Below are positions 1-64,000 of a stretch of 64,000 nt of DNA, one piece after another. The notes beneath the pieces were generated by a model. That model was not told the DNA's origin, searched no databases, and was given only the letters and a program-made list of their open reading frames with translations. Position 1 is the stretch's first letter, and the number at the start of each line of letters is the position of its first letter. Origin of the DNA: Citromicrobium bathyomarinum (lineage in GTDB: Bacteria > Pseudomonadota > Alphaproteobacteria > Sphingomonadales > Sphingomonadaceae). Position numbers and translations under genes: made by a program. The stretch spans positions 1,488,001 through 1,552,000 of the forward strand of contig NZ_JAINWL010000001.1 of the NCBI RefSeq assembly GCF_021021475.1. Reading direction: 5' to 3'.

Positions 1-147
1 ACCGCCTTGCAGGAACGCGGCATCCCCTCGCAGCTGCTGGTCTTCCCCGACGAGAACCACTGGGTCCTAAAGCCTGCAAATTCCCTGCAATGGCACGATA
101 CCGTGTTCACGTGGCTCGACCGCTGGCTGGGCGAACGCTCCGAATGA
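1..147 (+). CDS. C-terminal end of an S9-family serine peptidase (cut by window edge)
   Basis: Only the last 48 residues are present, open at the left edge. The fragment reads like the end of a prolyl-oligopeptidase or acylaminoacyl-peptidase alpha/beta-hydrolase domain. It has a strand ending in F-P-D-E-N-H, where the His is the expected catalytic His of the Ser-Asp-His triad, followed by a closing amphipathic helix ([10 protein letters not shown]). The rest of the protein, including the nucleophile Ser, lies outside the window, so substrate type cannot be judged. Its TGA overlaps the ATG of the next gene (ATGA), which suggests joint translation. The family call rests on this short motif and is fairly safe at superfamily level only. 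Confidence 0.7.
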
Positions 148-530
148 ACAAGGCGAAGGAACTGCGCAAGGCGCGCGAGGCGCTCGCCAAGACGGGTGGA
201 GAGCGCGCCGCGCGGCACATCTTCTTGTGCGCAATGCCGGAAAAGGCGAAGTGCTGCGACCGCGCGCAGGGCAAGGAATCCTGGAACTACCTCAAGAAAC
301 GCCTGAAGGAGCTGCGCATTGGCCCGTCTAAAGATGACGGGCAGGATCTGCTGGTCCGGCGGACCAAGGCCGATTGCCTGCAGATCTGCGATGCAGGGCC
401 GATCGCACTCGTCCAGCCCGATGGCGTCTGGTACCACTCCTGCACGCCTGAGGTGCTGGAGGAGATCATCCAGCAACACCTTATCGGCGGAGAGCCGGTG
501 GAGGCGTATCGCCTGTATCCGGAGCGCTGA
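144..530 (+). CDS. Thioredoxin-fold [2Fe-2S] ferredoxin-like protein
   Basis: A 128-residue soluble protein that resembles the thioredoxin-like [2Fe-2S] ferredoxins (the NuoE or Aquifex Fd4 fold). Cysteines fall at about residues 29, 37/38, 78 and 82, spaced as C-x(7-8)-C-x(40)-C-x(3)-C, which fits the four cluster ligands of that family. The strand H-I-F-L-C and the later [10 protein letters not shown] segment are typical. It probably carries single electrons for an unidentified partner. I chose the ATG that overlaps the upstream TGA. A longer reading frame from 90 would run into the preceding peptidase gene and adds residues that do not fit the family. Confidence 0.8.
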
Positions 531-536
531 GGGCTC

Positions 537-860
537 TCAGCGCCGCCAGTCGTCCTCGCCACTGTCGTGCCAGCCATCCTCGTCGGCCAGCGGATTGTGG
601 ATCGATTCGTCGTGGCCGGTGCCGTTGGAGAGGAACACCAGCCCCATCAGCGCGCTGGCAAGCAGCATCGTCAGCCCGATGCCCAGCGCGACCGCGATGA
701 AGAAATGCGGGCTGACCTCCGCCTCACTCCAGAAGATCGCCGCCATTGCGGCCGCGACCACGATAATCGTCACCAGCAGCATGAAGCGCATGATCCGCTT
801 GTAGCGCGCCCAGGCGAAGGCGGCCTGTTCGGGATCGTCAAGCGGGGATTTGGGCGGCAT
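537..860 (-). CDS. Small two-helix membrane protein, function unknown
   Basis: A 107-residue protein with two clear hydrophobic segments, about residues 22-43 (I-M-R-F-M-L-L-V-T-I-I-V-V) and 52-76, and a strongly acidic C-terminal tail rich in D, E and W. I do not recognise a named function. The start at 860 is preferred because a GGAGGG ribosome-binding site lies just upstream on this strand. A longer reading from 899 has no such site. It is convergent with the ferredoxin gene, with only six bases between the stops, and divergent from the CBS protein gene. Confidence 0.65.
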   Translation of the reverse strand: MPPKSPLDDPEQAAFAWARYKRIMRFMLLVTIIVVAAAMAAIFWSEAEVSPHFFIAVALGIGLTMLLASALMGLVFLSNGTGHDESIHNPLADEDGWHDSGEDDWRR

Positions 861-948
861 CGGGCCCTCCTGTGGCAGGGTGTCGCGCAGATTCGCCAAA
901 ACGCACCCTTCGTGTCATGATCCTCCTCCCAAAAAAGGAGAGCTGAGG

Positions 949-1380
949 ATGGATATCGAACGGCTTGTCGCGGATCGCGATCCTCATGACATCGTGAGCT
1001 GCCAGACGCAAACTCCGATGCGCGACGCGGTTGCGCTGCTCGCGGAAAAGCGGATCGGCGCGCTGCCGGTGATGGACGGCGGCAAGGTCGCGGGCATCTT
1101 TTCCGAACGCGACGTGATCTATTGCATGGCTGCGCAAGGCCCGTCCTGCCTCGAAAGGCCGGTGGGCGAGGTCATGACCTCACCCGCAATCACCGTGACG
1201 CGCGATCAGAAGATCGACCAGGCGCTGGCGCTTATGACCAAGCGGCGCATTCGTCACCTCCCGGTGGTCGAGGACGATGCACTGCTCGGCTTCGTCTCGA
1301 TCGGCGATCTGGTCAAATCGCGCTTCGACGAGGTGGAGCGAGAGGCAGAGGATTTGCGTAGCTACATCCAGACGGCTTGA
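949..1380 (+). CDS. CBS-domain-pair protein
   Basis: A 143-residue protein made of two consecutive CBS domains (about residues 18-72 and 83-136) and nothing else. The repeat signatures are visible: A-V-A-L-L-A-E-K-R-I-G-A-L-P-V-M-D in the first and A-L-A-L-M-T-K-R-R-I-R-H-L-P-V-V-E-D in the second, each followed by a G-I-F-S-E-R-D or G-F-V-S-I-G-D strand. Such Bateman modules bind adenine nucleotides and act as energy or redox sensors, often on unknown partners. The ATG at 949 follows an AAAAAAGGAGAGCTGAGG leader. A longer frame from 850 crosses the promoter region of the divergent gene. Confidence 0.88.
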   Translation: MDIERLVADRDPHDIVSCQTQTPMRDAVALLAEKRIGALPVMDGGKVAGIFSERDVIYCMAAQGPSCLERPVGEVMTSPAITVTRDQKIDQALALMTKRRIRHLPVVEDDALLGFVSIGDLVKSRFDEVEREAEDLRSYIQTA

Positions 1381-1411
1381 GGCAAGGCCCCCTCGCGCCC
1401 ATATCGTAGCT

Positions 1412-1741
1412 ATGACCGATACTCCCGCTCTCACGCAAGCCGCCGCAGCGCGCGTCTCCGCCATTGCCAGCAAGCAGGGCAAGCCCGCGGTTTTGCGGCT
1501 TGCCGTGGATGGCGGCGGATGCTCGGGCTTCCAGTATCGCTTCGAACTGGCCGATGGGCCCGAGAGCGACGACCTGACCAGCGAAACCGACGGGGTGACA
1601 CTGGTGGTCGATCCGGTCAGCCTCGATCTGGTGGCAGGCAGCAAGGTCGATTTCGTCGAATCGCTGGGCGGGGCGGCCTTCCAGGTCGAGAATCCGCAGG
1701 CGGCCGCGGGCTGCGGCTGCGGTTCCAGCTTCGGCATCTAA
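1412..1741 (+). CDS. erpA: Iron-sulfur cluster insertion protein ErpA (HesB/IscA family)
   Basis: A 109-residue A-type carrier that receives Fe-S clusters and delivers them to apo-proteins. The three ligand cysteines are visible: Cys37 in G-G-G-C-S-G-F-Q-Y and Cys101/Cys103 in the C-terminal C-G-C-G-S-S-F. Length and motif spacing are standard for ErpA/IscA. The name ErpA is preferred over IscA because no isc or suf genes flank it; that is inference from context. The ATG at 1412 gives the family N-terminus, whereas an upstream frame from 1277 reads through the end of the CBS gene. It is followed by a very long inverted repeat (1781-1860). Confidence 0.88.
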   Translation: MTDTPALTQAAAARVSAIASKQGKPAVLRLAVDGGGCSGFQYRFELADGPESDDLTSETDGVTLVVDPVSLDLVAGSKVDFVESLGGAAFQVENPQAAAGCGCGSSFGI

Positions 1742-1780
1742 TGCATGGTCCGCGTTTCGCCTTCGGCCAAACGCTTGCAC

Positions 1781-1860
1781 GGTACCAGCCCACACCCCCA
1801 CCCGGCCAACCCGACAGGATAATTCCATGGGCTGGCCGGGTGGGGGTGTGGGCTGGTACC
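1781..1860. repeat. Perfect 28-bp inverted repeat, large hairpin element
   Basis: The left arm (1781-1808) and right arm (1833-1860) are exact reverse complements over 28 bases. Both end in GGTACC and carry a C-rich or G-rich core (CCACACCCCCACCCGG). Pairing extends four more positions with one mismatch, which leaves a loop of about 16 bases. It lies between erpA and xth. No T-tract follows, so it is not a classical intrinsic terminator, although a hairpin this strong would stall polymerase or block 3' exonucleases. It may be one copy of a dispersed intergenic palindrome. Confidence 0.85.
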
Positions 1861-1896
1861 GCCATGTCCATCTGACAAGATGGACAGCCAGAAAAA

Positions 1897-2670
1897 ATGA
1901 AAATCGCCACCTTCAACATAAACGGGATCAAGGCCCGTCTGCCCCGCCTGCTCGAATGGCTGGAGGAAACGCAGCCCGACGTCGCGTGCCTGCAGGAAAT
2001 CAAGTCGCAAGACGACGGCTTCCCTGCCAGCGAGTTCGAGAAGATCGGCTATCAGGCGCTGTGGCACGGACAGAAGAGCTTCAACGGGGTCGCCGTGCTC
2101 GCCAAGCAGGGTCTGACCATGGAAGAGCGACAGCGCGGCCTGCCCGGTGACGAGAGCGACGATCAGGCCCGCTATCTTGAGGTCGAGGTCGATGGCGTGG
2201 TCGTTGCCAATCTCTACCTGCCCAACGGCAATCCCCATCCCGGCCCCAAGTTCGATTACAAGCTGGCGTGGATGGAGCGGCTGCGCGCGCGTATGGCGGC
2301 GCTGTGGGCGCAGGAGAAGCCCACGATCGTGCTCGGCGATTTCAATGTCATCCCGCAGGACAAGGACGTGTGGTCGCCGCCCGCGATGGCGAACGACGCG
2401 CTGATGCAGCCCGAATCGCGCGATGCCTACGCCCGCCTGCTGGCGGACGGGTGGACCGACGCGATCGACACGCTCAACCCGCGCGGCGGGGTGTGGACCT
2501 TCTGGGACTATCAGCGCGGCGCCTGGCAGCGCGATCATGGCTTCCGCATCGACCACTGCCTGCTCTCGCCCGAACTCGCAGACCGCTTGCAGGCGGCGGG
2601 CGTCGACAAGCATGCACGCGGCCGCGAGAAGGCCAGCGATCATGCACCCGTGTGGGTCGAGATCGCCTGA
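1897..2670 (+). CDS. xth: Exodeoxyribonuclease III (AP endonuclease)
   Basis: A 257-residue enzyme of the exonuclease-endonuclease-phosphatase fold that cuts at abasic sites and degrades 3' ends in base-excision repair. Family motifs run in order: M-K-I-A-T-F-N-I-N-G-I-K-A-R at the N-terminus, L-Q-E-I-K with the metal-binding Glu, N-G-V-A-V-L, L-G-D-F-N-V-I-P with the catalytic Asp and Asn, W-T-F-W-D-Y, and S-D-H-A-P-V with the catalytic His near the C-terminus. Length matches ExoIII. The gene stands alone, with a hairpin repeat upstream and a terminator at 2690-2721 downstream. Confidence 0.95.
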   Translation: MKIATFNINGIKARLPRLLEWLEETQPDVACLQEIKSQDDGFPASEFEKIGYQALWHGQKSFNGVAVLAKQGLTMEERQRGLPGDESDDQARYLEVEVDGVVVANLYLPNGNPHPGPKFDYKLAWMERLRARMAALWAQEKPTIVLGDFNVIPQDKDVWSPPAMANDALMQPESRDAYARLLADGWTDAIDTLNPRGGVWTFWDYQRGAWQRDHGFRIDHCLLSPELADRLQAAGVDKHARGREKASDHAPVWVEIA

Positions 2671-2689
2671 GGATGTACCATCACGCGAA

Positions 2690-2721
2690 AGGGGCGCAGC
2701 ACCCTCCCGTGCCGCGCCCCT
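2690..2721. terminator. Intrinsic terminator between convergent xth and sleB-like genes
   Basis: The hairpin has two 13-base arms (2690-2702 and 2709-2721) with one A/C mismatch and a six-base loop. A run of six A on the plus strand (2726-2731) follows a few bases later, which gives a T-tract for leftward transcripts on the other side only imperfectly. It sits between two convergent genes and could serve both. Confidence 0.65.
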
Positions 2722-2746
2722 CTTCAAAAAATCGATCCGGTATCGC

Positions 2747-3409
2747 TTACCGGTAGAAGATGTGCGTCTTGATGGTTGCCCGTGCGACCTTCTTGCGCGC
2801 CCAGCTCGGCTTCACATAGGTCGCGTGGAAATAGAGCGAGTCTTCCGCCGCGCTGTTCCACATGCCTTCGTGCGCAATCCGCGCGATCTTGCGCGCGCGT
2901 TCCCACGCAGCGGCATTGCTGCGGCGGCTGGGGATGACGCCGTTCTTCACGAAGGAGAACTGCGAACGCTGGGTGACAACCCCGCAATAATCCGAAGGGA
3001 AGGCGGAGGATTCGGCGCGGTTGATGATGACCTGCGCCACCGCCAGCTGGCCTTCGATCGGCTCACCGCGCGCTTCGAAATAGACTGCGCCTGCCAGGCA
3101 TTCGAGCTGGCGCGACAGCGTCGCGGGTGCATCGACCTCGGCGACCAGTTCGCGCAGCGATGATGCCTGCGGCGTGGCTGCGTCGGCGACCTGCGCCGTC
3201 TCGTCCGCCTTGCTCGTGTTCTCTTCCGGCAGCGGCTGAACCACTTCTTCGGAGATGAACACCGGATCGGCCGAAGCCTCCGGCTGCGGCGCGATGGAAA
3301 TTTCAGTGTCGCCCTGTTGGGCTTGCGCGTCCGCGTAGGTGAACCCTGCGGATGCGATCAGTCCAGCTGCGACAAACGCCGCAAAGCCGAATTTCGTCTT
3401 GCTACCCAT
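2747..3409 (-). CDS. SleB-like cell wall hydrolase
   Basis: A 220-residue exported protein with an N-terminal hydrophobic signal (about residues 7-29, ending A-D-A-Q-A), an acidic Pro-rich linker, and a C-terminal Hydrolase_2 domain (about residues 100-220). The domain holds the conserved A-V-Y-F-E-A-R-G-E-P-I-E-G-Q segment, with the likely catalytic Glu, then V-A-Q-V-I-I-N-R and C-G-V-V-T-Q-R-S-Q-F-S-F. The family founder SleB cleaves cortex peptidoglycan in spores. In non-sporulating alphaproteobacteria these proteins probably remodel septal or lateral peptidoglycan. Its promoter should lie in the 216-base gap upstream (3410-3625), where I see no other feature. Confidence 0.85.
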   Translation of the reverse strand: MGSKTKFGFAAFVAAGLIASAGFTYADAQAQQGDTEISIAPQPEASADPVFISEEVVQPLPEENTSKADETAQVADAATPQASSLRELVAEVDAPATLSRQLECLAGAVYFEARGEPIEGQLAVAQVIINRAESSAFPSDYCGVVTQRSQFSFVKNGVIPSRRSNAAAWERARKIARIAHEGMWNSAAEDSLYFHATYVKPSWARKKVARATIKTHIFYR

Positions 3410-3625
3410 TGATCCCGTTCAAAGGGCGGTGAACGAACACAGACGCAGGCTGGAACCATCACGCGCCGAAGCGCTTGTTGAAGTTGTGTAAGGTGTGAGG
3501 GTTCTTGAAAGGCCTGCCGGCCGTTCCCCGACTGCGTGCTTATCGATGCGACCGTATTGCCGCTTCGACCGCCTGCGCAAATTCGAAGTCGCGGGCCCTT
3601 CGTCTGTGCGGCGCGCTAGGTCAAG

Positions 3626-3964
3626 TTAAGGCCGCATTTGTGCGACGAACCGTTGTGCATTTTCGACCTGTGCCTCGACGACCCACAAATCTTCGTCCTG
3701 GGCATGTCTGCGATCGCAATATTCGTAGATTTCCCCTTCGTTTTCAGGGGTTTTCTCCTGCGTTACTTGCCATTCGAAGCCAAACCCGGCGGACGGGCGC
3801 CTTTCAACTAGTTTCACGCTTCCGTCTCGCTCGCGCAGCAAAACAATATAGGTGCCGCTTTCACGGTCACCTTTGGCAAGGATAACTCCATTGCCACCGT
3901 CTGCCGAAACTTGCCGCAAAAGAGCACTCACCAGCAGGTGAGTCGGCAGCCGCGAATCGCTCAT
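3626..3964 (-). CDS. DUF1491 family protein
   Basis: A 112-residue cytoplasmic protein that begins R-L-P-T-H-L-L-V-S-A-L-L-R-Q-V and continues with a G-V-I-L-A-K-G-D-R-E-S-G-T segment, the pattern of the DUF1491 family found in alphaproteobacteria. It contains E-R-R-P-S-A-G and a W-V-V-E-A strand near the end. No catalytic motif is evident and the function is unknown. Its ATG overlaps the TGA of the upstream thioesterase gene (ATGA), so it is probably the last gene of an hpf-ptsN-thioesterase-DUF1491 operon. Confidence 0.8.
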   Translation of the reverse strand: MSDSRLPTHLLVSALLRQVSADGGNGVILAKGDRESGTYIVLLRERDGSVKLVERRPSAGFGFEWQVTQEKTPENEGEIYEYCDRRHAQDEDLWVVEAQVENAQRFVAQMRP

Positions 3965-4431
3965 TGCGATTCGTCCGCGTATCCTTCGAGGCCCGAAAGC
4001 GGGATTCGCGAGCGCATGAATGTGCCGGTGCCGCGCCCGATCTCGTCACCCTCTTCGTCGACCAGCCGCGATTCGGCGACCAGCACGCGCCGTCGCCCGC
4101 TGATCCACACGCCCGACGCAGTCACCCGCCCCTCGCGCACCGGCTTGGTGAAATGGGCGTTGAACGCGGTCGTCAGCAGGAATCGGTCGGTGACCAGGGT
4201 GTTGGCGGCGTAGAAGGCCGCATCGTCGAGCATCTTGAAATAGACGGTGCCATGCGCCGCACCCGCCGCGTGATAGACGCTTTCGGTAATATCGAACTCG
4301 ATCCGCGCACGGCCTTCACCCTCGATGGTGAGACCCGATGCGAACAGCGCGTTGATCGGGGCCGAGCGATAGAGTCGCTCGAGCGCGCGATAATGGGCGG
4401 CGGGCCCGGGGGAGTCCTCAGGCTGCGTCAC
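3961..4431 (-). CDS. PaaI-like hotdog-fold thioesterase
   Basis: A 156-residue hotdog-fold protein predicted to hydrolyse acyl-CoA thioesters. Visible family features are a long helix after G-A-A-H-G-T-V-Y-F-K-M-L-D-D-A, then A-A-N-T-L-V, the T-T-A-F-N-A-H-F-T-K-P-V strand, and two closing strands around G-R-R-R-V-L-V-A-E-S. I chose the GTG start at 4431, which overlaps the end of ptsN by 14 bases. The longer frame to 4512 would overlap ptsN by about 95 bases with a Cys/Arg/Ser-rich segment foreign to the family. The substrate is unknown. Confidence 0.8.
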   Translation of the reverse strand: MTQPEDSPGPAAHYRALERLYRSAPINALFASGLTIEGEGRARIEFDITESVYHAAGAAHGTVYFKMLDDAAFYAANTLVTDRFLLTTAFNAHFTKPVREGRVTASGVWISGRRRVLVAESRLVDEEGDEIGRGTGTFMRSRIPLSGLEGYADESQ

Positions 4432-4879
4432 GCAGACCCGAATTCGCGATGATCGCGAACAGCTCTTCCTCGCTGCGCGCTTCGAACAACTGGTGCAGCA
4501 CGCGTTCGTCACGCGTCACGCGGGATATCGCCGCGAGTGCGTGGAGGTGCTGCGCACCCGCATCGCTGGGCGAGAGCAGGCCCACCACCAGCCGCACGGG
4601 GATTCCGTCGGCAGCGTCGAAATCGACGTCGCGGTCGAGATGAATCAGCATCGCCAGCGGGCGATCGATCGTCTCCAGCCGGGCGTGCGGGATCGCAACT
4701 GCCCGGCCGAAGCCGGTGCTGCCGAGCGCCTCGCGTTCGCGCAGCGCGTCCAGCACCATGCCCTCGTCGAGCCCGTAGGCGGATGCAAATCCGCGCGCGA
4801 GCTCGGCAAGGATGGCACGCTTGTCGCTGCAATGGGCGCAGCGAACCGCCTCGGGAAGCAATCGGAACGGACTCGGCAA
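4418..4879 (-). CDS. ptsN: PTS IIA-like nitrogen-regulatory protein PtsN
   Basis: An EIIA-Ntr-type regulator, 153 residues if started at the TTG at 4879. The phospho-acceptor His sits in A-V-A-I-P-H-A-R (about residue 65), followed by the conserved L-H-A-L-A-A-I-S-R helix and an E-E-L-F-A-I-I C-terminus. EIIA-Ntr accepts phosphate from PtsP/NPr and controls nitrogen, potassium or stringent responses by binding partner proteins. There is no ATG at the right place. The TTG at 4879 gives the normal family length, and a TTG at 4927 would add 16 residues. It lies just downstream of hpf, the arrangement seen in many proteobacteria after rpoN, which is absent here. Confidence 0.85.
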   Translation of the reverse strand: MPSPFRLLPEAVRCAHCSDKRAILAELARGFASAYGLDEGMVLDALREREALGSTGFGRAVAIPHARLETIDRPLAMLIHLDRDVDFDAADGIPVRLVVGLLSPSDAGAQHLHALAAISRVTRDERVLHQLFEARSEEELFAIIANSGLRDAA

Positions 4880-4982
4880 GGTACTGTGCTTTCGTGAGCT
4901 GACGTCAGGTCTGGCGTGATGCCGCAAGAGGCGCGGCGGGCGCGCCCTTGCTGGTTGGCATCAATGCCGAACCGCTGGCGCG

Positions 4983-5549
4983 TCAGTGAGGCTCCACCCA
5001 TCCGATCGAGCCGTCGTGGCGGCGATAGACCATATTATGGCGGCCACTGCCAGCATTTTTGAAGAACAGCGCATTGGTGTCGCGCAGATCGAGCAGCATG
5101 ACCGCATCGGCGACCGAGACTTCGGGGATGTCGGTCTTGGTCTCGGCAACCACGGGTGCCGCTTCATCGACCTCACTCTCGTCTTCTTCGGCGCGCGCGG
5201 CGAAGATCCGGTAGGCGGCTTCCTCCGCCTCGGGCGACAGCGCGCGGTCGGTGTGCTTCTCGCTCAGCCGGCGCTTGTAGCGGCGCAGCTGCTTTTCGAG
5301 CTTGGCGGCCGACGCGTCGAGTGCCTGGTGGATGTCATGCGCCTCACCGCGCGACTTCAGCGTCAGGCCCTGCTTGATATGGGCGACGATATCGCACGAG
5401 AAAGCCCCGCCCGGCACCTTGCCGAAGGTGGCGTGGGCCGAAATCGCGCGGCTGAAATACTTGTCGACGATGGCTGCGAGACGATCGGTCGCGTTTTCCT
5501 GCAACGCAGCGCCGGTGTCGATCTGGTGGCCCGAAATCCTGACATCCAT
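4983..5549 (-). CDS. hpf: Long-form ribosome hibernation-promoting factor HPF/RaiA
   Basis: A 188-residue two-domain protein. The N-terminal S30AE/YfiA domain (about residues 1-105) binds the 30S decoding site. The C-terminal domain (about 135-188, from V-S-V-A-D-A-V-M-L-L-D to D-G-S-I-G-W-V-E-P-H) mediates dimerisation of 100S ribosomes in the long-HPF class. The segment between them is acidic and probably flexible. The start at ATG 5549 is supported by a GAAGGAGT site 11 bases upstream. A TTG three codons earlier is too close to that site. It heads an apparent hpf-ptsN-thioesterase-DUF1491 operon. Confidence 0.92.
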   Translation of the reverse strand: MDVRISGHQIDTGAALQENATDRLAAIVDKYFSRAISAHATFGKVPGGAFSCDIVAHIKQGLTLKSRGEAHDIHQALDASAAKLEKQLRRYKRRLSEKHTDRALSPEAEEAAYRIFAARAEEDESEVDEAAPVVAETKTDIPEVSVADAVMLLDLRDTNALFFKNAGSGRHNMVYRRHDGSIGWVEPH

Positions 5550-5598
5550 GCTCAGCAATACTCCTTCTTATTGGCCGCCTTCGGGGGGAGGGCGGGGC

Positions 5599-6300
5599 CT
5601 ATCTATGCCAGATAGGTCTTGTCATACGGTCAAGAAAGGCCGCGTGGGCCGCGAGTTCCTGTTCGCTCGCGGAATGGGGCCGGGCCGGGCGCCGCGGACG
5701 ATCGCCGGAGGGAAGCATCGCGGCCAGTTCGGGCTCCGCCGGAGCGGTATCGCCTTCGCCAAGCTCGCCAATCAGGCCCATCGCGATCTGCCGCCCGCCG
5801 GTCAGCTCGATATAGACCTGCGCGAGCAGCTCCGCGTCGAGCAGAGCGCCGTGGAACACGCGGTGGCTGCGATCGACCCCGTAGCGCGAACACAGCGCAT
5901 CGAGCGAATGCTTGCCTCCCGGGTTCTTGCGCCGTGCCATTTCCAGCGTGTCGATCTTGCGGGTCAGGCAGATCGGTTCGCGCGTACACAGCTCCAGCTC
6001 GGCATTGAGGAAGGCGAAGTCGAACCCGGCATTATGCGCCACCAGCATGTCGTCTCGGACGAAATCGAGAAACTCGTCGACTGCATCGGCGAAACGCGGC
6101 TTGTCCGCCAGGAACTGCGCGCTCAGCCCGTGGATCGCCTCGGCCTCGGCGGGCATGTCGCGCTCGGGGTTGTAATAGGCGTGGAAGGTTTCGCCGGTCG
6201 GCATCCGGTCGACCAGCTCGACACAGCCGATCTCGACCATCCGGTGCCCCTGCTTGGGGTCGATCCCGGTGGTTTCGGTATCGAAGATGATTTCGCGCAT
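5599..6300 (-). CDS. dnaQ: DNA polymerase III epsilon subunit (3'-5' proofreading exonuclease)
   Basis: A DEDDh exonuclease of 233 residues from the ATG at 6300. Exo I (F-D-T-E-T-T-G-I-D) holds the Asp-Glu pair, Exo II (H-N-A-G-F-D-F-A-F-L) the second Asp, and Exo III (H-R-V-F-H-G-A-L-L-D-A) the His and last Asp. It proofreads within the Pol III core together with DnaE. The C-terminal tail after about residue 180 is less conserved and would bind the polymerase. An in-frame ATG at 6321 adds seven residues; neither start has a well-spaced ribosome-binding site. It is last in the leftward maf-aroE-coaE-dnaQ run away from the putative origin. Confidence 0.93.
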   Translation of the reverse strand: MREIIFDTETTGIDPKQGHRMVEIGCVELVDRMPTGETFHAYYNPERDMPAEAEAIHGLSAQFLADKPRFADAVDEFLDFVRDDMLVAHNAGFDFAFLNAELELCTREPICLTRKIDTLEMARRKNPGGKHSLDALCSRYGVDRSHRVFHGALLDAELLAQVYIELTGGRQIAMGLIGELGEGDTAPAEPELAAMLPSGDRPRRPARPHSASEQELAAHAAFLDRMTRPIWHR

Positions 6301-6337
6301 GGCCGGAGTATCGGCCTCCATGGGCCAACTGGCAAGG

Positions 6338-6946
6338 TCAGGCGGGGGAAGGGCGCTCGCTTTTCAATAGGGCGATCAGTTCGGCGACCTCCGCCTCGGT
6401 TTCGGCGAGCGACTGGCCGGTATCGATCACGTGATCGGCGCGCGCGCGCTTGTCCGAGTCCGGGGTCTGCAGCGCGAGGATCTGCTCGAATTTCTCCTCG
6501 GTCATGCCCTCGCGCGCCAGCACCCGCTCGCGCTGGACGGGATGGGGCGCGGAGACCACTACCACCCGGTCGACCCCGCCCGCGCCGCCCTTTTCGAACA
6601 ATAGCGGGATGTCGAACACGATGATCGGCGCGTCGCTGTTTTCCGCGAGGAATGCCGCGCGACGCTGCGCCACCGCAGGGTGCATGATCGCTTCGAGCCG
6701 GGCGAGCTCTTCGCGGTTGCCGAACACCAGCGCGCCCAGCTTGCCGCGATCGACACCCTCGGGCCCGGTCGTCCCGGGAAAGGCCGCCTCGATCGCCCCG
6801 AGCACCGGGCCGCCCGGCCCCTGCATCGCGCGAACCTCCGCATCGGCATCGAACACGGGCACCCCGTGCGCCTCGAACATGGCGGCGACCGCCGATTTGC
6901 CCATCCCGATCGAACCGGTCAGGCCGAGGATCAGCGGGCGTGTCAT
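6338..6946 (-). CDS. coaE: Dephospho-CoA kinase
   Basis: A 202-residue P-loop kinase for the last step of coenzyme A synthesis, ATP-dependent phosphorylation of dephospho-CoA at the 3' ribose hydroxyl. Walker A is visible as G-L-T-G-S-I-G-M-G-K-S at residues about 8-18. The substrate region F-D-A-D-A-E-V-R and the I-V-F-D-I-P-L-L-F-E-K segment are typical, as is the D-R-V-V-V-V-S-A strand. The ATG at 6946 overlaps the aroE stop (ATGA), so the two genes are co-translated. The maf-aroE-coaE-dnaQ order is conserved beside the origin in many alphaproteobacteria. Confidence 0.95.
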   Translation of the reverse strand: MTRPLILGLTGSIGMGKSAVAAMFEAHGVPVFDADAEVRAMQGPGGPVLGAIEAAFPGTTGPEGVDRGKLGALVFGNREELARLEAIMHPAVAQRRAAFLAENSDAPIIVFDIPLLFEKGGAGGVDRVVVVSAPHPVQRERVLAREGMTEEKFEQILALQTPDSDKRARADHVIDTGQSLAETEAEVAELIALLKSERPSPA

Positions 6947-7800
6947 GCGCTCAGCAGCTCGCGCAGTTCGGCATCGTGCTCGCGCGGGGGACGGGCGCCG
7001 TAGAACAGGCGGAACGCCTCCGCCGCCTGCCCGATCAGCATCGCCAGCCCGTCGATCGTTGGATGCCCCGCCGCGCGTGCGGCCTGCAGGAATGCGGTGT
7101 CGAGCGGGTCGGTGACGATATCATAGGCGATCGCACCGGGCGGTGCATGGCTCCAGTCGAAAGCGAGCTCGTCCTTGCCGCGCATCCCCAGCGGGCTGGC
7201 ATTGACCACCAGATCGAGCATGCCCTGCCGGTCGTCGAAGGCGAAATCGGTCGGCGCGGCGAAGTGGTCGATCGGGGCGACATGGTGCTCCGTGGTGCCG
7301 GGCAGCTGCGCGATCAGCTCTTCGGCCTGTTCGGTGCGCCTTGCGGCGAGCAAGAGAGTGAAGCCTTGCACGGCCAGCGCATGGGCGATCGCCCGCGCGG
7401 CCCCGCCCGCACCGATGATCCGCGCCATGCGAAACAGGTGCGTGTCCCGCAGCTGCTGCGTCAGCGGTTCGAGAAACCCGGCGGCATCGGTATTGGTCCC
7501 GGCAAGCACGCGATCGAACGCGGGATAGATCGTGTTGACCGCACCGATCGAGGCGGCCGGGTCTTCCACCGAAGCCAGGTACGGCTGGACCGCCTGTTTG
7601 AGCGGCATGGTCACGTTGCAGCCGCGCCAGTTCGGGTCGGCCTGCCGCTCCGCAAGATAGTCCGCCAGATCGTCCTCGGTCACGCGGGTGGCGCGATAAT
7701 CCGCCTCGATCCCCAGCTTCTCGAGCCAGAAGCGGTGGATCGCGGGCGACTTGGACTGGGCGATGGGATCGCCGATCACCTCCGCAAAGGGCATGCTCAT
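6943..7800 (-). CDS. aroE: Shikimate dehydrogenase (NADP+)
   Basis: A 285-residue enzyme that reduces 3-dehydroshikimate to shikimate in aromatic amino acid synthesis. The N-terminal substrate domain has G-D-P-I-A-Q-S-K-S-P-A-I-H, with the shikimate-binding Ser pair, N-V-T-M-P-L-K with the catalytic Lys, and A-V-N-T-I. The Rossmann domain has I-I-G-A-G-G-A-A-R-A, followed by A-A-R-R-T-E-Q-A, which suits NADP. The late N-A-S-P-L-G-M motif is also present. Start and stop overlap maf and coaE by four bases each, which indicates one transcript. Confidence 0.95.
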   Translation of the reverse strand: MSMPFAEVIGDPIAQSKSPAIHRFWLEKLGIEADYRATRVTEDDLADYLAERQADPNWRGCNVTMPLKQAVQPYLASVEDPAASIGAVNTIYPAFDRVLAGTNTDAAGFLEPLTQQLRDTHLFRMARIIGAGGAARAIAHALAVQGFTLLLAARRTEQAEELIAQLPGTTEHHVAPIDHFAAPTDFAFDDRQGMLDLVVNASPLGMRGKDELAFDWSHAPPGAIAYDIVTDPLDTAFLQAARAAGHPTIDGLAMLIGQAAEAFRLFYGARPPREHDAELRELLSA

Positions 7801-8387
7801 GAGGCCAGCACGTCCTCATCACGCAGCGCGCCGAGCACTTGCAGCAGCGGCATGCCCAGGATGGTGAAATAGTCGCCCTGAATCCGCTCGAACAATTGCA
7901 CGCCCAGCGCCTCGATCCGGAATACCCCGACGCACTGGGCGACCTCGGGCCATTCCACGGCGAGGTAGGATTCGATGAAATCCTCGCTCAGCTCGCGCAC
8001 ATGCAGCGTGGCGACGTCTTCACCCAGCCACACGATCCGCCCGTCACGCGCGAGTGCGGCCGCGCTGTAGAGATTGAGCGGCTTGCCCGAGAAGAAGCGC
8101 AGGTGTTCGGCGGCGGCATCACGGTCGCGCGGTTTGTCGAACCGCTCGCCCTCGACCATCACCAGACTGTCACCACCCAGCACCAGCGCGCCGGGATTTT
8201 CCGCGGACACCGCGCTGGCCTTTGCTGCGGCGAGCGCCTGCGCGATCTCTGCGGGCGGCGCATCTGCCATCTCTGCTTCCAGCGCGCGCTCATCCACATC
8301 GGCACCAATGGCGGAGGCGATGGAGATGCCCGCCGCCTCCAGCATGGCGCGGCGCGAGGCACTGTTCGAGGCGAGGATCAGGGTCAG
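7797..8387 (-). CDS. maf: Maf family nucleoside-triphosphate pyrophosphatase (CTG start)
   Basis: A nucleotide pyrophosphatase that cleaves non-canonical or modified NTPs to NMP and PPi. Extending the frame upstream of the first ATG (8345) recovers the diagnostic Maf N-terminus L-T-L-I-L-A-S-N-S-A-S-R-R, so the gene must start earlier. The only plausible initiator is CTG at 8387. It has an AGGAG site eight bases upstream and overlaps the TGA of the preceding gene as CTGA. This gives 196 residues, normal for Maf. The catalytic-region motifs G-G-D-S-L-V and the F-I-E-S-Y-L segment are present. Substrate subclass cannot be assigned from sequence alone. Confidence 0.88.
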   Translation of the reverse strand: MTLILASNSASRRAMLEAAGISIASAIGADVDERALEAEMADAPPAEIAQALAAAKASAVSAENPGALVLGGDSLVMVEGERFDKPRDRDAAAEHLRFFSGKPLNLYSAAALARDGRIVWLGEDVATLHVRELSEDFIESYLAVEWPEVAQCVGVFRIEALGVQLFERIQGDYFTILGMPLLQVLGALRDEDVLAS

Positions 8388-9265
8388 ATCGGCTTCTCCT
8401 GCGGCTTGGTGCGCGAGCCATGTTCGCCGGCCAGCTTGATGATCGCGGCGGCGGTTTCTTCGATCGAGCGGCGGGTGACGTCGATCACCGGCCAGTTATT
8501 GTCTGCAAACATGCGCCGCGCGAAGCGGATCTCCTCCTCCACCCGCTCATGCTCGGCATAGGCGGTCTGCGAGGCTTCGTTGAGCGAGAGCAGGCGGTTG
8601 CGGCGGATCTGCACCAGCCGGTCGGGCGCGGTGGTCAGGCCGACGATCAGCGGGCCGCTCAATTCGAACAGCACCGGCGGCGGCGGGCTTTCGATCACCA
8701 GCGGGATGTTGGCGACCTTAAAGCCCCGGTTGGCGAGATAGATGCTGGTCGGCGTCTTCGATGTGCGCGAAACCCCGGTCAGCAGGATATCGGCGCGGTG
8801 CCAGTCTTCACTGCCCACGCCATCATCATGCGCGATGGTGAAATGGATCGCATCGACCCGCTTGAAATAGGCATCGTCCATCCGGTGCTGGCGACCGGGG
8901 CGACCATGCGCCTCCTGCCCCAGATGGTTTTCGAGCGCGGTGGTCACCACCCCCAGCGCGTCCACCGCGGGCATGCCCAGCTGTCGACAGCGATCTTCGA
9001 GCAGGTCGCGCGTATCCTCGTTCACCAGCGTAAACAGGATCAGGCCGGGTGCCTTTTCCAGTTCCGGCATGATCCGTTCCAGATGCTGGCGCGAACGGAC
9101 CATCGGCCAGAAATGGCGCACCACGTCCGCCCCTTCGAACTGGGCGAGCGCGGCGTTCGCGACCATCTGGAGGGTCTCGCCGGTCGAATCGGAGAAGAGG
9201 TGAATATGCGTGCGCGCCAAGGGATGATCCGGCCTGTGGAAAGCTCTCGGGATAAACCACTTCAT
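8384..9265 (-). CDS. PEP synthase / PPDK regulatory kinase-phosphorylase (DUF299)
   Basis: A protein of about 293 residues of the bifunctional ADP-dependent kinase/Pi-dependent phosphorylase family that switches pyruvate phosphate dikinase or PEP synthase on and off. The family start H-L-F-S-D-S-T-G-E-T-L and the P-loop-like G-V-S-R-T-S-K-T-P-T-S-I-Y-L-A are both clear. In-frame starts are GTG 9319, ATG 9265 and TTG 9220; homologues usually begin close to the H-L-F-S-D-S-T-G motif, so TTG 9220 is a real alternative. No target enzyme gene is in the window. In Caulobacter-type chromosomes this gene flanks oriC opposite hemE, exactly as here. Confidence 0.88.
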   Translation of the reverse strand: MKWFIPRAFHRPDHPLARTHIHLFSDSTGETLQMVANAALAQFEGADVVRHFWPMVRSRQHLERIMPELEKAPGLILFTLVNEDTRDLLEDRCRQLGMPAVDALGVVTTALENHLGQEAHGRPGRQHRMDDAYFKRVDAIHFTIAHDDGVGSEDWHRADILLTGVSRTSKTPTSIYLANRGFKVANIPLVIESPPPPVLFELSGPLIVGLTTAPDRLVQIRRNRLLSLNEASQTAYAEHERVEEEIRFARRMFADNNWPVIDVTRRSIEETAAAIIKLAGEHGSRTKPQEKPI

Positions 9266-9534
9266 ATCCGCAAGGACAAGTCCGGCACGGTTTTCGTGCC
9301 CACCGGCCCCCGGATTCACACCGGGGGTTTGCCAACAGGGATGGCCTTTATCCGCATGCTGGGTACAACCGGGATAAGTTTCGATTGACCGCGCAGCCGT
9401 GCGGATTCGGTTGGCTGGGGGTGGCCCGGGTTATGAGTCGGGGGCTGTGCAGCAGTGGGTTATCCCGCCTGTCCACAGGGCCTACTTCCTTCATCCATCT
9501 ATTAATAATATTATTATTTAGGATAGTTAGGCGC
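9266..9534. other. oriC: Putative chromosomal replication origin (oriC)
   Basis: A gene-free segment between the divergent DUF299 regulator and hemE, the location of oriC in Caulobacter and related alphaproteobacteria. It contains an A/T stretch with alternating ATTAATAATATTATTATTTA (about 9501-9520), which stands out in this GC-rich window and suits an unwinding element. DnaA-box-like nonamers are TTATCCGCA near 9348 (one mismatch to TTATCCACA), CTGTCCACA near 9469 (two mismatches), TTATCCCGC near 9460, and reverse-strand TTATCCC at about 9370. Genes run outward on both sides, as expected for co-orientation with replication. The hemE promoter must lie here too. Origin function is inferred, not shown. 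Confidence 0.7.
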
Positions 9535-10560
9535 ATGCCCGGTCCTCTTCTCGATTGCCTGCGCGGCGAACGCGCCGAAAGCCCACCCGTCTGGTTCATG
9601 CGCCAGGCAGGGCGATATTTGCCCGAATACCGCGCCTTGCGTGCCGATAAGGGCGGGTTCCTCGATCTGGTTTACGATAGCGAGGCGGCGTGCGAGGTAA
9701 CCTTGCAGCCGGTCCGCCGGTTCGGGTTCGACGGGGCGATCCTGTTTTCCGATATCCTGATCGTGCCGCACGCGATGGGGCAGAAGCTCGAATTCCTCGC
9801 CGGCGAAGGCCCCAAGCTGAGCCCGCCGCTGGTCGAGAGTGAGCTTGCCGGGCTCAGCGCCGATCCCTCCCGCTATGACCCGGTCTACCAGACCGTGCGG
9901 CTGTGCCGCGACCAGCTCGCACCCGATGTCACCATGCTCGGCTTTGCAGGCAGCCCATGGACCGTCGCGACCTACATGATCGCGGGCGAGGGCAGCCGGG
10001 ATCAGCACGCGGCACGGGCGATGGCCTATGCCGATCCGGGCAAGGTCGAGGCGATTATCGGCGCGATCATCGACCAGACCGTCGGCTATCTGCGTGGGCA
10101 GATCGATGCGGGCGCGGAAGCGGTGCAGCTGTTCGACAGCTGGGCAGGGAGCCTCGCACCGGACGAGTTCGACCGCTGGGTAATCGAACCCAACGCGCGG
10201 ATCGTCGCCGCGATCAAGGATAGCCATCCGGATATTCCGGTGATCGGTTTCCCCAAGGGGGCGGGCGAGAAATTGCCGCGCTATGCGGAGCGGACCGGAG
10301 TCGACGCGGTCGGCCTCGACGAAACGCTCGACCCCGAATGGGCGCATGCGGCTCTGCCCAAGGCCATGCCGGTGCAGGGCAATCTCGACCCGATGCTGTT
10401 GCTTGCCGGTGGCGATCGGCTGGACCACACGATCCGGCAAATCCTGTCGGCACTGGCGGACCGCCCGCACGTGTTCAATCTGGGCCACGGAATCGACCGC
10501 CACACGCCGATCGCGCATGTCGAACATGCGCTGGGCGTGTTGCGCGATTGGCAGCGCTAG
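9535..10560 (+). CDS. hemE: Uroporphyrinogen decarboxylase
   Basis: A 341-residue cytosolic enzyme that removes four carboxyl groups from uroporphyrinogen III to make coproporphyrinogen III in haem synthesis. Signature motifs are P-V-W-F-M-R-Q-A-G-R-Y-L-P-E-Y near the N-terminus with the substrate-binding Arg residues, F-S-D-I-L with the catalytic Asp, G-F-A-G-S-P-W-T, F-D-S-W-A-G, and the C-terminal N-L-G-H-G-I. I chose the ATG at 9535, because the longer frame from 9385 would translate through the putative origin. It is followed by hemJ, so the pair forms a small haem-biosynthesis unit beside oriC. Confidence 0.95.
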   Translation: MPGPLLDCLRGERAESPPVWFMRQAGRYLPEYRALRADKGGFLDLVYDSEAACEVTLQPVRRFGFDGAILFSDILIVPHAMGQKLEFLAGEGPKLSPPLVESELAGLSADPSRYDPVYQTVRLCRDQLAPDVTMLGFAGSPWTVATYMIAGEGSRDQHAARAMAYADPGKVEAIIGAIIDQTVGYLRGQIDAGAEAVQLFDSWAGSLAPDEFDRWVIEPNARIVAAIKDSHPDIPVIGFPKGAGEKLPRYAERTGVDAVGLDETLDPEWAHAALPKAMPVQGNLDPMLLLAGGDRLDHTIRQILSALADRPHVFNLGHGIDRHTPIAHVEHALGVLRDWQR

Positions 10561-10582
10561 GCAGAGCCGCTAAGGCAGCGCC

Positions 10583-11026
10583 ATGCAGGAAACGCTCAGC
10601 ATGCTCTATTTCTGGCTCAAGGCCGGGCACATCATCTTCATGGTGTTCTGGATGGCCGGCCTGTTCATTCTGCCGCGCCAGCTGGTCTACATGCACCCGA
10701 GCGCGCCCGGATCGGCAGAGGAAGCGCTGTGGGCGACGCGCACAGGCCAGCTTCGCAACATCATTCTGACTCCCAGTCTGATCGTCACCTGGGTGCTGGG
10801 CCTTACGCTGTCGGTCACCATCGGCGCGTGGAGCGACGGGTGGTTCCACGCCAAGCTGTTTCTGGTGTTGCTGCTGACAGGCTATCACGGTTTCATGGTC
10901 GCGCTGTCGAAGAAGATGGCGCGCGGCGAGCGGCCGATGGCGGAAAAGCGGCTGCGCCTGTGGGGCGAAGTGCCTGCGCTGCTGCTCGCGCTGATCGTGG
11001 TGCTGGTCGTCATCAAGCCGTTCTGA
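10583..11026 (+). CDS. hemJ: HemJ-type protoporphyrinogen oxidase (CopD-like membrane protein)
   Basis: A 147-residue integral membrane protein with four hydrophobic segments. Conserved HemJ features are the His in W-L-K-A-G-H-I-I-F-M-V-F-W (first helix), the R-Q-L-V-Y loop, and W-F-H-A-K-L-F-L-V-L-L-L-T-G-Y-H-G with the functional Lys. HemJ oxidises protoporphyrinogen IX to protoporphyrin IX and is the usual form in alphaproteobacteria that lack HemG and HemY. The position just after hemE fits. The family also resembles CopD copper proteins, but size and context favour HemJ. Confidence 0.88.
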   Translation: MQETLSMLYFWLKAGHIIFMVFWMAGLFILPRQLVYMHPSAPGSAEEALWATRTGQLRNIILTPSLIVTWVLGLTLSVTIGAWSDGWFHAKLFLVLLLTGYHGFMVALSKKMARGERPMAEKRLRLWGEVPALLLALIVVLVVIKPF

Positions 11027-11052
11027 TCGGGAAATTCGTGGGCCAAGGTCGA

Positions 11053-11081
11053 TTGACCTGCGCCGCGGACCGACCTATTTC
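11053..11081 (+). promoter_or_regulatory. Candidate sigma70-type promoter for rho
   Basis: TTGACC at 11053-11058 and TATTTC at 11076-11081 are separated by exactly 17 bases, upstream of rho. This would leave an untranslated leader of about 100 bases, consistent with the autoregulated leader known for rho in other bacteria. The two hexamers are close to but not identical with the consensus. Confidence 0.45.
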
Positions 11082-11188
11082 ATGAAGTGACCCGGCCGGG
11101 TCCCTGTCGGCATCCTGCCGAACACCATCCATGCTTTCTCCAAGCCCTTTCGGTGATGGCCGGCCGCATTCTTTCGGACTAAAAATCT

Positions 11189-12454
11189 ATGCATCTCAAA
11201 GACTTAAAGAAGAAGGCTCCGGCCGATCTCGTCAGCATGGCGGAGGAACTGGGCGTCGAGGCGGCGGGCACGATGCGCCGCCAGGACCTGATGTTCTGCA
11301 TCCTGCGCGAACTCGCGGAGGACGAGGATTACGACGAGCAGATCATGGGCATCGGCACGATCGAGGTGATGCAAGACGGCTTCGGCTTCCTCCGCTCGCC
11401 CGAGGCGAACTACCTCGCCGGGCCGGACGATATCTACGTGTCGCCCAACCAGATCCGCAAATGGGGCCTGCGCACCGGCGATACGGTGGAAGGCGAGATT
11501 CGCGCCCCGCGCGAGGGGGAGCGCTATTTCGCGCTGACCAAGCTGACCAGCGTCAACTACGACGATCCCGAAGCGGTTCGGATGCGCACCAATTTCGACA
11601 ACCTGACGCCGCTCTATCCCGAACAGAAGCTCAACCTCGACACGCTCGATCCTACGGTCAAGGACAAGAGCGCGCGGGTGATCGACATCATCTCGCCGCA
11701 GGGCAAGGGCCAGCGCGCGCTGATCGTCGCGCCGCCGCGTACGGGTAAGACCGTGCTGTTGCAGAACATTGCCAAGGCGATCACCGACAATCACCCCGAG
11801 GTGTTCCTGCTGGTCCTGCTGGTCGACGAGCGGCCCGAGGAAGTGACCGACATGCAGCGTTCGGTGAAGGGCGAGGTCATTTCCTCTACCTTCGACGAGC
11901 CTGCGCAGCGCCACGTGCAGGTCGCCGAAATGGTGATCGAGAAGGCAAAGCGCTTGGTCGAACACAAGAAGGACGTGGTGATCCTGCTCGACTCGATCAC
12001 CCGTCTGGGCCGTGCCTACAACACCGTGGTGCCCAGCTCGGGCAAGGTGCTGACCGGCGGTGTGGACGCCAACGCGCTCCAGCGCCCCAAGCGCTTCTTC
12101 GGTGCGGCGCGCAACATCGAGGAAGGCGGCTCGCTCTCGATCATCGCCACCGCGCTGATCGATACCGGCAGCCGGATGGATGAAGTCATCTTCGAAGAGT
12201 TCAAGGGTACCGGCAACTCGGAAATCGTCCTCGACCGCAAGGTTGCGGACAAGCGCATCTTCCCCGCGCTCGACGTCGGCAAGTCCGGCACGCGCAAGGA
12301 AGAGCTGCTGGTCGAGAAGGACAAGCTCTCCAAGATGTGGGTGCTGCGCCGCATCCTCATGCAGATGGGCACCATCGATTCGATGGAATTCCTGCTCGAC
12401 AAGATGAAGGATTCGAAGACCAACGAAGACTTCTTCGATACCATGAACCAGTAG
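11189..12454 (+). CDS. rho: Transcription termination factor Rho
   Basis: A 421-residue hexameric RNA helicase that terminates untranslated transcripts. The N-terminal domain ([14 protein letters not shown]) is followed by an RNA-binding cold-shock-like fold (G-F-G-F-L-R-S-P with [12 protein letters not shown]) and the RecA-type ATPase core. Walker A is A-P-P-R-T-G-K-T, and Walker B is the [16 protein letters not shown] segment. The Q-loop and R-loop regions (V-L-T-G-G-V-D, G-T-G-N-S-E) are intact. There is no large insertion. The hemE-hemJ-rho order is typical next to alphaproteobacterial origins. Confidence 0.97.
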
Positions 12455-12458
12455 GATC

Positions 12459-12977
12459 ATGCGCCGCGCCGTCGTTACCGGGGCACCGGGGTCGGGCAAG
12501 TCGACCCTGCTGGCCGAGGTGGCAAGGCGCGGTGTTGCTACGGGGGAAGAGGTCGCACGGGCGATCCTCCAGGCTCCCGGCGGCATGGAGATGCGTGCGG
12601 AGCGGCCGACCGACTTCGCGCTCGCCATGCTGGAGGCGCAGCGCGCCTCGTGGGATCGGGCAGGGGAGGGCGATGCCCCGATCCTGTTCGATCGCGGCTT
12701 TGCCGATATCGTCGGTTTCCTGAGGCTCGAAGGGCTCGCCGTGCCGCCCGCGATCGACGCGGCATGCCGGGAATATCGATACGAAGGCCCGGTTTTCCAC
12801 GCGCCGCCCTGGCGCGAAATCTACCGTCAGGATCACGAGCGCATTCAGAGCTGGGAAGAGGCGGTCGAAAGCGATGCGGCGGTGCTCGGCGCATGGCGTG
12901 ATTACGGGTACAGCCCGATCACGCTGCCTTTCACCGATCCCGCCGCTCGCGCGGGTTTCGTCATCGAAAGGCTATGA
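12459..12977 (+). CDS. AAA_28-type P-loop ATPase/kinase-like protein
   Basis: A 172-residue protein with an N-terminal Walker A (V-T-G-A-P-G-S-G-K-S-T-L-L), a D-R-G-F-A-D segment as the likely second nucleotide/Mg motif, and a Y-R-Y-E-G-P-V-F-H-A-P-P-W-R-E-I-Y-R-Q-D motif characteristic of the AAA_28 family of small predicted ATPases. These look like nucleoside or metabolite kinases, but the substrate is not established. It starts four bases after the rho stop, so it probably shares the transcript. Its stop overlaps the stop of the convergent NTF2-like gene by six bases. Confidence 0.8.
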   Translation: MRRAVVTGAPGSGKSTLLAEVARRGVATGEEVARAILQAPGGMEMRAERPTDFALAMLEAQRASWDRAGEGDAPILFDRGFADIVGFLRLEGLAVPPAIDAACREYRYEGPVFHAPPWREIYRQDHERIQSWEEAVESDAAVLGAWRDYGYSPITLPFTDPAARAGFVIERL

Positions 12978-13373
12978 AGCGGACGCTTTCTCCAGCTCTG
13001 CCGCCATCATTTCCCAGACCTTGTTCACCGCCTTGATCGGGCGGATCATCACCTTGAAATCGGCAATCATGCCCGCCTCGTCGAAGCGGATGATGTCGAC
13101 GCCGTTCACCTGAATGCCGTCGAGCACGCAGGTGAATTCCAGCATCACGTTCTGCCCGTCGACCAGTTCGCGCACATAGCGAAACTCGCCTTGGCCCAGC
13201 GTCGCCGCAGCGGCGCTCAGATAGGAAACCACCAGCGCGCGCCCTTCCTGCGGCGTATGGACCACCGGGGAGTGGAAGACCGCATCCTGTGCCACCAACC
13301 GCGCCAGACGTTCAGGGTCCGGCGCGGTGGCGAGCGTGTGCCATTCGGCGAGGCCTTGCTGCGTGGGCGTCAT
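12972..13373 (-). CDS. NTF2-like (SnoaL-type) protein
   Basis: A 133-residue protein of the cone-shaped NTF2 fold. It has an initial helical part (W-H-T-L-A-T-A-P-D-P-E-R-L-A-R-L-V-A-Q-D-A-V-F-H-S-P-V), a pocket-forming sheet (V-M-L-E-F-T-C-V-L-D-G) and the frequent ending G-V-D-I-I-R-F-D-E-A-G-M-I-A-D-F-K-V-M-I-R-P. Family members are isomerases, dehydratases or ligand-binding proteins, and no specific activity can be read here. The ATG at 13373 overlaps the TGA of the dienelactone-hydrolase-like gene, so the two are probably translated together. Confidence 0.8.
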   Translation of the reverse strand: MTPTQQGLAEWHTLATAPDPERLARLVAQDAVFHSPVVHTPQEGRALVVSYLSAAAATLGQGEFRYVRELVDGQNVMLEFTCVLDGIQVNGVDIIRFDEAGMIADFKVMIRPIKAVNKVWEMMAAELEKASAS

Positions 13374-14065
13374 CCCAGATGCTCGGCGAAGAAGGCCATC
13401 GTGCGCTTGTCGGCGAGCTGCGCGTTCTCTTCGTTCCGGCGCTTGCCGAACTGGGTGGCGAAGCCGTGGTCCATGCCTGCGTAGTCGTGCAACGTGACCT
13501 TGGGATGGTCGTCCAGCCCTTCGTGCATCGCCTTCTGCGTCTCCTTGTCGACGAAACCATCCTCGGTCGGGATGTGGAGCATCAGCGGGTTGGAGATCGC
13601 CTGCTTTTCTCGCAGCAGCTCGTCGATGCCCACCGCGTAATAGCCCACACTTGCGTCCGAATCGGTCCGCGCCGCAGTCATGTACGCGAGCCTCCCGCCA
13701 AGGCAGTAGCCGACCGCGCCGACCTTCTTGCCTGACTTCTGCCGCGCCCATTTGATCGTCGCTTCGATGTCGCGCACGCCTTCGTCCTGATCGAACTTGC
13801 CCATCAGATCGAGCGCCTTCTGAAATTCGGGTTCGATATCGGGATCGAGTTCGATTCCCTCGCCGAGCTGCCAGAACAGGTCGGGCGCCACGGCCAGATA
13901 GCCGGCTTCGGCCAGAAGATCGCATTTGCGGCGGATCCCTGCGTTCACGCCGAAGATTTCCTGAATGACCACGATTGCCGCGCGTGATTCGCCTTCGGGC
14001 TGCGCGACATAGGCCATGAAGTCCTTGTCCCCGTCGAGGGTGGTGATCCGTGTCGTCTCGCTCAT
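13370..14065 (-). CDS. Dienelactone hydrolase family protein
   Basis: A 231-residue alpha/beta hydrolase. The family's unusual Cys nucleophile is at residue 121 (G-Y-C-L-G-G), Glu36 lies in V-I-Q-E-I-F-G, the acid residue is near H-I-P-T-E-D-G, and the catalytic His is at 200 (G-M-D-H-G-F). These positions match the classical enzyme of the beta-ketoadipate pathway closely, but no aromatic-degradation genes are nearby, so the physiological substrate is unknown. The start at ATG 14065 is chosen because upstream residues up to 14200 are Cys/Arg-rich and cross the start of the divergent gene. Confidence 0.88.
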   Translation of the reverse strand: MSETTRITTLDGDKDFMAYVAQPEGESRAAIVVIQEIFGVNAGIRRKCDLLAEAGYLAVAPDLFWQLGEGIELDPDIEPEFQKALDLMGKFDQDEGVRDIEATIKWARQKSGKKVGAVGYCLGGRLAYMTAARTDSDASVGYYAVGIDELLREKQAISNPLMLHIPTEDGFVDKETQKAMHEGLDDHPKVTLHDYAGMDHGFATQFGKRRNEENAQLADKRTMAFFAEHLG

Positions 14066-14157
14066 CGAAATGCTCCAGTCCTTGGTCGATCCGTGCGCTT
14101 GCGCGCTGGCTTTGCGCAGCCCACATAGCCTGCACGAGAGGTAACGGAGAACCCCCG

Positions 14158-14421
14158 ATGAAGGTCCACGTGGAAATCGACTGCACGCCCGAGGAAGCAC
14201 GCGCCTTCATGGGCCTGCCCGATCTCTCCCGCGCGCAGGCCGCCTATTCGGAAGGCATGGAGAAGGCGATGCGCGGCGTTTCCAACCCCGACCAGTTGCA
14301 GGAGCTGGCGCGATCGATGGCTCCGATGGGGCAGGCTGGGCTGAAGATGTTCCAGGCCTTCATGGAAACCAGCGCGGCGAACATTGGCCGCAAGGGCGGC
14401 GAGACGAAAACTGGCGACTGA
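14158..14421 (+). CDS. DUF6489-like small protein
   Basis: An 87-residue protein beginning M-K-V-H-V-E-I-D-C-T-P-E-E-A-R-A-F-M-G-L-P-D, a short beta strand and helix pattern that I associate with the DUF6489 family of sphingomonads. The rest is helical and rich in Met, Gln and Ala (M-F-Q-A-F-M-E-T-S-A-A). No function is known. Its first codons carry a parS-like CCACGTGGAA core. A GGAG site lies a few bases upstream of the ATG. The 3' end overlaps the start of mnmE by up to 38 bases, depending on which mnmE start is used. Confidence 0.7.
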   Translation: MKVHVEIDCTPEEARAFMGLPDLSRAQAAYSEGMEKAMRGVSNPDQLQELARSMAPMGQAGLKMFQAFMETSAANIGRKGGETKTGD

Positions 14422-15700
14422 CACGCGCGACACGATTTTTGCGCTGTCCTCGGGCGCGCCGCCCTGCGGTGTCGCCGTTATCCGCATGTCCGGGTCGAAA
14501 GCGGCAGAGGCGCTGACTCGGCTTGCAGGCCCGCTGCCAACGCCGCGCCGCGCCAGCCTGCGGCAGATTGCCGATCCGGATAGGGGCTGGCTCGACGAGG
14601 CTTTGGTGCTGTGGTTTCCCGGCCCGAATACCGCCACCGGTGAAGACTGCGCCGAGATCCACTGCCACGGCGGGCGTGCGGTGATCCGCGCGATCGAGAC
14701 TGCGCTGGAGACAGGCTGTGGCCTGCGCCGCGCCGAGGCGGGGGAGTTCACCCGCCGCGCCTTCCTCAACGGTCGGATGGACCTGCTGGAGGCGGAGGCG
14801 CTGGGCGACATGCTCTCCGCGGAGACCGAGTTGCAGCGCGCCGTGCTGGCGAGTTCGGCAGGCGGGGCAGCGTCTTCGCGGTTGGCCGAGTGGCGCGACG
14901 AAGTGCTCGCCGCGTCCGCAGCGGTCGAGCAGGAGCTCGATTTCTCGGACGACGACCAGGGTGATCTTCCGCCTGCGCCATGGCGCGGTGCGCTGGAAGG
15001 GATCGCATCCCAGATGGATCAATGGCTCGCCACGCCCTCGGCAGACCGCTTGCGCGACGGCTTGCGGATCGTACTCGCCGGGCCGCCCAACGCGGGCAAG
15101 TCGAGCCTGTTCAACGCCGTTCTCGACGAAGCGGCAGCGATCGTCTCTCCGATCGCAGGAACCACCCGCGATGTGATCGAGCGTCCGATCGCGCTCGGCG
15201 GTGTACCCTTCCTGCTGGTCGATACGGCAGGACTGCGGGGCGAAGGTGCGGACGAAATCGAGCAGCTCGGAATCATGCGCGCGGAAGGTGAGCTGGGTCG
15301 GGCTGACATCATCCTTTGGTTGGGACCGGAGGGTGAGGGGCCTGCGGAGGCGCTGGAGGTTGCCAGCATGATCGATCTTGAGGACGCTACGCGAAAGGGG
15401 GAGGGTGCTTTTCACGTGTCCTCGACCACTCGCGATGGGTTGGCCGATCTGATCGCACATCTGGTCGCGCTGGGTCGTGAATGCTTGCCCAAGCCAGGTC
15501 AGGTAGCCGTCTCGCGGCGGCAGAAGGAGCGCTTGGCGGACGCGCGTGAGTCGATTCGCCGTGCCGAAGGCGAGGACGACTTGCTGATCGCGGGCGAAGC
15601 GCTGCGGCAGGCGCGCCACGCGATGGATGCGATGCTGGGCACGGTGGCGACCGAAGATATGCTCGACGCGCTGTTCGGACGCTTCTGCATCGGCAAATGA
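14384..15700 (+). CDS. mnmE: tRNA uridine-5-carboxymethylaminomethyl modification GTPase MnmE
   Basis: A protein of about 438 residues that works with MnmG to modify wobble uridine 34. The N-terminal folate-binding domain begins D-T-I-F-A-L-S-S-G-A-P-P-C-G-V-A-V-I-R. The G domain has G1 at about 233-240 (G-P-P-N-A-G-K-S-S), G2/G3 G-T-T-R-D-V and D-T-A-G-L-R, and the protein ends in the invariant C-I-G-K. The G4 guanine-specificity motif N-K-x-D is not intact; the aligned place reads S-M-I-D at about 328-331. No ATG is available. TTG 14384 gives the span reported, and a CTG near 14411 is an alternative. It is translationally linked to the upstream small gene. Confidence 0.9.
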   Translation: MAARAARRKLATDTRDTIFALSSGAPPCGVAVIRMSGSKAAEALTRLAGPLPTPRRASLRQIADPDRGWLDEALVLWFPGPNTATGEDCAEIHCHGGRAVIRAIETALETGCGLRRAEAGEFTRRAFLNGRMDLLEAEALGDMLSAETELQRAVLASSAGGAASSRLAEWRDEVLAASAAVEQELDFSDDDQGDLPPAPWRGALEGIASQMDQWLATPSADRLRDGLRIVLAGPPNAGKSSLFNAVLDEAAAIVSPIAGTTRDVIERPIALGGVPFLLVDTAGLRGEGADEIEQLGIMRAEGELGRADIILWLGPEGEGPAEALEVASMIDLEDATRKGEGAFHVSSTTRDGLADLIAHLVALGRECLPKPGQVAVSRRQKERLADARESIRRAEGEDDLLIAGEALRQARHAMDAMLGTVATEDMLDALFGRFCIGK

Positions 15701-15716
15701 TGTTCCACGTGGAACA
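15701..15716. other. parS: parS site 1 (mnmE-mnmG intergenic)
   Basis: The 16-bp perfect palindrome TGTTCCACGTGGAACA differs from the consensus ParB site TGTTTCACGTGAAACA by one symmetrical change per half-site. It directly follows the mnmE stop codon and is about 3.3 kb from the parB start. Confidence 0.88.
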
Positions 15717-15762
15717 TTGCTCCCTCTGGCGATAGCGACCCAGCGCGCCTATAGGAACGCGC

Positions 15763-17622
15763 ATGCAGCATTATCCGATTATCGTCATCGGCGGTGGTCA
15801 CGCCGGCGTGGAAGCGGCCTGCGTCGCCGCGCGCATGGGCGTGCGCGTTGCGCTGGTGACGATGGACGCCAGCAAGATCGGCGCGATGAGCTGCAACCCG
15901 GCGATCGGCGGGCTGGGCAAGGGCCATTTGGTGCGCGAGGTGGATGCCTTCGACGGTGTGCTTGGCCGGGCGGCGGATGCGGGCGCGATCCATTACCGCA
16001 TGCTCAACCGGTCCAAGGGAAGCGCCGTATGGGGACCGCGCGTACAGGCGGACCGCAAACTGTTCGGGGCAGCGGTGCGTGCGCAGGTTGCGGCGGAAGA
16101 GACGCTCGACGTGATCGCGGGCGAGGCGGCGGCGCTGGTGCTGGACGGCGAGCGGGTCGCTGGCGTCGAACTCGCGGACGGAACGCGAATCGGATGCGAG
16201 GCCGCGATCCTGTGCACCGGGACCTTCCTTGGCGGCGTTCTCTTCCGGGGAGAGGAGACCTTCGTCGGCGGGCGTGTGGGTGAGGGTTCTGCCGCACGGC
16301 TTGCCGCCCAGCTGCGCGAGGCGGCTCTGCCGATGGCGCGGTTGAAGACCGGTACGCCGCCCCGGCTTGATGGGCGAACGGTCGACTGGTCGCGACTCGA
16401 TGAGCAGCCGTCCGACCACGAGGTGTGGACTATGTCGCCGCTTTCACGTGGACGGGCCAATCCGCAGATATTCTGTGCCATCACCCGAACCAATGCGCGC
16501 GCGCACGAGATCATCCGCGCGAACCTCTCGCGCTCCCCGCTTTATTCAGGCGCGATCGGCGCGCAGGGGCCGCGATATTGCCCCTCTATCGAGGACAAGA
16601 TCGACCGCTTCGGCGATCGCGACGGGCACCAGGTCTTTCTTGAGCCGGAGGGGCTGGATACGCCGCTGGTCTATCCCAACGGGATCAGCACCTCGCTGCC
16701 GGTCGACGTGCAGGAAGACTTTCTGCGCGCGATCGACGGGTTGGAGCAGGTCCGGGTGGTCGAACCGGGCTATGCGGTCGAATACGACCATGTCGATCCG
16801 CGCTCGCTCGACCGATGGTTGCAGATGCGCAGTTTGCCCGGGCTCTATTGCGCGGGGCAGATCAACGGCACCACGGGCTACGAAGAAGCGGCGGCGCAGG
16901 GACTGGTCGCTGGCCTGCACGCCGCATCCAGCGTTCTGGGACGCGACGCGCCGGCGCTCGATCGTGCGAACAGCTATATCGCGGTGATGGTCGACGACCT
17001 CACGCTGCATGGCGTGACCGAACCCTATCGCATGCTCACCGCGCGTGCCGAGTATCGCCTGCGGTTGCGCGCCAACAACGCCAGCACCCGGCTGACGCCA
17101 CTGGCCATCGAGGTGGGCTGTGTTCACGAGGAACGCGGCGCATGGTTCGAAGCCCGAGCGGCTGCACGCGCAGATGTGGAGAGCGCGCTGGCTGAGGATT
17201 ATGGCCCCGCGCAGATGCGCGCGCTCGGCTTCGGAGCCACGGATGATGCGGGTCGGCAGCCGTTGCGGGATTGGACGCGCTTCCCTGGCATCGATCTTTC
17301 CGCACTGCAGTATGCAGGGCTTGTTCCACGTGAAACGGACCCGGCCTTGCTGGAAGAGATCGGCGAAGACCTGCACTATGCGCCCTATATCGCGCGTCAG
17401 GACGCCGAATTGCGCGAGCTACGCGCCAATGAGCAGGTCCGGCTCGCGCCTGATTTTCCCTTCGCGCAGGTTCCCGGTCTTTCGAACGAGATGGTCGAGC
17501 GCCTTTCACGTGCACGGCCCGACAGCCTCGCGCAGGCAGGCCGGGTTGCGGGCATTACGCCTGCGGCAGTGGCGGCGCTGCTGGTCTATGCTCGCAAATA
17601 TCACGAGAGCCGCGCCGCATGA
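15763..17622 (+). CDS. mnmG: tRNA uridine-5-carboxymethylaminomethyl modification enzyme MnmG (GidA)
   Basis: A 619-residue FAD enzyme and partner of MnmE in making the cmnm5 group on U34 of certain tRNAs. The dinucleotide-binding motif [12 protein letters not shown] lies at residues 8-19. The GidA signature [12 protein letters not shown] and the second motif [16 protein letters not shown] are intact, as is the helical C-terminal MnmE-interaction domain. A parS site (17322-17337) is embedded in the coding sequence and reads V-P-R-E-T. The stop overlaps the rsmG ATG (ATGA). Confidence 0.96.
17322..17337. other. parS: parS site 2 (inside mnmG)
   Basis: TGTTCCACGTGAAACG matches the parS consensus TGTTTCACGTGAAACA at 14 of 16 positions, with the CACGTG core intact. 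It lies within the mnmG reading frame, where it encodes V-P-R-E-T. Confidence 0.8.
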
Positions 17623-18260
17623 TGATCGAGACCGAGGAAGAGGCGAAAGCCTTTGTGGCCGAGCGTTGCTCCGACGCTGCGTTCGCCAAGCTGGAGCAAT
17701 TCGTCGCCGAGTTGCGCATCGAGGCTGAGCACCAGAACCTGATATCACGCTCGACGATCGACAGCGTCTGGCAGCGCCATGTTGCGGATAGCGCGCAGTT
17801 GCTAGACCATGTTCCACGTGAAACATCGGGCACATGGCTCGATATCGGCACAGGGGCCGGCTTCCCCGGCATCGTCACCGCGATCATGAGACCGGACCTG
17901 CCGCATGTACTTTGTGAACCAAGGGCGAAACGCGTCACGTGGCTCGAGCGGATGGTGGCGCTGGCCAAGCTGGGGAACTGCCGTGTCGCTGGCAGTCGAG
18001 TCGAGAAGGTGGAGACCTTCGCCGCGGATGTCATCAGCGCGCGTGCCTGCGCGTCGCTGAAGGATCTCATCAGCTTGTCCGCACGCTTTTCCACCGACGC
18101 CACGCATTGGGTCTTGCCCAAAGGCAGGTCGGCGGCGCAGGAAAGAGACGAGCTAAATTCTCAGCAGCACGCAATGTTTCACGTGGAACAATCGCTCACC
18201 AGTCGCGACGCTGCGATCCTAGTCGGCAGGGGCCGGCCCAAAGGCGGGAGCAGACAATGA
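17619..18260 (+). CDS. rsmG: 16S rRNA (guanine-527-N7)-methyltransferase RsmG (GidB)
   Basis: A 213-residue SAM-dependent methyltransferase that methylates G527 of 16S rRNA. Recognisable are the Q-N-L-I-S-R-S-T segment, W[10 protein letters not shown], the SAM-binding loop [14 protein letters not shown] and the S-A-R-A-C-A-S-L strand. Two parS sites are encoded within it: one as V-P-R-E-T after residue 64 and one near the C-terminus as M-F-H-V-E-Q. The stop overlaps the parA ATG by four bases. The mnmG-rsmG-parA-parB order is a conserved near-origin arrangement. Confidence 0.95.
17810..17825. other. parS: parS site 3 (inside rsmG)
   Basis: TGTTCCACGTGAAACA matches the parS consensus at 15 of 16 positions; only the fifth base differs (C for T). 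It lies inside rsmG and encodes V-P-R-E-T. Confidence 0.9.
18175..18190. other. parS: parS site 4 (3' end of rsmG)
   Basis: TGTTTCACGTGGAACA matches the parS consensus at 15 of 16 positions. It is inside the rsmG reading frame (M-F-H-V-E-Q) and only 67 bases upstream of the parA start. Confidence 0.9.
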
Positions 18261-19036
18261 TCCGCATCGCAATTGCCAACCAGAAGGGCGGCGTGGGCAA
18301 GACCACCACCGCGATCAACATCGCGACCGCCATCGCGGCGACCGGCTGGCGAACACTGCTGATCGACCTGGATCCGCAGGGAAATGCCTCGACCGGGCTC
18401 GGTATTCCCAGCCGGGACCGTGAGGATTCGACGTACGACCTCCTGATGGAGGAGGCGACCGTTGCGCAATGCACGCTGAAAACGCGCATCCCCAATCTCG
18501 ATATCATCCCCGCAACCCAGGACCTGAGCGGCGCTGAGGTCGAGCTGGTTGCGGAGGGCGACCGGGTCGAGCGGCTCAAGAAGGCACTGGTGAATGCCGA
18601 TCATCATTATGATGTCTGCTTCATCGACTGCCCGCCATCGCTCGGCCTGCTGACGCTCAACGCGCTCAGCGCAGCCGATTCGCTGATGGTCCCGCTCCAG
18701 TGCGAATTCTTCGCGCTCGAAGGGCTCAGCCAGCTGCTCCAGACCGTCGAACGCGTGCAGCAGGGGATCAATCCCTCGCTCAACATCATCGGCGTGACAC
18801 TGACCATGTTCGACCGCCGTAACCGGCTCACCGATGCGGTGGCAGAGGATGTTCGCGAGTGCCTCGGCGGGCTGGTCTTCGATACCGTGATTCCGCGCAA
18901 TGTCCGTCTGTCGGAGGCCCCCAGCCACGGGTTACCGGCATTGATCTACGACCACTCCTGCGCGGGCAGCCGCGCTTACATGGCGCTTGCCCGTGAACTG
19001 CTCGGCCGGATGCCCCTGGAAAGGAAAGCCGCATGA
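18257..19036 (+). CDS. parA: Chromosome-partitioning ATPase ParA
   Basis: A 259-residue deviant-Walker ATPase that binds DNA non-specifically as an ATP dimer and moves ParB-parS complexes after replication. The deviant Walker A K-G-G-V-G-K-T-T is at residues 10-17, with the signature Lys10. Other motifs are L-I-D-L-D-P-Q-G-N-A-S-T-G-L, the switch region F-I-D-C-P-P-S-L-G-L-L-T, and P-R-N-V-R-L-S-E-A-P-S-H-G. There is no N-terminal helix-turn-helix, so this is the chromosomal Soj-like type. The ATG overlaps the rsmG stop. The gene overlaps parB by four bases. Confidence 0.96.
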   Translation: MIRIAIANQKGGVGKTTTAINIATAIAATGWRTLLIDLDPQGNASTGLGIPSRDREDSTYDLLMEEATVAQCTLKTRIPNLDIIPATQDLSGAEVELVAEGDRVERLKKALVNADHHYDVCFIDCPPSLGLLTLNALSAADSLMVPLQCEFFALEGLSQLLQTVERVQQGINPSLNIIGVTLTMFDRRNRLTDAVAEDVRECLGGLVFDTVIPRNVRLSEAPSHGLPALIYDHSCAGSRAYMALARELLGRMPLERKAA

Positions 19037-20025
19037 GCAGCAAGCCCGAAGTCTCCACCGCCGCCGACGTCACACCGGATCGCGCAAAGCGCAAGCTGGG
19101 CCGCGGGCTCGGCGCGCTGCTCGGCGAAACCCATCGCGAAGAAAGCGTTGCGCCGAGCGAAGGCGGGACCGCGCTGTCGAGCGCTGCAGGCCAGGGTGAG
19201 GGCGGCGCGGGTGCACCGCGCAGTGGCCTCGCCTCCATTCCCGTCGCCCGGATCGAGCCGTTGCCCGGCCAGCCGCGACAAATCTTCGACGACGACGCGC
19301 TCGACGATCTTGCCCGCTCGATCGCGCAACGCGGGGTCATCCAGCCTGTCATCGTCCGTCCGCTTGAGCGCAAGGGCCGCTACCAGCTGGTCGCCGGCGA
19401 ACGGCGCTGGCGCGCGGCGCAACGCGCCAAACTGCATGAAATTCCAGCGATTATCCGCGATCTCGACCAGCGCGAGGTGATGGCGATTGCGCTGATCGAA
19501 AATATCCAGCGCGAAGACCTCAACCCTATCGAAGAAGCGCGCGCCTACCAGCATCTCGCCGACGAAGAGGGCATGAGCCAGGCGGAAATCGCCGAACTGG
19601 TCGACAAGTCGCGCAGCCACGTTGCGAATCATCAGCGACTGCTGGCGCTCCCCGAAAAGGTCATCGCCTATGTCGAGCGTGGCCAGCTGAGCATGGGACA
19701 CGCCCGGGCTCTTATCGGCCACGATGCTGCGGAGATGCTGGCTGAAGAGGCGGTGACCCGCAATCTGTCGGTGCGGGACGTGGAAAAGCGCGCTCGCAGC
19801 AAGGGCACCGCTTCGGGCCGCGCGTCATCAGCCAGGCCCAGCAAGTCTGGCAGCCACGAGAGCGAGGATATCGCCGCGGTCGAACGGCACCTGGAAGAAT
19901 TCCTCGGCATGTCGCTCAAGATCAAGCCCGACGCCGATCCAAGCTCTGGAGCGATTACGATCAAGTACAAGACGCTCGATCAGCTGGACCTGCTGTGCCA
20001 GCGCCTCACCGGCGGGAAGATCTAG
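19033..20025 (+). CDS. parB: Chromosome-partitioning protein ParB
   Basis: A 330-residue CTP-dependent DNA clamp that loads at parS and spreads. The N-terminal R-K-L-G-R-G-L-G-A-L-L-G-E peptide is the ParA-stimulating region. The ParB/Srx CTP-binding motifs follow (Q-P-R-Q-I-F-D-D, G-V-I-Q-P-V-I-V-R, A-G-E-R-R-W-R-A-A, E-N-I-Q-R-E-D-L-N-P-I-E-E-A), then a helix-turn-helix (S-Q-A-E-I-A-E-L-V-D-K-S-R-S-H-V-A-N). A charged linker leads to the C-terminal dimerisation domain ending L-C-Q-R-L-T-G-G-K-I. At least four matching parS sites lie just upstream. Confidence 0.97.
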   Translation: MSSKPEVSTAADVTPDRAKRKLGRGLGALLGETHREESVAPSEGGTALSSAAGQGEGGAGAPRSGLASIPVARIEPLPGQPRQIFDDDALDDLARSIAQRGVIQPVIVRPLERKGRYQLVAGERRWRAAQRAKLHEIPAIIRDLDQREVMAIALIENIQREDLNPIEEARAYQHLADEEGMSQAEIAELVDKSRSHVANHQRLLALPEKVIAYVERGQLSMGHARALIGHDAAEMLAEEAVTRNLSVRDVEKRARSKGTASGRASSARPSKSGSHESEDIAAVERHLEEFLGMSLKIKPDADPSSGAITIKYKTLDQLDLLCQRLTGGKI

Positions 20026-20034
20026 CCGAGAGGC

Positions 20035-20054
20035 GCGGCGCTGAAATGCGCCGC
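20035..20054. terminator. Hairpin between convergent parB and the Tyr-rich protein gene
   Basis: A stem of seven G/C pairs (GCGGCGC at 20035-20041, GCGCCGC at 20048-20054) closes a six-base loop, TGAAAT, ten bases past the parB stop. No T-tract follows, so it is a possible Rho-assisted or shared terminator. Confidence 0.45.
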
Positions 20055-20059
20055 ACGTC

Positions 20060-20854
20060 TCAGCGCTGCTTGGTGTAGCGGATCCGCTTGTCGCCCCGTC
20101 GCCGTTCTACGGGCAGGGGGACGTAGTCGGTAACGCGTTCGCGAACCGTTTCGTACTCGGTCGTCTCGTACGTCTCTTCGATGATTTCCTCTCGAATAAC
20201 AGGCACATAGCGTTCGCCGCGCTGGTGTTCGACAACCACCACTACGCCCGCCGCATAGCCCCCGCCGGCGTATCCACCAGCATAGCCGCCCGAGTAACCC
20301 CCGCCGCTCGCGTAGGCGTAGCCACCGCCACCATATCCGGGCGCAGCATAGGCGTAACCATCGTCATACCCGTAACCGTAGCCCCCCTGATCGTAGCCGT
20401 AGTCGTAGTCGTAGCCATATCCGTCAGCTGCACGCTCTGCAGCTGCGCGTTCGTAGTGATCCAGCCAGGCCCTGCAATCGCGGCGCTCGTCGTCGCGACC
20501 TGCGAGACCGATTGCCGTTCCGATAGCAACTCCGGCCAGACCACCGATCCCGCCGCCGATCAACGATCCGGCAAGCCGCGAACCATCGTCCGCCAGCTCA
20601 TTGCCCAGCAGGGCGCCGCCGGCCCCGCCGATCAGTCCGCCGACGACTCCGCCGGTCTCGCCCCGCCGACGGCGGTCGCGAAGATAGGCGCGGCACTCGC
20701 GAACCCAGTCGCCCCGATCATAGCTCGGCGGTAGCGGCGGGCTCGCGCGCGCAGGTGCAGGCGCATAGGCGGGGCGCGGCGCGTAGTACTGGGCCGACGC
20801 AGGCGCGGCGAGCCCGACAAGCGCAGCGGCACCGGAAATGAGAAACAGACGCAT
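20060..20854 (-). CDS. Exported glycine-zipper protein with Tyr/Gly-rich region
   Basis: A 264-residue protein with a signal peptide (M-R-L-F-L-I-S-G-A-A-A-L-V-G-L-A-A-P-A-S-A, cleavage near residue 21). A glycine-zipper 2TM-like segment spans about residues 68-115 (G-G-V-V-G-G-L-I-G-G-A-G-G-A-L-L-G-N-E-L). A low-complexity Tyr/Gly/Asp/Ala tract covers about 145-205, and a charged tail contains E-E-I-I-E-E-T-Y-E-T-T-E-Y. Glycine-zipper proteins of this kind insert in or associate with the outer membrane. The tyrosine-rich tract is unusual. The function is unknown, and the tract may be prone to repeat-length change. Confidence 0.7.
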   Translation of the reverse strand: MRLFLISGAAALVGLAAPASAQYYAPRPAYAPAPARASPPLPPSYDRGDWVRECRAYLRDRRRRGETGGVVGGLIGGAGGALLGNELADDGSRLAGSLIGGGIGGLAGVAIGTAIGLAGRDDERRDCRAWLDHYERAAAERAADGYGYDYDYGYDQGGYGYGYDDGYAYAAPGYGGGGYAYASGGGYSGGYAGGYAGGGYAAGVVVVVEHQRGERYVPVIREEIIEETYETTEYETVRERVTDYVPLPVERRRGDKRIRYTKQR

Positions 20855-20876
20855 GGCAGACCAACCCCTTGTTGAC

Positions 20877-20904
20877 GGGAGGCGCGCTCCAAGGACGCGC
20901 TCCC
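20877..20904 (-). terminator. Possible hairpin downstream of the Met-sulfoxide reductase gene
   Basis: The arms GGGAGGCGCG (20877-20886) and CGCGCTCCC (20896-20904) pair with one bulged base around a nine-base loop. It lies between the reductase stop (20993) and the Tyr-rich protein start (20854). It could end the upstream transcript or sit in the leader of the downstream one. No T-tract is visible. Confidence 0.35.
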
Positions 20905-20992
20905 GATATACTTAATTTCGGGTTAGCGCTTTTGCTCCGTTGATGATTGTCGAACGATCCGACCTGTCCCGGGCTGGGGCAGCGGCTGCGCC

Positions 20993-21475
20993 TCAGACCC
21001 TGGTAGCGATACGCTTGGCGACTGCCTCGATACCGCGTGCATCGGCCTCACCGAATCGAGCTTTGCTGGGGCTGTCGAGGTCGATCACGGCGATAACCTG
21101 CCCATCGCGGATCACCGGCACGACCAGTTCGGACGCACTTGCCGAATCGCAGGCGATATGGCCGGGGAAGGCATGCACGTCTTCCACCAGCTGGGTTTCC
21201 CCGCTGCAAGCGGCGGTGCCGCAAACCCCCTGACCGAAGGGGATACGGATGCACGCGGGGCGCCCGATGAAGGGGCCAAGCACCAGTTCGCCATCGACCA
21301 CACGATAGAAGCCGGCCCAGTTGAGATCGGGCACGAAGCTCCAGATCAGCGCTGCCAGGTTGGCCATGTTGGCCACCGCGTCGCTCTCACCATCGGTGAG
21401 GGAATCCCCGGCATTGGCGAGCTCGCGATAGCGCTCTTCATCACTGGTATCGGCGGGCAGGGCAAAATCGAACAT
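20993..21475 (-). CDS. msrC: Free methionine-(R)-sulfoxide reductase (GAF-domain fRMsr)
   Basis: A 160-residue GAF-fold enzyme that reduces free methionine-R-sulfoxide. The three redox cysteines are at 75 (G-R-P-A-C-I-R-I-P-F), 85 (G-Q-G-V-C-G-T-A-A) and 109 (F-P-G-H-I-A-C-D). Their spacing (10 and 24 residues) matches E. coli fRMsr Cys84, Cys94 and Cys118. The motif V-E-D-V-H-A-F-P-G-H-I-A-C-D is diagnostic. It is a single gene, divergent from the sorbosone-dehydrogenase-like gene, and the 70-base gap between them must hold both promoters. Confidence 0.92.
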   Translation of the reverse strand: MFDFALPADTSDEERYRELANAGDSLTDGESDAVANMANLAALIWSFVPDLNWAGFYRVVDGELVLGPFIGRPACIRIPFGQGVCGTAACSGETQLVEDVHAFPGHIACDSASASELVVPVIRDGQVIAVIDLDSPSKARFGEADARGIEAVAKRIATRV

Positions 21476-21545
21476 GTAAGCTCCAGAATCAGGGCCGCGA
21501 TCATTGGCGATTGCCGCCTGCGTGCCCGCGCCCTATTTCGGGTGC

Positions 21546-23009
21546 ATGACCCTTCTTCGCAATATCGGCATCGCCCTGCTCGTCATTCTGGTTGCGGCTG
21601 CCATCGCCATCGCGCTGCTGTTGCGCGGATCGAAGGCCGAACTCACCGTGGATGAGGTTAGCGGAACCGATCCCACGCTGGTTGAGCCCGACAACGAGTG
21701 GTTTCCGACGATCAAAATTGCGGAGCCGGTCGGCTGGGCGCAAGACGAGGCCCCACCGGCCGCGAAAGGCCTCGAGGTCATCCGTTTCGCCGAGGGATTG
21801 GACCATCCCCGCGTGCTCTATCGCCTGCCCAACGGCGATGTTCTGGTTACCCTCACCAACAGTCCGCCGCGCGATGTCGGCGGAATCCAGGGCTTGGTAA
21901 TGAAATATCTGATGGGTGAGGCAGGCGCTGGAGTGCCTTCGCCCAACAAACTGGTCTTGCTGCGCGATACCGATGGCGACGGGCGCGCAGATGTGCAGAA
22001 AACCCTGCGCGAAGCCGACCTCGATTCGCCTTCCGGCATCGCTTACGGCGACGGCAAGCTCTACATCGCCAACCACAACGCCTTGCTCGAATTCGATTAC
22101 GAGCTGGGTTCGGACAAGGTGGCCGGAAACCCGCGCAAGCTGATGGACCTGCCGGGCGGCGGCAACCACTGGATGCGCAACATCATCCTGTCGCCCGATG
22201 GGGAGCGAATCTACATCGCGGTCGGATCGTCGAGCAATATCGGCGAGAACGGCATGGAGGCCGAGGAAGGCCGCGCCGCGATCTGGGAATACGACCTGAC
22301 CGACGACTCCAAGCGAATCTACGCAACCGGCCTGCGCAACCCCAACGGGCTCGCTTGGAACCCGATGTCGGGCGAGCTGTGGACCACCGTGAACGAGCGC
22401 GACATGCTCGGCGGCGATCTGGTGCCCGATTACCTCACCAATGTGCCGATCGGCGCGAACTACGGCTGGCCCTGGGTCTATTACAAGAACGAGTTCGATC
22501 GCCGGGTCGATGCGCCGATGCCCAACTTCCTCTCCGAATATGCGCGCTATCCGGAATTTGCGCTCGGCCCGCATGTCGCCGCGCTCGGCCTAGCATTCAG
22601 CAGCGAAGGCAACCGGCTGGGTGAGCGTTACGGACGCGGCGCATTCATCGCCCGCCACGGCTCTTGGAACCGCAAGCCGCCCTCGGGTTACGACGTCGTG
22701 TTCGTCCGCTTCGACGAGCGCGGCAATCCGCTGGGCAAGCCGGTCCCCGTGCTGGGCAGCTTCCTCAACGGTGACGGCGAGACGCGCGGGCGGCCGACCT
22801 GGGTCGAATGGGCCCCTGATGGCGGACTGCTGGTAAGCGACGATACCGCCGGGATCATCTGGCACGTCATCGACCCCAAGGCCGATCCGTCGCCCGCGAT
22901 CGAGCGCAACCAGGGCAAGTCGCTCGACCCGCAGGTCGAGCTCAAGGGTGATCCGCGCGAAGCCTTCACCGATGAGTTCGCCCGCGAATTCAATCCGATG
23001 GGGAACTGA
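21546..23009 (+). CDS. Membrane-anchored L-sorbosone-dehydrogenase-like beta-propeller protein
   Basis: A 487-residue protein with one N-terminal membrane helix (about residues 6-28, rich in A/I/L) and a periplasmic six-bladed beta-propeller of the GDH/sorbosone dehydrogenase family. Typical segments are G-L-D-H-P-R-V-L-Y, L-R-D-T-D-G-D-G-R-A-D, G-N-H-W-M-R-N-I-I, G-L-R-N-P-N-G-L-A-W-N-P, N-E-R-D-M-L-G-G-D-L-V-P-D-Y and R-H-G-S-W-N-R. These proteins use PQQ in characterised cases to oxidise sugars or aldehydes. PQQ use here is inferred, and no pqq synthesis genes are in the window. The ATG at 21546 is preferred because upstream codons lie in the promoter gap. Confidence 0.83.
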   Translation: MTLLRNIGIALLVILVAAAIAIALLLRGSKAELTVDEVSGTDPTLVEPDNEWFPTIKIAEPVGWAQDEAPPAAKGLEVIRFAEGLDHPRVLYRLPNGDVLVTLTNSPPRDVGGIQGLVMKYLMGEAGAGVPSPNKLVLLRDTDGDGRADVQKTLREADLDSPSGIAYGDGKLYIANHNALLEFDYELGSDKVAGNPRKLMDLPGGGNHWMRNIILSPDGERIYIAVGSSSNIGENGMEAEEGRAAIWEYDLTDDSKRIYATGLRNPNGLAWNPMSGELWTTVNERDMLGGDLVPDYLTNVPIGANYGWPWVYYKNEFDRRVDAPMPNFLSEYARYPEFALGPHVAALGLAFSSEGNRLGERYGRGAFIARHGSWNRKPPSGYDVVFVRFDERGNPLGKPVPVLGSFLNGDGETRGRPTWVEWAPDGGLLVSDDTAGIIWHVIDPKADPSPAIERNQGKSLDPQVELKGDPREAFTDEFAREFNPMGN

Positions 23010-23021
23010 TCCCCATCGGGT

Positions 23022-24773
23022 TCAGGCGGCGAGCACGCTTCCGTCCAGTTCGTACAGCAGCGCTGCTCCGGCGGTTGCCGATGCTTTGAGGCCGATCGCT
23101 TCGGGCACGATGTGATCGAGGATGAAGCGCATCGTGACCTTCTTAGCGTGGGCGCGCTGGGTATCGTCGCTCTCGGTGAGCGCCGCGTGCTGCTTCGTCA
23201 GGCACCAGCCTGCCACTGCGACCGCGCACATGGTGGTGAAGGGCACGCTGCCCGCGAGGCGATCGTCGAGCGAGGCATCCTCGCGCATCCACTTGGCAAT
23301 CGCCGCACATTCGCCCGCCAGCGCCTGTAACTGCGCTTCCTCGCCCGCATCGCGGGCGATATCGGCGAACAGGGCCTGCAGAACTTCGCCATTCTCCAGC
23401 CCCAGCTTCCGGGTGACCAGATCGGCCGCCTGGATGCCGTTGGTGCCTTCGTAGATCGGCGCGATCCGCGCATCGCGGAAATGCTGCGCGGCGCCGGTTT
23501 CCTCGACAAAGCCCATGCCGCCATGGACCTGGATGCCGAGCGAGGCGACCTCGATCCCGGTATCGGTCGCCCAGGCTTTCAGCATCGGGACCAGCACTTC
23601 GGCGCGTGCCTTCGCGGCAGCATCGCCGATGTCGCCACGGTCGACCTGTCCGGCGGTGTAGTACAGCAGCCCGCGCATCGCCTCGGTCAGACTGCGCATG
23701 CGCAGCAGCATGCGGCGCACATCGGGATGGTCCATGATCGCGACCGGCGTGCGGTCCTCGGCCCCGGCACGGGCCGACTGGACCCGCTCCAGCGCATAGG
23801 CGAGGGCCTGCTGCGTCGCGCGCTCGGCGATCTGCACGCCCTGCGAACCGACATTGATCCGCGCATTGTTCATCATCGTGAACATTGCGGCGAGGCCCCG
23901 ATTCTCGGCCCCGACCAGCTCCCCGATGCATTCGTCATTGTCGCCGTAGGACATGACGCAGGTGGGCGAGGCGTTGATGCCAAGCTTGTGCTCCAGACTG
24001 ACGCAGCGCAGGTCGTTATGCGCCCCCGGCGTGCCATCGTCCTTCAGATGGTACTTGGGCACCAGAAACAGCGAGATGCCGCGGCTGCCCTCAGGTGCGC
24101 CGGGGAGGCGGGCGAGAACCAGGTGGATGATGTTCTCGGCCAGCTCGTGCTCGCCCCAGGTGATGTAGATCTTCTGGCCCTTGATCCGGTACTTGCCCGC
24201 ATGCTCGCCGTCTTCGATCGGCTGTGCGGTGGTCCGCAGAGCGCCCACGTCGCTGCCAGCCTGCGATTCGGTCAGGTTCATGGTGCCCGACCATTTGCCG
24301 CTGATCAGATCTGGGAGATAGCGTGCCTGCTGCTCCTGCGTCCCGTGCGCCGCCAGCGCCTCGATCGCTCCGACAGAGAGCATCGGCAGCAGGTTGAAGG
24401 CGAAGTTCGCCGCGCCAAGGTTTTCGAGCACGTTGCAGGCGAGGGTGAAGGGCAGGCCCTGGCCACCATATTCGGCGCTGCCCGCGATCGCGTTCCAGTC
24501 CTGCTCGACATAGGCCTGATAGGCCTCCTCGAACCCGTCGGGCAGCCGAACCACGCCGTTCTCCAGCTTGGCGCCTTCCAGATCGCCCTTGCGGTTGAGG
24601 GGTGCCCACTCGCCTGCCGCGAACTGGCCCACGCCTTCGACGATCGCCTCGACGAGGTCGGGCTCGGCGGCGGCGAAGTGTTCATGCTCGGCCAGTTCGG
24701 CGATGCCGGCATTGGCACGAATGGCGAGCAGCTGGTCTTGCGTGGCGGGCTTGTAGGGGGTCACTTGGCTCAC
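23022..24773 (-). CDS. Acyl-CoA dehydrogenase (long, DmdC/FadE-like subfamily)
   Basis: A flavoprotein of about 583 residues, longer than the roughly 380-residue classical enzymes because of N- and C-terminal extensions. Core motifs include Y-G-G-Q-G-L-P-F, M-N-L-T-E-S-Q-A-G-S-D-V-G-A-L, I-K-G-Q-K-I-Y-I-T-W-G-E-H, V-G-S-Q-G-V-Q-I-A-E-R-A and G-I-Q-V-H-G-G-M-G-F-V-E-E-T-G, followed by Y-E-G-T-N-G-I-Q-A-A-D-L. The length and architecture match the subgroup that includes 3-methylmercaptopropionyl-CoA dehydrogenase, so substrates could be medium- or branched-chain acyl-CoAs. The reported start is a GTG; a second GTG at 24764 has better spacing to an AGAGG site. Confidence 0.9.
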   Translation of the reverse strand: MSQVTPYKPATQDQLLAIRANAGIAELAEHEHFAAAEPDLVEAIVEGVGQFAAGEWAPLNRKGDLEGAKLENGVVRLPDGFEEAYQAYVEQDWNAIAGSAEYGGQGLPFTLACNVLENLGAANFAFNLLPMLSVGAIEALAAHGTQEQQARYLPDLISGKWSGTMNLTESQAGSDVGALRTTAQPIEDGEHAGKYRIKGQKIYITWGEHELAENIIHLVLARLPGAPEGSRGISLFLVPKYHLKDDGTPGAHNDLRCVSLEHKLGINASPTCVMSYGDNDECIGELVGAENRGLAAMFTMMNNARINVGSQGVQIAERATQQALAYALERVQSARAGAEDRTPVAIMDHPDVRRMLLRMRSLTEAMRGLLYYTAGQVDRGDIGDAAAKARAEVLVPMLKAWATDTGIEVASLGIQVHGGMGFVEETGAAQHFRDARIAPIYEGTNGIQAADLVTRKLGLENGEVLQALFADIARDAGEEAQLQALAGECAAIAKWMREDASLDDRLAGSVPFTTMCAVAVAGWCLTKQHAALTESDDTQRAHAKKVTMRFILDHIVPEAIGLKASATAGAALLYELDGSVLAA

Positions 24774-24814
24774 ATCCTCTTGGAATTCCTACGCCCCGGA
24801 TATATCGCGCGGCG

Positions 24815-25786
24815 ATGGACCGCAAATACGTTACGGAACGGCTAGCGCCCGACTCGACCGGAATCGCACGCACTGCGCAGATCCTGCGCGACGGCGGTCT
24901 GGTCGCGGTGCCGACCGAGACGGTCTACGGCCTGGCGGCGCGCGCGGATAGTGAAGACGCGGTCTCGCGGATCTTCGCAGCCAAGGGACGACCGAGTTTC
25001 AATCCGCTGATCGTCCATGTGAGCGATGCGCAGCATGCTGAGGCACTGGTCACAATGGAGCCGCGTGCCCTTGCGCTCGCCGCCCGCTTCTGGCCCGGAC
25101 CGCTGACGCTGGTGCTGCCCCGGCACGGGAATGCTGCCGTGGCGTCATCGATCCATGCAGGCCTGCCCACGCTCGCAGTGCGGTGCCCGGCGCACCCGGT
25201 GATGCGGGCAGTGCTGGACGAGCTTGCCATTCCGGTGGCCGCACCCTCGGCCAATGCGAGCGAAACCGTCAGCCCGACCACGGCAGAGCATGTCCTCGCG
25301 ACGCTGGATGGCAGGATCGACGCCGTGCTCGACGCGGGCGCGAGCGAGCGCGGGCTCGAGTCCACCATCGTCGCATTGCGTGCGGACGGGGGCTGGTCCG
25401 TTCTCCGGGAGGGGCCGATCGGACGCGAGATGCTCGAAGATATGCTTGGTGGCGAGGCGTCGAATGGGCGTGGGATCGAAGCCCCGGGCCAGATGCGGCG
25501 GCATTATGCGCCGGGAAAGCCGTTGCGCCTGAACGCCCGGAAGGCCGAAGCAGGGGAATTTCTGATAGGTTTCGGCGCAGTCGAAGGCGACGTCACGCTG
25601 TCAGCAATCGGTGACGTCAACGAAGCTGCGTCACGCCTCTACGCGTGCCTCCATCTGGCAGCCGCTTCCGACAAGCCGCGAATCGCGGTGGCTCCGGTTC
25701 CCGAAGACGCAGTAGGCCGCGCAATCAACGACCGGCTGCGGCGTGCTGCTGCGCCTCGCGGGGGCAATCAGCGCTCCGGTTCGTAG
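24815..25786 (+). CDS. Threonylcarbamoyl-AMP synthase (Sua5/YrdC type)
   Basis: A 323-residue enzyme that makes threonylcarbamoyl-AMP from Thr, bicarbonate and ATP for the t6A37 tRNA modification. The YrdC domain (about 1-205) includes L-V-A-V-P-T-E-T-V-Y-G-L-A-A, K-G-R-P-S-F-N-P-L-I-V-H-V, F-W-P-G-P-L-T-L-V-L and A-P-S-A-N-A-S-E-T-V-S-P-T. The G-Q-M-R-R-H-Y-A-P-G-K-P linker and a C-terminal Sua5 domain (about 230-315) identify the long Sua5 form rather than short TsaC. It is divergent from the acyl-CoA dehydrogenase gene and overlaps a convergent lipoprotein gene by 19 bases. Confidence 0.93.
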   Translation: MDRKYVTERLAPDSTGIARTAQILRDGGLVAVPTETVYGLAARADSEDAVSRIFAAKGRPSFNPLIVHVSDAQHAEALVTMEPRALALAARFWPGPLTLVLPRHGNAAVASSIHAGLPTLAVRCPAHPVMRAVLDELAIPVAAPSANASETVSPTTAEHVLATLDGRIDAVLDAGASERGLESTIVALRADGGWSVLREGPIGREMLEDMLGGEASNGRGIEAPGQMRRHYAPGKPLRLNARKAEAGEFLIGFGAVEGDVTLSAIGDVNEAASRLYACLHLAAASDKPRIAVAPVPEDAVGRAINDRLRRAAAPRGGNQRSGS

Positions 25787-26094
25787 GGCACCGTCGGCAA
25801 GAGCCGCTGGATTTCCTCGTAAGTCTCGCGCGCCTCCTCGCACGCGCGGCGGTCGCCGTCCTCGCAATCCTCGCGCAGGTCGCGATAGCGGCGCTCCAGC
25901 TTCCCGAGCCGTTCCTCGCGCTTGCGCAGCTCGCGCCCGCGCTTTTCGTCCGCCTCGCTCTGGCTGGTCGTCGCCAGGTCAACCGCCTTGCTGCCCGCCT
26001 TTACCGGCAGCGTGGCGACATCCCAGGCGGTCTTGGCGAGACACCCCTGCAGGGTGAGGGCGGCTAGCAGGGCGAGCGGAATGATCGGTTTCAT
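25768..26094 (-). CDS. Small predicted lipoprotein with coiled-coil
   Basis: A 108-residue protein with a lipoprotein signal (L-A-L-L-A-A-L-T-L-Q-G-C, lipidated Cys at residue 18). A charged, probably coiled-coil helix follows (K-R-G-R-E-L-R-K-R-E-E-R-L-G-K-L-E-R-R-Y-R-D-L), with two Cys (C-E-D-G-D-R-R-A-C) that might form a disulfide. I do not recognise the family. It overlaps the end of the convergent Sua5 gene by 19 bases and follows the head-GIN lipoprotein gene on the same strand, so the two lipoproteins may be co-transcribed. Confidence 0.68.
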   Translation of the reverse strand: MKPIIPLALLAALTLQGCLAKTAWDVATLPVKAGSKAVDLATTSQSEADEKRGRELRKREERLGKLERRYRDLREDCEDGDRRACEEARETYEEIQRLLPTVPYEPER

Positions 26095-26133
26095 ACCGCC
26101 AGCTTATGCCCTGCGCCGCCCCGGCACAAACGC

Positions 26134-26895
26134 CTATTCGGCGTCCTCGGCTGCCGCACCGCTTGCCGCGGTGCGCTTGCGGCATTTCAGCTCGCCCGAG
26201 CCCATCGAACTGACCGAGCAGCTGGCATTGCCCAGCACCTCGACCGTGCCCGAGCCCATGATGCTCGCCTCGACGTCGCCATCCGAGGCGAAGGCGGCAT
26301 CGCCCGATCCCGCGATCGCAACCTCGGCGCTGTCCACCTTGACGTCGCGCATATCCAGATCACCCGACCCGGCAATCGAGAGATCGAGCGTCTTGGCCGC
26401 ACCCGCTGCCTTGAGCGAGCCCGAACCCGCGACATTCACCTCCAGCGCGTCCGCATCGATCCGGCCGACCTTCGATTCGCCCGATCCGGCGATCGAGATC
26501 TCCGCCTCACCGCCCTTGCCAAGCCGATCGACGGTCATCGTACCCGATCCGGCCATGGACATGCGGGTCGGGGTGGGCATGGTCACGCGGATGGTCGCGA
26601 CTCCGTTTTGACGCCAGTTGCCCTCGCGCCCGATTCCCAGAGAATCGTCGTCGAGATCGAAGCGCAGATCCTCGGTCACGCTCGAATCGCCTTCGACGTC
26701 GATGGTCAGCGTGTCGCCCGAGGTGACGATCACCCGGTCGGGGCCGGCCAATGAAATGCCGGTGGGGGTTGCGCCTTCGTAGTCGAGCTCGGCAAGCGGC
26801 ACGCCGTCGCTGCTCGAGCTGATGTTGAAATCGGTGTTGCATGCCGAGAGCATGGTGGCTGCGGCGGCAACGGCTAGGCCTGGCCAGAACTTCAT
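26134..26895 (-). CDS. DUF2807 (head-GIN domain) lipoprotein
   Basis: A 253-residue lipoprotein: the signal ends in T-M-L-S-A-C, with lipidated Cys19. The mature part is a DUF2807/head-GIN domain. This right-handed beta-helix of Ser/Gly/Ala turns shows as at least six A-G-S-G or M-G-S-G turns at roughly regular spacing (M-A-G-S-G-T-M, I-A-G-S-G-E-S, V-A-G-S-G-S-L, I-A-G-S-G-D-L, I-A-G-S-G-D-A, I-M-G-S-G-T-V). Two Cys near the end could be paired. Proteins of this type sit in the cell envelope and may bind polysaccharide; no activity is established. Confidence 0.82.
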   Translation of the reverse strand: MKFWPGLAVAAAATMLSACNTDFNISSSSDGVPLAELDYEGATPTGISLAGPDRVIVTSGDTLTIDVEGDSSVTEDLRFDLDDDSLGIGREGNWRQNGVATIRVTMPTPTRMSMAGSGTMTVDRLGKGGEAEISIAGSGESKVGRIDADALEVNVAGSGSLKAAGAAKTLDLSIAGSGDLDMRDVKVDSAEVAIAGSGDAAFASDGDVEASIMGSGTVEVLGNASCSVSSMGSGELKCRKRTAASGAAAEDAE

Positions 26896-26957
26896 GACGA
26901 TCTCCCTGTCGATGACTGTGTTAGCGATCTAATACAGGATGCGATGGGCGCAAAGCA

Positions 26958-26987
26958 AGAGGGCCGCCCCTTTCGGGACGGCCCTCT
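26958..26987 (-). terminator. Intrinsic terminator of carD
   Basis: The hairpin has a nine-pair outer stem (AGAGGGCCG/CGGCCCTCT) and three inner G-C pairs after a single C/A mismatch, with a four-base TTTC loop. It lies just past the carD stop, and TTGCTTTGC follows on the carD strand. It may also stop transcripts from the opposite side. Confidence 0.75.
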
Positions 26988-27013
26988 GTCGGACTGCGTT
27001 GGCAGCCGGTCGA

Positions 27014-27547
27014 TCAGGCTTCTTCGGTATTCTCGTAATATTGCGGCGCGTGTTCGCGCAGCACCGAGAGGATCTTCTCGAGCGCGGCAGGCTCGTCGGT
27101 CTTCTCCATCGCGGCCAGTTCGCGGGCGAGGCGGCTGGAGGCGGCTTCGAAGATCTGCCGTTCGGAATAGCTCTGTTCGGGCTGGTCGTCGGGGCGGAAC
27201 AGGTCGCGGGTCACTTCGGCGATCGACACGAGGTCGCCCGAGTTGATCTTCGCTTCGTATTCCTGCGCGCGGCGGCTCCACATGGTCCGCTTGACCTTGG
27301 GCTTGCCCTTGAGCGTTTCCATCGCTTCCTTGAGCGTCTTGTCGCTGGAAAGCTTGCGCATGCCGATCGCTTCGACCTTGTTGACCGGTACGCGCAGCGT
27401 CATCCGCTCTTTCTCGAAGCGCAGCACGTAAAGCTCGAGCTGCATTCCCGCGATCTCTTCGCTCTGCAGTTCGACCACACGGCCGACGCCGTGCTTGGGG
27501 TATACGACGTAATCGCCGACATCGAAGGCCAGTGCCTTGGCTGCCAT
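27014..27547 (-). CDS. CarD family transcriptional regulator
   Basis: A 177-residue RNA-polymerase-binding regulator. The N-terminal Tudor-like RNAP-interaction domain (F-D-V-G-D-Y-V-V-Y-P-K-H-G-V-G-R-V) is followed by an L-R-V-P-V-N-K-V strand and a helical C-terminal DNA-contacting domain with the conserved W-S-R-R-A-Q-E-Y. CarD stabilises open complexes at many promoters, including rRNA promoters, and in alphaproteobacteria is generally essential or growth-controlling. The ATG at 27547 has an AGGAAA site; the longer frame to 27667 is upstream leader. A strong hairpin terminator follows the gene. Confidence 0.92.
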   Translation of the reverse strand: MAAKALAFDVGDYVVYPKHGVGRVVELQSEEIAGMQLELYVLRFEKERMTLRVPVNKVEAIGMRKLSSDKTLKEAMETLKGKPKVKRTMWSRRAQEYEAKINSGDLVSIAEVTRDLFRPDDQPEQSYSERQIFEAASSRLARELAAMEKTDEPAALEKILSVLREHAPQYYENTEEA

Positions 27548-27754
27548 GAAATTTCCTTTCATCCGAAGACAGGGTGTGCATCGGACGCAAGAAAAGACCG
27601 GCCGCCTGCAAGAGGCGAAGGTCCATTCGCGTCGTGATGCTGGGGGAACCTGCCTTTCAACTTCCATAGGCCGTCGCGACCGTGGATCGCGGCGGGAGTG
27701 CCTATATAGCAGGTTCTTGCGAATATTGCGAGTCGATGAAACAAATGCCGCAAG

Positions 27755-28537
27755 TCATGTCTGCTCCGCGCGTGCCTGGACGAATTCGCCGCCCAGCAGC
27801 AACACGAAGGCGCTGAGGTAGAACCACGTCAGCAGGATCACCACCGCGCCGAGCGAGCCATAGGTGGCGTTGTAGTTCGCGAAATTGGCGACGTAGCTGC
27901 CAAACAGCGCAGTCGCCCCAACCCACACCAGAGCGAACAGCGCAGCGCCGGGCAAGACCGCGCTCCACGGCGGATCGGGCCGGTTGGGCGCGAAGCGATA
28001 AAGAAATCCTGCGCCAAGCATCCCGGCGATGAACATCAGCGCGAAGCTTGCCACCGGTGCCGCCGCACCGGGCAGCGCCGCAGCGAGCGAAATGGCCGTG
28101 CCCGCCAGCGCCAGGGCGAACACTGCACCCAGCGTGACGACGAGTGCAATCGCGTTACTCTTCAGAAAGCCGCGATCCTCCTCGACATTGAAGACCACGT
28201 TGAGTCCGCCAATGATCGAGCGGGCAGCGTTGCGCGCGCCGAACAGCGCGATGGCAAAGGCGATAGCGAGCCCGAGTCCCTTCGCATTATCCTTCGCTTC
28301 GGTCACCGATTGCAGCTGGTCGCCGATGAGCGATGCGGCACTGGGTGGCAGTCCGCGACCGAGCGCGTCGATATCGCGCGCGACAGCATCGGGTGTTGCG
28401 ACGAGGCCGTACAGTAGCACACACACCGCCAGCAGGGGCACCATCGCGAGAAAGGCGTAGTAGGACACGCCGGCCGCAACGAGTCCGGCATTGTCTTCCG
28501 ACGCGCCGCGCCAGGTCCGCTTCAGCAGGTCGAGCAT
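27755..28537 (-). CDS. YihY/BrkB family inner-membrane protein
   Basis: A 260-residue membrane protein with six hydrophobic segments. The family pattern is clear: D-N-A-G-L-V-A-A-G-V-S-Y-Y-A-F-L-A-M-V-P-L-L-A at the first helix, a loop with G-A-R-N-A-A-R-S-I-I-G-G-L-N-V-V-F-N, and the C-terminal T-Y-G-S-L-G-A-V-V-I-L-L-T-W-F-Y-L-S. Proteins of this family were once called ribonuclease BN by error; their transport or envelope role is still unclear. The ATG at 28537 has a GGGGGAAT site. Residues upstream of it (to 28792) come from the antisense of the next gene. Confidence 0.9.
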   Translation of the reverse strand: MLDLLKRTWRGASEDNAGLVAAGVSYYAFLAMVPLLAVCVLLYGLVATPDAVARDIDALGRGLPPSAASLIGDQLQSVTEAKDNAKGLGLAIAFAIALFGARNAARSIIGGLNVVFNVEEDRGFLKSNAIALVVTLGAVFALALAGTAISLAAALPGAAAPVASFALMFIAGMLGAGFLYRFAPNRPDPPWSAVLPGAALFALVWVGATALFGSYVANFANYNATYGSLGAVVILLTWFYLSAFVLLLGGEFVQARAEQT

Positions 28538-28643
28538 TCGATTCCCCCGTGTACCCCGAGACGACGCAGCTGGGTGCTGTCGGTTCCAATCGTCGTGAAC
28601 CAACGGGATCGACACACAGGCCTGCCCGCCATACGCTGACGAC

Positions 28644-29582
28644 ATGTTTACCCTCGCTCTGACGCTCATGCAGCCCGCCGCCGTCAATACGCCGCTGCAG
28701 GAATCGGCGAGCGTGGTGGGGGAGAAGGCGTATAGCGCTGAAACGCTTGGCATCCTTGATACTATCGACCCTGCAGACCCCGACACCGCCATCGCGGCTC
28801 TGGAAGCGCTGGGGGAAGCAGGCGATGCCTCCGCGGTGGAGGCATTGGGCGAACTGTTCGGCGCGGGCGCGCGGGGTATTCGTCGCGACCCCGCACGGGC
28901 GTGTGATTATTTCGAACAGGTCCCCGCAGAGCGAGCCGATGCGCAGCACAATATCGCAACCTGTTACTACGACGGTGTGGGGCGCCCGCGGGATCATGCC
29001 AAGGCGCGGGTCCATTACGCGCGCGCGATTGCAGCCGGCTTCACGCAGTCGCAATGCGCGCTGGGAAACATGCTGATCAAGGGCGAGGGGGGCGCGCCGG
29101 ACGTCGAGCGCGGACTGGCGCTGTGCAGGCAGGCTGCCACTGCAGGAAACGCCCATGCGCAGACCGATCTGGGCGGCTATCTGCTCATGGGCCAATATAC
29201 CAAGCGCGATCCGGTTGCGGCGCGATACTGGCTCGAAAAGGCGGGCGCGCAAGATCAGGCCAACGCCAGTTATCTGCTGGGCCAGATTTATCAAAAGGGC
29301 GATGGCGTCGACCGTGATCTCGCCAAAGCGCAATCATGGTTCGAGCGCGCCCATGCCCATGGCCGCGCGGACGCGGCATTCCGGGTTTTTCAAACGCTCT
29401 TCCAGCGCGGCTACGTCAGCGACGGGGAGCGGGCGAGCGTCGATCCTGGATTGCTGCAAGACGCCGTTGAATGGGCGCGAGTCGCTGCCGAAGCGGACCC
29501 CGATGCAGAGTACCGCAAGCTTGCGGGGGAGGCTTCGGACGCAGTCCAGCGCATCCTGGCCTCCGTGAAGGCCGCCGATTGA
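28644..29582 (+). CDS. Sel1-repeat (TPR-like) protein
   Basis: A 312-residue all-helical protein made of about five Sel1-like repeats of roughly 36 residues. The best are A-D-A-Q-H-N-I-A-T-C-Y-Y-D-G-V-G-R, T-Q-S-Q-C-A-L-G-N-M-L-I-K-G-E-G, A-Q-T-D-L-G-G-Y-L-L-M-G and A-N-A-S-Y-L-L-G-Q-I-Y-Q-K-G-D-G. The short N-terminus (M-F-T-L-A-L-T-L-M-Q-P-A-A) is weakly hydrophobic and might be a signal peptide. Sel1 proteins act as scaffolds for protein complexes; the partner here is unknown. It is divergent from the YihY-family gene. Confidence 0.85.
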   Translation: MFTLALTLMQPAAVNTPLQESASVVGEKAYSAETLGILDTIDPADPDTAIAALEALGEAGDASAVEALGELFGAGARGIRRDPARACDYFEQVPAERADAQHNIATCYYDGVGRPRDHAKARVHYARAIAAGFTQSQCALGNMLIKGEGGAPDVERGLALCRQAATAGNAHAQTDLGGYLLMGQYTKRDPVAARYWLEKAGAQDQANASYLLGQIYQKGDGVDRDLAKAQSWFERAHAHGRADAAFRVFQTLFQRGYVSDGERASVDPGLLQDAVEWARVAAEADPDAEYRKLAGEASDAVQRILASVKAAD

Positions 29583-29621
29583 CGAGAATGAAATGCGCGC
29601 GGTCGCAAGCGACCGGCTGCG

Positions 29622-29960
29622 TCAGTCGCCTTCGCCGGGTTCCGGGTTGAAGAACTTTTCGAACTTGCCCTCTTCGCCCTTGTGCTCGTCGGCGTCTTCG
29701 GGCGGGTCCTTCTTCTGGGTGATGTTGGGCCACTCGTTCGAGAACTTGGTGTTGAGCTCCAGCCACTTCTCGAGGTTGTCCTCGGTATCGGGCAGAATCG
29801 CCTCGGCCGGGCACTCGGGCTCGCACACACCGCAATCGATGCATTCGCTGGGGTTGATCACCAGCATGTTTTCGCCCTCGTAGAAGCAGTCCACCGGGCA
29901 GACTTCGACGCAATCGGTGTACTTGCACTTGATGCAGGCGTCGGTGACGACATAGGTCAT
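29622..29960 (-). CDS. fdxA: 7Fe ferredoxin FdxA ([3Fe-4S][4Fe-4S])
   Basis: A 112-residue ferredoxin. The N-terminal half holds [18 protein letters not shown] and [12 protein letters not shown], the two cluster-binding patterns of the Azotobacter FdI type. The C-terminal part has the usual W-x-x-L-N-x-x-x-x-x-x-W-P-N-I-T segment and an acidic extension. It is a low-potential electron carrier. In alphaproteobacteria fdxA is regularly found between an S4-domain/helicase pair and carD, as here. The gene ends 39 bases from the convergent Sel1 protein gene. Confidence 0.95.
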
Positions 29961-29966
29961 GGGGCG

Positions 29967-30269
29967 TTATCCTTGCGCGCCGTTTGAATCTCGCGCTGCT
30001 GCTAGTGGGTCGGTGCCCGCGCGGTCAAGCAGGCTGTAACATTCACGCGCTTCTGCTGGTGGTCCGCGACGCTTGGGCAGGGCCTCGATTCGGATGACCA
30101 GCACCCCGGATGTGCGCGGAATGGTAAGGACATCGCCCACCGCAATCTCGCGCGAAACCCGTTCTACGCGGGTGCCATTTACCCTCAGATGCCCGCCTTC
30201 GACCAGCCGCCGTGCCGCGCTGCGCGCGCGCACGAAGCGCAACCGGCACAGCGCGAGGTCGAGCCGCAT
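29967..30269 (-). CDS. S4-domain RNA-binding protein (Hsp15-like)
   Basis: A 100-residue protein with an S4 RNA-binding fold: M-R-L-D-L-A-L-C-R-L-R-F-V-R-A-R-S-A-A-R then R-L-V-E-G-G-H-L-R-V-N-G-T-R-V, followed by a small beta strand part. It resembles Hsp15 (HslR), which binds stalled 50S-nascent chain complexes with peptidyl-tRNA. Whether it has that role here is inference. It lies between fdxA (6 bases downstream) and the Suv3-like helicase (13 bases upstream), probably one transcript. Confidence 0.87.
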   Translation of the reverse strand: MRLDLALCRLRFVRARSAARRLVEGGHLRVNGTRVERVSREIAVGDVLTIPRTSGVLVIRIEALPKRRGPPAEARECYSLLDRAGTDPLAAARDSNGAQG

Positions 30270-30282
30270 CAGGCCCCGCGCA

Positions 30283-32904
30283 TCAGGAAAGCATGTCCTT
30301 CAGCGCGGCGAAGGCGTTCTCCGGACGGGGCTCGCGCGGTTTGGCAGGTGCGTTCTGCCCGCCCTGCCGGGGGCCACGGCCCTTGCCCGCCTGCTTCCCT
30401 CCAGGCTTGCCGCGCCCCTTGTGCTGGTGGGCTTTGCCGCCGGGGCGGTGCTGCTGATGGCGATCGTCCCCGCCTTTGCGAGAGGGCAGCCAGCGCCACC
30501 GGTCGGGCAGGGCCGGGCCGAATGCGCCTTCCGCGAGCGGTTTGCCATCGATCATGCGGAACCCTGCCGCACCCAGCAGCCGCTTGATGCTGTCCGGAGT
30601 CAGCCCGGTCGACACCGCGAGCGAGAGGTCGAGCACGAAGGGCGCGCCACGGCCCTTCTTGCCGTCGCCCTTTCCGGCTCTGGTCTCGTGTGCCTGCTTG
30701 AACAGCTTTTCCGCAATATCGACGCGGACCAGCTGTTCGCCAGCCGGACGATATCCTGCGGGAAGCGGTTTGGTTGCAGGGATGACAGAGCGCATCGCCT
30801 CGTCGATCGGGCGCTCATCTATCCCGGCCTGCTTCATCGCGAGGCGTGGGGCAGGTTTGAGCAGCGAGGGCGCAAATATGTCGAGCGCGCCGAAGGTCAC
30901 ACCGACCCTGCGCAGGAACGGACGCGCTTCTTTGGGCAGGTTCTCGATCCCCGCCTGCTCGCGCGTGGCGATGCCGTGCCCGTCGAGAAGATTGAGAAGC
31001 AGCGCCCGTGCCCACGAGGTCGCATCCTCGCTCTTCGAGGCGAGCTGGAGCTTGCGTAAAGGTTCGAGCGGGGCGAGCCATTCGGTCACCTTCGCTTCGA
31101 TGGCCGCGAGAAAGGCCTCGCGCGCGCCGTCAGGCAGGCGGTCCAGCTCTCGCGCAGGCTTCAACCGGGGCTCTGCCGGGTCGACCGGGTGTTCCAGCCG
31201 GGCGATCTCCTGCCCGGCCCACATCACCCGGCCATTTTCCAGCGTCACGCCTTCAAGCTTGTTCTCGCGCAGTCGCTCGGCCTGGGTGGCGAGGATGCGG
31301 GGAAGCGCCTTTTCGCCTGCCGACAGCAGCATCTTGCGGTCGCCGACCGCCGCCTGCGGATCGATCGCGAAGCGGAACCCTTCCAGCTTGCCGATCGGCT
31401 GGTCCTCGACCAGCAAGGTGCCGTCATCCTCCAGCGAAATGGGGAGCAGCGCAGGGTCGTTTCCAAGATGCTTCATTAAAACGGAGGTCCTTCGATTCAC
31501 GAATCGCTCGGTCAGGCGCATGTGCAATGCGTCCGACAGGCGTGCTTCGACCGCGCGGGCCCGCGCTGCCATTTCGTCGCGCGCGAGCACCCAGTCGGGC
31601 CGCTGGCAGATATAGGCCCAGGAACGGATCGCGGCTATCCGCCCCTGCAACACGGCAATATCGCCGCGCACGGTATCGAGTTCGGCGATCCGGGCGGCGA
31701 CGAAGTCCGCGCCGATATAGCCTTCGCGCAGATCCTGCCAGAGCCGGGTGACGAAGCGCGCATGAGTCTCCACGCCCGAGGCGCGGAAATCGGGCAGCGA
31801 GCAGACCTCCCAGAACCGCCGGACATTGGCAGGGCCGCGAATCATGCGCGCGAAGGGCTGGTCGGCGAGCTTGCGCAGAACCGCCAGGTCGATCGCTTCG
31901 GGGGCGGGTGCAAGCTCTCGTTCGTCGGGCCGAGCGCACAGGTCTTCGATCAGCACGGACAGCGAATCGAAGCGCGGCTCCGCCTCGCGCCAGTAGAGTT
32001 TGGTCAGCGGCTGGAAGCGGTGTTCCTCGATCGCGTAGATCTCTTCGTCGGTGAATTCGGCGTCGTGGCCGCCGGTGCCCGTCAACGTGCCGAAGCTGCC
32101 GTCGCGATGGTGGCGACCCGCGCGCCCGGCGATCTGCGCCATCTCCGCCGGAGTCAGCCGCCGTCGCTTGACCCCGTCGAACTTGGCGAGACTGGCGAAG
32201 GCGACATGGGTGACGTCAAGATTGAGTCCCATCCCGATGGCATCGGTCGCGACGATGTAGTCGACCTCGCCATTCTGGAACAATTCGACCTGGCGATTAC
32301 GCGTCTCCGGGCTCAGCGCGCCCATCACCACCGCCGCTCCGCCGCGATGACGCCTCAGCATTTCCGCGATGGCGTAGACTTGGTCGGACGAGAAGGCGAC
32401 CACCGCGCTGCGCTTGGGCAGGCGGGAGAGCTTTTTCACGCCCCCATGGGTGAGCGTCGAAAAGCGCGGCCGCTCGATTAGTTCAGCATGCGGAATCAGT
32501 GATTTGATGACCGGCGCTGCGGTGGAGGAGCCCAGCAGCATGGTCTCCTCACGACCGCGTGCATTGAGCAGCCGGTCGGTGAAGACGTGACCCCGCTCCC
32601 GGTCGGCGGCCAGCTGGACCTCGTCGAGCGCGACGAAGGCATGTCCTCCGCCATCGTGCGGCATCGCCTCTGCCGTGCACAGGAAATAGCGAGCATCGGG
32701 CGGCTCGATCCGCTCCTCGCCCGTGATCAGCGCAACCGCCTTCTCCCCCTTGATCGCGACCACGCGGTCGTACACCTCGCGCGCAAGCAGGCGGAGCGGG
32801 AAGCCGATCGCCCCGCTCGAATGGCCGCACATCCGCTCGATCGCGAGGTGCGTCTTGCCGGTATTGGTGGGGCCGAGGACGGCCTTGATCGCGGGGGCGG
32901 ACAT
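30283..32904 (-). CDS. Suv3-like superfamily 2 helicase
   Basis: An RNA/DNA helicase of about 873 residues. Motif I is L-G-P-T-N-T-G-K-T-H, motif II V-A-L-D-E-V-Q-L-A, and motif VI A-Q-I-A-G-R-A-G-R-H-H-R-D-G, all close to the mitochondrial Suv3 degradosome helicase. The helicase core takes about the first 450 residues. The C-terminal 400 residues include regions without clear motifs and end in a basic Gly/Lys/His-rich tail of low complexity. I prefer ATG 32904, which gives the family start close to motif I. Its GGAGG site is only one base from the ATG, so a GTG or TTG further upstream is possible. It may join RNA turnover with the adjacent S4 protein. Confidence 0.88.
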   Translation of the reverse strand: MSAPAIKAVLGPTNTGKTHLAIERMCGHSSGAIGFPLRLLAREVYDRVVAIKGEKAVALITGEERIEPPDARYFLCTAEAMPHDGGGHAFVALDEVQLAADRERGHVFTDRLLNARGREETMLLGSSTAAPVIKSLIPHAELIERPRFSTLTHGGVKKLSRLPKRSAVVAFSSDQVYAIAEMLRRHRGGAAVVMGALSPETRNRQVELFQNGEVDYIVATDAIGMGLNLDVTHVAFASLAKFDGVKRRRLTPAEMAQIAGRAGRHHRDGSFGTLTGTGGHDAEFTDEEIYAIEEHRFQPLTKLYWREAEPRFDSLSVLIEDLCARPDERELAPAPEAIDLAVLRKLADQPFARMIRGPANVRRFWEVCSLPDFRASGVETHARFVTRLWQDLREGYIGADFVAARIAELDTVRGDIAVLQGRIAAIRSWAYICQRPDWVLARDEMAARARAVEARLSDALHMRLTERFVNRRTSVLMKHLGNDPALLPISLEDDGTLLVEDQPIGKLEGFRFAIDPQAAVGDRKMLLSAGEKALPRILATQAERLRENKLEGVTLENGRVMWAGQEIARLEHPVDPAEPRLKPARELDRLPDGAREAFLAAIEAKVTEWLAPLEPLRKLQLASKSEDATSWARALLLNLLDGHGIATREQAGIENLPKEARPFLRRVGVTFGALDIFAPSLLKPAPRLAMKQAGIDERPIDEAMRSVIPATKPLPAGYRPAGEQLVRVDIAEKLFKQAHETRAGKGDGKKGRGAPFVLDLSLAVSTGLTPDSIKRLLGAAGFRMIDGKPLAEGAFGPALPDRWRWLPSRKGGDDRHQQHRPGGKAHQHKGRGKPGGKQAGKGRGPRQGGQNAPAKPREPRPENAFAALKDMLS

Positions 32905-33052
32905 ACCTCCCAATGTGGCAAGGTCGGCAGGCACCCGCAAGCGAACGCGGTTCGCCGCGCATCAGCCTCCGGTCGTCGACCAGCCGGGCAAGCACTATAG
33001 CGTGATTAAACACGGATTAAGTTTGCCGTGGCACATAATCCTCTCACCCGAT

Positions 33053-34735
33053 ATGCGCCGCCCGGTCATGAAAAGACAGGTCCGGGCGGCAGCACCAGAC
33101 TATCGGAGACGGGATCTGACCAACGCCGAACAGCAGGTGACAGGGGAGCAAGCGCCCGCACCTGCGGATGACGACATTGCCGCGATCAGGGACAGGGCAG
33201 CAGCCGAGTCGACCAAGGCCAGCGTGCGCATGGAGCGTGCGGTGAAGGCTTCGCGCGCGTGGTTTTCGGCGCAGGCGCAGCGGATCGAGCGGGCCGACCT
33301 GGCCCCCGATCTCGCCCAGAACATCGGCAGCCTGCGCTGGTTTCGCGGGGCGGCCACCTTCCTTTCGCTATCCGCTGTCGCACTGGCTTTCTGGCCCGAC
33401 TTTGCTCCGCTGGAGGCCGCACCGGCAGTCCGGCTGGACGAGCAGGCGCGCGACGAATTTCGCAGCCAGACCATTCAACCGCTCGCGCTGGGCGGCGATA
33501 CCGGCACGCGGATGGCGGCGACCGCGCTGGTCCGCCCGCTTGCCGATGCGCCCGAGCGGCCGCAGCTGGAGGCGACTGCGACCTTCGGGCGGGGTGACGA
33601 TCTTGCGCGGATGCTCGCGCGGCAGGGTGTCGGCAAGGCCGACGCGGCGCGCGCTGCCGAACTGGTCGCGCAGGCGATCGCGCTCGACGAGATCGAGCCC
33701 GGCACCCAGATCGATGTGACGTTGGGCCGCCGCGCAGCGCCCAAAGCGCCCCGTCCGCTTGATGAAGTGCGCTTCCGCGCGCGCTTCGACCTTGCGCTGG
33801 CCGTCGCGCGTGGGGACGACGGCAATCTCTCGCTGATCCGCGAGCCGATCGAAGTGGACGAGACGCCGCTGCGCGTACGCGGCACCGTGGGCGGCAGCCT
33901 CTACCGCTCGGCCCGTGCGGTCGGCGCACCGGCGAGCGCCATCCAGTCCTACCTGAAGGCGCTCGGTGATTACGAGGATCTCGACCAGGCGCTGCAGCCG
34001 GGCGACACCTTCGACATGATCGTCTCCTACCGCCGCGCTGCGACCGGTGAACGCCAGGCAGGTCGGCTGCTTTACGCCGGCGTCGAGCGTGACGGGAAAG
34101 ACAAGATCCAGCTGATGCGCTGGGGCAAGGACGACCAGTTCTTCGAAGCCTCTGGCGTGGGCGAGCAGCGATCCGGCCTGCTTGCCCCGGTACCGGGGCC
34201 GATCGGCTCCCGCTATGGCATGCGTCGCCACCCGATCCTGCGGTACAAGCGGATGCACGCGGGCGTCGACTATCGTGCCCGCTACGGCACGCCGATCGTC
34301 GCTCCGACCGATGGCCGGGTGACCAGCGCGGGTCGGATGGGCGGCTGCGGGAACGCGGTGAAGCTGTCCCACGAGGGCGGCCTCGGAACCAAGTTCTGCC
34401 ACATGAGCCGGATCGCGGTGTCGCGCGGGCAGTATGTGAAGCGCGGCCAGATCATCGGCTATGTCGGATCGACCGGCCTCTCAACCGGGCCGCATCTCCA
34501 TTACGAGATGTACCGTGGCGGCCGCCATATCGATCCGCTGAGCGTACGCTACGTCACCCGCGCGCAGTTGAGCGGGGCCGAGCTGCAGCGCTTCCGCTCC
34601 ACGCTGGAGGCGCTCAAGACGGTCGATGCCGGGGTCGCGCTGGAAGAGATGCACCCGACCAAGCCGGTTGCGGAAGAGCCGCTGCGCGAGATCGACCGGA
34701 TTGCGCTGGTCGCGCACCACCGCCGCGGCGGCTAA
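33053..34735 (+). CDS. M23 family peptidoglycan endopeptidase (membrane-anchored)
   Basis: A 560-residue protein with a cytoplasmic N-terminus (about 1-100), one membrane helix around F-L-S-L-S-A-V-A-L-A-F-W, a long periplasmic region with a LysM/OapA-like part, and a C-terminal LytM/M23 domain (about 385-500). Active-site residues are intact: H-x-G-V-D (in M-H-A-G-V-D-Y) and H-L-H-Y-E for Zn binding and catalysis. It probably cuts peptide cross-links for cell elongation or division. ATG 33068 is an alternative start that saves five residues. It is divergent from the helicase gene. Confidence 0.88.
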   Translation: MRRPVMKRQVRAAAPDYRRRDLTNAEQQVTGEQAPAPADDDIAAIRDRAAAESTKASVRMERAVKASRAWFSAQAQRIERADLAPDLAQNIGSLRWFRGAATFLSLSAVALAFWPDFAPLEAAPAVRLDEQARDEFRSQTIQPLALGGDTGTRMAATALVRPLADAPERPQLEATATFGRGDDLARMLARQGVGKADAARAAELVAQAIALDEIEPGTQIDVTLGRRAAPKAPRPLDEVRFRARFDLALAVARGDDGNLSLIREPIEVDETPLRVRGTVGGSLYRSARAVGAPASAIQSYLKALGDYEDLDQALQPGDTFDMIVSYRRAATGERQAGRLLYAGVERDGKDKIQLMRWGKDDQFFEASGVGEQRSGLLAPVPGPIGSRYGMRRHPILRYKRMHAGVDYRARYGTPIVAPTDGRVTSAGRMGGCGNAVKLSHEGGLGTKFCHMSRIAVSRGQYVKRGQIIGYVGSTGLSTGPHLHYEMYRGGRHIDPLSVRYVTRAQLSGAELQRFRSTLEALKTVDAGVALEEMHPTKPVAEEPLREIDRIALVAHHRRGG

Positions 34736-34778
34736 CGCCCCTTGCGGGGGGCGCGGCCATGCGCCACACCTCGCCGCC

Positions 34779-35774
34779 ATGGCTGCTGCATTTCCCTCGA
34801 CCCGCCTTCGTCGCACCCGCACCCGCGACTGGAGCCGCCGGCTTCACCGTGAGACCACGCTTTCCCCTGCCGACCTGATCTGGCCACTTTTCGTGATCGA
34901 CGGGGAGGGGCAGGAGCAACCCGTTGCCAGCCTGCCCGGTGTCAGCCGCTGGTCGGTCGATCTGCTGGTGGACCGCGTGGGCGAGGCGATCGACCTCGGC
35001 ATCCCGTGCGTCGCGCTGTTTCCGAACACGCCCGCGCGGCTTCGCAGCGAAACCGCGGAAGAGGCCTGGAACCCTGATAACCTGCTCTGCCGCGCGGTCC
35101 GCGCCATTCGTGAGCGCTACGGCGATGCGATCGGCGTGATCTGCGATGTCGCGCTCGACCCCTATACCAGCCATGGGCAGGATGGCTTGCTGGACCAGCA
35201 TAACTATGTCGCCAACGACGCGACGATAGAAGCGCTGGTGAAACAGTCGCTCAATCAGGCTGCGGCGGGTGCCGACGTGATCGCCCCGTCGGATATGATG
35301 GACGGGCGCGTTGGCGCGATCCGGCAGGCGCTGGAAGAAGCCGGGCACACCAATGTCCAGATCATGAGCTATGCGGCCAAGTTCGCGTCCGCCTTCTACG
35401 GCCCGTTTCGCGATGCGGTGGGCACGGGCGGCAGGCTGAAGGGCGACAAGCGCACCTACCAGCTCGATCCGGGCAACAGCGACGAGGCGATGCGCGAAAT
35501 CGCGCTCGACATTGCCGAGGGTGCGGACAGCGTAATGGTCAAGCCCGGGCTCGCCTATCTCGACATCATCCGGATGGCGCGCGACCGGTTCGATGTGCCG
35601 ATCTTCGCCTATCAGGTGAGCGGCGAATATGCGCTGATCGAGGCGGGTGTCGCGGCCGGCATCGGTGAGCGGGAGGCGTTGGTGATGGAGAAGCTGATCG
35701 CGTTCAAACGTGCGGGGTGTGCAGGCATACTGACCTATCATGCGCCGCTCGCAGCTCGCGTCCTCGCTGGCTGA
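34779..35774 (+). CDS. hemB: Porphobilinogen synthase (delta-aminolevulinate dehydratase)
   Basis: A 331-residue enzyme condensing two 5-aminolevulinates to porphobilinogen. The two Schiff-base lysines lie in S-Y-A-A-K-F-A-S-A-F-Y-G-P-F and in S-V-M-V-K-P-G. The metal-site segment reads D-V-A-L-D-P-Y-T-S-H-G-Q-D-G, i.e. Asp in place of the zinc-ligand Cys residues, so it is of the Mg-dependent aspartate-rich class. The ATG at 34779 gives the family N-terminus; upstream codons belong to the M23 peptidase region. It heads a run of close or overlapping genes to 39682. Confidence 0.96.
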   Translation: MAAAFPSTRLRRTRTRDWSRRLHRETTLSPADLIWPLFVIDGEGQEQPVASLPGVSRWSVDLLVDRVGEAIDLGIPCVALFPNTPARLRSETAEEAWNPDNLLCRAVRAIRERYGDAIGVICDVALDPYTSHGQDGLLDQHNYVANDATIEALVKQSLNQAAAGADVIAPSDMMDGRVGAIRQALEEAGHTNVQIMSYAAKFASAFYGPFRDAVGTGGRLKGDKRTYQLDPGNSDEAMREIALDIAEGADSVMVKPGLAYLDIIRMARDRFDVPIFAYQVSGEYALIEAGVAAGIGEREALVMEKLIAFKRAGCAGILTYHAPLAARVLAG

Positions 35775-35780
35775 GCATCC

Positions 35781-36338
35781 GTGGGCGAATTCCGGCACGA
35801 AACCGACCGGCTGATCCTGCGCGACTGGCGCGAGGAGGATTGGCCGCGCTTCTGGGAGGGGACCAACACGCCCGCAGTCATGCGCTGGCTGGGCGGCGTG
35901 TGCGATGCGGACAAGCGGGCCGGGGCGCAGGATCGCCTGCTGGGCTATCAGCGCGATCACGGCCACACCTTCTGGGTGCTCGAGCGCAAGGCGGATGGCG
36001 CGATCCTTGGCTTTTGCGGGCTCAAGCGGTGCAACCAGGCGGGTGGGCCGCTGGGCATGATGGAGGTCGGCTGGCGGCTGCGCGAGGATGCGTGGGGTCA
36101 GGGCTATGCCAGGGAGGCGGCCACCGCATCGCTCAACCTCGCGTTCGAGCGTTACGGGGCCGATGAGGTCGTCGCGCTGACCGTGGCGCGCAACATCGCG
36201 AGCTGGGGTCTGATGAAGCGGCTGGGCATGCAGCGGCGCGAGGATCTCGATTTCGCCAATGCCGATTTCGACCCGGAAGAGCCGACGATCATCGTGTATT
36301 CGATCACCCAGCGCGAATGGCGGTTAGCGCGTGGCTGA
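35781..36338 (+). CDS. GNAT family N-acetyltransferase (RimJ/RimL-like) 1
   Basis: A 185-residue acetyl-CoA-dependent acyltransferase of the RimJ/RimL type. It starts E-T-D-R-L-I-L-R-D-W-R-E-E-D, and the acetyl-CoA-binding loop is R-L-R-E-D-A-W-G-Q-G-Y-A-R-E-A-A. The closing V-A-R-N-I-A-S-W-G-L-M-K-R-L-G-M motif is typical. It starts with GTG six bases past hemB. It is clearly paralogous to the next gene, with about the same length, motifs and C-terminal R-E-D-L-D-F segment. The substrate is unknown. Confidence 0.88.
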   Translation: MGEFRHETDRLILRDWREEDWPRFWEGTNTPAVMRWLGGVCDADKRAGAQDRLLGYQRDHGHTFWVLERKADGAILGFCGLKRCNQAGGPLGMMEVGWRLREDAWGQGYAREAATASLNLAFERYGADEVVALTVARNIASWGLMKRLGMQRREDLDFANADFDPEEPTIIVYSITQREWRLARG

Positions 36339-36900
36339 GTGGATCCTCGAGACCGAGCGGCTGCGGCTACGCCGGATAGAGCCGGGCGATGCACAGCTGC
36401 AGTTCGGCCTGCTCAACACCCCGGCGGTCATGCACCATCTGGGTGGGCCGCTTTCTCTGGAGGCGATCGAGCAGAAGCACCGCACATCGATGGACCTTCA
36501 CGATCGCGAGGGTTTCAGCTTCCTGTTCCTGATCGAGCGCGACACCGGCGAGTTCGTGGGCCACTGCGGCCTCAAGCGGGTCGATGCCGAGGGTGCGCGC
36601 AACCCCGGAGACTTCGAAATCGGCTGGCTGATCCGCGAGGATCGCTGGCGGCGCGGCTATGCCATCGAAGCTGTCCGCGCGGTGCTGCGCTGGGCCTTCG
36701 TCGACCACCATGCACCGCATGTCGTCGCGCTGACATCGCGCGCCAACGAGCCAAGCTGGCGGCTGATGGAGCGGCTGGGGATGGAGCGGCGCGAAGACCT
36801 CGACTTCGACGACCCGCGCTTCCCGCCCGAGGACAACCCGACCATCCTCTATTCGCTTAGCCGGGAGGCATGGGCCGCGAGCAAGCCGAACGTCGCATGA
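36331..36900 (+). CDS. GNAT family N-acetyltransferase (RimJ/RimL-like) 2
   Basis: A 189-residue acyltransferase starting at GTG 36331, inside the end of the previous gene (8-base overlap). It shares E-T-E-R-L-R-L-R, L-N-T-P-A-V-M, G-H-C-G-L-K-R, I-R-E-D-R-W-R-R-G-Y-A-I-E-A and R-L-G-M-E-R-R-E-D-L-D-F with its neighbour, so the two arose by tandem duplication. Substrate residues differ, notably around D-D-P-R-F-P-P-E-D-N-P. Its stop overlaps the start of the spermidine-synthase-like gene (ATGA). Confidence 0.88.
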   Translation: MAEWILETERLRLRRIEPGDAQLQFGLLNTPAVMHHLGGPLSLEAIEQKHRTSMDLHDREGFSFLFLIERDTGEFVGHCGLKRVDAEGARNPGDFEIGWLIREDRWRRGYAIEAVRAVLRWAFVDHHAPHVVALTSRANEPSWRLMERLGMERREDLDFDDPRFPPEDNPTILYSLSREAWAASKPNVA

Positions 36901-39104
36901 AGGCACCTGCGCGCCCTCTCTTCGTCGCGACGATCCTGCTCGGCAGCTTCCTGCTGTTCCTCGTCCAGCCGCTGGTCGCCCGGCTTGCTCTGCCGCAGCT
37001 GGGCGGTGCGCCGGCCGTGTGGAACAGCGCAATGCTGGTCTATCAGGCGCTGCTGCTGGGCGGTTATGCCTACGCCCACGCGATCTCCCGGCTGGCGATC
37101 CGGCGGCAGGCGCTGATCCACTTGGCGCTGATGATGGTGGCGCTGGTGTTCCTGCCCATCGCGCTGGCCGATGTGCCGCGGCCGAGCGGGTACGAGGTGT
37201 TCTGGGTCCCGCTGCTGCTGGTCGCCACCATCGGTGCGCCCTTCTTCGTCGTCGCCGCGCAGGCCCCGCTGATCCAGCGCTGGTATGCCGCCGAGCCTTC
37301 CGCAGGCGACCCCTATTGGCTCTATGCCGCGTCCAACATCGGCAGCTTTGCAGGCCTGCTGAGCTATCCGCTGCTGCTCGAGCCCAACCTGCCGCTGGCG
37401 GGCCAGAGCATTGCCTGGGCGGCGGGCTACGGCGTGCTGATCGTGTGCATGGCGCTGCTCGCGTGGACCCGGTGGCGCACGCCCGATGTCGCTGCGCAGG
37501 GCCCGGCGGACGGCGACGATGTCGAGCCGATCGGCTGGCGGCGGATCGCGCTGTGGCTCGCACTGTCCGCCGTGCCTTCGGGCCTGATGCTCTCGACCAC
37601 CACGCATCTGACCACCGATATCGTCGCGATGCCGCTGCTGTGGGTGCTGCCGCTGGGCTTGTACCTGCTCAGCTTCGTGTTCGCCTTCAACGCTCGCAGC
37701 ACGCTGGGCTTCGCGCTCGCCCGCACTGCACCCACCGTGATCCTGCTGGTCGGCGCGATGGCGATGGTGAGCCGCGGGGCGGACGGGCTCTCGATCGCGA
37801 TCGCGGCGGTGCTGATGCTGTTCGTGGTCGCGACCGCGCTCCACCGGCGTCTCTATGCCACGCGCCCGGAGCCTGCCCGCCTGACCCTGTTCTACCTCGT
37901 GATGAGTGCAGGGGGCGCGCTCGGCGGGCTGTTCGCGGCTCTCATCGCGCCGCTGCTGTTCGACTGGGTGTGGGAGCATCCGCTGCTGGTGCTCGCCGCC
38001 GCTGCGCTGCTCCCGCAGACCCCGCTGGTGCCGTGGATGGACCGGCTGGGGTTGAGCGCGCGCCAGCGCAGGTTGGCACGGCTGGCGCTCGTTCTCGGGG
38101 CGGCGCTGCTCGGCTGGTGGATGACCCGGGCGATCGACGCGCAGGGGGATATGACGGTCCACCTCCTGCTGCTCGCCATCGCGCTGCTGGGCGTGCTGGC
38201 GCTGGGCAACAGATGGGCGTTCCTCGCGATCCTGCTGATCCTGATGCTCGCGCGCGGAGGCTGGACGACGCTGGGGGAAAGCGCGGCGGGCATTCGCGAA
38301 CGCAGCTATTTCGGCGTCTACACCGTGCGTCAGTTCGACAATCCACCGACCCGCGTGCTGTCGCACGGGACCACGATCCACGGGCGCCAGTTCCTCGATC
38401 CCGAGCGGCGCGACCTGCCGACCAGCTATTACGGGCCGACCTCGGGCGTGGGCCTCGCCCTGTCGGCAGCGGATACGATCTATGGCGACAACGCGCAGAT
38501 CGGCGTGATCGGCCTCGGCACCGGCACGCTCGCCTGTTACCGCGAGCCGGGGCAGCGCTACACCTTCTACGAGATCGACCCGATGGTGGTCGACTACTCG
38601 CGCAATGGCGTGTTCACCTACCTCAGCGACTGCGCCCCCGATGCGCAGATCCATCTGGGCGATGCGCGGCTGGAGCTGGAGGCGGAGCCTGCCCAGCAAT
38701 ACGACATCCTCGCGGTCGACGCGTTCAGCTCCGACGCGATCCCGCTGCATCTGCTGACGCGTGAGGCGATGCATGCCTACGGCCGCGCGCTGAAGCCCGA
38801 CGGGCTGATGCTGATCCACATTTCCAACCGCTATGTAAACCTGCGACCGGTGATCGCTGCACATGCGCTGGAGAACGGCTGGATCGCGCTGATGCGCGAC
38901 GATCCGGGCGATCCGGACCGGGGCATTTCGGCCAGCTACTGGGTCGCGATTGCCAGCGATGCGGTGCCGATGGCCAAGCTGCTACAATCCAGCCCGCAGA
39001 CCAACTGGATCGAACTGGGCGACCCGCGCGGCCCCGCGTGGACCGACGACTTCGCGTCGATCCTGCCCTACCTCGATTGGGACACAATATTGGGAGACAG
39101 ATGA
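36897..39104 (+). CDS. Fused multi-helix membrane / spermidine-synthase-like protein
   Basis: A 735-residue protein. The N-terminal half (to about residue 460) has around 12 hydrophobic segments, beginning L-L-G-S-F-L-L-F-L-V-Q-P-L-V-A-R. The C-terminal part (about 540-700) is a SpeE-like Rossmann methyltransferase-fold domain with I-G-L-G-T-G-T-L-A-C-Y, Y-E-I-D-P-M-V and D-A-F-S-S-D-A-I-P. Such fused proteins are widespread but their product is not proven to be spermidine. Start ATG 36897 overlaps the GNAT stop, and its stop overlaps the carbonic anhydrase start, so translation is coupled on both sides. Confidence 0.87.
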   Translation: MKAPARPLFVATILLGSFLLFLVQPLVARLALPQLGGAPAVWNSAMLVYQALLLGGYAYAHAISRLAIRRQALIHLALMMVALVFLPIALADVPRPSGYEVFWVPLLLVATIGAPFFVVAAQAPLIQRWYAAEPSAGDPYWLYAASNIGSFAGLLSYPLLLEPNLPLAGQSIAWAAGYGVLIVCMALLAWTRWRTPDVAAQGPADGDDVEPIGWRRIALWLALSAVPSGLMLSTTTHLTTDIVAMPLLWVLPLGLYLLSFVFAFNARSTLGFALARTAPTVILLVGAMAMVSRGADGLSIAIAAVLMLFVVATALHRRLYATRPEPARLTLFYLVMSAGGALGGLFAALIAPLLFDWVWEHPLLVLAAAALLPQTPLVPWMDRLGLSARQRRLARLALVLGAALLGWWMTRAIDAQGDMTVHLLLLAIALLGVLALGNRWAFLAILLILMLARGGWTTLGESAAGIRERSYFGVYTVRQFDNPPTRVLSHGTTIHGRQFLDPERRDLPTSYYGPTSGVGLALSAADTIYGDNAQIGVIGLGTGTLACYREPGQRYTFYEIDPMVVDYSRNGVFTYLSDCAPDAQIHLGDARLELEAEPAQQYDILAVDAFSSDAIPLHLLTREAMHAYGRALKPDGLMLIHISNRYVNLRPVIAAHALENGWIALMRDDPGDPDRGISASYWVAIASDAVPMAKLLQSSPQTNWIELGDPRGPAWTDDFASILPYLDWDTILGDR

Positions 39105-39682
39105 TGACCGACACGAGCAGCAGGCCCGGCGTGCGCCTGATCCCGATCCACGGCAAAGCGCCCCGGATTCACGAGAGCGCCTTCATTGCGCCCGGCTGCA
39201 CGATCGTGGGCGACGTGACGATCGGGGCGGGCAGCTCGATCTGGTACAACTGCGTACTGCGCGCCGATGTCAGCAGCATCACGATCGGGGAGCGGACCAA
39301 TGTGCAGGATGGCAGCGTGCTCCACTGCGACGGCCCTTCGCCGCAATACCCCGATGGCTGCCCGCTGGTGATCGGCGACGACGTGCTGATCGGCCACATG
39401 GCGATGGTCCACGGCTGCATCATCGAGGATCGCGGCTTCGTGGGCCTCGGCGCGATCGCGATGAACAAGGCGGTGATCGCCAGCGATGCGATGCTGGCGG
39501 CGGGCGCGATGCTGACCGAGAACAAGGTGATGGGTGCGCGCGAGCTGTGGGGCGGCCGCCCTGCGCGCAAGATGCGCGATCTCGACGATGCGGCGATTGC
39601 GGGCATGAAGCTGGGCGTGGCGCACTACGCCGAAAATGCGAAGCACCACGCGGCGGCGGTCGCTGCAGGCGAGCAGCCCTGA
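39101..39682 (+). CDS. Gamma-class carbonic anhydrase-like protein
   Basis: A 193-residue left-handed beta-helix protein with hexapeptide repeats (I-V-G-D-V-T-I-G-A-G-S-S-I-W, V-L-R-A-D-V-S-S-I-T-I-G). The three metal-ligand His residues of the gamma class are present in V-L-H-C-D-G and I-G-H-M-A-M-V-H-G-C. Many relatives (YrdA, PaaY, CaiE types) lack proven carbonic anhydrase activity, so the reaction is uncertain. The ATG is preceded by GGGAGAC and overlaps the stop of the SpeE-like gene. About 176 bases follow without a recognised feature before the DUF167 gene. Confidence 0.87.
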   Translation: MMTDTSSRPGVRLIPIHGKAPRIHESAFIAPGCTIVGDVTIGAGSSIWYNCVLRADVSSITIGERTNVQDGSVLHCDGPSPQYPDGCPLVIGDDVLIGHMAMVHGCIIEDRGFVGLGAIAMNKAVIASDAMLAAGAMLTENKVMGARELWGGRPARKMRDLDDAAIAGMKLGVAHYAENAKHHAAAVAAGEQP

Positions 39683-39858
39683 CACACCTGACACACAGTC
39701 CAGGGGTTGAAACCCGCTCGATCGACGGGCGCGAATTGATCGCGTGTCTCGATCAGGAGCGATTGGGATGCGCACAAGAATACGGACCATGGGAAAGAAC
39801 GGCCTGACCATGCCACGGCAGGGCATCTGTAGGACAGCGCGCAATCGCGCCGAATGCG

Positions 39859-40137
39859 ATGGCGCGACCCAAGGCTGACCTCCCCGATGCCCAGGCGCTG
39901 CGCGCGCTGGTCCGCTCGGGCGAGCTGCGCGTGCGGGTGACGCCCGGCGCCCGCACCGAATCGCTCGCGATCGTCGCCGGCGGCGTGCAGGTGAAGGTCC
40001 GCGCCAAACCGCAGGACGGCGCAGCCAATACTGCGGTTGCAGAGCTGGTTGCCAAGGCGCTCGGCATCCCCAAATCGCGCTGCACGCTGTTGCGCGGCGC
40101 AACTTCGCGCGAGAAGGTGCTGGGCGTTACGCTCTAG
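39859..40137 (+). CDS. DUF167 family protein (YggU-like)
   Basis: A 92-residue protein with the DUF167 signature R-V-R-V-T-P-G-A-R-T-E-S followed by V-K-V-R-A-K-P-Q-D-G-A-A-N-T-A-V and the closing L-L-R-G-A-T-S-R-E-K. The family is conserved from bacteria to archaea with no settled function. An overlapping ATG at 39854 is in another frame. Its 3' end overlaps the convergent YoaK-like gene by 11 bases. Confidence 0.85.
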   Translation: MARPKADLPDAQALRALVRSGELRVRVTPGARTESLAIVAGGVQVKVRAKPQDGAANTAVAELVAKALGIPKSRCTLLRGATSREKVLGVTL

Positions 40138-40768
40138 CGGGCGCGATGCGCGTTGCCGCGAGGCACAGCGCCAGCGCCAGCCCGCCCGCGACCCATAGCG
40201 AAGCGGCACCCCATTGCATCGCGAGGACCCCGCCGCACAGCGCGCCGACCAGCAGGCTGACCCACAGCAGCGCGAAGGGCAGCGGATCGGCCTTGCGGTC
40301 TCCGGACAGGCGATCTGCAATCAACTGCCCCGTGCGCACCAGCGCGCCGGTCATGTAGGTCAGCCCCACCGGGCTTTCGCGATTGGCGCTCAGCACGGTG
40401 TTGAGCGCACCCATCGCGATCACCAGCAGGCCGAGCGAGATCTCGCGCAGCTCCGCCACCCGTGCCAACGCCGCGCAGATCAGCAGCGTGGCAACCAACC
40501 CGGTGACCACCACCTTGCGTCGTGACGCCACCCGGTCCCCCACCAGCGTGCCCGTCACCACCCCGATCACGAAGCCCGCAATCAGCAGCGCGGGCACCGC
40601 CACCCGGCTCGCCCCCTCCGCCAGATCGCGCGCGAGCAGGGTAGTGTTACCGGTCATGAAGGAGACGAAGTAGCCGTTCAGCTGGAGATAGCCGGTGACG
40701 TCGACGAAACCGGCCAGTCCGGCGACGGTATAAGCGAAGAGACGCTGCGGAGGCGTGAAGCGCTGCAT
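40127..40768 (-). CDS. YoaK/DUF1275 family membrane protein
   Basis: A 213-residue protein with six hydrophobic segments. The family start is seen as F-A-Y-T-V-A-G-L-A-G-F-V-D-V-T-G-Y-L and F-V-S-F-M-T-G-N-T-T-L-L-A. The later T-Y-M-T-G-A-L-V-R-T-G-Q motif is a second copy of the same M-T-G pattern. Transport is assumed by the family but not shown. It overlaps the DUF167 gene end to end. A gap of 118 bases separates it from the DNA ligase gene. Confidence 0.88.
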   Translation of the reverse strand: MQRFTPPQRLFAYTVAGLAGFVDVTGYLQLNGYFVSFMTGNTTLLARDLAEGASRVAVPALLIAGFVIGVVTGTLVGDRVASRRKVVVTGLVATLLICAALARVAELREISLGLLVIAMGALNTVLSANRESPVGLTYMTGALVRTGQLIADRLSGDRKADPLPFALLWVSLLVGALCGGVLAMQWGAASLWVAGGLALALCLAATRIAPARA

Positions 40769-40844
40769 GGCATTGGCGGTACACCGCGCGCGCGCAGGAT
40801 TGAAGACGCGGCGGTGGTGCTGTCGTGACGTCAGTATTCGCGCC

Positions 40845-40888
40845 GACCTCTCTATCTCGTCAGCCGGGGTGACGAGGAAGAAGAGGTC
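40845..40888 (-). terminator. Two-part hairpin at the end of the DNA ligase gene
   Basis: An inner stem of seven pairs (CTCGTCA/TGACGAG) with a seven-base loop sits inside an outer stem of seven pairs (GACCTCT/AGAGGTC), separated by small internal loops. It covers the last bases of the ligase gene and the region after it. It is probably a terminator or mRNA 3'-end structure, but there is no T-tract. Confidence 0.4.
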
Positions 40889-42491
40889 AGTCTCTCACCA
40901 GCGCGCGCAGTGCCTCGATCCGGTCCGCCTCGTGCGGCGGCTTGTCCCAGCGGATGCGGTGGATGCGGGGGAAGCGCATGGCGAGGCCGGACTTGTGCCG
41001 CTTGCTCGCGTGGACCGAGTCGAACGCGACCTCGAACACCAGACTCCGGTCGGTCTCGCGCACGGGGCCGAAGCGGTTGACGGTGTTCTGGCGCACGTGG
41101 CGGTCGATCTTTTTCAGCTCGGCATCGGTGAAGCCCGAATAGGCCTTGCCCACCGGCAGCAGGTCCGCGCCCGCATCCGGGTCGCCGTTCCAGCAGCCGA
41201 AGGTGTAGTCGGAGTAGAAGCTGGAGCGTTTGCCTGACCCGCGCTGCGCATACATCAGCACGCAGTCGATCAGCAGCGGGTCGCGCTTCCACTTGTACCA
41301 TAGCCCGGTGCGGCGGCCCGGCACGTAGGGCGAATCGCGGCGTTTGAGCATCAGCCCCTCGATCGCATCGTCGCGCGCGCCTTCGCGGATTTGTGCGAGG
41401 TGCTCGAAATCGCGTGCTTCGACGATTGCGCTGAGGTCGAAGCGTTCGGACGGCAGCCGCGCCATCAGCGCTTCGAGAACCGCGCGCCGCTCGTGCCACG
41501 GCTTGTCACGCAGGTTCTCCCCATCGAGCGAGAGGACATCGTAGACGCGCACGAAGGCGGGGCTTTCGGCCAGCATCTTCTTGCTGACGGTCTTGCGCCC
41601 CAGCCGCTGCTGGAGCGCGTTGAAGCTGGCCGCGCCGCCTGCTTCACCGCCTTGCGTGCTACCCTGCACCAGCAATTCGCCATCGAGGATCGCGGGAAAG
41701 TCGAGCGCGGGCAGCATTTCGGGGAAGGTGTGCGAAATATCGTCGCCGCCGCGCGAAAAAAGCCGCGTCTCGCCGCTACCTTCGGGGCCGGCATGGACGA
41801 GCTGCACGCGGATCCCGTCCCACTTCCATTCCGCAACATAGTCGTCGAGGCTGACCACCGTGTCTTCCAGCGGATGCGCGAGCATGAAGGGCTTGAACAG
41901 CGGGATGCCCGCCATGTCGGGCGGGTCCGCACCCTCGGCGGCCCAGGCGAACAGTTCGGGATAGGGCGGGGCGAGCCCGTGCCAGTATTCCTCCACCTCC
42001 TCCACCGGCACGTCGAACGCATCGGCAAAGGCGACCTTCGCGAGCCGCGCGGAAATGCCGATCCGCATTGCGCCGGTGGCCAGCTTGAGCAGCGCGTAGC
42101 GGCCCGACACGTCCAGCCGGTCGAGCAGCGCGGGAAGCTCTGTCAGCACGGACTTGCGCGTCATCCCCCTGAGCAGCTCCACCGTCTCGCTCACGCTCGG
42201 CGGGGAAGGCGCATCGTCGGGTTGGGGCCACAGCAGGCTCGCGGTTTCCGCCGTGTCACCCACGAAATCGCGGCTGAGCGTCCACAACACGGGATCGACC
42301 CGCTCCTTCAGCAAGGTGCGGATGGTGGAGGATTTGACCGCGGGAAAGTCCAGCCCGTCGCTCAGCGCGGCGAGCGCCCAGCCGCGGTCGGGATCGGGCG
42401 TGGCGCGCAGATATTCGCCGATCAGCCGCAGCTTCTCGTTGCGGCTGCGGGTATAGACCAGCGCGTCGATCAGGGCGGCGAATAGCTCCAC
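40887..42491 (-). CDS. ATP-dependent DNA ligase (LigC/repair type)
   Basis: A 534-residue ligase. It has an N-terminal DNA-binding domain, the nucleotidyltransferase domain with the AMP-accepting Lys223 (E-W-K-W-D-G-I-R), motif III around I-L-D-G-E-L and motifs IV/V E-G-L-M-L-K-R and W-Y-K-W-K-R-D, then an OB domain. These enzymes cooperate in DNA repair with an MBL-fold exonuclease and often an Lhr-type helicase; the exonuclease is encoded at 43912-44946. Normally the genes touch, but here two opposite-strand genes intervene. The start is a GTG, with only a weak ribosome-binding site. Confidence 0.93.
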   Translation of the reverse strand: MELFAALIDALVYTRSRNEKLRLIGEYLRATPDPDRGWALAALSDGLDFPAVKSSTIRTLLKERVDPVLWTLSRDFVGDTAETASLLWPQPDDAPSPPSVSETVELLRGMTRKSVLTELPALLDRLDVSGRYALLKLATGAMRIGISARLAKVAFADAFDVPVEEVEEYWHGLAPPYPELFAWAAEGADPPDMAGIPLFKPFMLAHPLEDTVVSLDDYVAEWKWDGIRVQLVHAGPEGSGETRLFSRGGDDISHTFPEMLPALDFPAILDGELLVQGSTQGGEAGGAASFNALQQRLGRKTVSKKMLAESPAFVRVYDVLSLDGENLRDKPWHERRAVLEALMARLPSERFDLSAIVEARDFEHLAQIREGARDDAIEGLMLKRRDSPYVPGRRTGLWYKWKRDPLLIDCVLMYAQRGSGKRSSFYSDYTFGCWNGDPDAGADLLPVGKAYSGFTDAELKKIDRHVRQNTVNRFGPVRETDRSLVFEVAFDSVHASKRHKSGLAMRFPRIHRIRWDKPPHEADRIEALRALVRD

Positions 42492-42581
42492 TTCTCAATC
42501 CGTTCTTGCGCACGGCGCTGGGCGTGCGATGATCGGTGCCGGGCGCATCGCGCGCCCCGCCATTCCACCGGAGAGACTGCC

Positions 42582-42890
42582 ATGAAGACCGCCCTTTTTG
42601 CCCTGCCGCTGCTGCTTGCGACCAGTGTCGCCCCCGCGATCGCGCAGGACGACCATTCCGGCCATGAAGAGGCCGCTACCGCCTACACGATCGAGACCCC
42701 GATCGAGGCGCTGATGGCGAACGAGACTACCAGGGCGATCGTGCTCGGCGAGCTTCCCGGCCTCGACGAACATCCCGCCTACGGCCAGTTCAAGGCGCTG
42801 AGCCTCAAGGCCGTGCAGCCCTTCTCGCAAGGCGTGATCACCGACGAGAAGCTGACCGCGATCTCGGCCAAGCTGGCCGAAATCAAGTAG
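42582..42890 (+). CDS. Small exported protein, function unknown
   Basis: A 102-residue protein with a clear signal peptide (M-K-T-A-L-F-A-L-P-L-L-L-A-T-S-V-A-P-A-I-A, cleavage before Q-D-D). A short His/Asp-rich segment (D-D-H-S-G-H-E-E) follows, then a helical domain with I-E-T-P-I-E-A-L-M-A-N-E-T-T-R-A-I-V-L. I know this type from Erythrobacter-like genomes only as hypothetical proteins. The His-rich segment might bind metal, which is speculation. A GGAGAG site precedes the ATG and a strong hairpin follows the stop. It is divergent from the ligase gene. Confidence 0.7.
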   Translation: MKTALFALPLLLATSVAPAIAQDDHSGHEEAATAYTIETPIEALMANETTRAIVLGELPGLDEHPAYGQFKALSLKAVQPFSQGVITDEKLTAISAKLAEIK

Positions 42891-42907
42891 GTTCGTCTGA
42901 CATATGG

Positions 42908-42935
42908 CCGGTGCCCGGCTGTTGTCGGGCACCGG
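42908..42935. terminator. Hairpin terminator after the small exported protein gene
   Basis: A perfect ten-pair GC-rich stem (CCGGTGCCCG at 42908-42917, CGGGCACCGG at 42926-42935) has an eight-base loop and starts 18 bases past the stop. No T-tract follows, so termination may be inefficient. The remaining 240 bases to the next gene are GC-rich with no feature I can identify. Confidence 0.5.
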
Positions 42936-43175
42936 TCGCACTCCCCTCGCGCGCCCCGATCGCTGGCTTCCAGGGGATCCGCGCAGAGCCGCGCCGATCG
43001 CAGGCAACCGGCCCTTGCGGGTGCGGAGGTGGCAGGTCGAAGCGGCGAAAGGTCCCATGCGGCGATAACCAGGGACCGGCCCGATAGCTCCCGAGCGGGC
43101 CCGGATGCGTATCGAATGGGCGCAGTTGCGCGGCGCAAGGGGCGGTGGCACATCCTTTCGCCACGGGGGCACGCC

Positions 43176-43880
43176 ATGAGTCGACTTGGTTCACACACCG
43201 AAGCGCACGCGACATCGCGGATCGGATGGCTTCGGGCCGCGGTCATGGGCGCAAACGACGGCATCGTGTCGACCGCCAGCCTGATCATCGGTGTCGCGTC
43301 CGCCAGTGCAAGCGCCAATGGCGTGCTGGTTGCCGGGATTTCCGCGCTCTTCGCCGGTGCAATGTCGATGGCTGCGGGCGAATATGTCTCGGTCAGTTCG
43401 CAAGCCGACACCGAAAAGGCGGATCTCGCACGCGAAGCCGCCGAGCTGGCCGATCAACCCGACCAGGAACTCGCCGAACTGACCCGGCTGTACGAGGAGC
43501 GCGGGGTGCAGCCCGAAACCGCGCTTGCCGTTGCCCAGCAGATGACCGCGTTCGATGCGCTGGGCGCGCATAGCCGCGACGAACTGGGCATTTCGCATGC
43601 GACGAAGGCGCGCCCGCTGCAGGCTGCGATCACATCCGCGCTGACCTTCACGGCCGGCGCAGCGGCACCGCTGGCGGTGGTGCCCCTTGCACCGCCGCAC
43701 ATGCTGGTCCCGGCGGTGGGTGTGATTTCGCTCGTCTGCCTCGCCGTGCTGGGTGCGTTGGGTGCGCGGACCGGCGGCGCCCCGATCCTGCCATCGGTGC
43801 TGCGGGTGGTCTTCTGGGGTGCGCTCGCGATGGCGATCACCGCAGGGGTGGGTAAGCTGTTCGGTGTCGCGGTGGGGTAG
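43176..43880 (+). CDS. VIT1/CCC1 family metal transporter-like protein
   Basis: A 234-residue membrane protein. The N-terminal half has the family pattern W-L-R-A-A-V-M-G-A-N-D-G-I-V-S-T-A-S-L, then A-M-S-M-A-A-G-E-Y-V-S-V-S-S-Q-A-D-T-E-K-A-D. A cytoplasmic acidic helical loop (E-L-A-E-L-T-R-L-Y-E-E-R-G-V) supplies the metal-binding Glu residues in VIT1 proteins, and three membrane segments follow. These proteins export or sequester Fe2+ or Mn2+. The ATG at 43176 has a GGGGG site; the upstream frame from 43029 lies in the intergenic stretch. Confidence 0.88.
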   Translation: MSRLGSHTEAHATSRIGWLRAAVMGANDGIVSTASLIIGVASASASANGVLVAGISALFAGAMSMAAGEYVSVSSQADTEKADLAREAAELADQPDQELAELTRLYEERGVQPETALAVAQQMTAFDALGAHSRDELGISHATKARPLQAAITSALTFTAGAAAPLAVVPLAPPHMLVPAVGVISLVCLAVLGALGARTGGAPILPSVLRVVFWGALAMAITAGVGKLFGVAVG

Positions 43881-43911
43881 CAGGCGAGGCTCCGACTCTC
43901 CGCCGTCCCCG

Positions 43912-44946
43912 TCAATCATCCTCGTCCTCGTACCCGACCAGCGCGAGCGCGCGGGCGGGCCGCTGGTGCAGCTGGCACCAGCGCAGCAATGCCTCCTCGC
44001 GGCCATGCGTGATCCAGGTTTCCTGCGGATCGACCTCGCGGATCGTGTCGGTCAGCTCGCCCCAGTCGGCATGGTCGGAGATGATCAGCGGCAGCTCGAC
44101 ATTGCGCTGTCGCGCGCGCTGGCGCACCCGCATCCAGCCCGACGCCATCGCGGTGATCGGATCGGGCAGGCGGCGGCTCCACCGGTCGTTCAATGCCGAG
44201 GGCGGGCACACGACGATGTGGCCGCGCATGTCGTCCTTATCGTGATCGGAGACGAGCCGCAGCTCGCCCAGATCGACGCCGTGCTCTTCGTACAGGCGGC
44301 ACATCCGCTCCATCGCCCCGTGGAGATAGATCGGGTCGGCATGCCCCGCCGCGCGCAGCTCTGCGATCACCCGCTGCGCCTTGCCCAGCGCATAGGCACC
44401 CACGAGCACGCAGGAATCGGGATGCGCCGCCAGCCGGTCGGTCAGCTTGGCCATCTCGCCTGCGATCGGCGGGTGGGTGAACACCGGCAGGCCGAAGGTC
44501 GCCTCGGTGATGAAGATGTCGCAGGGCGTCACTTCGAAGGGCGGGCAGGTCGGGTCCGGACGGCGCTTGTAATCGCCGGTGACGACGATCCGCTCGCCCG
44601 CATGTTCGAGCAATATCTGCGCGCTGCCCAGCACGTGTCCTGCGGGAATGTAGGTGACGTCGACGCCGCCCTTCAGCCGGACCGTCTCTCCGTAGCGAAC
44701 CGGCTCGGCCCGGTGCGGAATCTCGCCCGCGTCGTCCTCGGCCCCGGTGCGGTAGCGCAGCTCCATGATGGCGAGCGTCTCGGGTGTCGCATAAGTGGTG
44801 CCATGCCCACCGCGCGCATGGTCCGCATGACCGTGGGTGACCAGCGCATTGTCGACCGGGCGCGAAGGATCGACCCACGCATCGGCGGGCACAACATGGA
44901 TGCCGTGTGGATGCGGCTGGATCCAGGAGAAGGGAGCTGCGGGCAT
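43912..44946 (-). CDS. Ligase-associated MBL-fold DNA exonuclease
   Basis: A 344-residue metallo-beta-lactamase nuclease of the beta-CASP-like type that is linked to ATP-dependent DNA ligases. The Zn motif T-H-G-H-A-D-H-A-R-G-G-H, the Y-I-P-A-G-H-V-L-G-S-A-Q-I segment, V-V-T-G-D-Y and the C-terminal I-S-D-H-A-D-W and W-I-T-H-G-R-E are present. It probably processes ends for the ligase encoded at 40887-42491. The helicase (Lhr-like) and endonuclease (PdeM-like) that often complete the set are not in the window. Confidence 0.9.
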   Translation of the reverse strand: MPAAPFSWIQPHPHGIHVVPADAWVDPSRPVDNALVTHGHADHARGGHGTTYATPETLAIMELRYRTGAEDDAGEIPHRAEPVRYGETVRLKGGVDVTYIPAGHVLGSAQILLEHAGERIVVTGDYKRRPDPTCPPFEVTPCDIFITEATFGLPVFTHPPIAGEMAKLTDRLAAHPDSCVLVGAYALGKAQRVIAELRAAGHADPIYLHGAMERMCRLYEEHGVDLGELRLVSDHDKDDMRGHIVVCPPSALNDRWSRRLPDPITAMASGWMRVRQRARQRNVELPLIISDHADWGELTDTIREVDPQETWITHGREEALLRWCQLHQRPARALALVGYEDEDD

Positions 44947-45012
44947 GCCGGAATAACCTAGGCAGGGGACGCCGCGTTCCCCAAGCGCCGCAATCCCACC
45001 CCGCTGCGACTA

Positions 45013-45057
45013 GCGAGCAAGCTCGCAAGTCTCGCTGCCCCTCCCTTGAGGGAGGGG
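45013..45057. repeat. Intergenic palindromic mosaic downstream of clpA
   Basis: Two short palindromes lie in tandem: GCGAGC-AA-GCTCGC (45013-45026) and CCCCTCCCT-TG-AGGGAGGGG (45038-45057), followed by a G/T-rich tail. The composition is like a small dispersed intergenic repeat. They lie past the clpA stop and before the exonuclease start, where they could end the clpA transcript. No second copy is visible in this window. Confidence 0.5.
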
Positions 45058-45084
45058 TTGGGGTGGGTGTTCGACCGTTGAGGC

Positions 45085-47445
<2,361 letters not shown>

Positions 47446-47583
47446 GATGCTCCTGCGGGGTATGGCAGCGCGAAGCTGGGCTGCGGAATGTCACCGAAAA
47501 TCTGCGCAAGGGGTTTAGCGCAAGGTGAACAGGTTGCCTGAGATATTGGATGCCGCCGGTGCCATGTGAAGGGCGCGGCACGC

Positions 47584-47790
47584 TCAATTCTCGTTTTTCT
47601 TGGCAAACAGCGCCTCGGCGGCACTGCGCTGCTGCGAATAGCGCGTTCGGTGCTGTTCGACCCGCGCGATTTCCAGCTGCAGCATGCGGATACGCTCGTC
47701 GAGTTCGAACTGCGACAGGCGCGTCAGATCCTCCGCAGCCAGCTGGCTGGCCGCATCGCTGGCAGGGCGGGGGCCGACGTCTTCTTCCAT
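47584..47790 (-). CDS. DUF1192-like small protein
   Basis: A 68-residue protein with the DUF1192 outline M-E-E-D-V-G-P-R-P-A then L-A-A-E-D-L-T-R-L-S-Q-F-E-L-D-E-R-I-R-M-L-Q-L-E-I-A-R, a helical coiled-coil type segment. The function is unknown. The ATG at 47790 is preferred because the longer frame to 47916 runs into the next gene's start on the opposite strand. The 138-base gap to clpA holds no obvious gene. Confidence 0.78.
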   Translation of the reverse strand: MEEDVGPRPASDAASQLAAEDLTRLSQFELDERIRMLQLEIARVEQHRTRYSQQRSAAEALFAKKNEN

Positions 47791-47893
47791 GACCGTGCCA
47801 CCTTCCTCCCAGCGTCGCTTGCTGTCAATGCACGCTGAAGCTAGGTGGCGGGCTCGCGACAGACCTGTTGACCGCGATTTTGGGGGGAAATCG

Positions 47894-48907
47894 ATGCCAG
47901 CCGTACCCGACACCATGCAAGCGATCGGCTTTGCCGAGCCCGGCGGACCCGAGGTGCTCAGGCTGGAGCAGGACGTGCCGGTGCCCCAGCCCGGGCCGGG
48001 CGAGATCCTGCTGAAGGTCGCCTATGCGGGGGTCAACCGTCCCGACTGCATCCAGCGTGCGGGCAATTACCCCGCCCCGCCGGGTGCTTCGCCGATCCTC
48101 GGGCTGGAAGCTGCGGGCGAGATCGTCGCGGTGGGCGAGGGCGTCGATCCGGCGCGGCTGGGCGAGCATGTCTGCGCGCTGACGCCGGGCGGTGCCTATG
48201 CGCAATATTGCGCAGTGCCCGCCGGCCACACGCTGCCGGTGCCCGACGCGATCACCCTGGCGGAGGCGGCGGCGCTGCCCGAAACCCTGTTCACCGTGTG
48301 GCACAATGTCTTCCAGCGCGGAATGGCGCGCGACGGGGAGACGTTGCTGGTCCATGGCGGCACCAGCGGGATCGGCACAATGGCGATCATGCTGGGCAAG
48401 GCGTTCGGCCTGAAGGTGATCGTGACCGCGGGCAGCGAGGAAAAGTGCGAGGCCGCGCGGCGTGTGGGTGCCGATCATGCGATCGATTACAAGACCACCG
48501 ATTTCGTTGAGGCGGTCGGCAATATCACCGGCGGCGAGGGGGTCGATCTGGTGCTCGACATGGTCTCTGGCGACTATGTCGCGCGCAATCTCAAGTGTCT
48601 CAAGCCAGGCGGGCGGCACGTGACGATCGCGGTGCTCGGCGGAATGAAGGCCGAGATCAACATGGCGCTGGTCATGTCCAAGCGGCTGGTGCTGACCGGA
48701 TCGACTTTGCGCCCCCGCTCCGACGCGTTCAAGGCCGCGCTGGGCAGCGAGATCGCGCGCGAGGCGTGGTCGCTGGTCGAAGAGGGCGCGGTGCGCCCGG
48801 TGATGGACGAGATTTTCCCGCTGGCCGAAGCGGCCGCGGCACACACGCGGATGGAGGCGGGCGATCACATCGGCAAGATCGTGCTCGCGGTAGACGAAGA
48901 ACTCTAG
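47894..48907 (+). CDS. NAD(P)H:quinone oxidoreductase (zeta-crystallin-like, MDR family)
   Basis: A 337-residue zinc-free medium-chain oxidoreductase. It begins with an M-Q-A-I-G-F-A-E-P-G-G-P-E-V-L core, has Y-A-G-V-N-R-P-D with the usual substrate region, and G-L-E-A-A-G-E-I-V. The NADPH-binding V-H-G-G-T-S-G-I-G-T-M-A-I motif and the G-G-R-H-V-T-I-A segment follow. It resembles quinone or enone reductases of the PIG3/QOR group. The ATG at 47894 has a GGGGGGAAA site; ATG 47915 is an alternative with less leader. Confidence 0.9.
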   Translation: MPAVPDTMQAIGFAEPGGPEVLRLEQDVPVPQPGPGEILLKVAYAGVNRPDCIQRAGNYPAPPGASPILGLEAAGEIVAVGEGVDPARLGEHVCALTPGGAYAQYCAVPAGHTLPVPDAITLAEAAALPETLFTVWHNVFQRGMARDGETLLVHGGTSGIGTMAIMLGKAFGLKVIVTAGSEEKCEAARRVGADHAIDYKTTDFVEAVGNITGGEGVDLVLDMVSGDYVARNLKCLKPGGRHVTIAVLGGMKAEINMALVMSKRLVLTGSTLRPRSDAFKAALGSEIAREAWSLVEEGAVRPVMDEIFPLAEAAAAHTRMEAGDHIGKIVLAVDEEL

Positions 48908-48969
48908 GCACGTTCAAAGTCGCCGACTTCATGGCGATATGACGGACAAGGCTGTGGAAATTAGCGGTA

Positions 48970-48998
48970 CTGTAACCGTTCTGTGAGTCGCCTGTAAC
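48970..48998 (+). promoter_or_regulatory. PHO-box-like triple repeat upstream of plcP-agt
   Basis: CTGTAAC (48970-48976), CTGTGAG (48981-48987) and CTGTAAC (48992-48998) are separated by four bases each, giving an exact 11-bp period. This is the spacing and 5' sequence (CTGT) of alphaproteobacterial PhoB boxes (CTGTCAT n4 CTGTCAT). An AATATACC motif 20-odd bases downstream could be the -10. The site is 110 bases ahead of the phosphoesterase ATG. Confidence 0.65.
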
Positions 48999-49108
48999 AA
49001 TAGCGGTCTACCCCACGCCCAATATACCGCACGGAATACGAGATATTCTTTGCGGGCTTTTGGACGACGAACCTCCCTTCAGAGGGACAACAGGGGCCGC
49101 CCACCGCC

Positions 49109-50044
49109 ATGTTCGACCAGACCACGCCCGACGGCTTGCCCAAAGAATTCGCCGCCTTCGCGGGCGGCGCAGGCAACGTCTCCGCCTTTCCCTCGATCGA
49201 GCCATCGGTGCCCGAGCCCCAAGACGGCAAGCGCCGCCGTTTCCGCACAATCTGGATCAGCGACGTGCATCTGGGCACCAAGGGCTGCAATGCGGAGATG
49301 CTGATCGATTTCCTCGACAGCACCGATTCCGAAACAATGTATCTGGTCGGCGATATCATCGACGGCTGGCGGCTGAAGAAGAAGTTCTACTGGCCCGCCG
49401 CGCATAACGACATCGTCTGGCGGATCCTCAAGCGGTCCAAGCGCGGCACGCGGATCGTCTATATTCCGGGCAACCACGACGAGGTCGTGCGGCCGTTTTG
49501 CGGGATGAACTTCGGCGATGTCGAAATCCGCCGCGCCGCGTTCCACACCACCGCCGACGGGCGCCGGCTGATGGTTCTGCATGGCGACGAATTCGATACC
49601 GTGATGCTCACCCACAGGTGGCTCGCATTCGTGGGCGATACCGCCTACCATCTGATGATGGCGCTGAATCAATGGGTCAACAAGGCCCGCACGGCGCTGG
49701 GGATGCCCTACTGGTCGCTGTCGAAGGCGGCCAAGCACAAGGTGAAGAATGCGGTCGAGTTCATCTCGAAATACGAGGAAATCGTGGCCCGCGCCGCCGG
49801 AGAGCGCGGGGTCGACGGGGTCGTGTGCGGCCATATCCACACCGCAGAGCACCGCATGTTCGCCCATCACGGGCGCGAGATCGAATACTGGAACGACGGC
49901 GACTGGGTCGAAGGGTGCAATGCGCTGGTCGAGCATTTCGACGGGCGGATGGAAATCCTCCACTGGCCGGACGAGATCGCGAAACGCGAAATCGCGCCAC
50001 CCGCGCATGACGGTGCGGCGGACGACGTGCGGGCGGTCGCCTGA
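49109..50044 (+). CDS. plcP: PlcP-like metallophosphoesterase (phospholipid-remodelling type)
   Basis: A 311-residue calcineurin-like enzyme. Metal ligands are visible: S-D-V-H-L-G at about 51-56, V-G-D-I-I-D-G-W at about 80-87, P-G-N-H-D-E at about 120-125, H-G-D-E-F-D, and G-H-I-H near 233-236. It is usually annotated UDP-2,3-diacylglucosamine pyrophosphatase. However, the W-R-L-K-K-K-F-Y-W-P segment, the G-M-P-Y-W-S-L-S-K-A-A-K stretch and the adjoining glycosyltransferase match PlcP, which cleaves phospholipid headgroups in phosphate-starved Sinorhizobium and marine bacteria. A roughly 45-residue N-terminal extension precedes the domain. The stop overlaps the next start (ATGA with a shared base). 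Confidence 0.8.
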   Translation: MFDQTTPDGLPKEFAAFAGGAGNVSAFPSIEPSVPEPQDGKRRRFRTIWISDVHLGTKGCNAEMLIDFLDSTDSETMYLVGDIIDGWRLKKKFYWPAAHNDIVWRILKRSKRGTRIVYIPGNHDEVVRPFCGMNFGDVEIRRAAFHTTADGRRLMVLHGDEFDTVMLTHRWLAFVGDTAYHLMMALNQWVNKARTALGMPYWSLSKAAKHKVKNAVEFISKYEEIVARAAGERGVDGVVCGHIHTAEHRMFAHHGREIEYWNDGDWVEGCNALVEHFDGRMEILHWPDEIAKREIAPPAHDGAADDVRAVA

Positions 50045-51117
50045 TGCTGCTGGTCGAACCGGGGGGCTTGGCTGAGTTGGCCGAACTGCCGCCCAAGTCG
50101 ATCGCGATCGTCACCGACGCGTGGTATCCGCAGATGAACGGCGTGGTCCGCACGCTGACCACCACCTGCGACATCCTGCGCGCGCACGGGCACCAGGTGG
50201 ATATGATCACGCCCGATCAGTATCCCTCGCTGCCCTGCCCGACCTATCCCGAAATCCGCCTTGCGCTGACCCTGCCCGGCACCGTGGGCCGGCGGCTGTC
50301 GGACCTGCACCCCGATGCGGTGCATATCGCCACCGAAGGCCCGCTGGGGCTGGCCGCGCGGCGATATTGCATGGCCAAGGCGGTGCCGTTCACCACCGCC
50401 TATCACACGCAGTTTCCCGACTATATCGCGCGGCGCACCTCGCTGCCCTCGGATGCGTTCTGGCCCTATATCCGCTGGTTCCACCGCCCCGCGCAGCGGG
50501 TGATGGTGGCGACCGAGAGCATCCGCGAGGAACTGCGCGCGCAGGGCCTCACCCGGCTGCATCACTGGGGCCGCGGGGTCGATCTGGAGGCCTTCCATCC
50601 CGATGTCGGCCCCTGCGAGGATTACGAGGGGCTGGTCCGCCCGATCCAGCTGTATGTCGGCCGGGTCGCGGTCGAGAAGAACATCGAGGCGTTCCTGCGC
50701 ACCACAAGGCCGGGCACCAAGGTGGTGGTCGGCGACGGGCCGGCCCGCGCCGATCTGGAGGCCCGCTATCCCGAGGCGGTGTTCCTTGGCAAACGCAGCG
50801 GAGACGCGCTCGCCCGCTGCTATGCCAATGCCGACGTGTTCGTGTTCCCCAGCAAGACCGATACCTTCGGGCTGGTCATGATCGAGGCACTGGCCTGCGG
50901 CACGCCGGTTGCCGCCTTCCCCGTGCCGGGCCCGCGCGACGTGCTGAGCGAGGAAGCGGGCGCGATGCGCGACGATCTCGACGATGCGATCGCCAATGCG
51001 CTGCTGCGCGACCGGCAGACCTGCGCCCAGTACGGCGCGCAGTTCAGCTGGGAAAAGGCGACCCTGCAGTTCGTCGCCGGGCTGGAAGAGTTCGATGGAG
51101 AAACCCTCACTCCCTGA
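50044..51117 (+). CDS. agt: GT4-family glycosyltransferase (Agt-like glycolipid synthase)
   Basis: A 357-residue GT-B enzyme. The N-terminal part begins I-A-I-V-T-D-A-W-Y-P-Q-M-N-G-V-V-R-T-L, and the C-terminal half has L-Y-V-G-R-V-A-V-E-K-N and the nucleotide-sugar E-x7-E site in F-P-S-K-T-D-T-F-G-L-V-M-I-E-A-L-A-C-G. It belongs with mannosyl or glucosyl/glucuronosyl diacylglycerol synthases of GT4. Start overlap with plcP and a PHO-box-like site upstream suggest that it glycosylates diacylglycerol released by PlcP. The exact sugar cannot be read from sequence. Confidence 0.75.
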   Translation: MLLVEPGGLAELAELPPKSIAIVTDAWYPQMNGVVRTLTTTCDILRAHGHQVDMITPDQYPSLPCPTYPEIRLALTLPGTVGRRLSDLHPDAVHIATEGPLGLAARRYCMAKAVPFTTAYHTQFPDYIARRTSLPSDAFWPYIRWFHRPAQRVMVATESIREELRAQGLTRLHHWGRGVDLEAFHPDVGPCEDYEGLVRPIQLYVGRVAVEKNIEAFLRTTRPGTKVVVGDGPARADLEARYPEAVFLGKRSGDALARCYANADVFVFPSKTDTFGLVMIEALACGTPVAAFPVPGPRDVLSEEAGAMRDDLDDAIANALLRDRQTCAQYGAQFSWEKATLQFVAGLEEFDGETLTP

Positions 51118-51263
51118 GCGAGTCCCTGAAATGCCGATCTTCCTTGCCCAAAGGCGGCGCGATCCTTACAATGGCGCTTACGAGGCCGCTCCTGCATGGG
51201 GCGGCCCTTTCATTTTCAGGGCTCCGCCAACCGATCGGGGCCGAGCAGTTCAGGATGACCGTC

Positions 51264-52076
51264 ATGGCCGACCAACCCACTCCGCTGATGCCGCACGCGA
51301 CCGCCACCTGGCTGGTCGACAATACCGGCCTGAGCTTCGAGCAGATCGCCGAATTCTGCGGGCTGCACATCCTCGAAGTGCAGGCGATGGCAGACGATCT
51401 GGCGGGTAGCAAATATACCGGGCGCGACCCTGTCTATGCCGGCGAGCTGACCCAGGAAGAGATCGAGCGCGGTCAGGCAGACAGCACCTACAGCCTCAAG
51501 ATGCAGAAGGCTCCGGCGGAAGTGACCCGGACCAAGGGCCCGCGCTATACCCCCGTGTCCAAGCGGCAGGACAAGCCGGACGGCATCGCCTGGATTCTGC
51601 GCAACCACCCAGAGGTGACCGACGCGCAGATCTCCAAGCTGATCGGGACCACCCGCAACACGATCGGTGCGATCCGCGAACGCAGCCACTGGAACATCCA
51701 GAACATCCAGCCGAAAGACCCGGTGACGCTGGGCCTTTGCTCGCAGCGCGAGCTCGACGCGGTGGTCAAGGCTGCGGCGAAGAAGGCCGGGCTGGAAAAC
51801 GCCGTCTCCGACCCCGCGGTCGAAGCCAGCGACAAGGCGCGTCTGATCGAGGAACTGCGCCGCGAACGCGACGATAACGAGAAGGCCGCCGCCGAAGCCG
51901 CGCAGGAAGCCGAAGCCGCCGCATGGCTGCAGGCCAAGCGCGCGAGCGAGGAAGAGCAGCTGAGCGGCATGCCGATCGGCACCGCAAGCGAAGCGCCCGC
52001 CGAGCCGGAAGCCGAAGCGGCCCCCGCTGAAACCCCGGCTGATACCGAGGATGCCGAGGAGCAGACGGAAGAATAA
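51264..52076 (+). CDS. trcR: DUF1013 cell-cycle regulator (TrcR family)
   Basis: A 270-residue protein. Its DUF1013 core runs from P-L-M-P-H-A-T-A-T-W-L-V-D-N-T through F-E-Q-I-A-E-F-C-G-L-H-I-L-E-V-Q, then G-R-D-P-V, Y-T-P-V-S-K-R-Q-D-K-P-D and I-S-K-L-I-G-T-T-R-N-T-I-G-A-I-R, which looks like a helix-turn-helix. A variable Ala/Glu-rich tail ends the protein. TrcR in Caulobacter is RNA-polymerase-associated and affects cell-cycle gene expression. ATG 51264 has an AGGA site eight bases upstream; ATG 51255 is the weaker choice. Confidence 0.88.
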   Translation: MADQPTPLMPHATATWLVDNTGLSFEQIAEFCGLHILEVQAMADDLAGSKYTGRDPVYAGELTQEEIERGQADSTYSLKMQKAPAEVTRTKGPRYTPVSKRQDKPDGIAWILRNHPEVTDAQISKLIGTTRNTIGAIRERSHWNIQNIQPKDPVTLGLCSQRELDAVVKAAAKKAGLENAVSDPAVEASDKARLIEELRRERDDNEKAAAEAAQEAEAAAWLQAKRASEEEQLSGMPIGTASEAPAEPEAEAAPAETPADTEDAEEQTEE

Positions 52077-52134
52077 TCCGCCTGCGCTCAAGCAAATACT
52101 TGCCGAGCCGCGCGCGCGTCTGCATCATGCTTAC

Positions 52135-53802
52135 ATGGATGTAAGCAGCAGCAATTATCACCACCCGCGCCCGTGGGACACGCCCATCAAATCGACCACC
52201 ATGCCCGCGCTGCTGGCGCGGGCGGTGGCGGCGCACCCTGACCGCACGCTGATCGATTTCCTCGGCCGCAGGCTCAGCTATCAGGCAATGCATGCCGAGG
52301 CGCGGCGCTTTGCCGCTGGACTGCAGGCGGCGGGGATCGGGCGCGGCGACCGGGTCGGGCTGTTCCTGCCCAACGTGCCCATCTACCTCTCCGCCTATTA
52401 CGGCGCGATGCTGGCGGGCGCGACGGTGGTCAATTTCTCGCCGCTCTATTCGGTCGACGAGCTTTCGCATCAGGTGGAGGATTCGGGCACCCGGCTGCTG
52501 GTCACGGTCGACGCGAACGCGCTTTACGGCACCGCGCAGGCGGTGCTCGAAGGCTCTTCGCTGGAAACGCTGGTGGTGGGCGAACTCGCCGGCATGCTGC
52601 CGACGCTCAAGGCGCTGGGCCTCAAGCTGTTCAAACGTAGCGCGATCGCCAAGCCCGCCTATGGGAAGAGCATCGTGCGCTGGGACGCAATGCTGCCGCG
52701 CAGCGAGCCGACCCCGCTCGACATCACGCCCGACGAAATCGCGCTGCTGCAATATACCGGCGGCACCACGGGCCGGCCCAAGGGCGCGATGCTGAGCCAC
52801 GGCAACCTTGCTGCCAATGCCCAGCAGGTCGATGCGATCGACCCGTTCGAGCGTGACGAGCCGGACATCATCATGGGCGCGCTGCCGCTGTTCCATGTCT
52901 TTGCGAACACCTGTGTGCTCAACCGCAGCATCGTGCGCGGGGCAACCATCGCGATGGTGCCGCGGTTCGAAGCGGGCGACGTACTCAAGACGCTCAGTCG
53001 CGCAAAAGTGACCGGATTCCCCGGCGTGCCGACCATGTTTCAGGCGCTGCTCGACCATCCCAAGGCGGCGACGACCGACTTCTCCTCGCTCAGAATCAGC
53101 ATTTCGGGCGGCGCGCCGCTGGCCGATCCGCTGCGCGACAAGTTCGAGACGCTCTCCGGCGTGCGGCTGGTCGAAGGTTATGGCCTGACCGAGAGTTCTG
53201 GCGTGGTTTCGACCAATCCCTACCTCGCCACGCGCAAGACGGGCACCATCGGTCAGCCGATTCCGGGCACGAGACTGCTGTTGCTCGACAAGGAGGACGA
53301 AACGCAGCTCGCCCCCGAGGGCGAGCCGGGCGAGCTGGCGATCAACGGCCCGCAGATCATGCAGGGTTACTGGAACCTGCCCGAAGCCGACGCCGAGGTG
53401 TTCATCGAGCATCAGGGCCGCAAGTGGCTGCGTACCGGCGATGTCGCGCGGATCGATGCGGACGGCTTCATCGAGATCGTCGACCGGATCAAGGACATGA
53501 TCGCGGTCGGCGGGTTCAAGGTCTTCCCCAGCCAGGTGGAGGACGTGCTCCAGACCCATCCCGCCATTCGCGACGTGCTGGTGATCGGGGTGCCCGACGA
53601 TTACCACGGTGAGGTTCCGCGCGCCTACGCCACGCTGCAACCCGATCAGGAAGCCCCCACCGCCGAGGCGCTGCGCGACTGGCTCAACACCCGCGTGGGC
53701 AAGCACGAGCGGGTCGACCAGGTGGTGATTCGCAAGGAACTGCCGGTGACGATGGTCGGCAAGCTCGACCGAAAGGCGCTGCGGGCCGAAGTGCTTGGCT
53801 GA
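52135..53802 (+). CDS. fadD: Long-chain fatty-acid-CoA ligase
   Basis: A 555-residue AMP-forming acyl-CoA synthetase. The AMP-binding signature Y-T-G-G-T-T-G-R-P-K-G-A-M is at about residues 206-218. The A5 Y-G-L-T-E-S motif, the G-E-L-A-I-N-G-P-Q-I-M-Q-G-Y-W segment, A7 R-T-G-D-V-A-R-I-D-A-D-G and A8/A10 D-R-I-K-D-M-I and G-K-L-D-R-K-A are all intact. It activates fatty acids for beta-oxidation or lipid synthesis. The ATG at 52135 follows the TrcR stop by 58 bases; an earlier start would overlap trcR. Confidence 0.92.
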   Translation: MDVSSSNYHHPRPWDTPIKSTTMPALLARAVAAHPDRTLIDFLGRRLSYQAMHAEARRFAAGLQAAGIGRGDRVGLFLPNVPIYLSAYYGAMLAGATVVNFSPLYSVDELSHQVEDSGTRLLVTVDANALYGTAQAVLEGSSLETLVVGELAGMLPTLKALGLKLFKRSAIAKPAYGKSIVRWDAMLPRSEPTPLDITPDEIALLQYTGGTTGRPKGAMLSHGNLAANAQQVDAIDPFERDEPDIIMGALPLFHVFANTCVLNRSIVRGATIAMVPRFEAGDVLKTLSRAKVTGFPGVPTMFQALLDHPKAATTDFSSLRISISGGAPLADPLRDKFETLSGVRLVEGYGLTESSGVVSTNPYLATRKTGTIGQPIPGTRLLLLDKEDETQLAPEGEPGELAINGPQIMQGYWNLPEADAEVFIEHQGRKWLRTGDVARIDADGFIEIVDRIKDMIAVGGFKVFPSQVEDVLQTHPAIRDVLVIGVPDDYHGEVPRAYATLQPDQEAPTAEALRDWLNTRVGKHERVDQVVIRKELPVTMVGKLDRKALRAEVLG

Positions 53803-53835
53803 TCACGCGGCCTCGTTGCGAGGATACAGCGCATG

Positions 53836-53877
53836 AAAAAGGGGGCCGTCACGCGATCCGCGTCGGCCCCCTTTTTT
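53836..53877. terminator. Bidirectional intrinsic terminator between fadD and bactofilin genes
   Basis: A long hairpin: AAAAAGGGGGCCG pairs with CGGCCCCCTTTTTT, with an inner ACGCG-ATC-CGCGT stem and a two-base bulge. The T-runs are on both sides (five A at 53836, six T from 53872), so it can end both the rightward fadD and the leftward bactofilin transcripts. Confidence 0.9.
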
Positions 53878-53891
53878 CGTAAGATCGGCGA

Positions 53892-54467
53892 TCAGTAGTA
53901 GTTGGCGCTCGCGCTGGCACTCTTCTCGTCCGAGCTGTCGTCCGAGGAGAAGGGCGAAATGCCCAGATCGGCGGTGGTCGAACCGCCCGCCGAAGAGGTG
54001 CTTTCGCTGCTGCTCTCGCTCTGGGCGCTCGACTGGCTCGAAGACGCACTGGCGGAACCGGCCTCGCGCGGGGCGAAACGGCCCTGGACCGAGGCACCCT
54101 GTTCCACCGTCAGCGCTTCGTAATGGACATCGCCGTTGATCGTCGCGCTGCGCAGGATCACCAGCTCACGCGCGTGGATCGATCCGTCGACCCGCCCGGC
54201 AAGGCGCGCGCTTTCCGCCTTCACTTCGCCGGCGATCTGGCTGGCCTCGCCCTGCACCAGCGAGGCGCAGTCGATATCGCCTTCGACCGTGCCGTCGATA
54301 TGCAGTTCGGTCGAGGCCGCGATGTTGCCGGTGATGGTGACGTCGGCGCCGAGCACCGAGAAGCTCCCCGAGGAGGACGACGACTTAGACACCGGCGTCG
54401 CCCTGGGTGTCGCTGGCCGTGCGGGTGCGCTGGGCGCCGGAGTTTCGGCGGACTTTTTTGAGAACAT
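53892..54467 (-). CDS. Bactofilin
   Basis: A 191-residue cytoskeletal protein. An unstructured N-terminus (Pro/Ala/Ser-rich, residues 1-35) leads into the central beta-helix DUF583 domain (about 36-135), seen as V-T-I-T-G-N-I-A-A-S-T-E-L-H-I-D-G-T-V-E-G-D-I, and G-E-V-K-A-E-S-A-R-L-A-G-R-V-D-G-S-I. A Ser-rich tail follows. Bactofilins polymerise without nucleotide and in many bacteria localise cell-wall endopeptidases to set cell shape or stalks. Its start lies 83 bases inside the upstream M23 peptidase gene on the same strand, a very tight arrangement. Confidence 0.93.
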   Translation of the reverse strand: MFSKKSAETPAPSAPARPATPRATPVSKSSSSSGSFSVLGADVTITGNIAASTELHIDGTVEGDIDCASLVQGEASQIAGEVKAESARLAGRVDGSIHARELVILRSATINGDVHYEALTVEQGASVQGRFAPREAGSASASSSQSSAQSESSSESTSSAGGSTTADLGISPFSSDDSSDEKSASASANYY

Positions 54468-55632
54468 CGGGGGCTAACTCCAAGAATGTGCGCGGATTGA
54501 CTGCTGTGCCGTTCACTCGAACCTCGAAATGCAAGTGCGGGCCGGTCGAACGACCGGTGCTACCGATTGCGCCGATAACCGTACCTGCTTCAACCCGCTG
54601 CCCGACCCGCGCCTCAAAACGCGACATGTGGGCGTAACGGGTTAAAAGACCTTGCCCGTGGCTGATTTCGACCACGTTACCATAGCCGCCCTTTCGGCCC
54701 ACAAATGTCACGGTTCCCCGCGCGGTGGCGAAGATCGGCGCGCCCATCCTGGCCGGGAAGTCCAGCCCGCGGTGCATCGCGGCACGCCCGGTGAAGGGAT
54801 CGCGGCGATAGCCGTAGGAGGAATTGACCGCCGCCGCCTTGGTCGGTGCGAACTGCGGTACGCCCTGCAGCGTCGCTTCGAGTGTGGCCATGCGCGACAG
54901 GCTTGCGCCGAGGCGTTCGAATCGCGGATCGATCTGCTCGTCCTTGCCGAACAGCGCTTCGAGCGGGCCGCCGCGCGCGCTGGTGTCGGCCGAGGCGAGC
55001 ATCCGGTCCGGATCGAGCCCAAGTTCGCGCAGCGCCCACATCGCGCGGCGCGATCGCTGGTCGGCGTAGCGGGTCAGCCCTTCGACGAAGGCGAGCTGGC
55101 GTGATTCGATCCGCGCAAGCGAGGCCGCTTCGGGCACTGCGGCGGAGACCTTCTCGACCAGTTCGTCGGTCTCGTTGGTGCTGTCGGTGACATTGTCGTG
55201 CTTGACTGCATCGGGGGGCAGCATCTCGATCATGCCCTCGATGAAGTCCTGCCGCTTCTCCAGATCCTGCGTCACCTCGCCGATATTGGCGCGGTAGGCT
55301 TTCAGCCGCTCTTCCGAAGTGGCGACATCCGCCTCGCGCTCCAGCAGCGCGACTCGCTCCACGCTGGAGCGGTATTGCAGCACGCTCATCACGCCCATGC
55401 TGCCCACGAAGGCGACCGAGGCGGTCAGCGCCAGTGCGGCGGTGCGTTTCTGAAGTTTCGAACTGATCTTGATGAAACGGACCTGGCCTTGCGAGCGCAT
55501 GAAAAACTCACGCTCCGGAAACCAGTTTTCCATCCGCTCACGCCACGTGAGCCGGTGCTGCTGTTCGTTGCTCAAGTCGACCCCTACCGTTGTCCCGGTC
55601 CCGATTCGGGGGTTAACAGTGGGGTCCGACAC
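54385..55632 (-). CDS. M23 peptidoglycan endopeptidase paired with bactofilin
   Basis: A membrane-anchored peptidase of about 415 residues. One membrane helix (about residues 65-86: L-A-L-T-A-S-V-A-F-V-G-S-M-G-V) is followed by a periplasmic coiled coil and a LytM domain (about 285-385) with intact Zn motifs H-R-G-L-D-F and H-L-H-F-E. It is likely positioned by the bactofilin encoded after it. The GTG at 55632 is reported. A TTG at 55575 with AGGGG six bases upstream, giving 396 residues, may be the real start. The last 27 codons overlap the bactofilin gene. Confidence 0.88.
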   Translation of the reverse strand: MSDPTVNPRIGTGTTVGVDLSNEQQHRLTWRERMENWFPEREFFMRSQGQVRFIKISSKLQKRTAALALTASVAFVGSMGVMSVLQYRSSVERVALLEREADVATSEERLKAYRANIGEVTQDLEKRQDFIEGMIEMLPPDAVKHDNVTDSTNETDELVEKVSAAVPEAASLARIESRQLAFVEGLTRYADQRSRRAMWALRELGLDPDRMLASADTSARGGPLEALFGKDEQIDPRFERLGASLSRMATLEATLQGVPQFAPTKAAAVNSSYGYRRDPFTGRAAMHRGLDFPARMGAPIFATARGTVTFVGRKGGYGNVVEISHGQGLLTRYAHMSRFEARVGQRVEAGTVIGAIGSTGRSTGPHLHFEVRVNGTAVNPRTFLELAPDVLKKVRRNSGAQRTRTASDTQGDAGV

Positions 55633-55698
55633 GGTCGAATCCCGCGCCGAGTCGTTAGGACGAATGGAACTCTACCTACGATGAACTGTTAAATACCG

Positions 55699-56469
55699 AT
55701 GGCGTTAACCATGTTTACGCGGGAACCACTTGCTCATTCGCGGGTTCCGCTGCGCTTGACCGACCGTCCGCCTCCACCATTCCACGCGTCCACCACCGGA
55801 CGCAGGAGGCGGCGCGTCGGCCTGCTCGGGGGCAGCTTCAACCCGGCGCATGGCGGCCACCGGCGAATCTCGCTGTTCGCGATGGACGCGCTCGGGCTGG
55901 ACGAGGTGTGGTGGCTGGTCTCGCCCGGCAATCCGCTCAAGCCGAAAGAGGGCATGGCTCCGCTGGCCGCGCGCTATGCCTCTGCAGTGGCGCAGGCGCG
56001 CCGCGCGCCGATCCGGGTGACCGCTATCGAGCGCGAGCTGGGCACGCGCTATACGGTCGACACCATCGCAGCGTTGCAGAATCGCTTCTCTGCCCACGAA
56101 TTCGTGTGGCTGATGGGGTCTGACAATCTGGTGACATTCCACAAGTGGCGGGCGTGGCGCCGGATCGTGTGGAGCGTGCCGATTGCGGTGATCGCCAGAC
56201 CGGGGTATGAGATGGCAACCGTCGCCAGCCCCGCGGCGGCCATGCTGCGGCGTTTCCGGGTGGATCCGGCGCAGCTCAGGAAACGGGGCGAGTGGAGCGC
56301 ACCTATTCTGGTGACATTGCGTTTTGATCCCGATGCCCGGTCCGCCACCGCGATTCGCGCTGGCGCGCCAGACTGGGCCGCCGATTATCGTGACGCTGCG
56401 CTCCGCGATCAGATTACCCATCGCCCCATCATAGATTTCAGTACCGATCCGGAGCCGGGCAGCGCATGA
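55699..56469 (+). CDS. nadD: Nicotinate-nucleotide adenylyltransferase
   Basis: A 256-residue enzyme that adenylates nicotinate mononucleotide in NAD synthesis. The nucleotidyltransferase motif G-L-L-G-G-S-F-N-P-A-H-G-G-H starts at about residue 41, and the late S-A-T-A-I-R segment replaces the more usual S-S-T-x-I-R. The N-terminal extension of about 38 residues, rich in Pro and Arg, is longer than in most homologues. Later ATG and GTG codons were considered but none removes it cleanly, since the ATG at 55711 is only four codons in. It starts the conserved nadD-rsfS-rlmH series. Confidence 0.92.
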   Translation: MALTMFTREPLAHSRVPLRLTDRPPPPFHASTTGRRRRRVGLLGGSFNPAHGGHRRISLFAMDALGLDEVWWLVSPGNPLKPKEGMAPLAARYASAVAQARRAPIRVTAIERELGTRYTVDTIAALQNRFSAHEFVWLMGSDNLVTFHKWRAWRRIVWSVPIAVIARPGYEMATVASPAAAMLRRFRVDPAQLRKRGEWSAPILVTLRFDPDARSATAIRAGAPDWAADYRDAALRDQITHRPIIDFSTDPEPGSA

Positions 56470-56586
56470 CTCGCATATGCTCCCGGCCATTCCCATATCA
56501 CTGGAATGACAGGAGTATCGACCTCGCCCATGACCAATGTGCAAGCCGCCATCATGCCCGCCACCAAAGCCCCGAGAGTTTCTGCC

Positions 56587-56952
56587 ATGACTGAAGACAG
56601 GTCCGACGCGCTCCACGCGCTGGTGATGCAGCAGCTCGACGACGATCAGGCGCAGGACATCGTCAGCATCGACCTGGCCGGCAAGTCGAGCATGGCCGAT
56701 CATATGGTGGTCGCCTCCGGCCGGTCGACCCGGCAGGTCGCCTCGATCGCGCAGAAGCTGGCCGAGAAGATCAAGCAGGACGGCTACGGCTCGGTCCGGC
56801 TCGAAGGCTTGCCCGCCGCCGACTGGGTGGTGATCGACGCGGGCGACGTGGTGATCCACCTGTTCCGCCCCGAAGTGCGCAGCTTCTACAATATCGAGCG
56901 GATGTGGTCCTTTGGCGAGAACGGCCAGATCGCTGCCGGGGGCAATGCCTGA
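56587..56952 (+). CDS. rsfS: Ribosome silencing factor RsfS
   Basis: A 121-residue protein that binds ribosomal protein uL14 and blocks subunit joining in starvation. Family landmarks are D-A-Q-D-I-V-S-I-D-L-A-G-K-S-S-M-A-D-H-M-V-V-A-S-G-R-S-T-R-Q-V, V-R-L-E-G-L-P-A-A-D-W-V-V-I-D-A-G-D-V-V-I-H-L-F and R-S-F-Y-N-I-E-R-M-W. The ATG at 56587 has a GAGAG site eight bases upstream. Earlier in-frame ATG codons at 56506, 56530 and 56554 would add up to 27 residues without family similarity. Confidence 0.93.
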   Translation: MTEDRSDALHALVMQQLDDDQAQDIVSIDLAGKSSMADHMVVASGRSTRQVASIAQKLAEKIKQDGYGSVRLEGLPAADWVVIDAGDVVIHLFRPEVRSFYNIERMWSFGENGQIAAGGNA

Positions 56953-56971
56953 TCCGGGCTGCTGAGCGCGC

Positions 56972-57394
56972 ATGCTTCTCCATATTGTTGCGCGCGGCAA
57001 GATCGGGCGTTCGCCTGAGGCCGAGCTGGTCGACCGCTATCTGACACGGATCGCGTGGGACACTAAACTGACCGAACTGCCCGACACCGGCGGCAAGATC
57101 CCGCCGACCAAGGATCCGCACCGCACCGTCGCGCTCGACGAGAAAGGGCGCGATCTTTCCTCCGAACAGCTCGCCGAAATCCTCGGCCAGTGGCGCGATG
57201 GCGGGATTCGCGAGACGCGTTTCCTGATCGGCGCCGCCGACGGGCATAGCGAGGCACAGCGCGAGGAAGCGGACCTGCTGCTCGCCTTCGGCAGTGCGAC
57301 CTGGCCGCACCTGCTGGCGCGCGCAATGCTGGCCGAACAGCTCTACCGCGCGACGAGCATTCTTGCAGGACATCCCTATCATCGGGCAGGGTAG
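56972..57394 (+). CDS. rlmH: 23S rRNA (pseudouridine-1915-N3)-methyltransferase RlmH
   Basis: A 140-residue SPOUT-class methyltransferase. The knot-forming elements F-L-I-G-A-A-D-G-H, L-L-L-A-F-G-S-A-T-W-P-H-L-L-A-R and A-M-L-A-E-Q-L-Y-R-A are typical, and the C-terminus ends H-P-Y-H-R. RlmH methylates pseudouridine 1915 in helix 69 of 23S rRNA. It follows rsfS by 19 bases and precedes the envC-like gene by five bases, the standard alphaproteobacterial order. Confidence 0.95.
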   Translation: MLLHIVARGKIGRSPEAELVDRYLTRIAWDTKLTELPDTGGKIPPTKDPHRTVALDEKGRDLSSEQLAEILGQWRDGGIRETRFLIGAADGHSEAQREEADLLLAFGSATWPHLLARAMLAEQLYRATSILAGHPYHRAG

Positions 57395-57399
57395 CACGC

Positions 57400-58629
57400 G
57401 TGCTACACCGCCTCGCCCTGCTTGCCGCGCCGATTGCCGCAATCGCGCTGGTCGTCGCCGCACCGCAGGTGCGTGGGCAGGGCATCGAGGCTTACGATAA
57501 TGCGGACGCGGTGCGCGCCGCGATCGAGCGGGCGCAGCAGGCGTCGCAGCGCGCTGCTCAGCGCGCCCGGTCTCTCGAAGCTGCTGCGGCCGAGGCGGAG
57601 CAGGAGGCAGCGAAGGTCGCGCGCCAGTCCGCCGCGCTTGCCGCGCGAATTCAGGAAACCGAGGCGCAGATCGCGGTGGCGCAGGGCCGCCTGTCGCTGA
57701 TCGCGCGCCAGCAGCGCGCGCTCGATGCACGGCTGGCCGAGCGACGCGAACCGCTGATCCGGCTGACCGGCGCGTTGCAGAACGTCTCGCGCAGGCCGCT
57801 GGTGCTGTCGGTGTTCCGCCCCGGCTCGATCCGCGACAGCATGTACCTGCGCGCGGTTCTGGAGACGACCATCCCCGAAGTGCGCGGGCGCACCGCCGCG
57901 CTGCGCGGAGAGATCGACCGCAGCCGCGCGCTGCGTGATCGGGCCGAAACCCTGCTCGCCAAGCTGGCCGAGGAAGAGGGGCACCTCGCGCTGCGCCGCA
58001 AGCAGCTGGCCGAGATCGAGACCCGCAAGCGGCTCGCCGCGCGCCGCCGGGGCGGGGAGGCCGACCGGCAGGAAGAGCGCGCGCTCGCCTTCGCCGAACA
58101 GGCGCGTGATCTGGACGGGCTGGTGGCGCGGATAGATGCCGCAGGCACATTGCGTGAGGAGCTGGCCGCGCTACCCGGCCCGGTGATGCGCCCGTCCGAC
58201 CCGGGTCGTGCGCGCACGCGCGCCATACCGATGCCCGCACCGACGCGCGAGCAGGTCCGCTCGCCCGCAGGCCTGCGGCTGCCGGTCGACGGGCGCACGC
58301 TGCGCGGATTCGGATCGGTCGATGGCTCGGGCGTGCGCAGCGACGGCATCCTGCTGCGCGCAGGCGGCGGGGCGCAGGTCGTCACCCCCGCACCGGGCCG
58401 GGTCGCCTTCGCCGGGCCGTTTCGCGGCTATGGCCGGATCGTTATCGTCGAACATCCGGGCGGCTGGACCAGCCTCGTCACCGGGCTTGCGCGCACCGAC
58501 GTGACCGTGGGTGAGCAGCTGGGCGAAGGCGCATCGCTGGGGGTCGCCCCGTCTGCGGGCGGTCCGATCGGGTTCGAACTGCGGCTGGGCGGGCGCCCGG
58601 CGAACCCTCTCGACCACCTGTCGAACTGA
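57400..58629 (+). CDS. envC: EnvC-like murein hydrolase activator (degenerate LytM)
   Basis: A 409-residue exported protein with GTG start. It has a signal peptide (about 1-26), a long coiled coil rich in Ala, Arg, Glu and Gln (about 35-260), and a C-terminal LytM-like domain (about 285-405). The LytM active-site positions are replaced: the first motif reads V-R-S-D-G-I-L-L-R-A and lacks the His and Asp, and the second is P-I-G-F-E-L instead of H-L-H-F-E. EnvC-type proteins are inactive and instead switch on amidases at the septum, so this fits an activator. The nadD-rsfS-rlmH-envC-ctpA run is conserved. Confidence 0.85.
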   Translation: MLHRLALLAAPIAAIALVVAAPQVRGQGIEAYDNADAVRAAIERAQQASQRAAQRARSLEAAAAEAEQEAAKVARQSAALAARIQETEAQIAVAQGRLSLIARQQRALDARLAERREPLIRLTGALQNVSRRPLVLSVFRPGSIRDSMYLRAVLETTIPEVRGRTAALRGEIDRSRALRDRAETLLAKLAEEEGHLALRRKQLAEIETRKRLAARRRGGEADRQEERALAFAEQARDLDGLVARIDAAGTLREELAALPGPVMRPSDPGRARTRAIPMPAPTREQVRSPAGLRLPVDGRTLRGFGSVDGSGVRSDGILLRAGGGAQVVTPAPGRVAFAGPFRGYGRIVIVEHPGGWTSLVTGLARTDVTVGEQLGEGASLGVAPSAGGPIGFELRLGGRPANPLDHLSN

Positions 58630-58720
58630 GCTTGCCCCCTCTCGGCCACGCCCCAAGTGCATCTGGCGTTAATGGCTTGCTCCCTATAAACGGGGGCGAA
58701 TGTCCGGAAGGCTTGAGACT

Positions 58721-60058
58721 ATGAAACTGCCCGTCGTCGCCCGTTCGCTCGCTCTGGTCACCGCCGTGGCGATGATTCCCATCGCCACCGCCGGCATGGC
58801 CCAGGTCGACAGCCGCGTGGCGCCCGAGTTCGCCAAGCTGTTCGCCACCTATCAGCGCATTCAGGCGAGCTATGTCGACGAGGTCGATGACGAGAAGCTG
58901 ATTCGCGGCGCGATCGACGGGATGCTCGCCAGCCTCGATCCGCATTCGGCCTATCTCGACGGCAGCGATCTGGAGCGGCTCGAAACGCTGATCGACGGCA
59001 ATTATTCCGGCCTCGGCCTGTCGGTCGTGATGGAAGACGGCGCGGTCAAGGTGATCAGCCCGTTCCGCGGCAGCCCCGCGGAAAAGGCCGGGATCAAGGC
59101 GGGCGACTTCATCACCCACCTCGATGGCAAGCTGATCTACGGCGGCGATCTGGACGAGGCGGTGCAGCAGATGCGCGGCCCCGCCGGCACCTCGATCAAT
59201 CTGACGATCTTCCGCCCCGGCAGCGATGAGCCGATCGAAACCAGCGTGACGCGCGGCGTGATCGAGCTGGAGCCGGTCACCTACGAGGTGAAGGACGGCA
59301 AGATCGGGGTCATCACCGTCAACGAGTTCTCACGCGATGTCGGCGCGGACGTGTTTGCGGCGTGGAACGATATCCAGCGCGAGGCGGGCGGCCGGGTCAA
59401 CGGCCTGGTGCTCGACCTGCGCTCCAACCCTGGCGGTTCGCTGGACGAGGCGATCGCGCTGTCGGACCTGTTCCTCGACGAGGGGCGGATCGTCTCGCAG
59501 CGCGGCCGTGCGCGGGGCGAATCGATGTCGTTCGATGCGGAAACGGTCTATCGCGGGCAGATCGCGGCAGATGTTCCGCTGATCGTGCTGATCGACGCGG
59601 GCTCCGCCTCGGCAAGCGAGATCGTCGCGGGCGCGCTGCAGGATCACCGCCGCGCGCTGATCATGGGCGAACGCAGCTTCGGCAAGGGCAGCGTGCAGTC
59701 GCTGGTCCCGCTGGGGCCGGACGCCGCGCTCAAGCTGACCACCGCGCGTTACTACACGCCGTCGGGCCATTCGGTGCAGGAAGGCGGGATCAAGCCCGAC
59801 ATCCGCGTGCCGCAGCTGTCCGATCCGGACATGGAGCGGCGCCGCAAGTACCAGCTGCGCGAAAGCGACCTGCGCGGTCACCTGATCAACGAGGCCGATC
59901 TGAAGGACGACGATCTGGAGAACGATATCCGCCAGGATCCGCGCTTCACCCAGACCGCCGCCGAGCTGGAAGAGCAGGGGATCGAGGATTTCCAGCTCGA
60001 CTATGCGCTCAAGACGCTGCGCCGGACCACGCCCAGCTCGGTCGCGCTGCGCAAGTAG
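58721..60058 (+). CDS. ctpA: C-terminal processing peptidase CtpA (S41 family)
   Basis: A 445-residue periplasmic serine protease. It has a signal peptide (M-K-L-P-V-V-A-R-S-L-A-L-V-T-A-V-A-M, ending T-A-G-M-A), a PDZ domain (about 85-165, with G-L-G-L-S-V and G-I-K-A-G-D), and the S41 domain. The catalytic Ser is in the G-S-A-S-A-S-E stretch (about 294-300) and the Lys in F-G-K-G-S-V-Q (about 322). It trims C-termini of envelope proteins and of peptidoglycan enzymes in other bacteria. The ATG at 58721 has a GGAAGG site; an ATG at 58700 adds seven residues. Confidence 0.93.
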   Translation: MKLPVVARSLALVTAVAMIPIATAGMAQVDSRVAPEFAKLFATYQRIQASYVDEVDDEKLIRGAIDGMLASLDPHSAYLDGSDLERLETLIDGNYSGLGLSVVMEDGAVKVISPFRGSPAEKAGIKAGDFITHLDGKLIYGGDLDEAVQQMRGPAGTSINLTIFRPGSDEPIETSVTRGVIELEPVTYEVKDGKIGVITVNEFSRDVGADVFAAWNDIQREAGGRVNGLVLDLRSNPGGSLDEAIALSDLFLDEGRIVSQRGRARGESMSFDAETVYRGQIAADVPLIVLIDAGSASASEIVAGALQDHRRALIMGERSFGKGSVQSLVPLGPDAALKLTTARYYTPSGHSVQEGGIKPDIRVPQLSDPDMERRRKYQLRESDLRGHLINEADLKDDDLENDIRQDPRFTQTAAELEEQGIEDFQLDYALKTLRRTTPSSVALRK

Positions 60059-60074
60059 TCCGGGCGATACAGGC

Positions 60075-60557
60075 ATGATCGACACGCCCGCCGCGCGCAC
60101 CGCCCGCTGGATCGTCCTGCTCGTCCCCGCGCTGCTGCTGGGCGGGGCCTATGTCAGCCAGTACGTCTTCGGCCTGTACCCGTGCGAAATGTGCTGGTGG
60201 CAGCGTTACCCGCACTTCGCCGCGCTGGCGCTGGCGCTGCTCGCCTTCATCGCCCCTCCCCAGCGGGTCTGGATCGCCCTCGCGGCGCTGGCGATCATCG
60301 CCTCGGGCCTGATCGGGCTGTTTCATGCAGGGGTGGAATATCACTGGTGGCAGGGGATCACCGGCTGCGCGGCGATCCCCTCGTCCAGCGAAGGGGGCAA
60401 CGCGCTCGACGCGATCATGAACACGCCGCTGGTGCGCTGCGACGAGGCGGCGTGGCGACTGTTCGGAATCTCGCTGGCGGGTTACAACTTTCTTATATCG
60501 AGTGCGGCGGGCATCGCCGCGATTTCGCTGCTGGCGAAGAAGGGCAAGCGCGCATGA
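60075..60557 (+). CDS. dsbB: Disulfide bond formation protein B
   Basis: A 160-residue four-helix membrane protein that reoxidises DsbA using quinone. The first loop pair C-E-M-C is followed by W-W-Q-R-Y-P-H. A periplasmic loop holds C-A-A-I-P and V-R-C-D-E-A-A-W with the second Cys pair. The Arg after C-E-M-C-W-W-Q that contacts quinone is present. The stop overlaps the coq7 ATG, so ubiquinone biosynthesis and a ubiquinone-using enzyme are translated together. Confidence 0.92.
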   Translation: MIDTPAARTARWIVLLVPALLLGGAYVSQYVFGLYPCEMCWWQRYPHFAALALALLAFIAPPQRVWIALAALAIIASGLIGLFHAGVEYHWWQGITGCAAIPSSSEGGNALDAIMNTPLVRCDEAAWRLFGISLAGYNFLISSAAGIAAISLLAKKGKRA

Positions 60558-61072
60558 AAGACCATATCCACCGGATGATCCGAGTCGATCAGGCAGGCGA
60601 GTTCGGCGCAACGCGCATCTATGCCGGGCAGCTGGCGGTGATGGGCGATCGCGGCCCGCATTCCGGCGAGATCGCCGCGATGGCGCGGCAGGAAGACGAA
60701 CATCACGATGCCTTCAACGCTCTGATGGCCGAGCGGGGCGTGCGCCCGACCGCGCTGCACCCGTTCTGGTCCGTCGCAGGCTATGCGCTGGGCGCGGCGA
60801 CCGCGCTGATCGGGCCCAAGGCTGCGATGGCCTGCACCGCCGCTGTCGAGACCGAGATCGACCTGCATTATTCCAAACAGCTCGACGAGCTGAAGGATGC
60901 CGACGAAGATCCCGAACTGCAGGGCATGATCGAACAGTTTCGCGAGGAAGAGCGTGAGCATCACGATGCCGCGATCGCTGCTGGGGCAGAGGAAACCCCC
61001 GGCTATCCGCTGCTCTCTGCCGCGATCCGGCTGGGCTGCCGCGCGGCGATCCGCCTGTCCGAGCGGGTGTGA
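60554..61072 (+). CDS. coq7: Demethoxyubiquinone hydroxylase COQ7
   Basis: A 172-residue di-iron carboxylate enzyme for the penultimate hydroxylation of ubiquinone synthesis. The iron ligands are arranged as in the family: Glu in A-G-E-F-G-A near the start, E-D-E-H-H in the second helix, E-T-E-I in the third, and E-E-E-R-E-H-H in the fourth. Its ATG overlaps the dsbB stop by four bases. Confidence 0.95.
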   Translation: MKDHIHRMIRVDQAGEFGATRIYAGQLAVMGDRGPHSGEIAAMARQEDEHHDAFNALMAERGVRPTALHPFWSVAGYALGAATALIGPKAAMACTAAVETEIDLHYSKQLDELKDADEDPELQGMIEQFREEEREHHDAAIAAGAEETPGYPLLSAAIRLGCRAAIRLSERV

Positions 61073-61182
61073 TGCGCGGGAACCGCCCCTCGCGCTCGCT
61101 CGCTTCAGTCACAGTTCAGCCATCCGGCGCGCTTATGCAGTGCGCCCACAGACCATCCCATTCCTTGCCGCAGAGGCCTGCC

Positions 61183-61758
61183 ATGAAAATCTTCGCAACC
61201 GCCGCCATCGCCAGCCTGATCGCCCTTGGCGCAGGCGCGCCCGCCGCCGCACAGGACGAGGCCGGGGACAAGGTCAGCATGGTCATCGCCTATGGCGACG
61301 ATGAGGTCGACTGCCCGGAAGATACGATCTGCGTCGTCGCGCGGATGGACGAGAGCGAACGCTTCCGCATCCCCGAAAACCTGCGCTACAGCAACGATCC
61401 GGCCAATACGGCCTGGGCCAAGCGGGTCGAGAGCTTCGAATATGTCGGCAAGTTCGGCGCGATGAGCTGCTCGCCCTCGGGCGCGGCGGGCTTCACCGGC
61501 TGCACCCAGAAGATGATCGACGCCGCTTACGAAGCGCGCGAGGGCGGGTCTGCTGCGCGGTTCAGCCAGCTGATCGCCGAGGCGCGGGCCGAGAGGCTTT
61601 CGACCATCGATGAAGATGCCGCTGCCGAGCAGGAGCGGGTCGAACAGATCGAGCGCGAATATATGGAGCGGATCGAGCGCGAGCGGGAGGCCGAAGTCGC
61701 TGCAGAGGCGCTGCCGCAACCCGCAGCGAAGCAGCCTGACGGCTCGGGCGACGAGTAA
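61183..61758 (+). CDS. Exported protein of unknown function with acidic C-terminal helix
   Basis: A 191-residue protein with a signal peptide (M-K-I-F-A-T-A-A-I-A-S-L-I-A-L-G-A-G-A-P-A-A-A-Q). Four cysteines lie in C-P-E-D-T-I-C and C-S-P-S-G-A-A-G-F-T-G-C, likely disulfide-bonded. The long C-terminal half is charged and helical (E-R-V-E-Q-I-E-R-E-Y-M-E-R-I-E-R-E-R-E-A-E). I do not recognise the family beyond hypothetical sphingomonad proteins. A GAGG site precedes the ATG. The DsbB gene nearby would supply the disulfide pathway. Confidence 0.75.
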   Translation: MKIFATAAIASLIALGAGAPAAAQDEAGDKVSMVIAYGDDEVDCPEDTICVVARMDESERFRIPENLRYSNDPANTAWAKRVESFEYVGKFGAMSCSPSGAAGFTGCTQKMIDAAYEAREGGSAARFSQLIAEARAERLSTIDEDAAAEQERVEQIEREYMERIEREREAEVAAEALPQPAAKQPDGSGDE

Positions 61759-61821
61759 GGCGCTCGAACGGCGTTAACGCGCCGTCTCGGCTTGTTAACC
61801 GATTTTGCGTAAGCGGGCGAC

Positions 61822-62961
61822 ATGGCCCGCACGAACACCACCGCGCCGCTCAAGATTGCGATCGTCTTCGGCACCCGGCCGGAGGCGATCAAGCTCTTCC
61901 CGCTGATCCACCTGCTGCGCGAAGACCCGCGCTTTGCGCCGGTGGTCGTCTCTACCGGGCAGCACCGCGCAATGCTCGATCAGGTGCTCGATATCGCGCA
62001 GGTCGTGCCCGATCACGATCTCGCGGTGATGCGCGCGGACCAGAGCCTCGACGCGCTGACCGGACGGCTTCTGACCGGAATCGGCGAAACGCTCGATGCC
62101 GAGGTGCCCGACTGGGTGGTGGTGCAGGGCGATACCGCCAGCGCGATGTGCGGCGCGCTTGCCGCGTTCTACCGCAAGATCCCGATCTGCCATGTCGAGG
62201 CGGGCCTGCGCAGCGGCGACATCCACCATCCCTGGCCCGAAGAGGTCAACCGCAAGGTGATCGGCACGATGGCCGCGCTTCACTGCGCGCCCACGCAGAC
62301 CGCCGCCGACGCGCTGCGACGCGAGAATATCGACCCCGCGAACATTCACGTCACCGGTAACACGGTGATCGACGCGCTCCACTGGGTGCTCGGCGCGATC
62401 GAGCGGAAACCCGCTCTCGCGGCGGATCTGCACACGGCGGCACAGCGCTTTGCAGGCAAGCGGATCATCGGCGTCACCACCCACCGGCGCGAGAATTTCG
62501 GCGAGGGGATGCGCGCGGTTGCCCGGGCGATCCGCGCGATCGCGGAGCGGGACGATACCGCCGTGCTGTTCCCCGTCCACCTCAACCCCAATGTCCGCGC
62601 GACCATGCATGACGAGTTGTCCGGGCTGGACAATGTCGCGCTGCTCGAGCCGCTCGACTATCCCAATTTCGCCGCCTTGATGCAGGCGAGCACGCTGATG
62701 CTGACCGACAGCGGCGGGGTGCAGGAAGAAGCGCCCGCGCTGGGCAAGCCGGTGCTGGTGATGCGCGCTACGACCGAGCGGCCCGAAGGGGTCGAGGCAG
62801 GCACAGCGAAGCTGGTCGGCACCGATCCCGAAGCGATCCAGCGTGAGGTGTTTCGCCTGCTCGACGACGAGGCTGCCTACGCCGCGATGGCGCAGGCGCA
62901 CAATCCGTTCGGCGATGGCCACTCATCGCAGCGGATCGCGCAGCTGATGGCCCAGCACTGA
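61822..62961 (+). CDS. wecB: UDP-N-acetylglucosamine 2-epimerase (non-hydrolysing)
   Basis: A 379-residue GT-B-fold epimerase making UDP-ManNAc. It has the N-terminal I-V-F-G-T-R-P-E-A-I-K, then V-V-V-Q-G-D-T-A-S-A-M, C-H-V-E-A-G-L-R-S, T-T-H-R-R-E-N-F-G and L-T-D-S-G-G-V-Q-E-E-A motifs. UDP-ManNAc feeds surface polysaccharide or enterobacterial-common-antigen-like glycans. It is convergent with the following epimerase gene, 15 bases apart, and probably belongs to a polysaccharide locus continuing to the right. Confidence 0.94.
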   Translation: MARTNTTAPLKIAIVFGTRPEAIKLFPLIHLLREDPRFAPVVVSTGQHRAMLDQVLDIAQVVPDHDLAVMRADQSLDALTGRLLTGIGETLDAEVPDWVVVQGDTASAMCGALAAFYRKIPICHVEAGLRSGDIHHPWPEEVNRKVIGTMAALHCAPTQTAADALRRENIDPANIHVTGNTVIDALHWVLGAIERKPALAADLHTAAQRFAGKRIIGVTTHRRENFGEGMRAVARAIRAIAERDDTAVLFPVHLNPNVRATMHDELSGLDNVALLEPLDYPNFAALMQASTLMLTDSGGVQEEAPALGKPVLVMRATTERPEGVEAGTAKLVGTDPEAIQREVFRLLDDEAAYAAMAQAHNPFGDGHSSQRIAQLMAQH

Positions 62962-62976
62962 CGGCGCTCGGCGTGC

Positions 62977-63978
62977 CTAGTCGATCCCGTGATAGGCCTT
63001 GAACCAGCTGACGAAGCGCGGGAAGCCTTCGTCGGCGCTGGTCTGGGGCTGGAAACCATGGTCACGCACGATCGCATCGATATCTGCAAAGGTGCGCGGC
63101 ACGTCGCCTTTCTGCATCGGCAGCAGCTCGACCTGGGCCTTGCGACCACACGCCGCCTCGATGATCCCGATCACCCGCATCAGTTCTTCTGACCGGTTAT
63201 TGCCGATATTGTAGAGCGCGTGCGGTGCCACGCTGCCGCCCGGCTTGGTCGCTCCGTCGTCGCCCGGCGGGCCGTCGAGGCAGGCGACGATGCCGCGCAC
63301 GATATCGTCCACATAGGTGAAATCGCGGCTCATCTCGCCATTGTTGAAGACCGGGATCGGTTCGCCCTTGAGGATCTTTTGCGTGAATATCCACGGCATC
63401 ATGTCGGGCCGCCCCCACGGGCCGTAGACCGTGAAGAACCTGAGCCCGGTCTGCGGCAGGCGATAGAGATGGGCGTAGCTTTCGCTCATCAACTCGTCCG
63501 CCTTCTTGGTCGCGGCGTAGAGCGAGTAGGGGTGATCGACCCGGTCCTCGACCGCGAAAGGCACCTTCTCGTTCCCGCCATAGACCGAGCTCGAGCTGGC
63601 ATAGACCAGGTGGTCGACGCCCCGGGTCCGTCCCAGCTCCAGCATGTTGAGATGGCCGGTGATGTTGGCATGCGCATAGGCACGCGGGTTTTCGAGCGAA
63701 TAGCGCACGCCCGGCTGCGCGCCGAGATGGACGATCCGGTCGAAGCCGTGCTGGTCCAGTGCGCGCGCCAGCGCCTCATGATCGCCGAAGTCGCATTCGA
63801 TGAAGCGAAACGCCTCGTCCGCCGCGGCCGCCACCCGTGCGAGCCGGTCACGCTTCAGAGAGACAGCGTAATAGGGGTTGAGATTGTCGATCCCGATCAC
63901 GCGGTCGCCGCGCGCCACCAGTGCCTCGGCCAGCGCTGCACCGATGAAGCCTGCCGCTCCGGTAACCAGAATGTTCAC
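62977..63978 (-). CDS. UDP-glucuronate 4-epimerase-like NAD-dependent epimerase
   Basis: A 333-residue short-chain-dehydrogenase-type epimerase. It has G-A-A-G-F-I-G-A-A-L for NAD binding, I-G-I-D-N-L-N-P-Y-Y, S-S-S-S-V-Y-G with the catalytic Ser, Y-S-L-Y-A-A-T-K-K with the Tyr and Lys, and R-F-F-T-V-Y-G-P-W-G-R-P-D-M. The D-N-L-N-P-Y-Y and the later segments match the UDP-glucuronate 4-epimerases used in capsule and LPS synthesis. The start is GTG 63978 with AGGAGA five bases upstream; the frame has no ATG nearby. The stop is 15 bases from wecB. Confidence 0.9.
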   Translation of the reverse strand: MNILVTGAAGFIGAALAEALVARGDRVIGIDNLNPYYAVSLKRDRLARVAAAADEAFRFIECDFGDHEALARALDQHGFDRIVHLGAQPGVRYSLENPRAYAHANITGHLNMLELGRTRGVDHLVYASSSSVYGGNEKVPFAVEDRVDHPYSLYAATKKADELMSESYAHLYRLPQTGLRFFTVYGPWGRPDMMPWIFTQKILKGEPIPVFNNGEMSRDFTYVDDIVRGIVACLDGPPGDDGATKPGGSVAPHALYNIGNNRSEELMRVIGIIEAACGRKAQVELLPMQKGDVPRTFADIDAIVRDHGFQPQTSADEGFPRFVSWFKAYHGID

Positions 63979-64000
63979 GCAGGTCTCCTTGCTCGCGCAT

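Follow-up and report, generated by a model that had tools for sequence, protein, structure and literature searches.

Gene organization of the locus

The window, by which we mean the whole 64,000-nucleotide stretch of Citromicrobium bathyomarinum DNA that was analyzed, corresponds to positions 1488001–1552000 of contig C1, in a genome of 3.20 Mb rated 100% complete. Within it we identified a gene coding for a metallophosphoesterase, followed on the same strand by a gene coding for a glycosyltransferase of the GT4 family, with three heptamers upstream and a terminator-like stem-loop downstream (Table 1). An earlier note on this DNA had described the phosphoesterase as overlapping the start of the GT4 gene and, in fact, the two ORFs share one base (TGATG), at position 50044. 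The next same-strand frame has a possible ATG start at 51255, and this spacing, together with the stem-loop, indicates that the transcription unit probably comprises two genes; the region contains three terminator-like sites for 1.4 expected in shuffled sequences, which makes the stem-loop weak evidence by itself.

Table 1. Features of the candidate operon and their positions in the window.
Feature	Position	Strand	Basis
Three CTGT-type heptamers, 11-bp period; probable Pho box (candidate PhoB site)	48970..48998	+	sequence pattern, footprint in relatives
plcP-like metallophosphoesterase, probable phosphate-starvation phospholipase C (predicted), 311 aa	49109..50044	+	homology, GNHD motif
agt-like GT4, probable diacylglycerol glucosyl/glucuronosyltransferase (predicted), 357 aa	50044..51117	+	homology, motifs
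Terminator-like stem-loop, 9 pairs, then T-rich tail; possible operon end	51184..51206	+	sequence

The two genes are found together well beyond this genome. Directly 3′ of the phosphoesterase, 80/80 loci (the best 80 of 233 relatives, in named records) carry a gene related to the transferase. The nearest named relative found was Alteriqipengyuania abyssalis, the phosphoesterase of which is 99% identical, which marks the host as being of the Erythrobacteraceae type within the Sphingomonadales. At the level of the class, a transferase search gave a match at E ≤ 1e-25 in 108/241 genomes, and the phosphoesterase adjoins the transferase in 25 of the 29 class-level loci examined, being absent at L132, L135, L150 and L152.

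The predicted enzymes and the lipid A genes

The phosphoesterase matches the Pfam Metallophos family and is 48.4% identical, over 250 amino acid residues, to the Sinorhizobium PlcP and 48.8% identical, over 258 residues, to the protein of the Pseudomonas PA3219 locus. The Sinorhizobium reference comes from a record of strain Ak57 (called pSymB, 3.7 Mb), in which one place, adjoining a LuxR-type regulator, matched at E ≤ 1e-20; we take this match to be SMc00171, the studied PlcP, and the adjoining gene to be sinR. The Pseudomonas sequence was taken from a public plasmid record carrying the locus, which, judging from the neighbors azoR3 and cyaB, is presumably PA3219-PA3218. The motifs SDVHL, GDIID, GNHD, HGD and GHIH are present in the phosphoesterase and in both PlcP references, as well as in the relatives (79/80 for SDVHL and 80/80 for each of the other four). 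No paralogue of the phosphoesterase was found in the genome by a search with its own sequence.

Public records usually give this protein another name: among 30 records of the plasmid collection with a homologue, 24 call it 'UDP-2,3-diacylglucosamine diphosphatase' and the other six list no feature, in agreement with the earlier note, according to which the usual annotation conceals the function. Were this name correct, the phosphoesterase would be LpxH, cleaving UDP-2,3-diacylglucosamine for lipid A, and there is indeed a weak similarity, seen with the LpxH models and with one LpxH of solved structure (E 2.9e-05). The scores on the two models, however, are far below the cut-offs (47.4 bits for a cut-off of 134 and 37.8 bits for a cut-off of 190.35), as are those of the known PlcPs (38.1 and 38.9 bits for Sinorhizobium, 55.1 and 44.5 bits for Pseudomonas). 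The residue that distinguishes GNHD from GNRD is a diagnostic difference between PlcP and LpxH; GNRD is present in 0/80 relatives, whereas both solved LpxH proteins that align (2/2) carry it where the phosphoesterase has GNHD.

The genome, complete as it is rated, also contains no match at E ≤ 0.001 to LpxI, LpxC or LpxB, the three proteins that the lipid A search covered; the controls of this search were positive in known genomes, with Caulobacter positive for all three. The earlier note had regarded the lack of a separate LpxH or LpxI as weighing against a PlcP, and none was found elsewhere in the genome. This lack does not refute the PlcP reading, because the genome likewise has no LpxC or LpxB match and so gives no indication that a lipid A substrate is made. 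Glycosphingolipids have been described as taking the place of LPS in Sphingomonadaceae (PMC6445935). Given the scores under the cut-offs, the GNHD motif, the lack of LpxC, LpxB and LpxI matches and the Agt-type partner described below, an LpxH role seems implausible from the sequence, and we rejected it as having next to no chance of being correct. The identity of 48–49% to PlcPs points, together with the same motif and scores, to the PlcP-like phosphoesterase that had been proposed.

Compared with Pseudomonas Agt1, the transferase has an identity of 49.5%; the figure is 35.9% or 32.5% (two comparisons) for the product of what we take, from its neighbor plcR, to be the Pseudomonas Agt2 gene. 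No NCBIfam model scored above its cut-off for the transferase (the best reached 82.7 of 480 bits), and the same was observed for Agt1 (60.4 of 480 bits); near the transferase, no solved structure was found past general GT4 matches. The protein has the motifs HTQFP at residue 121, GRVAVEKN at residue 206 and FPSKTDTFG at residue 268, which fit those described for Pelagibacter GTcp, namely GRVAXEKN, FPSXTDTFG and a His-Asp dyad in which the aspartate replaces the usual glutamate (PMC8231724). In 80 relatives, we observed HTxFP in 79, FPSxTDTFG in 78 and GRVAxEKN in 67.

A tree of 45 rows (quick search, SH-aLRT support only, no bootstrap, midpoint root) places the transferase on a side of 34 rows together with Agt1, the other side being composed of 11 rows that include Agt2, likewise a characterized Agt, and two paralogues from the same genome; the split has 100% SH-aLRT support. 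The two sides differ in their motifs: FPSxTDTFG is present in 33/34 rows of the Agt1 side and in 0/11 of the other, ETFG in 0/34 and 10/11, and GRVAxEKN, which is not universal, in 21/34 and 0/11, respectively. Agt1 itself departs from the pattern of its side, having TDTYG and GRLATEKN, and the C6 paralogue departs from that of the other side with TEAFG, in which the glutamate is kept. The identity to Agt1, the GTcp motifs and the side of the tree all support the earlier assignment of the GT4 partner to the Agt type.

The use of glycosphingolipids in place of LPS by Sphingomonadaceae, and the reported membership of Caulobacter Sgt1 and Sgt2 in its PhoB regulon (PMC6445935), would also suit an Sgt1/Zymomonas-type glucuronosyltransferase with ceramide as the acceptor (a glycosphingolipid enzyme), in the place of a diacylglycerol glycosyltransferase. 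The transferase, however, shares 49.5% identity with Agt1, an MGDG synthase, and has the aspartate signature, whereas the two paralogues of the genome lie across the tree and have glutamate at that position. One of these, the C7 paralogue, is 29% identical to the window transferase and has counterparts at 55–61% in 3/3 same-family genomes examined, one of which (G146) matched the transferase query at just 30%, with no Agt orthologue seen. Because the C7 counterparts are kept in all three genomes, including the one without an Agt orthologue, the paralogues seem to be better candidates for glycosphingolipid synthesis than the window transferase. A study of Novosphingobium likewise separates a cluster of Agrobacterium-like transferases from the Sgt1 ceramide cluster (PMC13318209, 2026). 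Judging from the comparison with Agt1, the motifs, the tree and the paralogues, we consider a glycosphingolipid transferase quite unlikely and favor a diacylglycerol transferase of the Agt type; the sugar would be glucose, glucuronic acid or both, alternatives that the sequence does not distinguish.

The upstream repeat and its probable relation to PhoB

Direct reading of the region upstream of the phosphoesterase gave CTGTAAC at 48970–48976, CTGTGAG at 48981–48987 and CTGTAAC at 48992–48998, with steps of 11 and 11 bp, so that the three CTGT heptamers with an exact 11-bp period were recovered as first described. The arrangement is that of a Pho box (CTGTCAT-type heptamers with an 11-bp period, 5′ of an operon), the units being CTGTAAC and CTGTGAG and not the exact CTGTCAT. 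The strict pattern CTGTNA-N5-CTGTNA-N5-CTGTNA occurs once in the 64-kb window, with no occurrence in 100 dinucleotide shuffles, and a single time genome-wide (3,204,272 bases; 0 for the reversed control pattern), counts that by themselves overstate the case, since the pattern was formulated after the site had been seen. Conservation in relatives weighs, for this reason, more than uniqueness, and the independent support for the repeat comes from this conservation, from the pstS promoters and from the Pseudomonas promoter. Strict CTGTNA pairs were useless as a genome-wide regulon finder, the two matches obtained being both the plcP site, versus three for the reversed control. In the window, a looser pair pattern matched the plcP site and one other place, which is uninformative with 0.87 expected by chance, and a CTGT-like pair pattern had no match in a 20-kb stretch of the phoB cluster.

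The regions upstream of plcP were compared in 80 relatives, which are close kin (the best 80 of 233, in named records). The strict triple, composed of three [CT]TGTN[AG] units, is kept in only 5/80, whereas 27/80 have two units with the 11-bp spacing. A matrix seeded with the window site converges to the consensus CCGTCACTGAACTGTGAATCGCCTGTAAC and finds a best site above 8 bits in 77/80 upstream regions (median 32.4), with maxima of 9.9 in base shuffles, -6.6 in coding stretches and 17.4 in reversed upstream regions, the median of the latter being -5.4, bearing in mind that this matrix was fitted to the very 80 regions it scores and that the genomes are closely related. Pairs of TGTVR, counted without the matrix, peak at a distance of 11 bp (38/80), followed by 22 bp (22) and by 13 and 33 bp (15 each), and no lag reached four loci in the coding controls. 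The two outer units, searched for as GT[CA]A[CT] with a spacing of 22 bp, a pattern picked after the footprint had been seen, are present in 62/80 regions, as compared with 6/80 reversed regions, one reverse-complemented region and a maximum of two in 100 shuffled sets. A search for a -10 element at plcP found just A-[AT]-T directly 3′ of the last unit, plus an adenine at the twelfth base (74/79).

One gene of the genome scores above the curated cut-off of the PhoB model (340.8 versus 296.2 bits). By eye, the frames around phoB resemble phoR, pstC, pstA, pstB and phoU. The pstS gene is located apart from the phoB cluster, on contig C1, and a search that took in 36 of the 80 relatives' genomes found PstS in every one (36/36). 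In the regions upstream of pstS (n = 31, the genome's own locus and those of 30 relatives) we observed an 11-bp repeat, GTCAN-N6-GTC[AG], in 28/31, for a maximum of 2/31 in 200 shuffled sets and none in reversed or reverse-complemented sequences. A third unit, GT[AC]A[CT], occurs at the next 11-bp step in 13/31, and several of these units are TGTAAC or TGTAAT, like those of plcP. The genome's own pstS site, GTCATATGAGTGTCAC, differs from the CTGTNA form at plcP, and the outer-unit pattern of the plcP style is present in only 3/31 pstS regions. A matrix derived from pstS gave a median of 6.5 bits on the plcP upstream regions, only modestly above the controls (median -1.9 for shuffles; median 2.5 and 95th percentile 11.7 for reversed sequence); 19/80 regions lie beyond the 99th percentile of the shuffles, with several of the top matches away from the footprint.

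Upstream of the Pseudomonas plcP-agt1 genes we identified CTGTCAC-N4-CGGTCGC-N4-CTGTCAC, which constitutes three units at 11 bp, as in the window. A Pho box was reported for this operon, and PlcP increased 4.6-fold on phosphate loss (PMC8528852).

There is a small chance that the PlcP-Agt pair is real and that its heptamers are read by another regulator of the OmpR family (responding, for example, to envelope stress), instead of or together with PhoB. Seven matches in the genome cover at least 181 of the 226 positions of the PhoB model, although just one scores above the cut-off, and the plcP units (TGTGAG, TGTAAC) are unlike the pstS units (GTCAY), in line with the poor fit of the pstS matrix. 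Nevertheless, the 11-bp period is common to plcP and pstS, a third unit follows the pstS repeats in 13/31 regions and in several of them resembles those at plcP, and the phosphate-responsive Pseudomonas operon has the same three-unit layout, all of which argue for PhoB. The possible PhoB control proposed in the earlier note is, then, supported by the PhoB gene, by the type of repeat common with pstS and by the layout common with Pseudomonas, and is weakened by the poor transfer of the pstS matrix to the plcP site. With PhoB as the preferred regulator, the operon would most likely be switched on when phosphate runs out.

Proposed role and comparison with known systems

We hypothesize, with considerable confidence, that the two genes constitute a PlcP-Agt operon of the Pho regulon, which would remodel phospholipids into glycolipids on phosphate scarcity. 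This proposal draws on the gene layout, the motifs, the homology of the two proteins to PlcP and Agt1, the conserved pairing, the conserved repeat of a kind common with pstS, the PhoB gene and the lack of LpxC, LpxB and LpxI matches. On this basis we predict that PhoB binds the site and induces the operon, and we predict what the two enzymes do and which lipids they yield. When phosphate is scarce, PhoR would phosphorylate PhoB, which would bind the heptamers and start transcription. PlcP would strip the phosphate-bearing head group off membrane phospholipids, yielding diacylglycerol and saving phosphate, and Agt would move glucose and/or glucuronic acid from UDP-sugars onto this diacylglycerol, the resulting phosphorus-free glycolipids standing in for the lost phospholipids.

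The host shows no match to the lipid A proteins LpxC, LpxB and LpxI and, by analogy with its order, probably has a glycosphingolipid cover, free of phosphorus. More speculatively, a phosphate-starved cell could build nearly its whole envelope without phosphorus, from the inner membrane to the two leaflets of the outer one, and the transferase might even accept ceramide besides diacylglycerol; we regard this reading as a whole as rather doubtful. For annotation, the consequence is that a 'UDP-2,3-diacylglucosamine diphosphatase' beside a GT4 gene in such bacteria is most likely a lipid-remodeling enzyme. A response to save phosphorus that is already known would thereby be extended across a family with marine and soil members, and the conserved promoter footprint could help to map the Pho regulon of this family.

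The gene pair is already described in a marine relative and is an ordinary system, often mislabeled as a lipid A gene. Besides that relative, Erythrobacter sp. NAP1, our literature search, which left the subscription literature mostly outside its coverage, found no account of a plcP-agt operon in the family. What is new here is the family-wide promoter footprint, the comparison with pstS and the host's apparent lack of lipid A genes, as judged from LpxC, LpxB and LpxI.

Among the known systems, LpxH is likewise a calcineurin-like phosphoesterase with weak similarity to the window protein, from which it differs by GNRD and by model scores that the latter does not reach. The Sinorhizobium meliloti PlcP has 48.4% identity and the same metallophosphoesterase motifs, and no transferase is among the five features listed within 3 kb of it, in a record whose gene table is incomplete. 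With the group of Pelagibacter GTcp/Agt (PMC8231724) and Agrobacterium Agt (Semeniuk 2014, via PMC3972451), the transferase shares, as compared by motif description, the GRVAXEKN and FPSXTDTFG motifs and the His-Asp dyad of GTcp. Pseudomonas aeruginosa PA3219-PA3218 (PlcP-Agt1; PMC8528852) shares the gene order, with identities of 48.8% and 49.5%, and the three-unit 11-bp repeat, but differs in having a separate Agt2 for GADG (PMC8528852). Putative Pho boxes were reported in plcP clusters (Sebastian et al., PMC4796936). In Erythrobacter sp. NAP1, a related marine alphaproteobacterium that we liken to the host by description, agt is described downstream of plcP, in the same order as here, and DGTS, MGDG and GADG rise on phosphate starvation (Sebastian et al., PMC4796936).

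Lipid genes of the host genome

Across the whole genome of Citromicrobium bathyomarinum, which is rated 100% complete, there were no matches to LpxC, LpxB or LpxI, and this absence points to a host cell apparently without lipid A. Two other GT4 transferases of this genome, listed in the table, are candidates for glycosphingolipid synthesis.

Loci in the host genome
Feature	Contig	Position	Catalytic motif
GT4 transferase	C7	271945-272733	Glu
GT4 transferase	C6	597173-597988	Glu
phoR-pst-phoU-phoB-like cluster	C8	210000-217000	
pstS	C1	1041231-1042067	

Phosphate genes and spread of the operon

The pstS gene is distant from the phoR-pst-phoU-phoB-like cluster, and no CTGT-like pair was found in the 20-kb stretch holding this cluster. 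Some members of the family may lack the plcP-agt operon, since no Agt orthologue was found in one of the three other same-family genomes in the class-level search (best match 30%).

Replicon labels of the reference records

The Sinorhizobium record with plcP (CP090106.1) is labelled pSymB and has a size of 3.7 Mb; as plcP is chromosomal in studied strains, its presence and the record's size make this label look wrong. In Pseudomonas aeruginosa, plcP-agt1 is carried by a plasmid record (NZ_CP042268.1), perhaps by transfer or as an assembly effect, within an apparent chromosomal stretch that probably corresponds to the surroundings of PA3219-PA3218.
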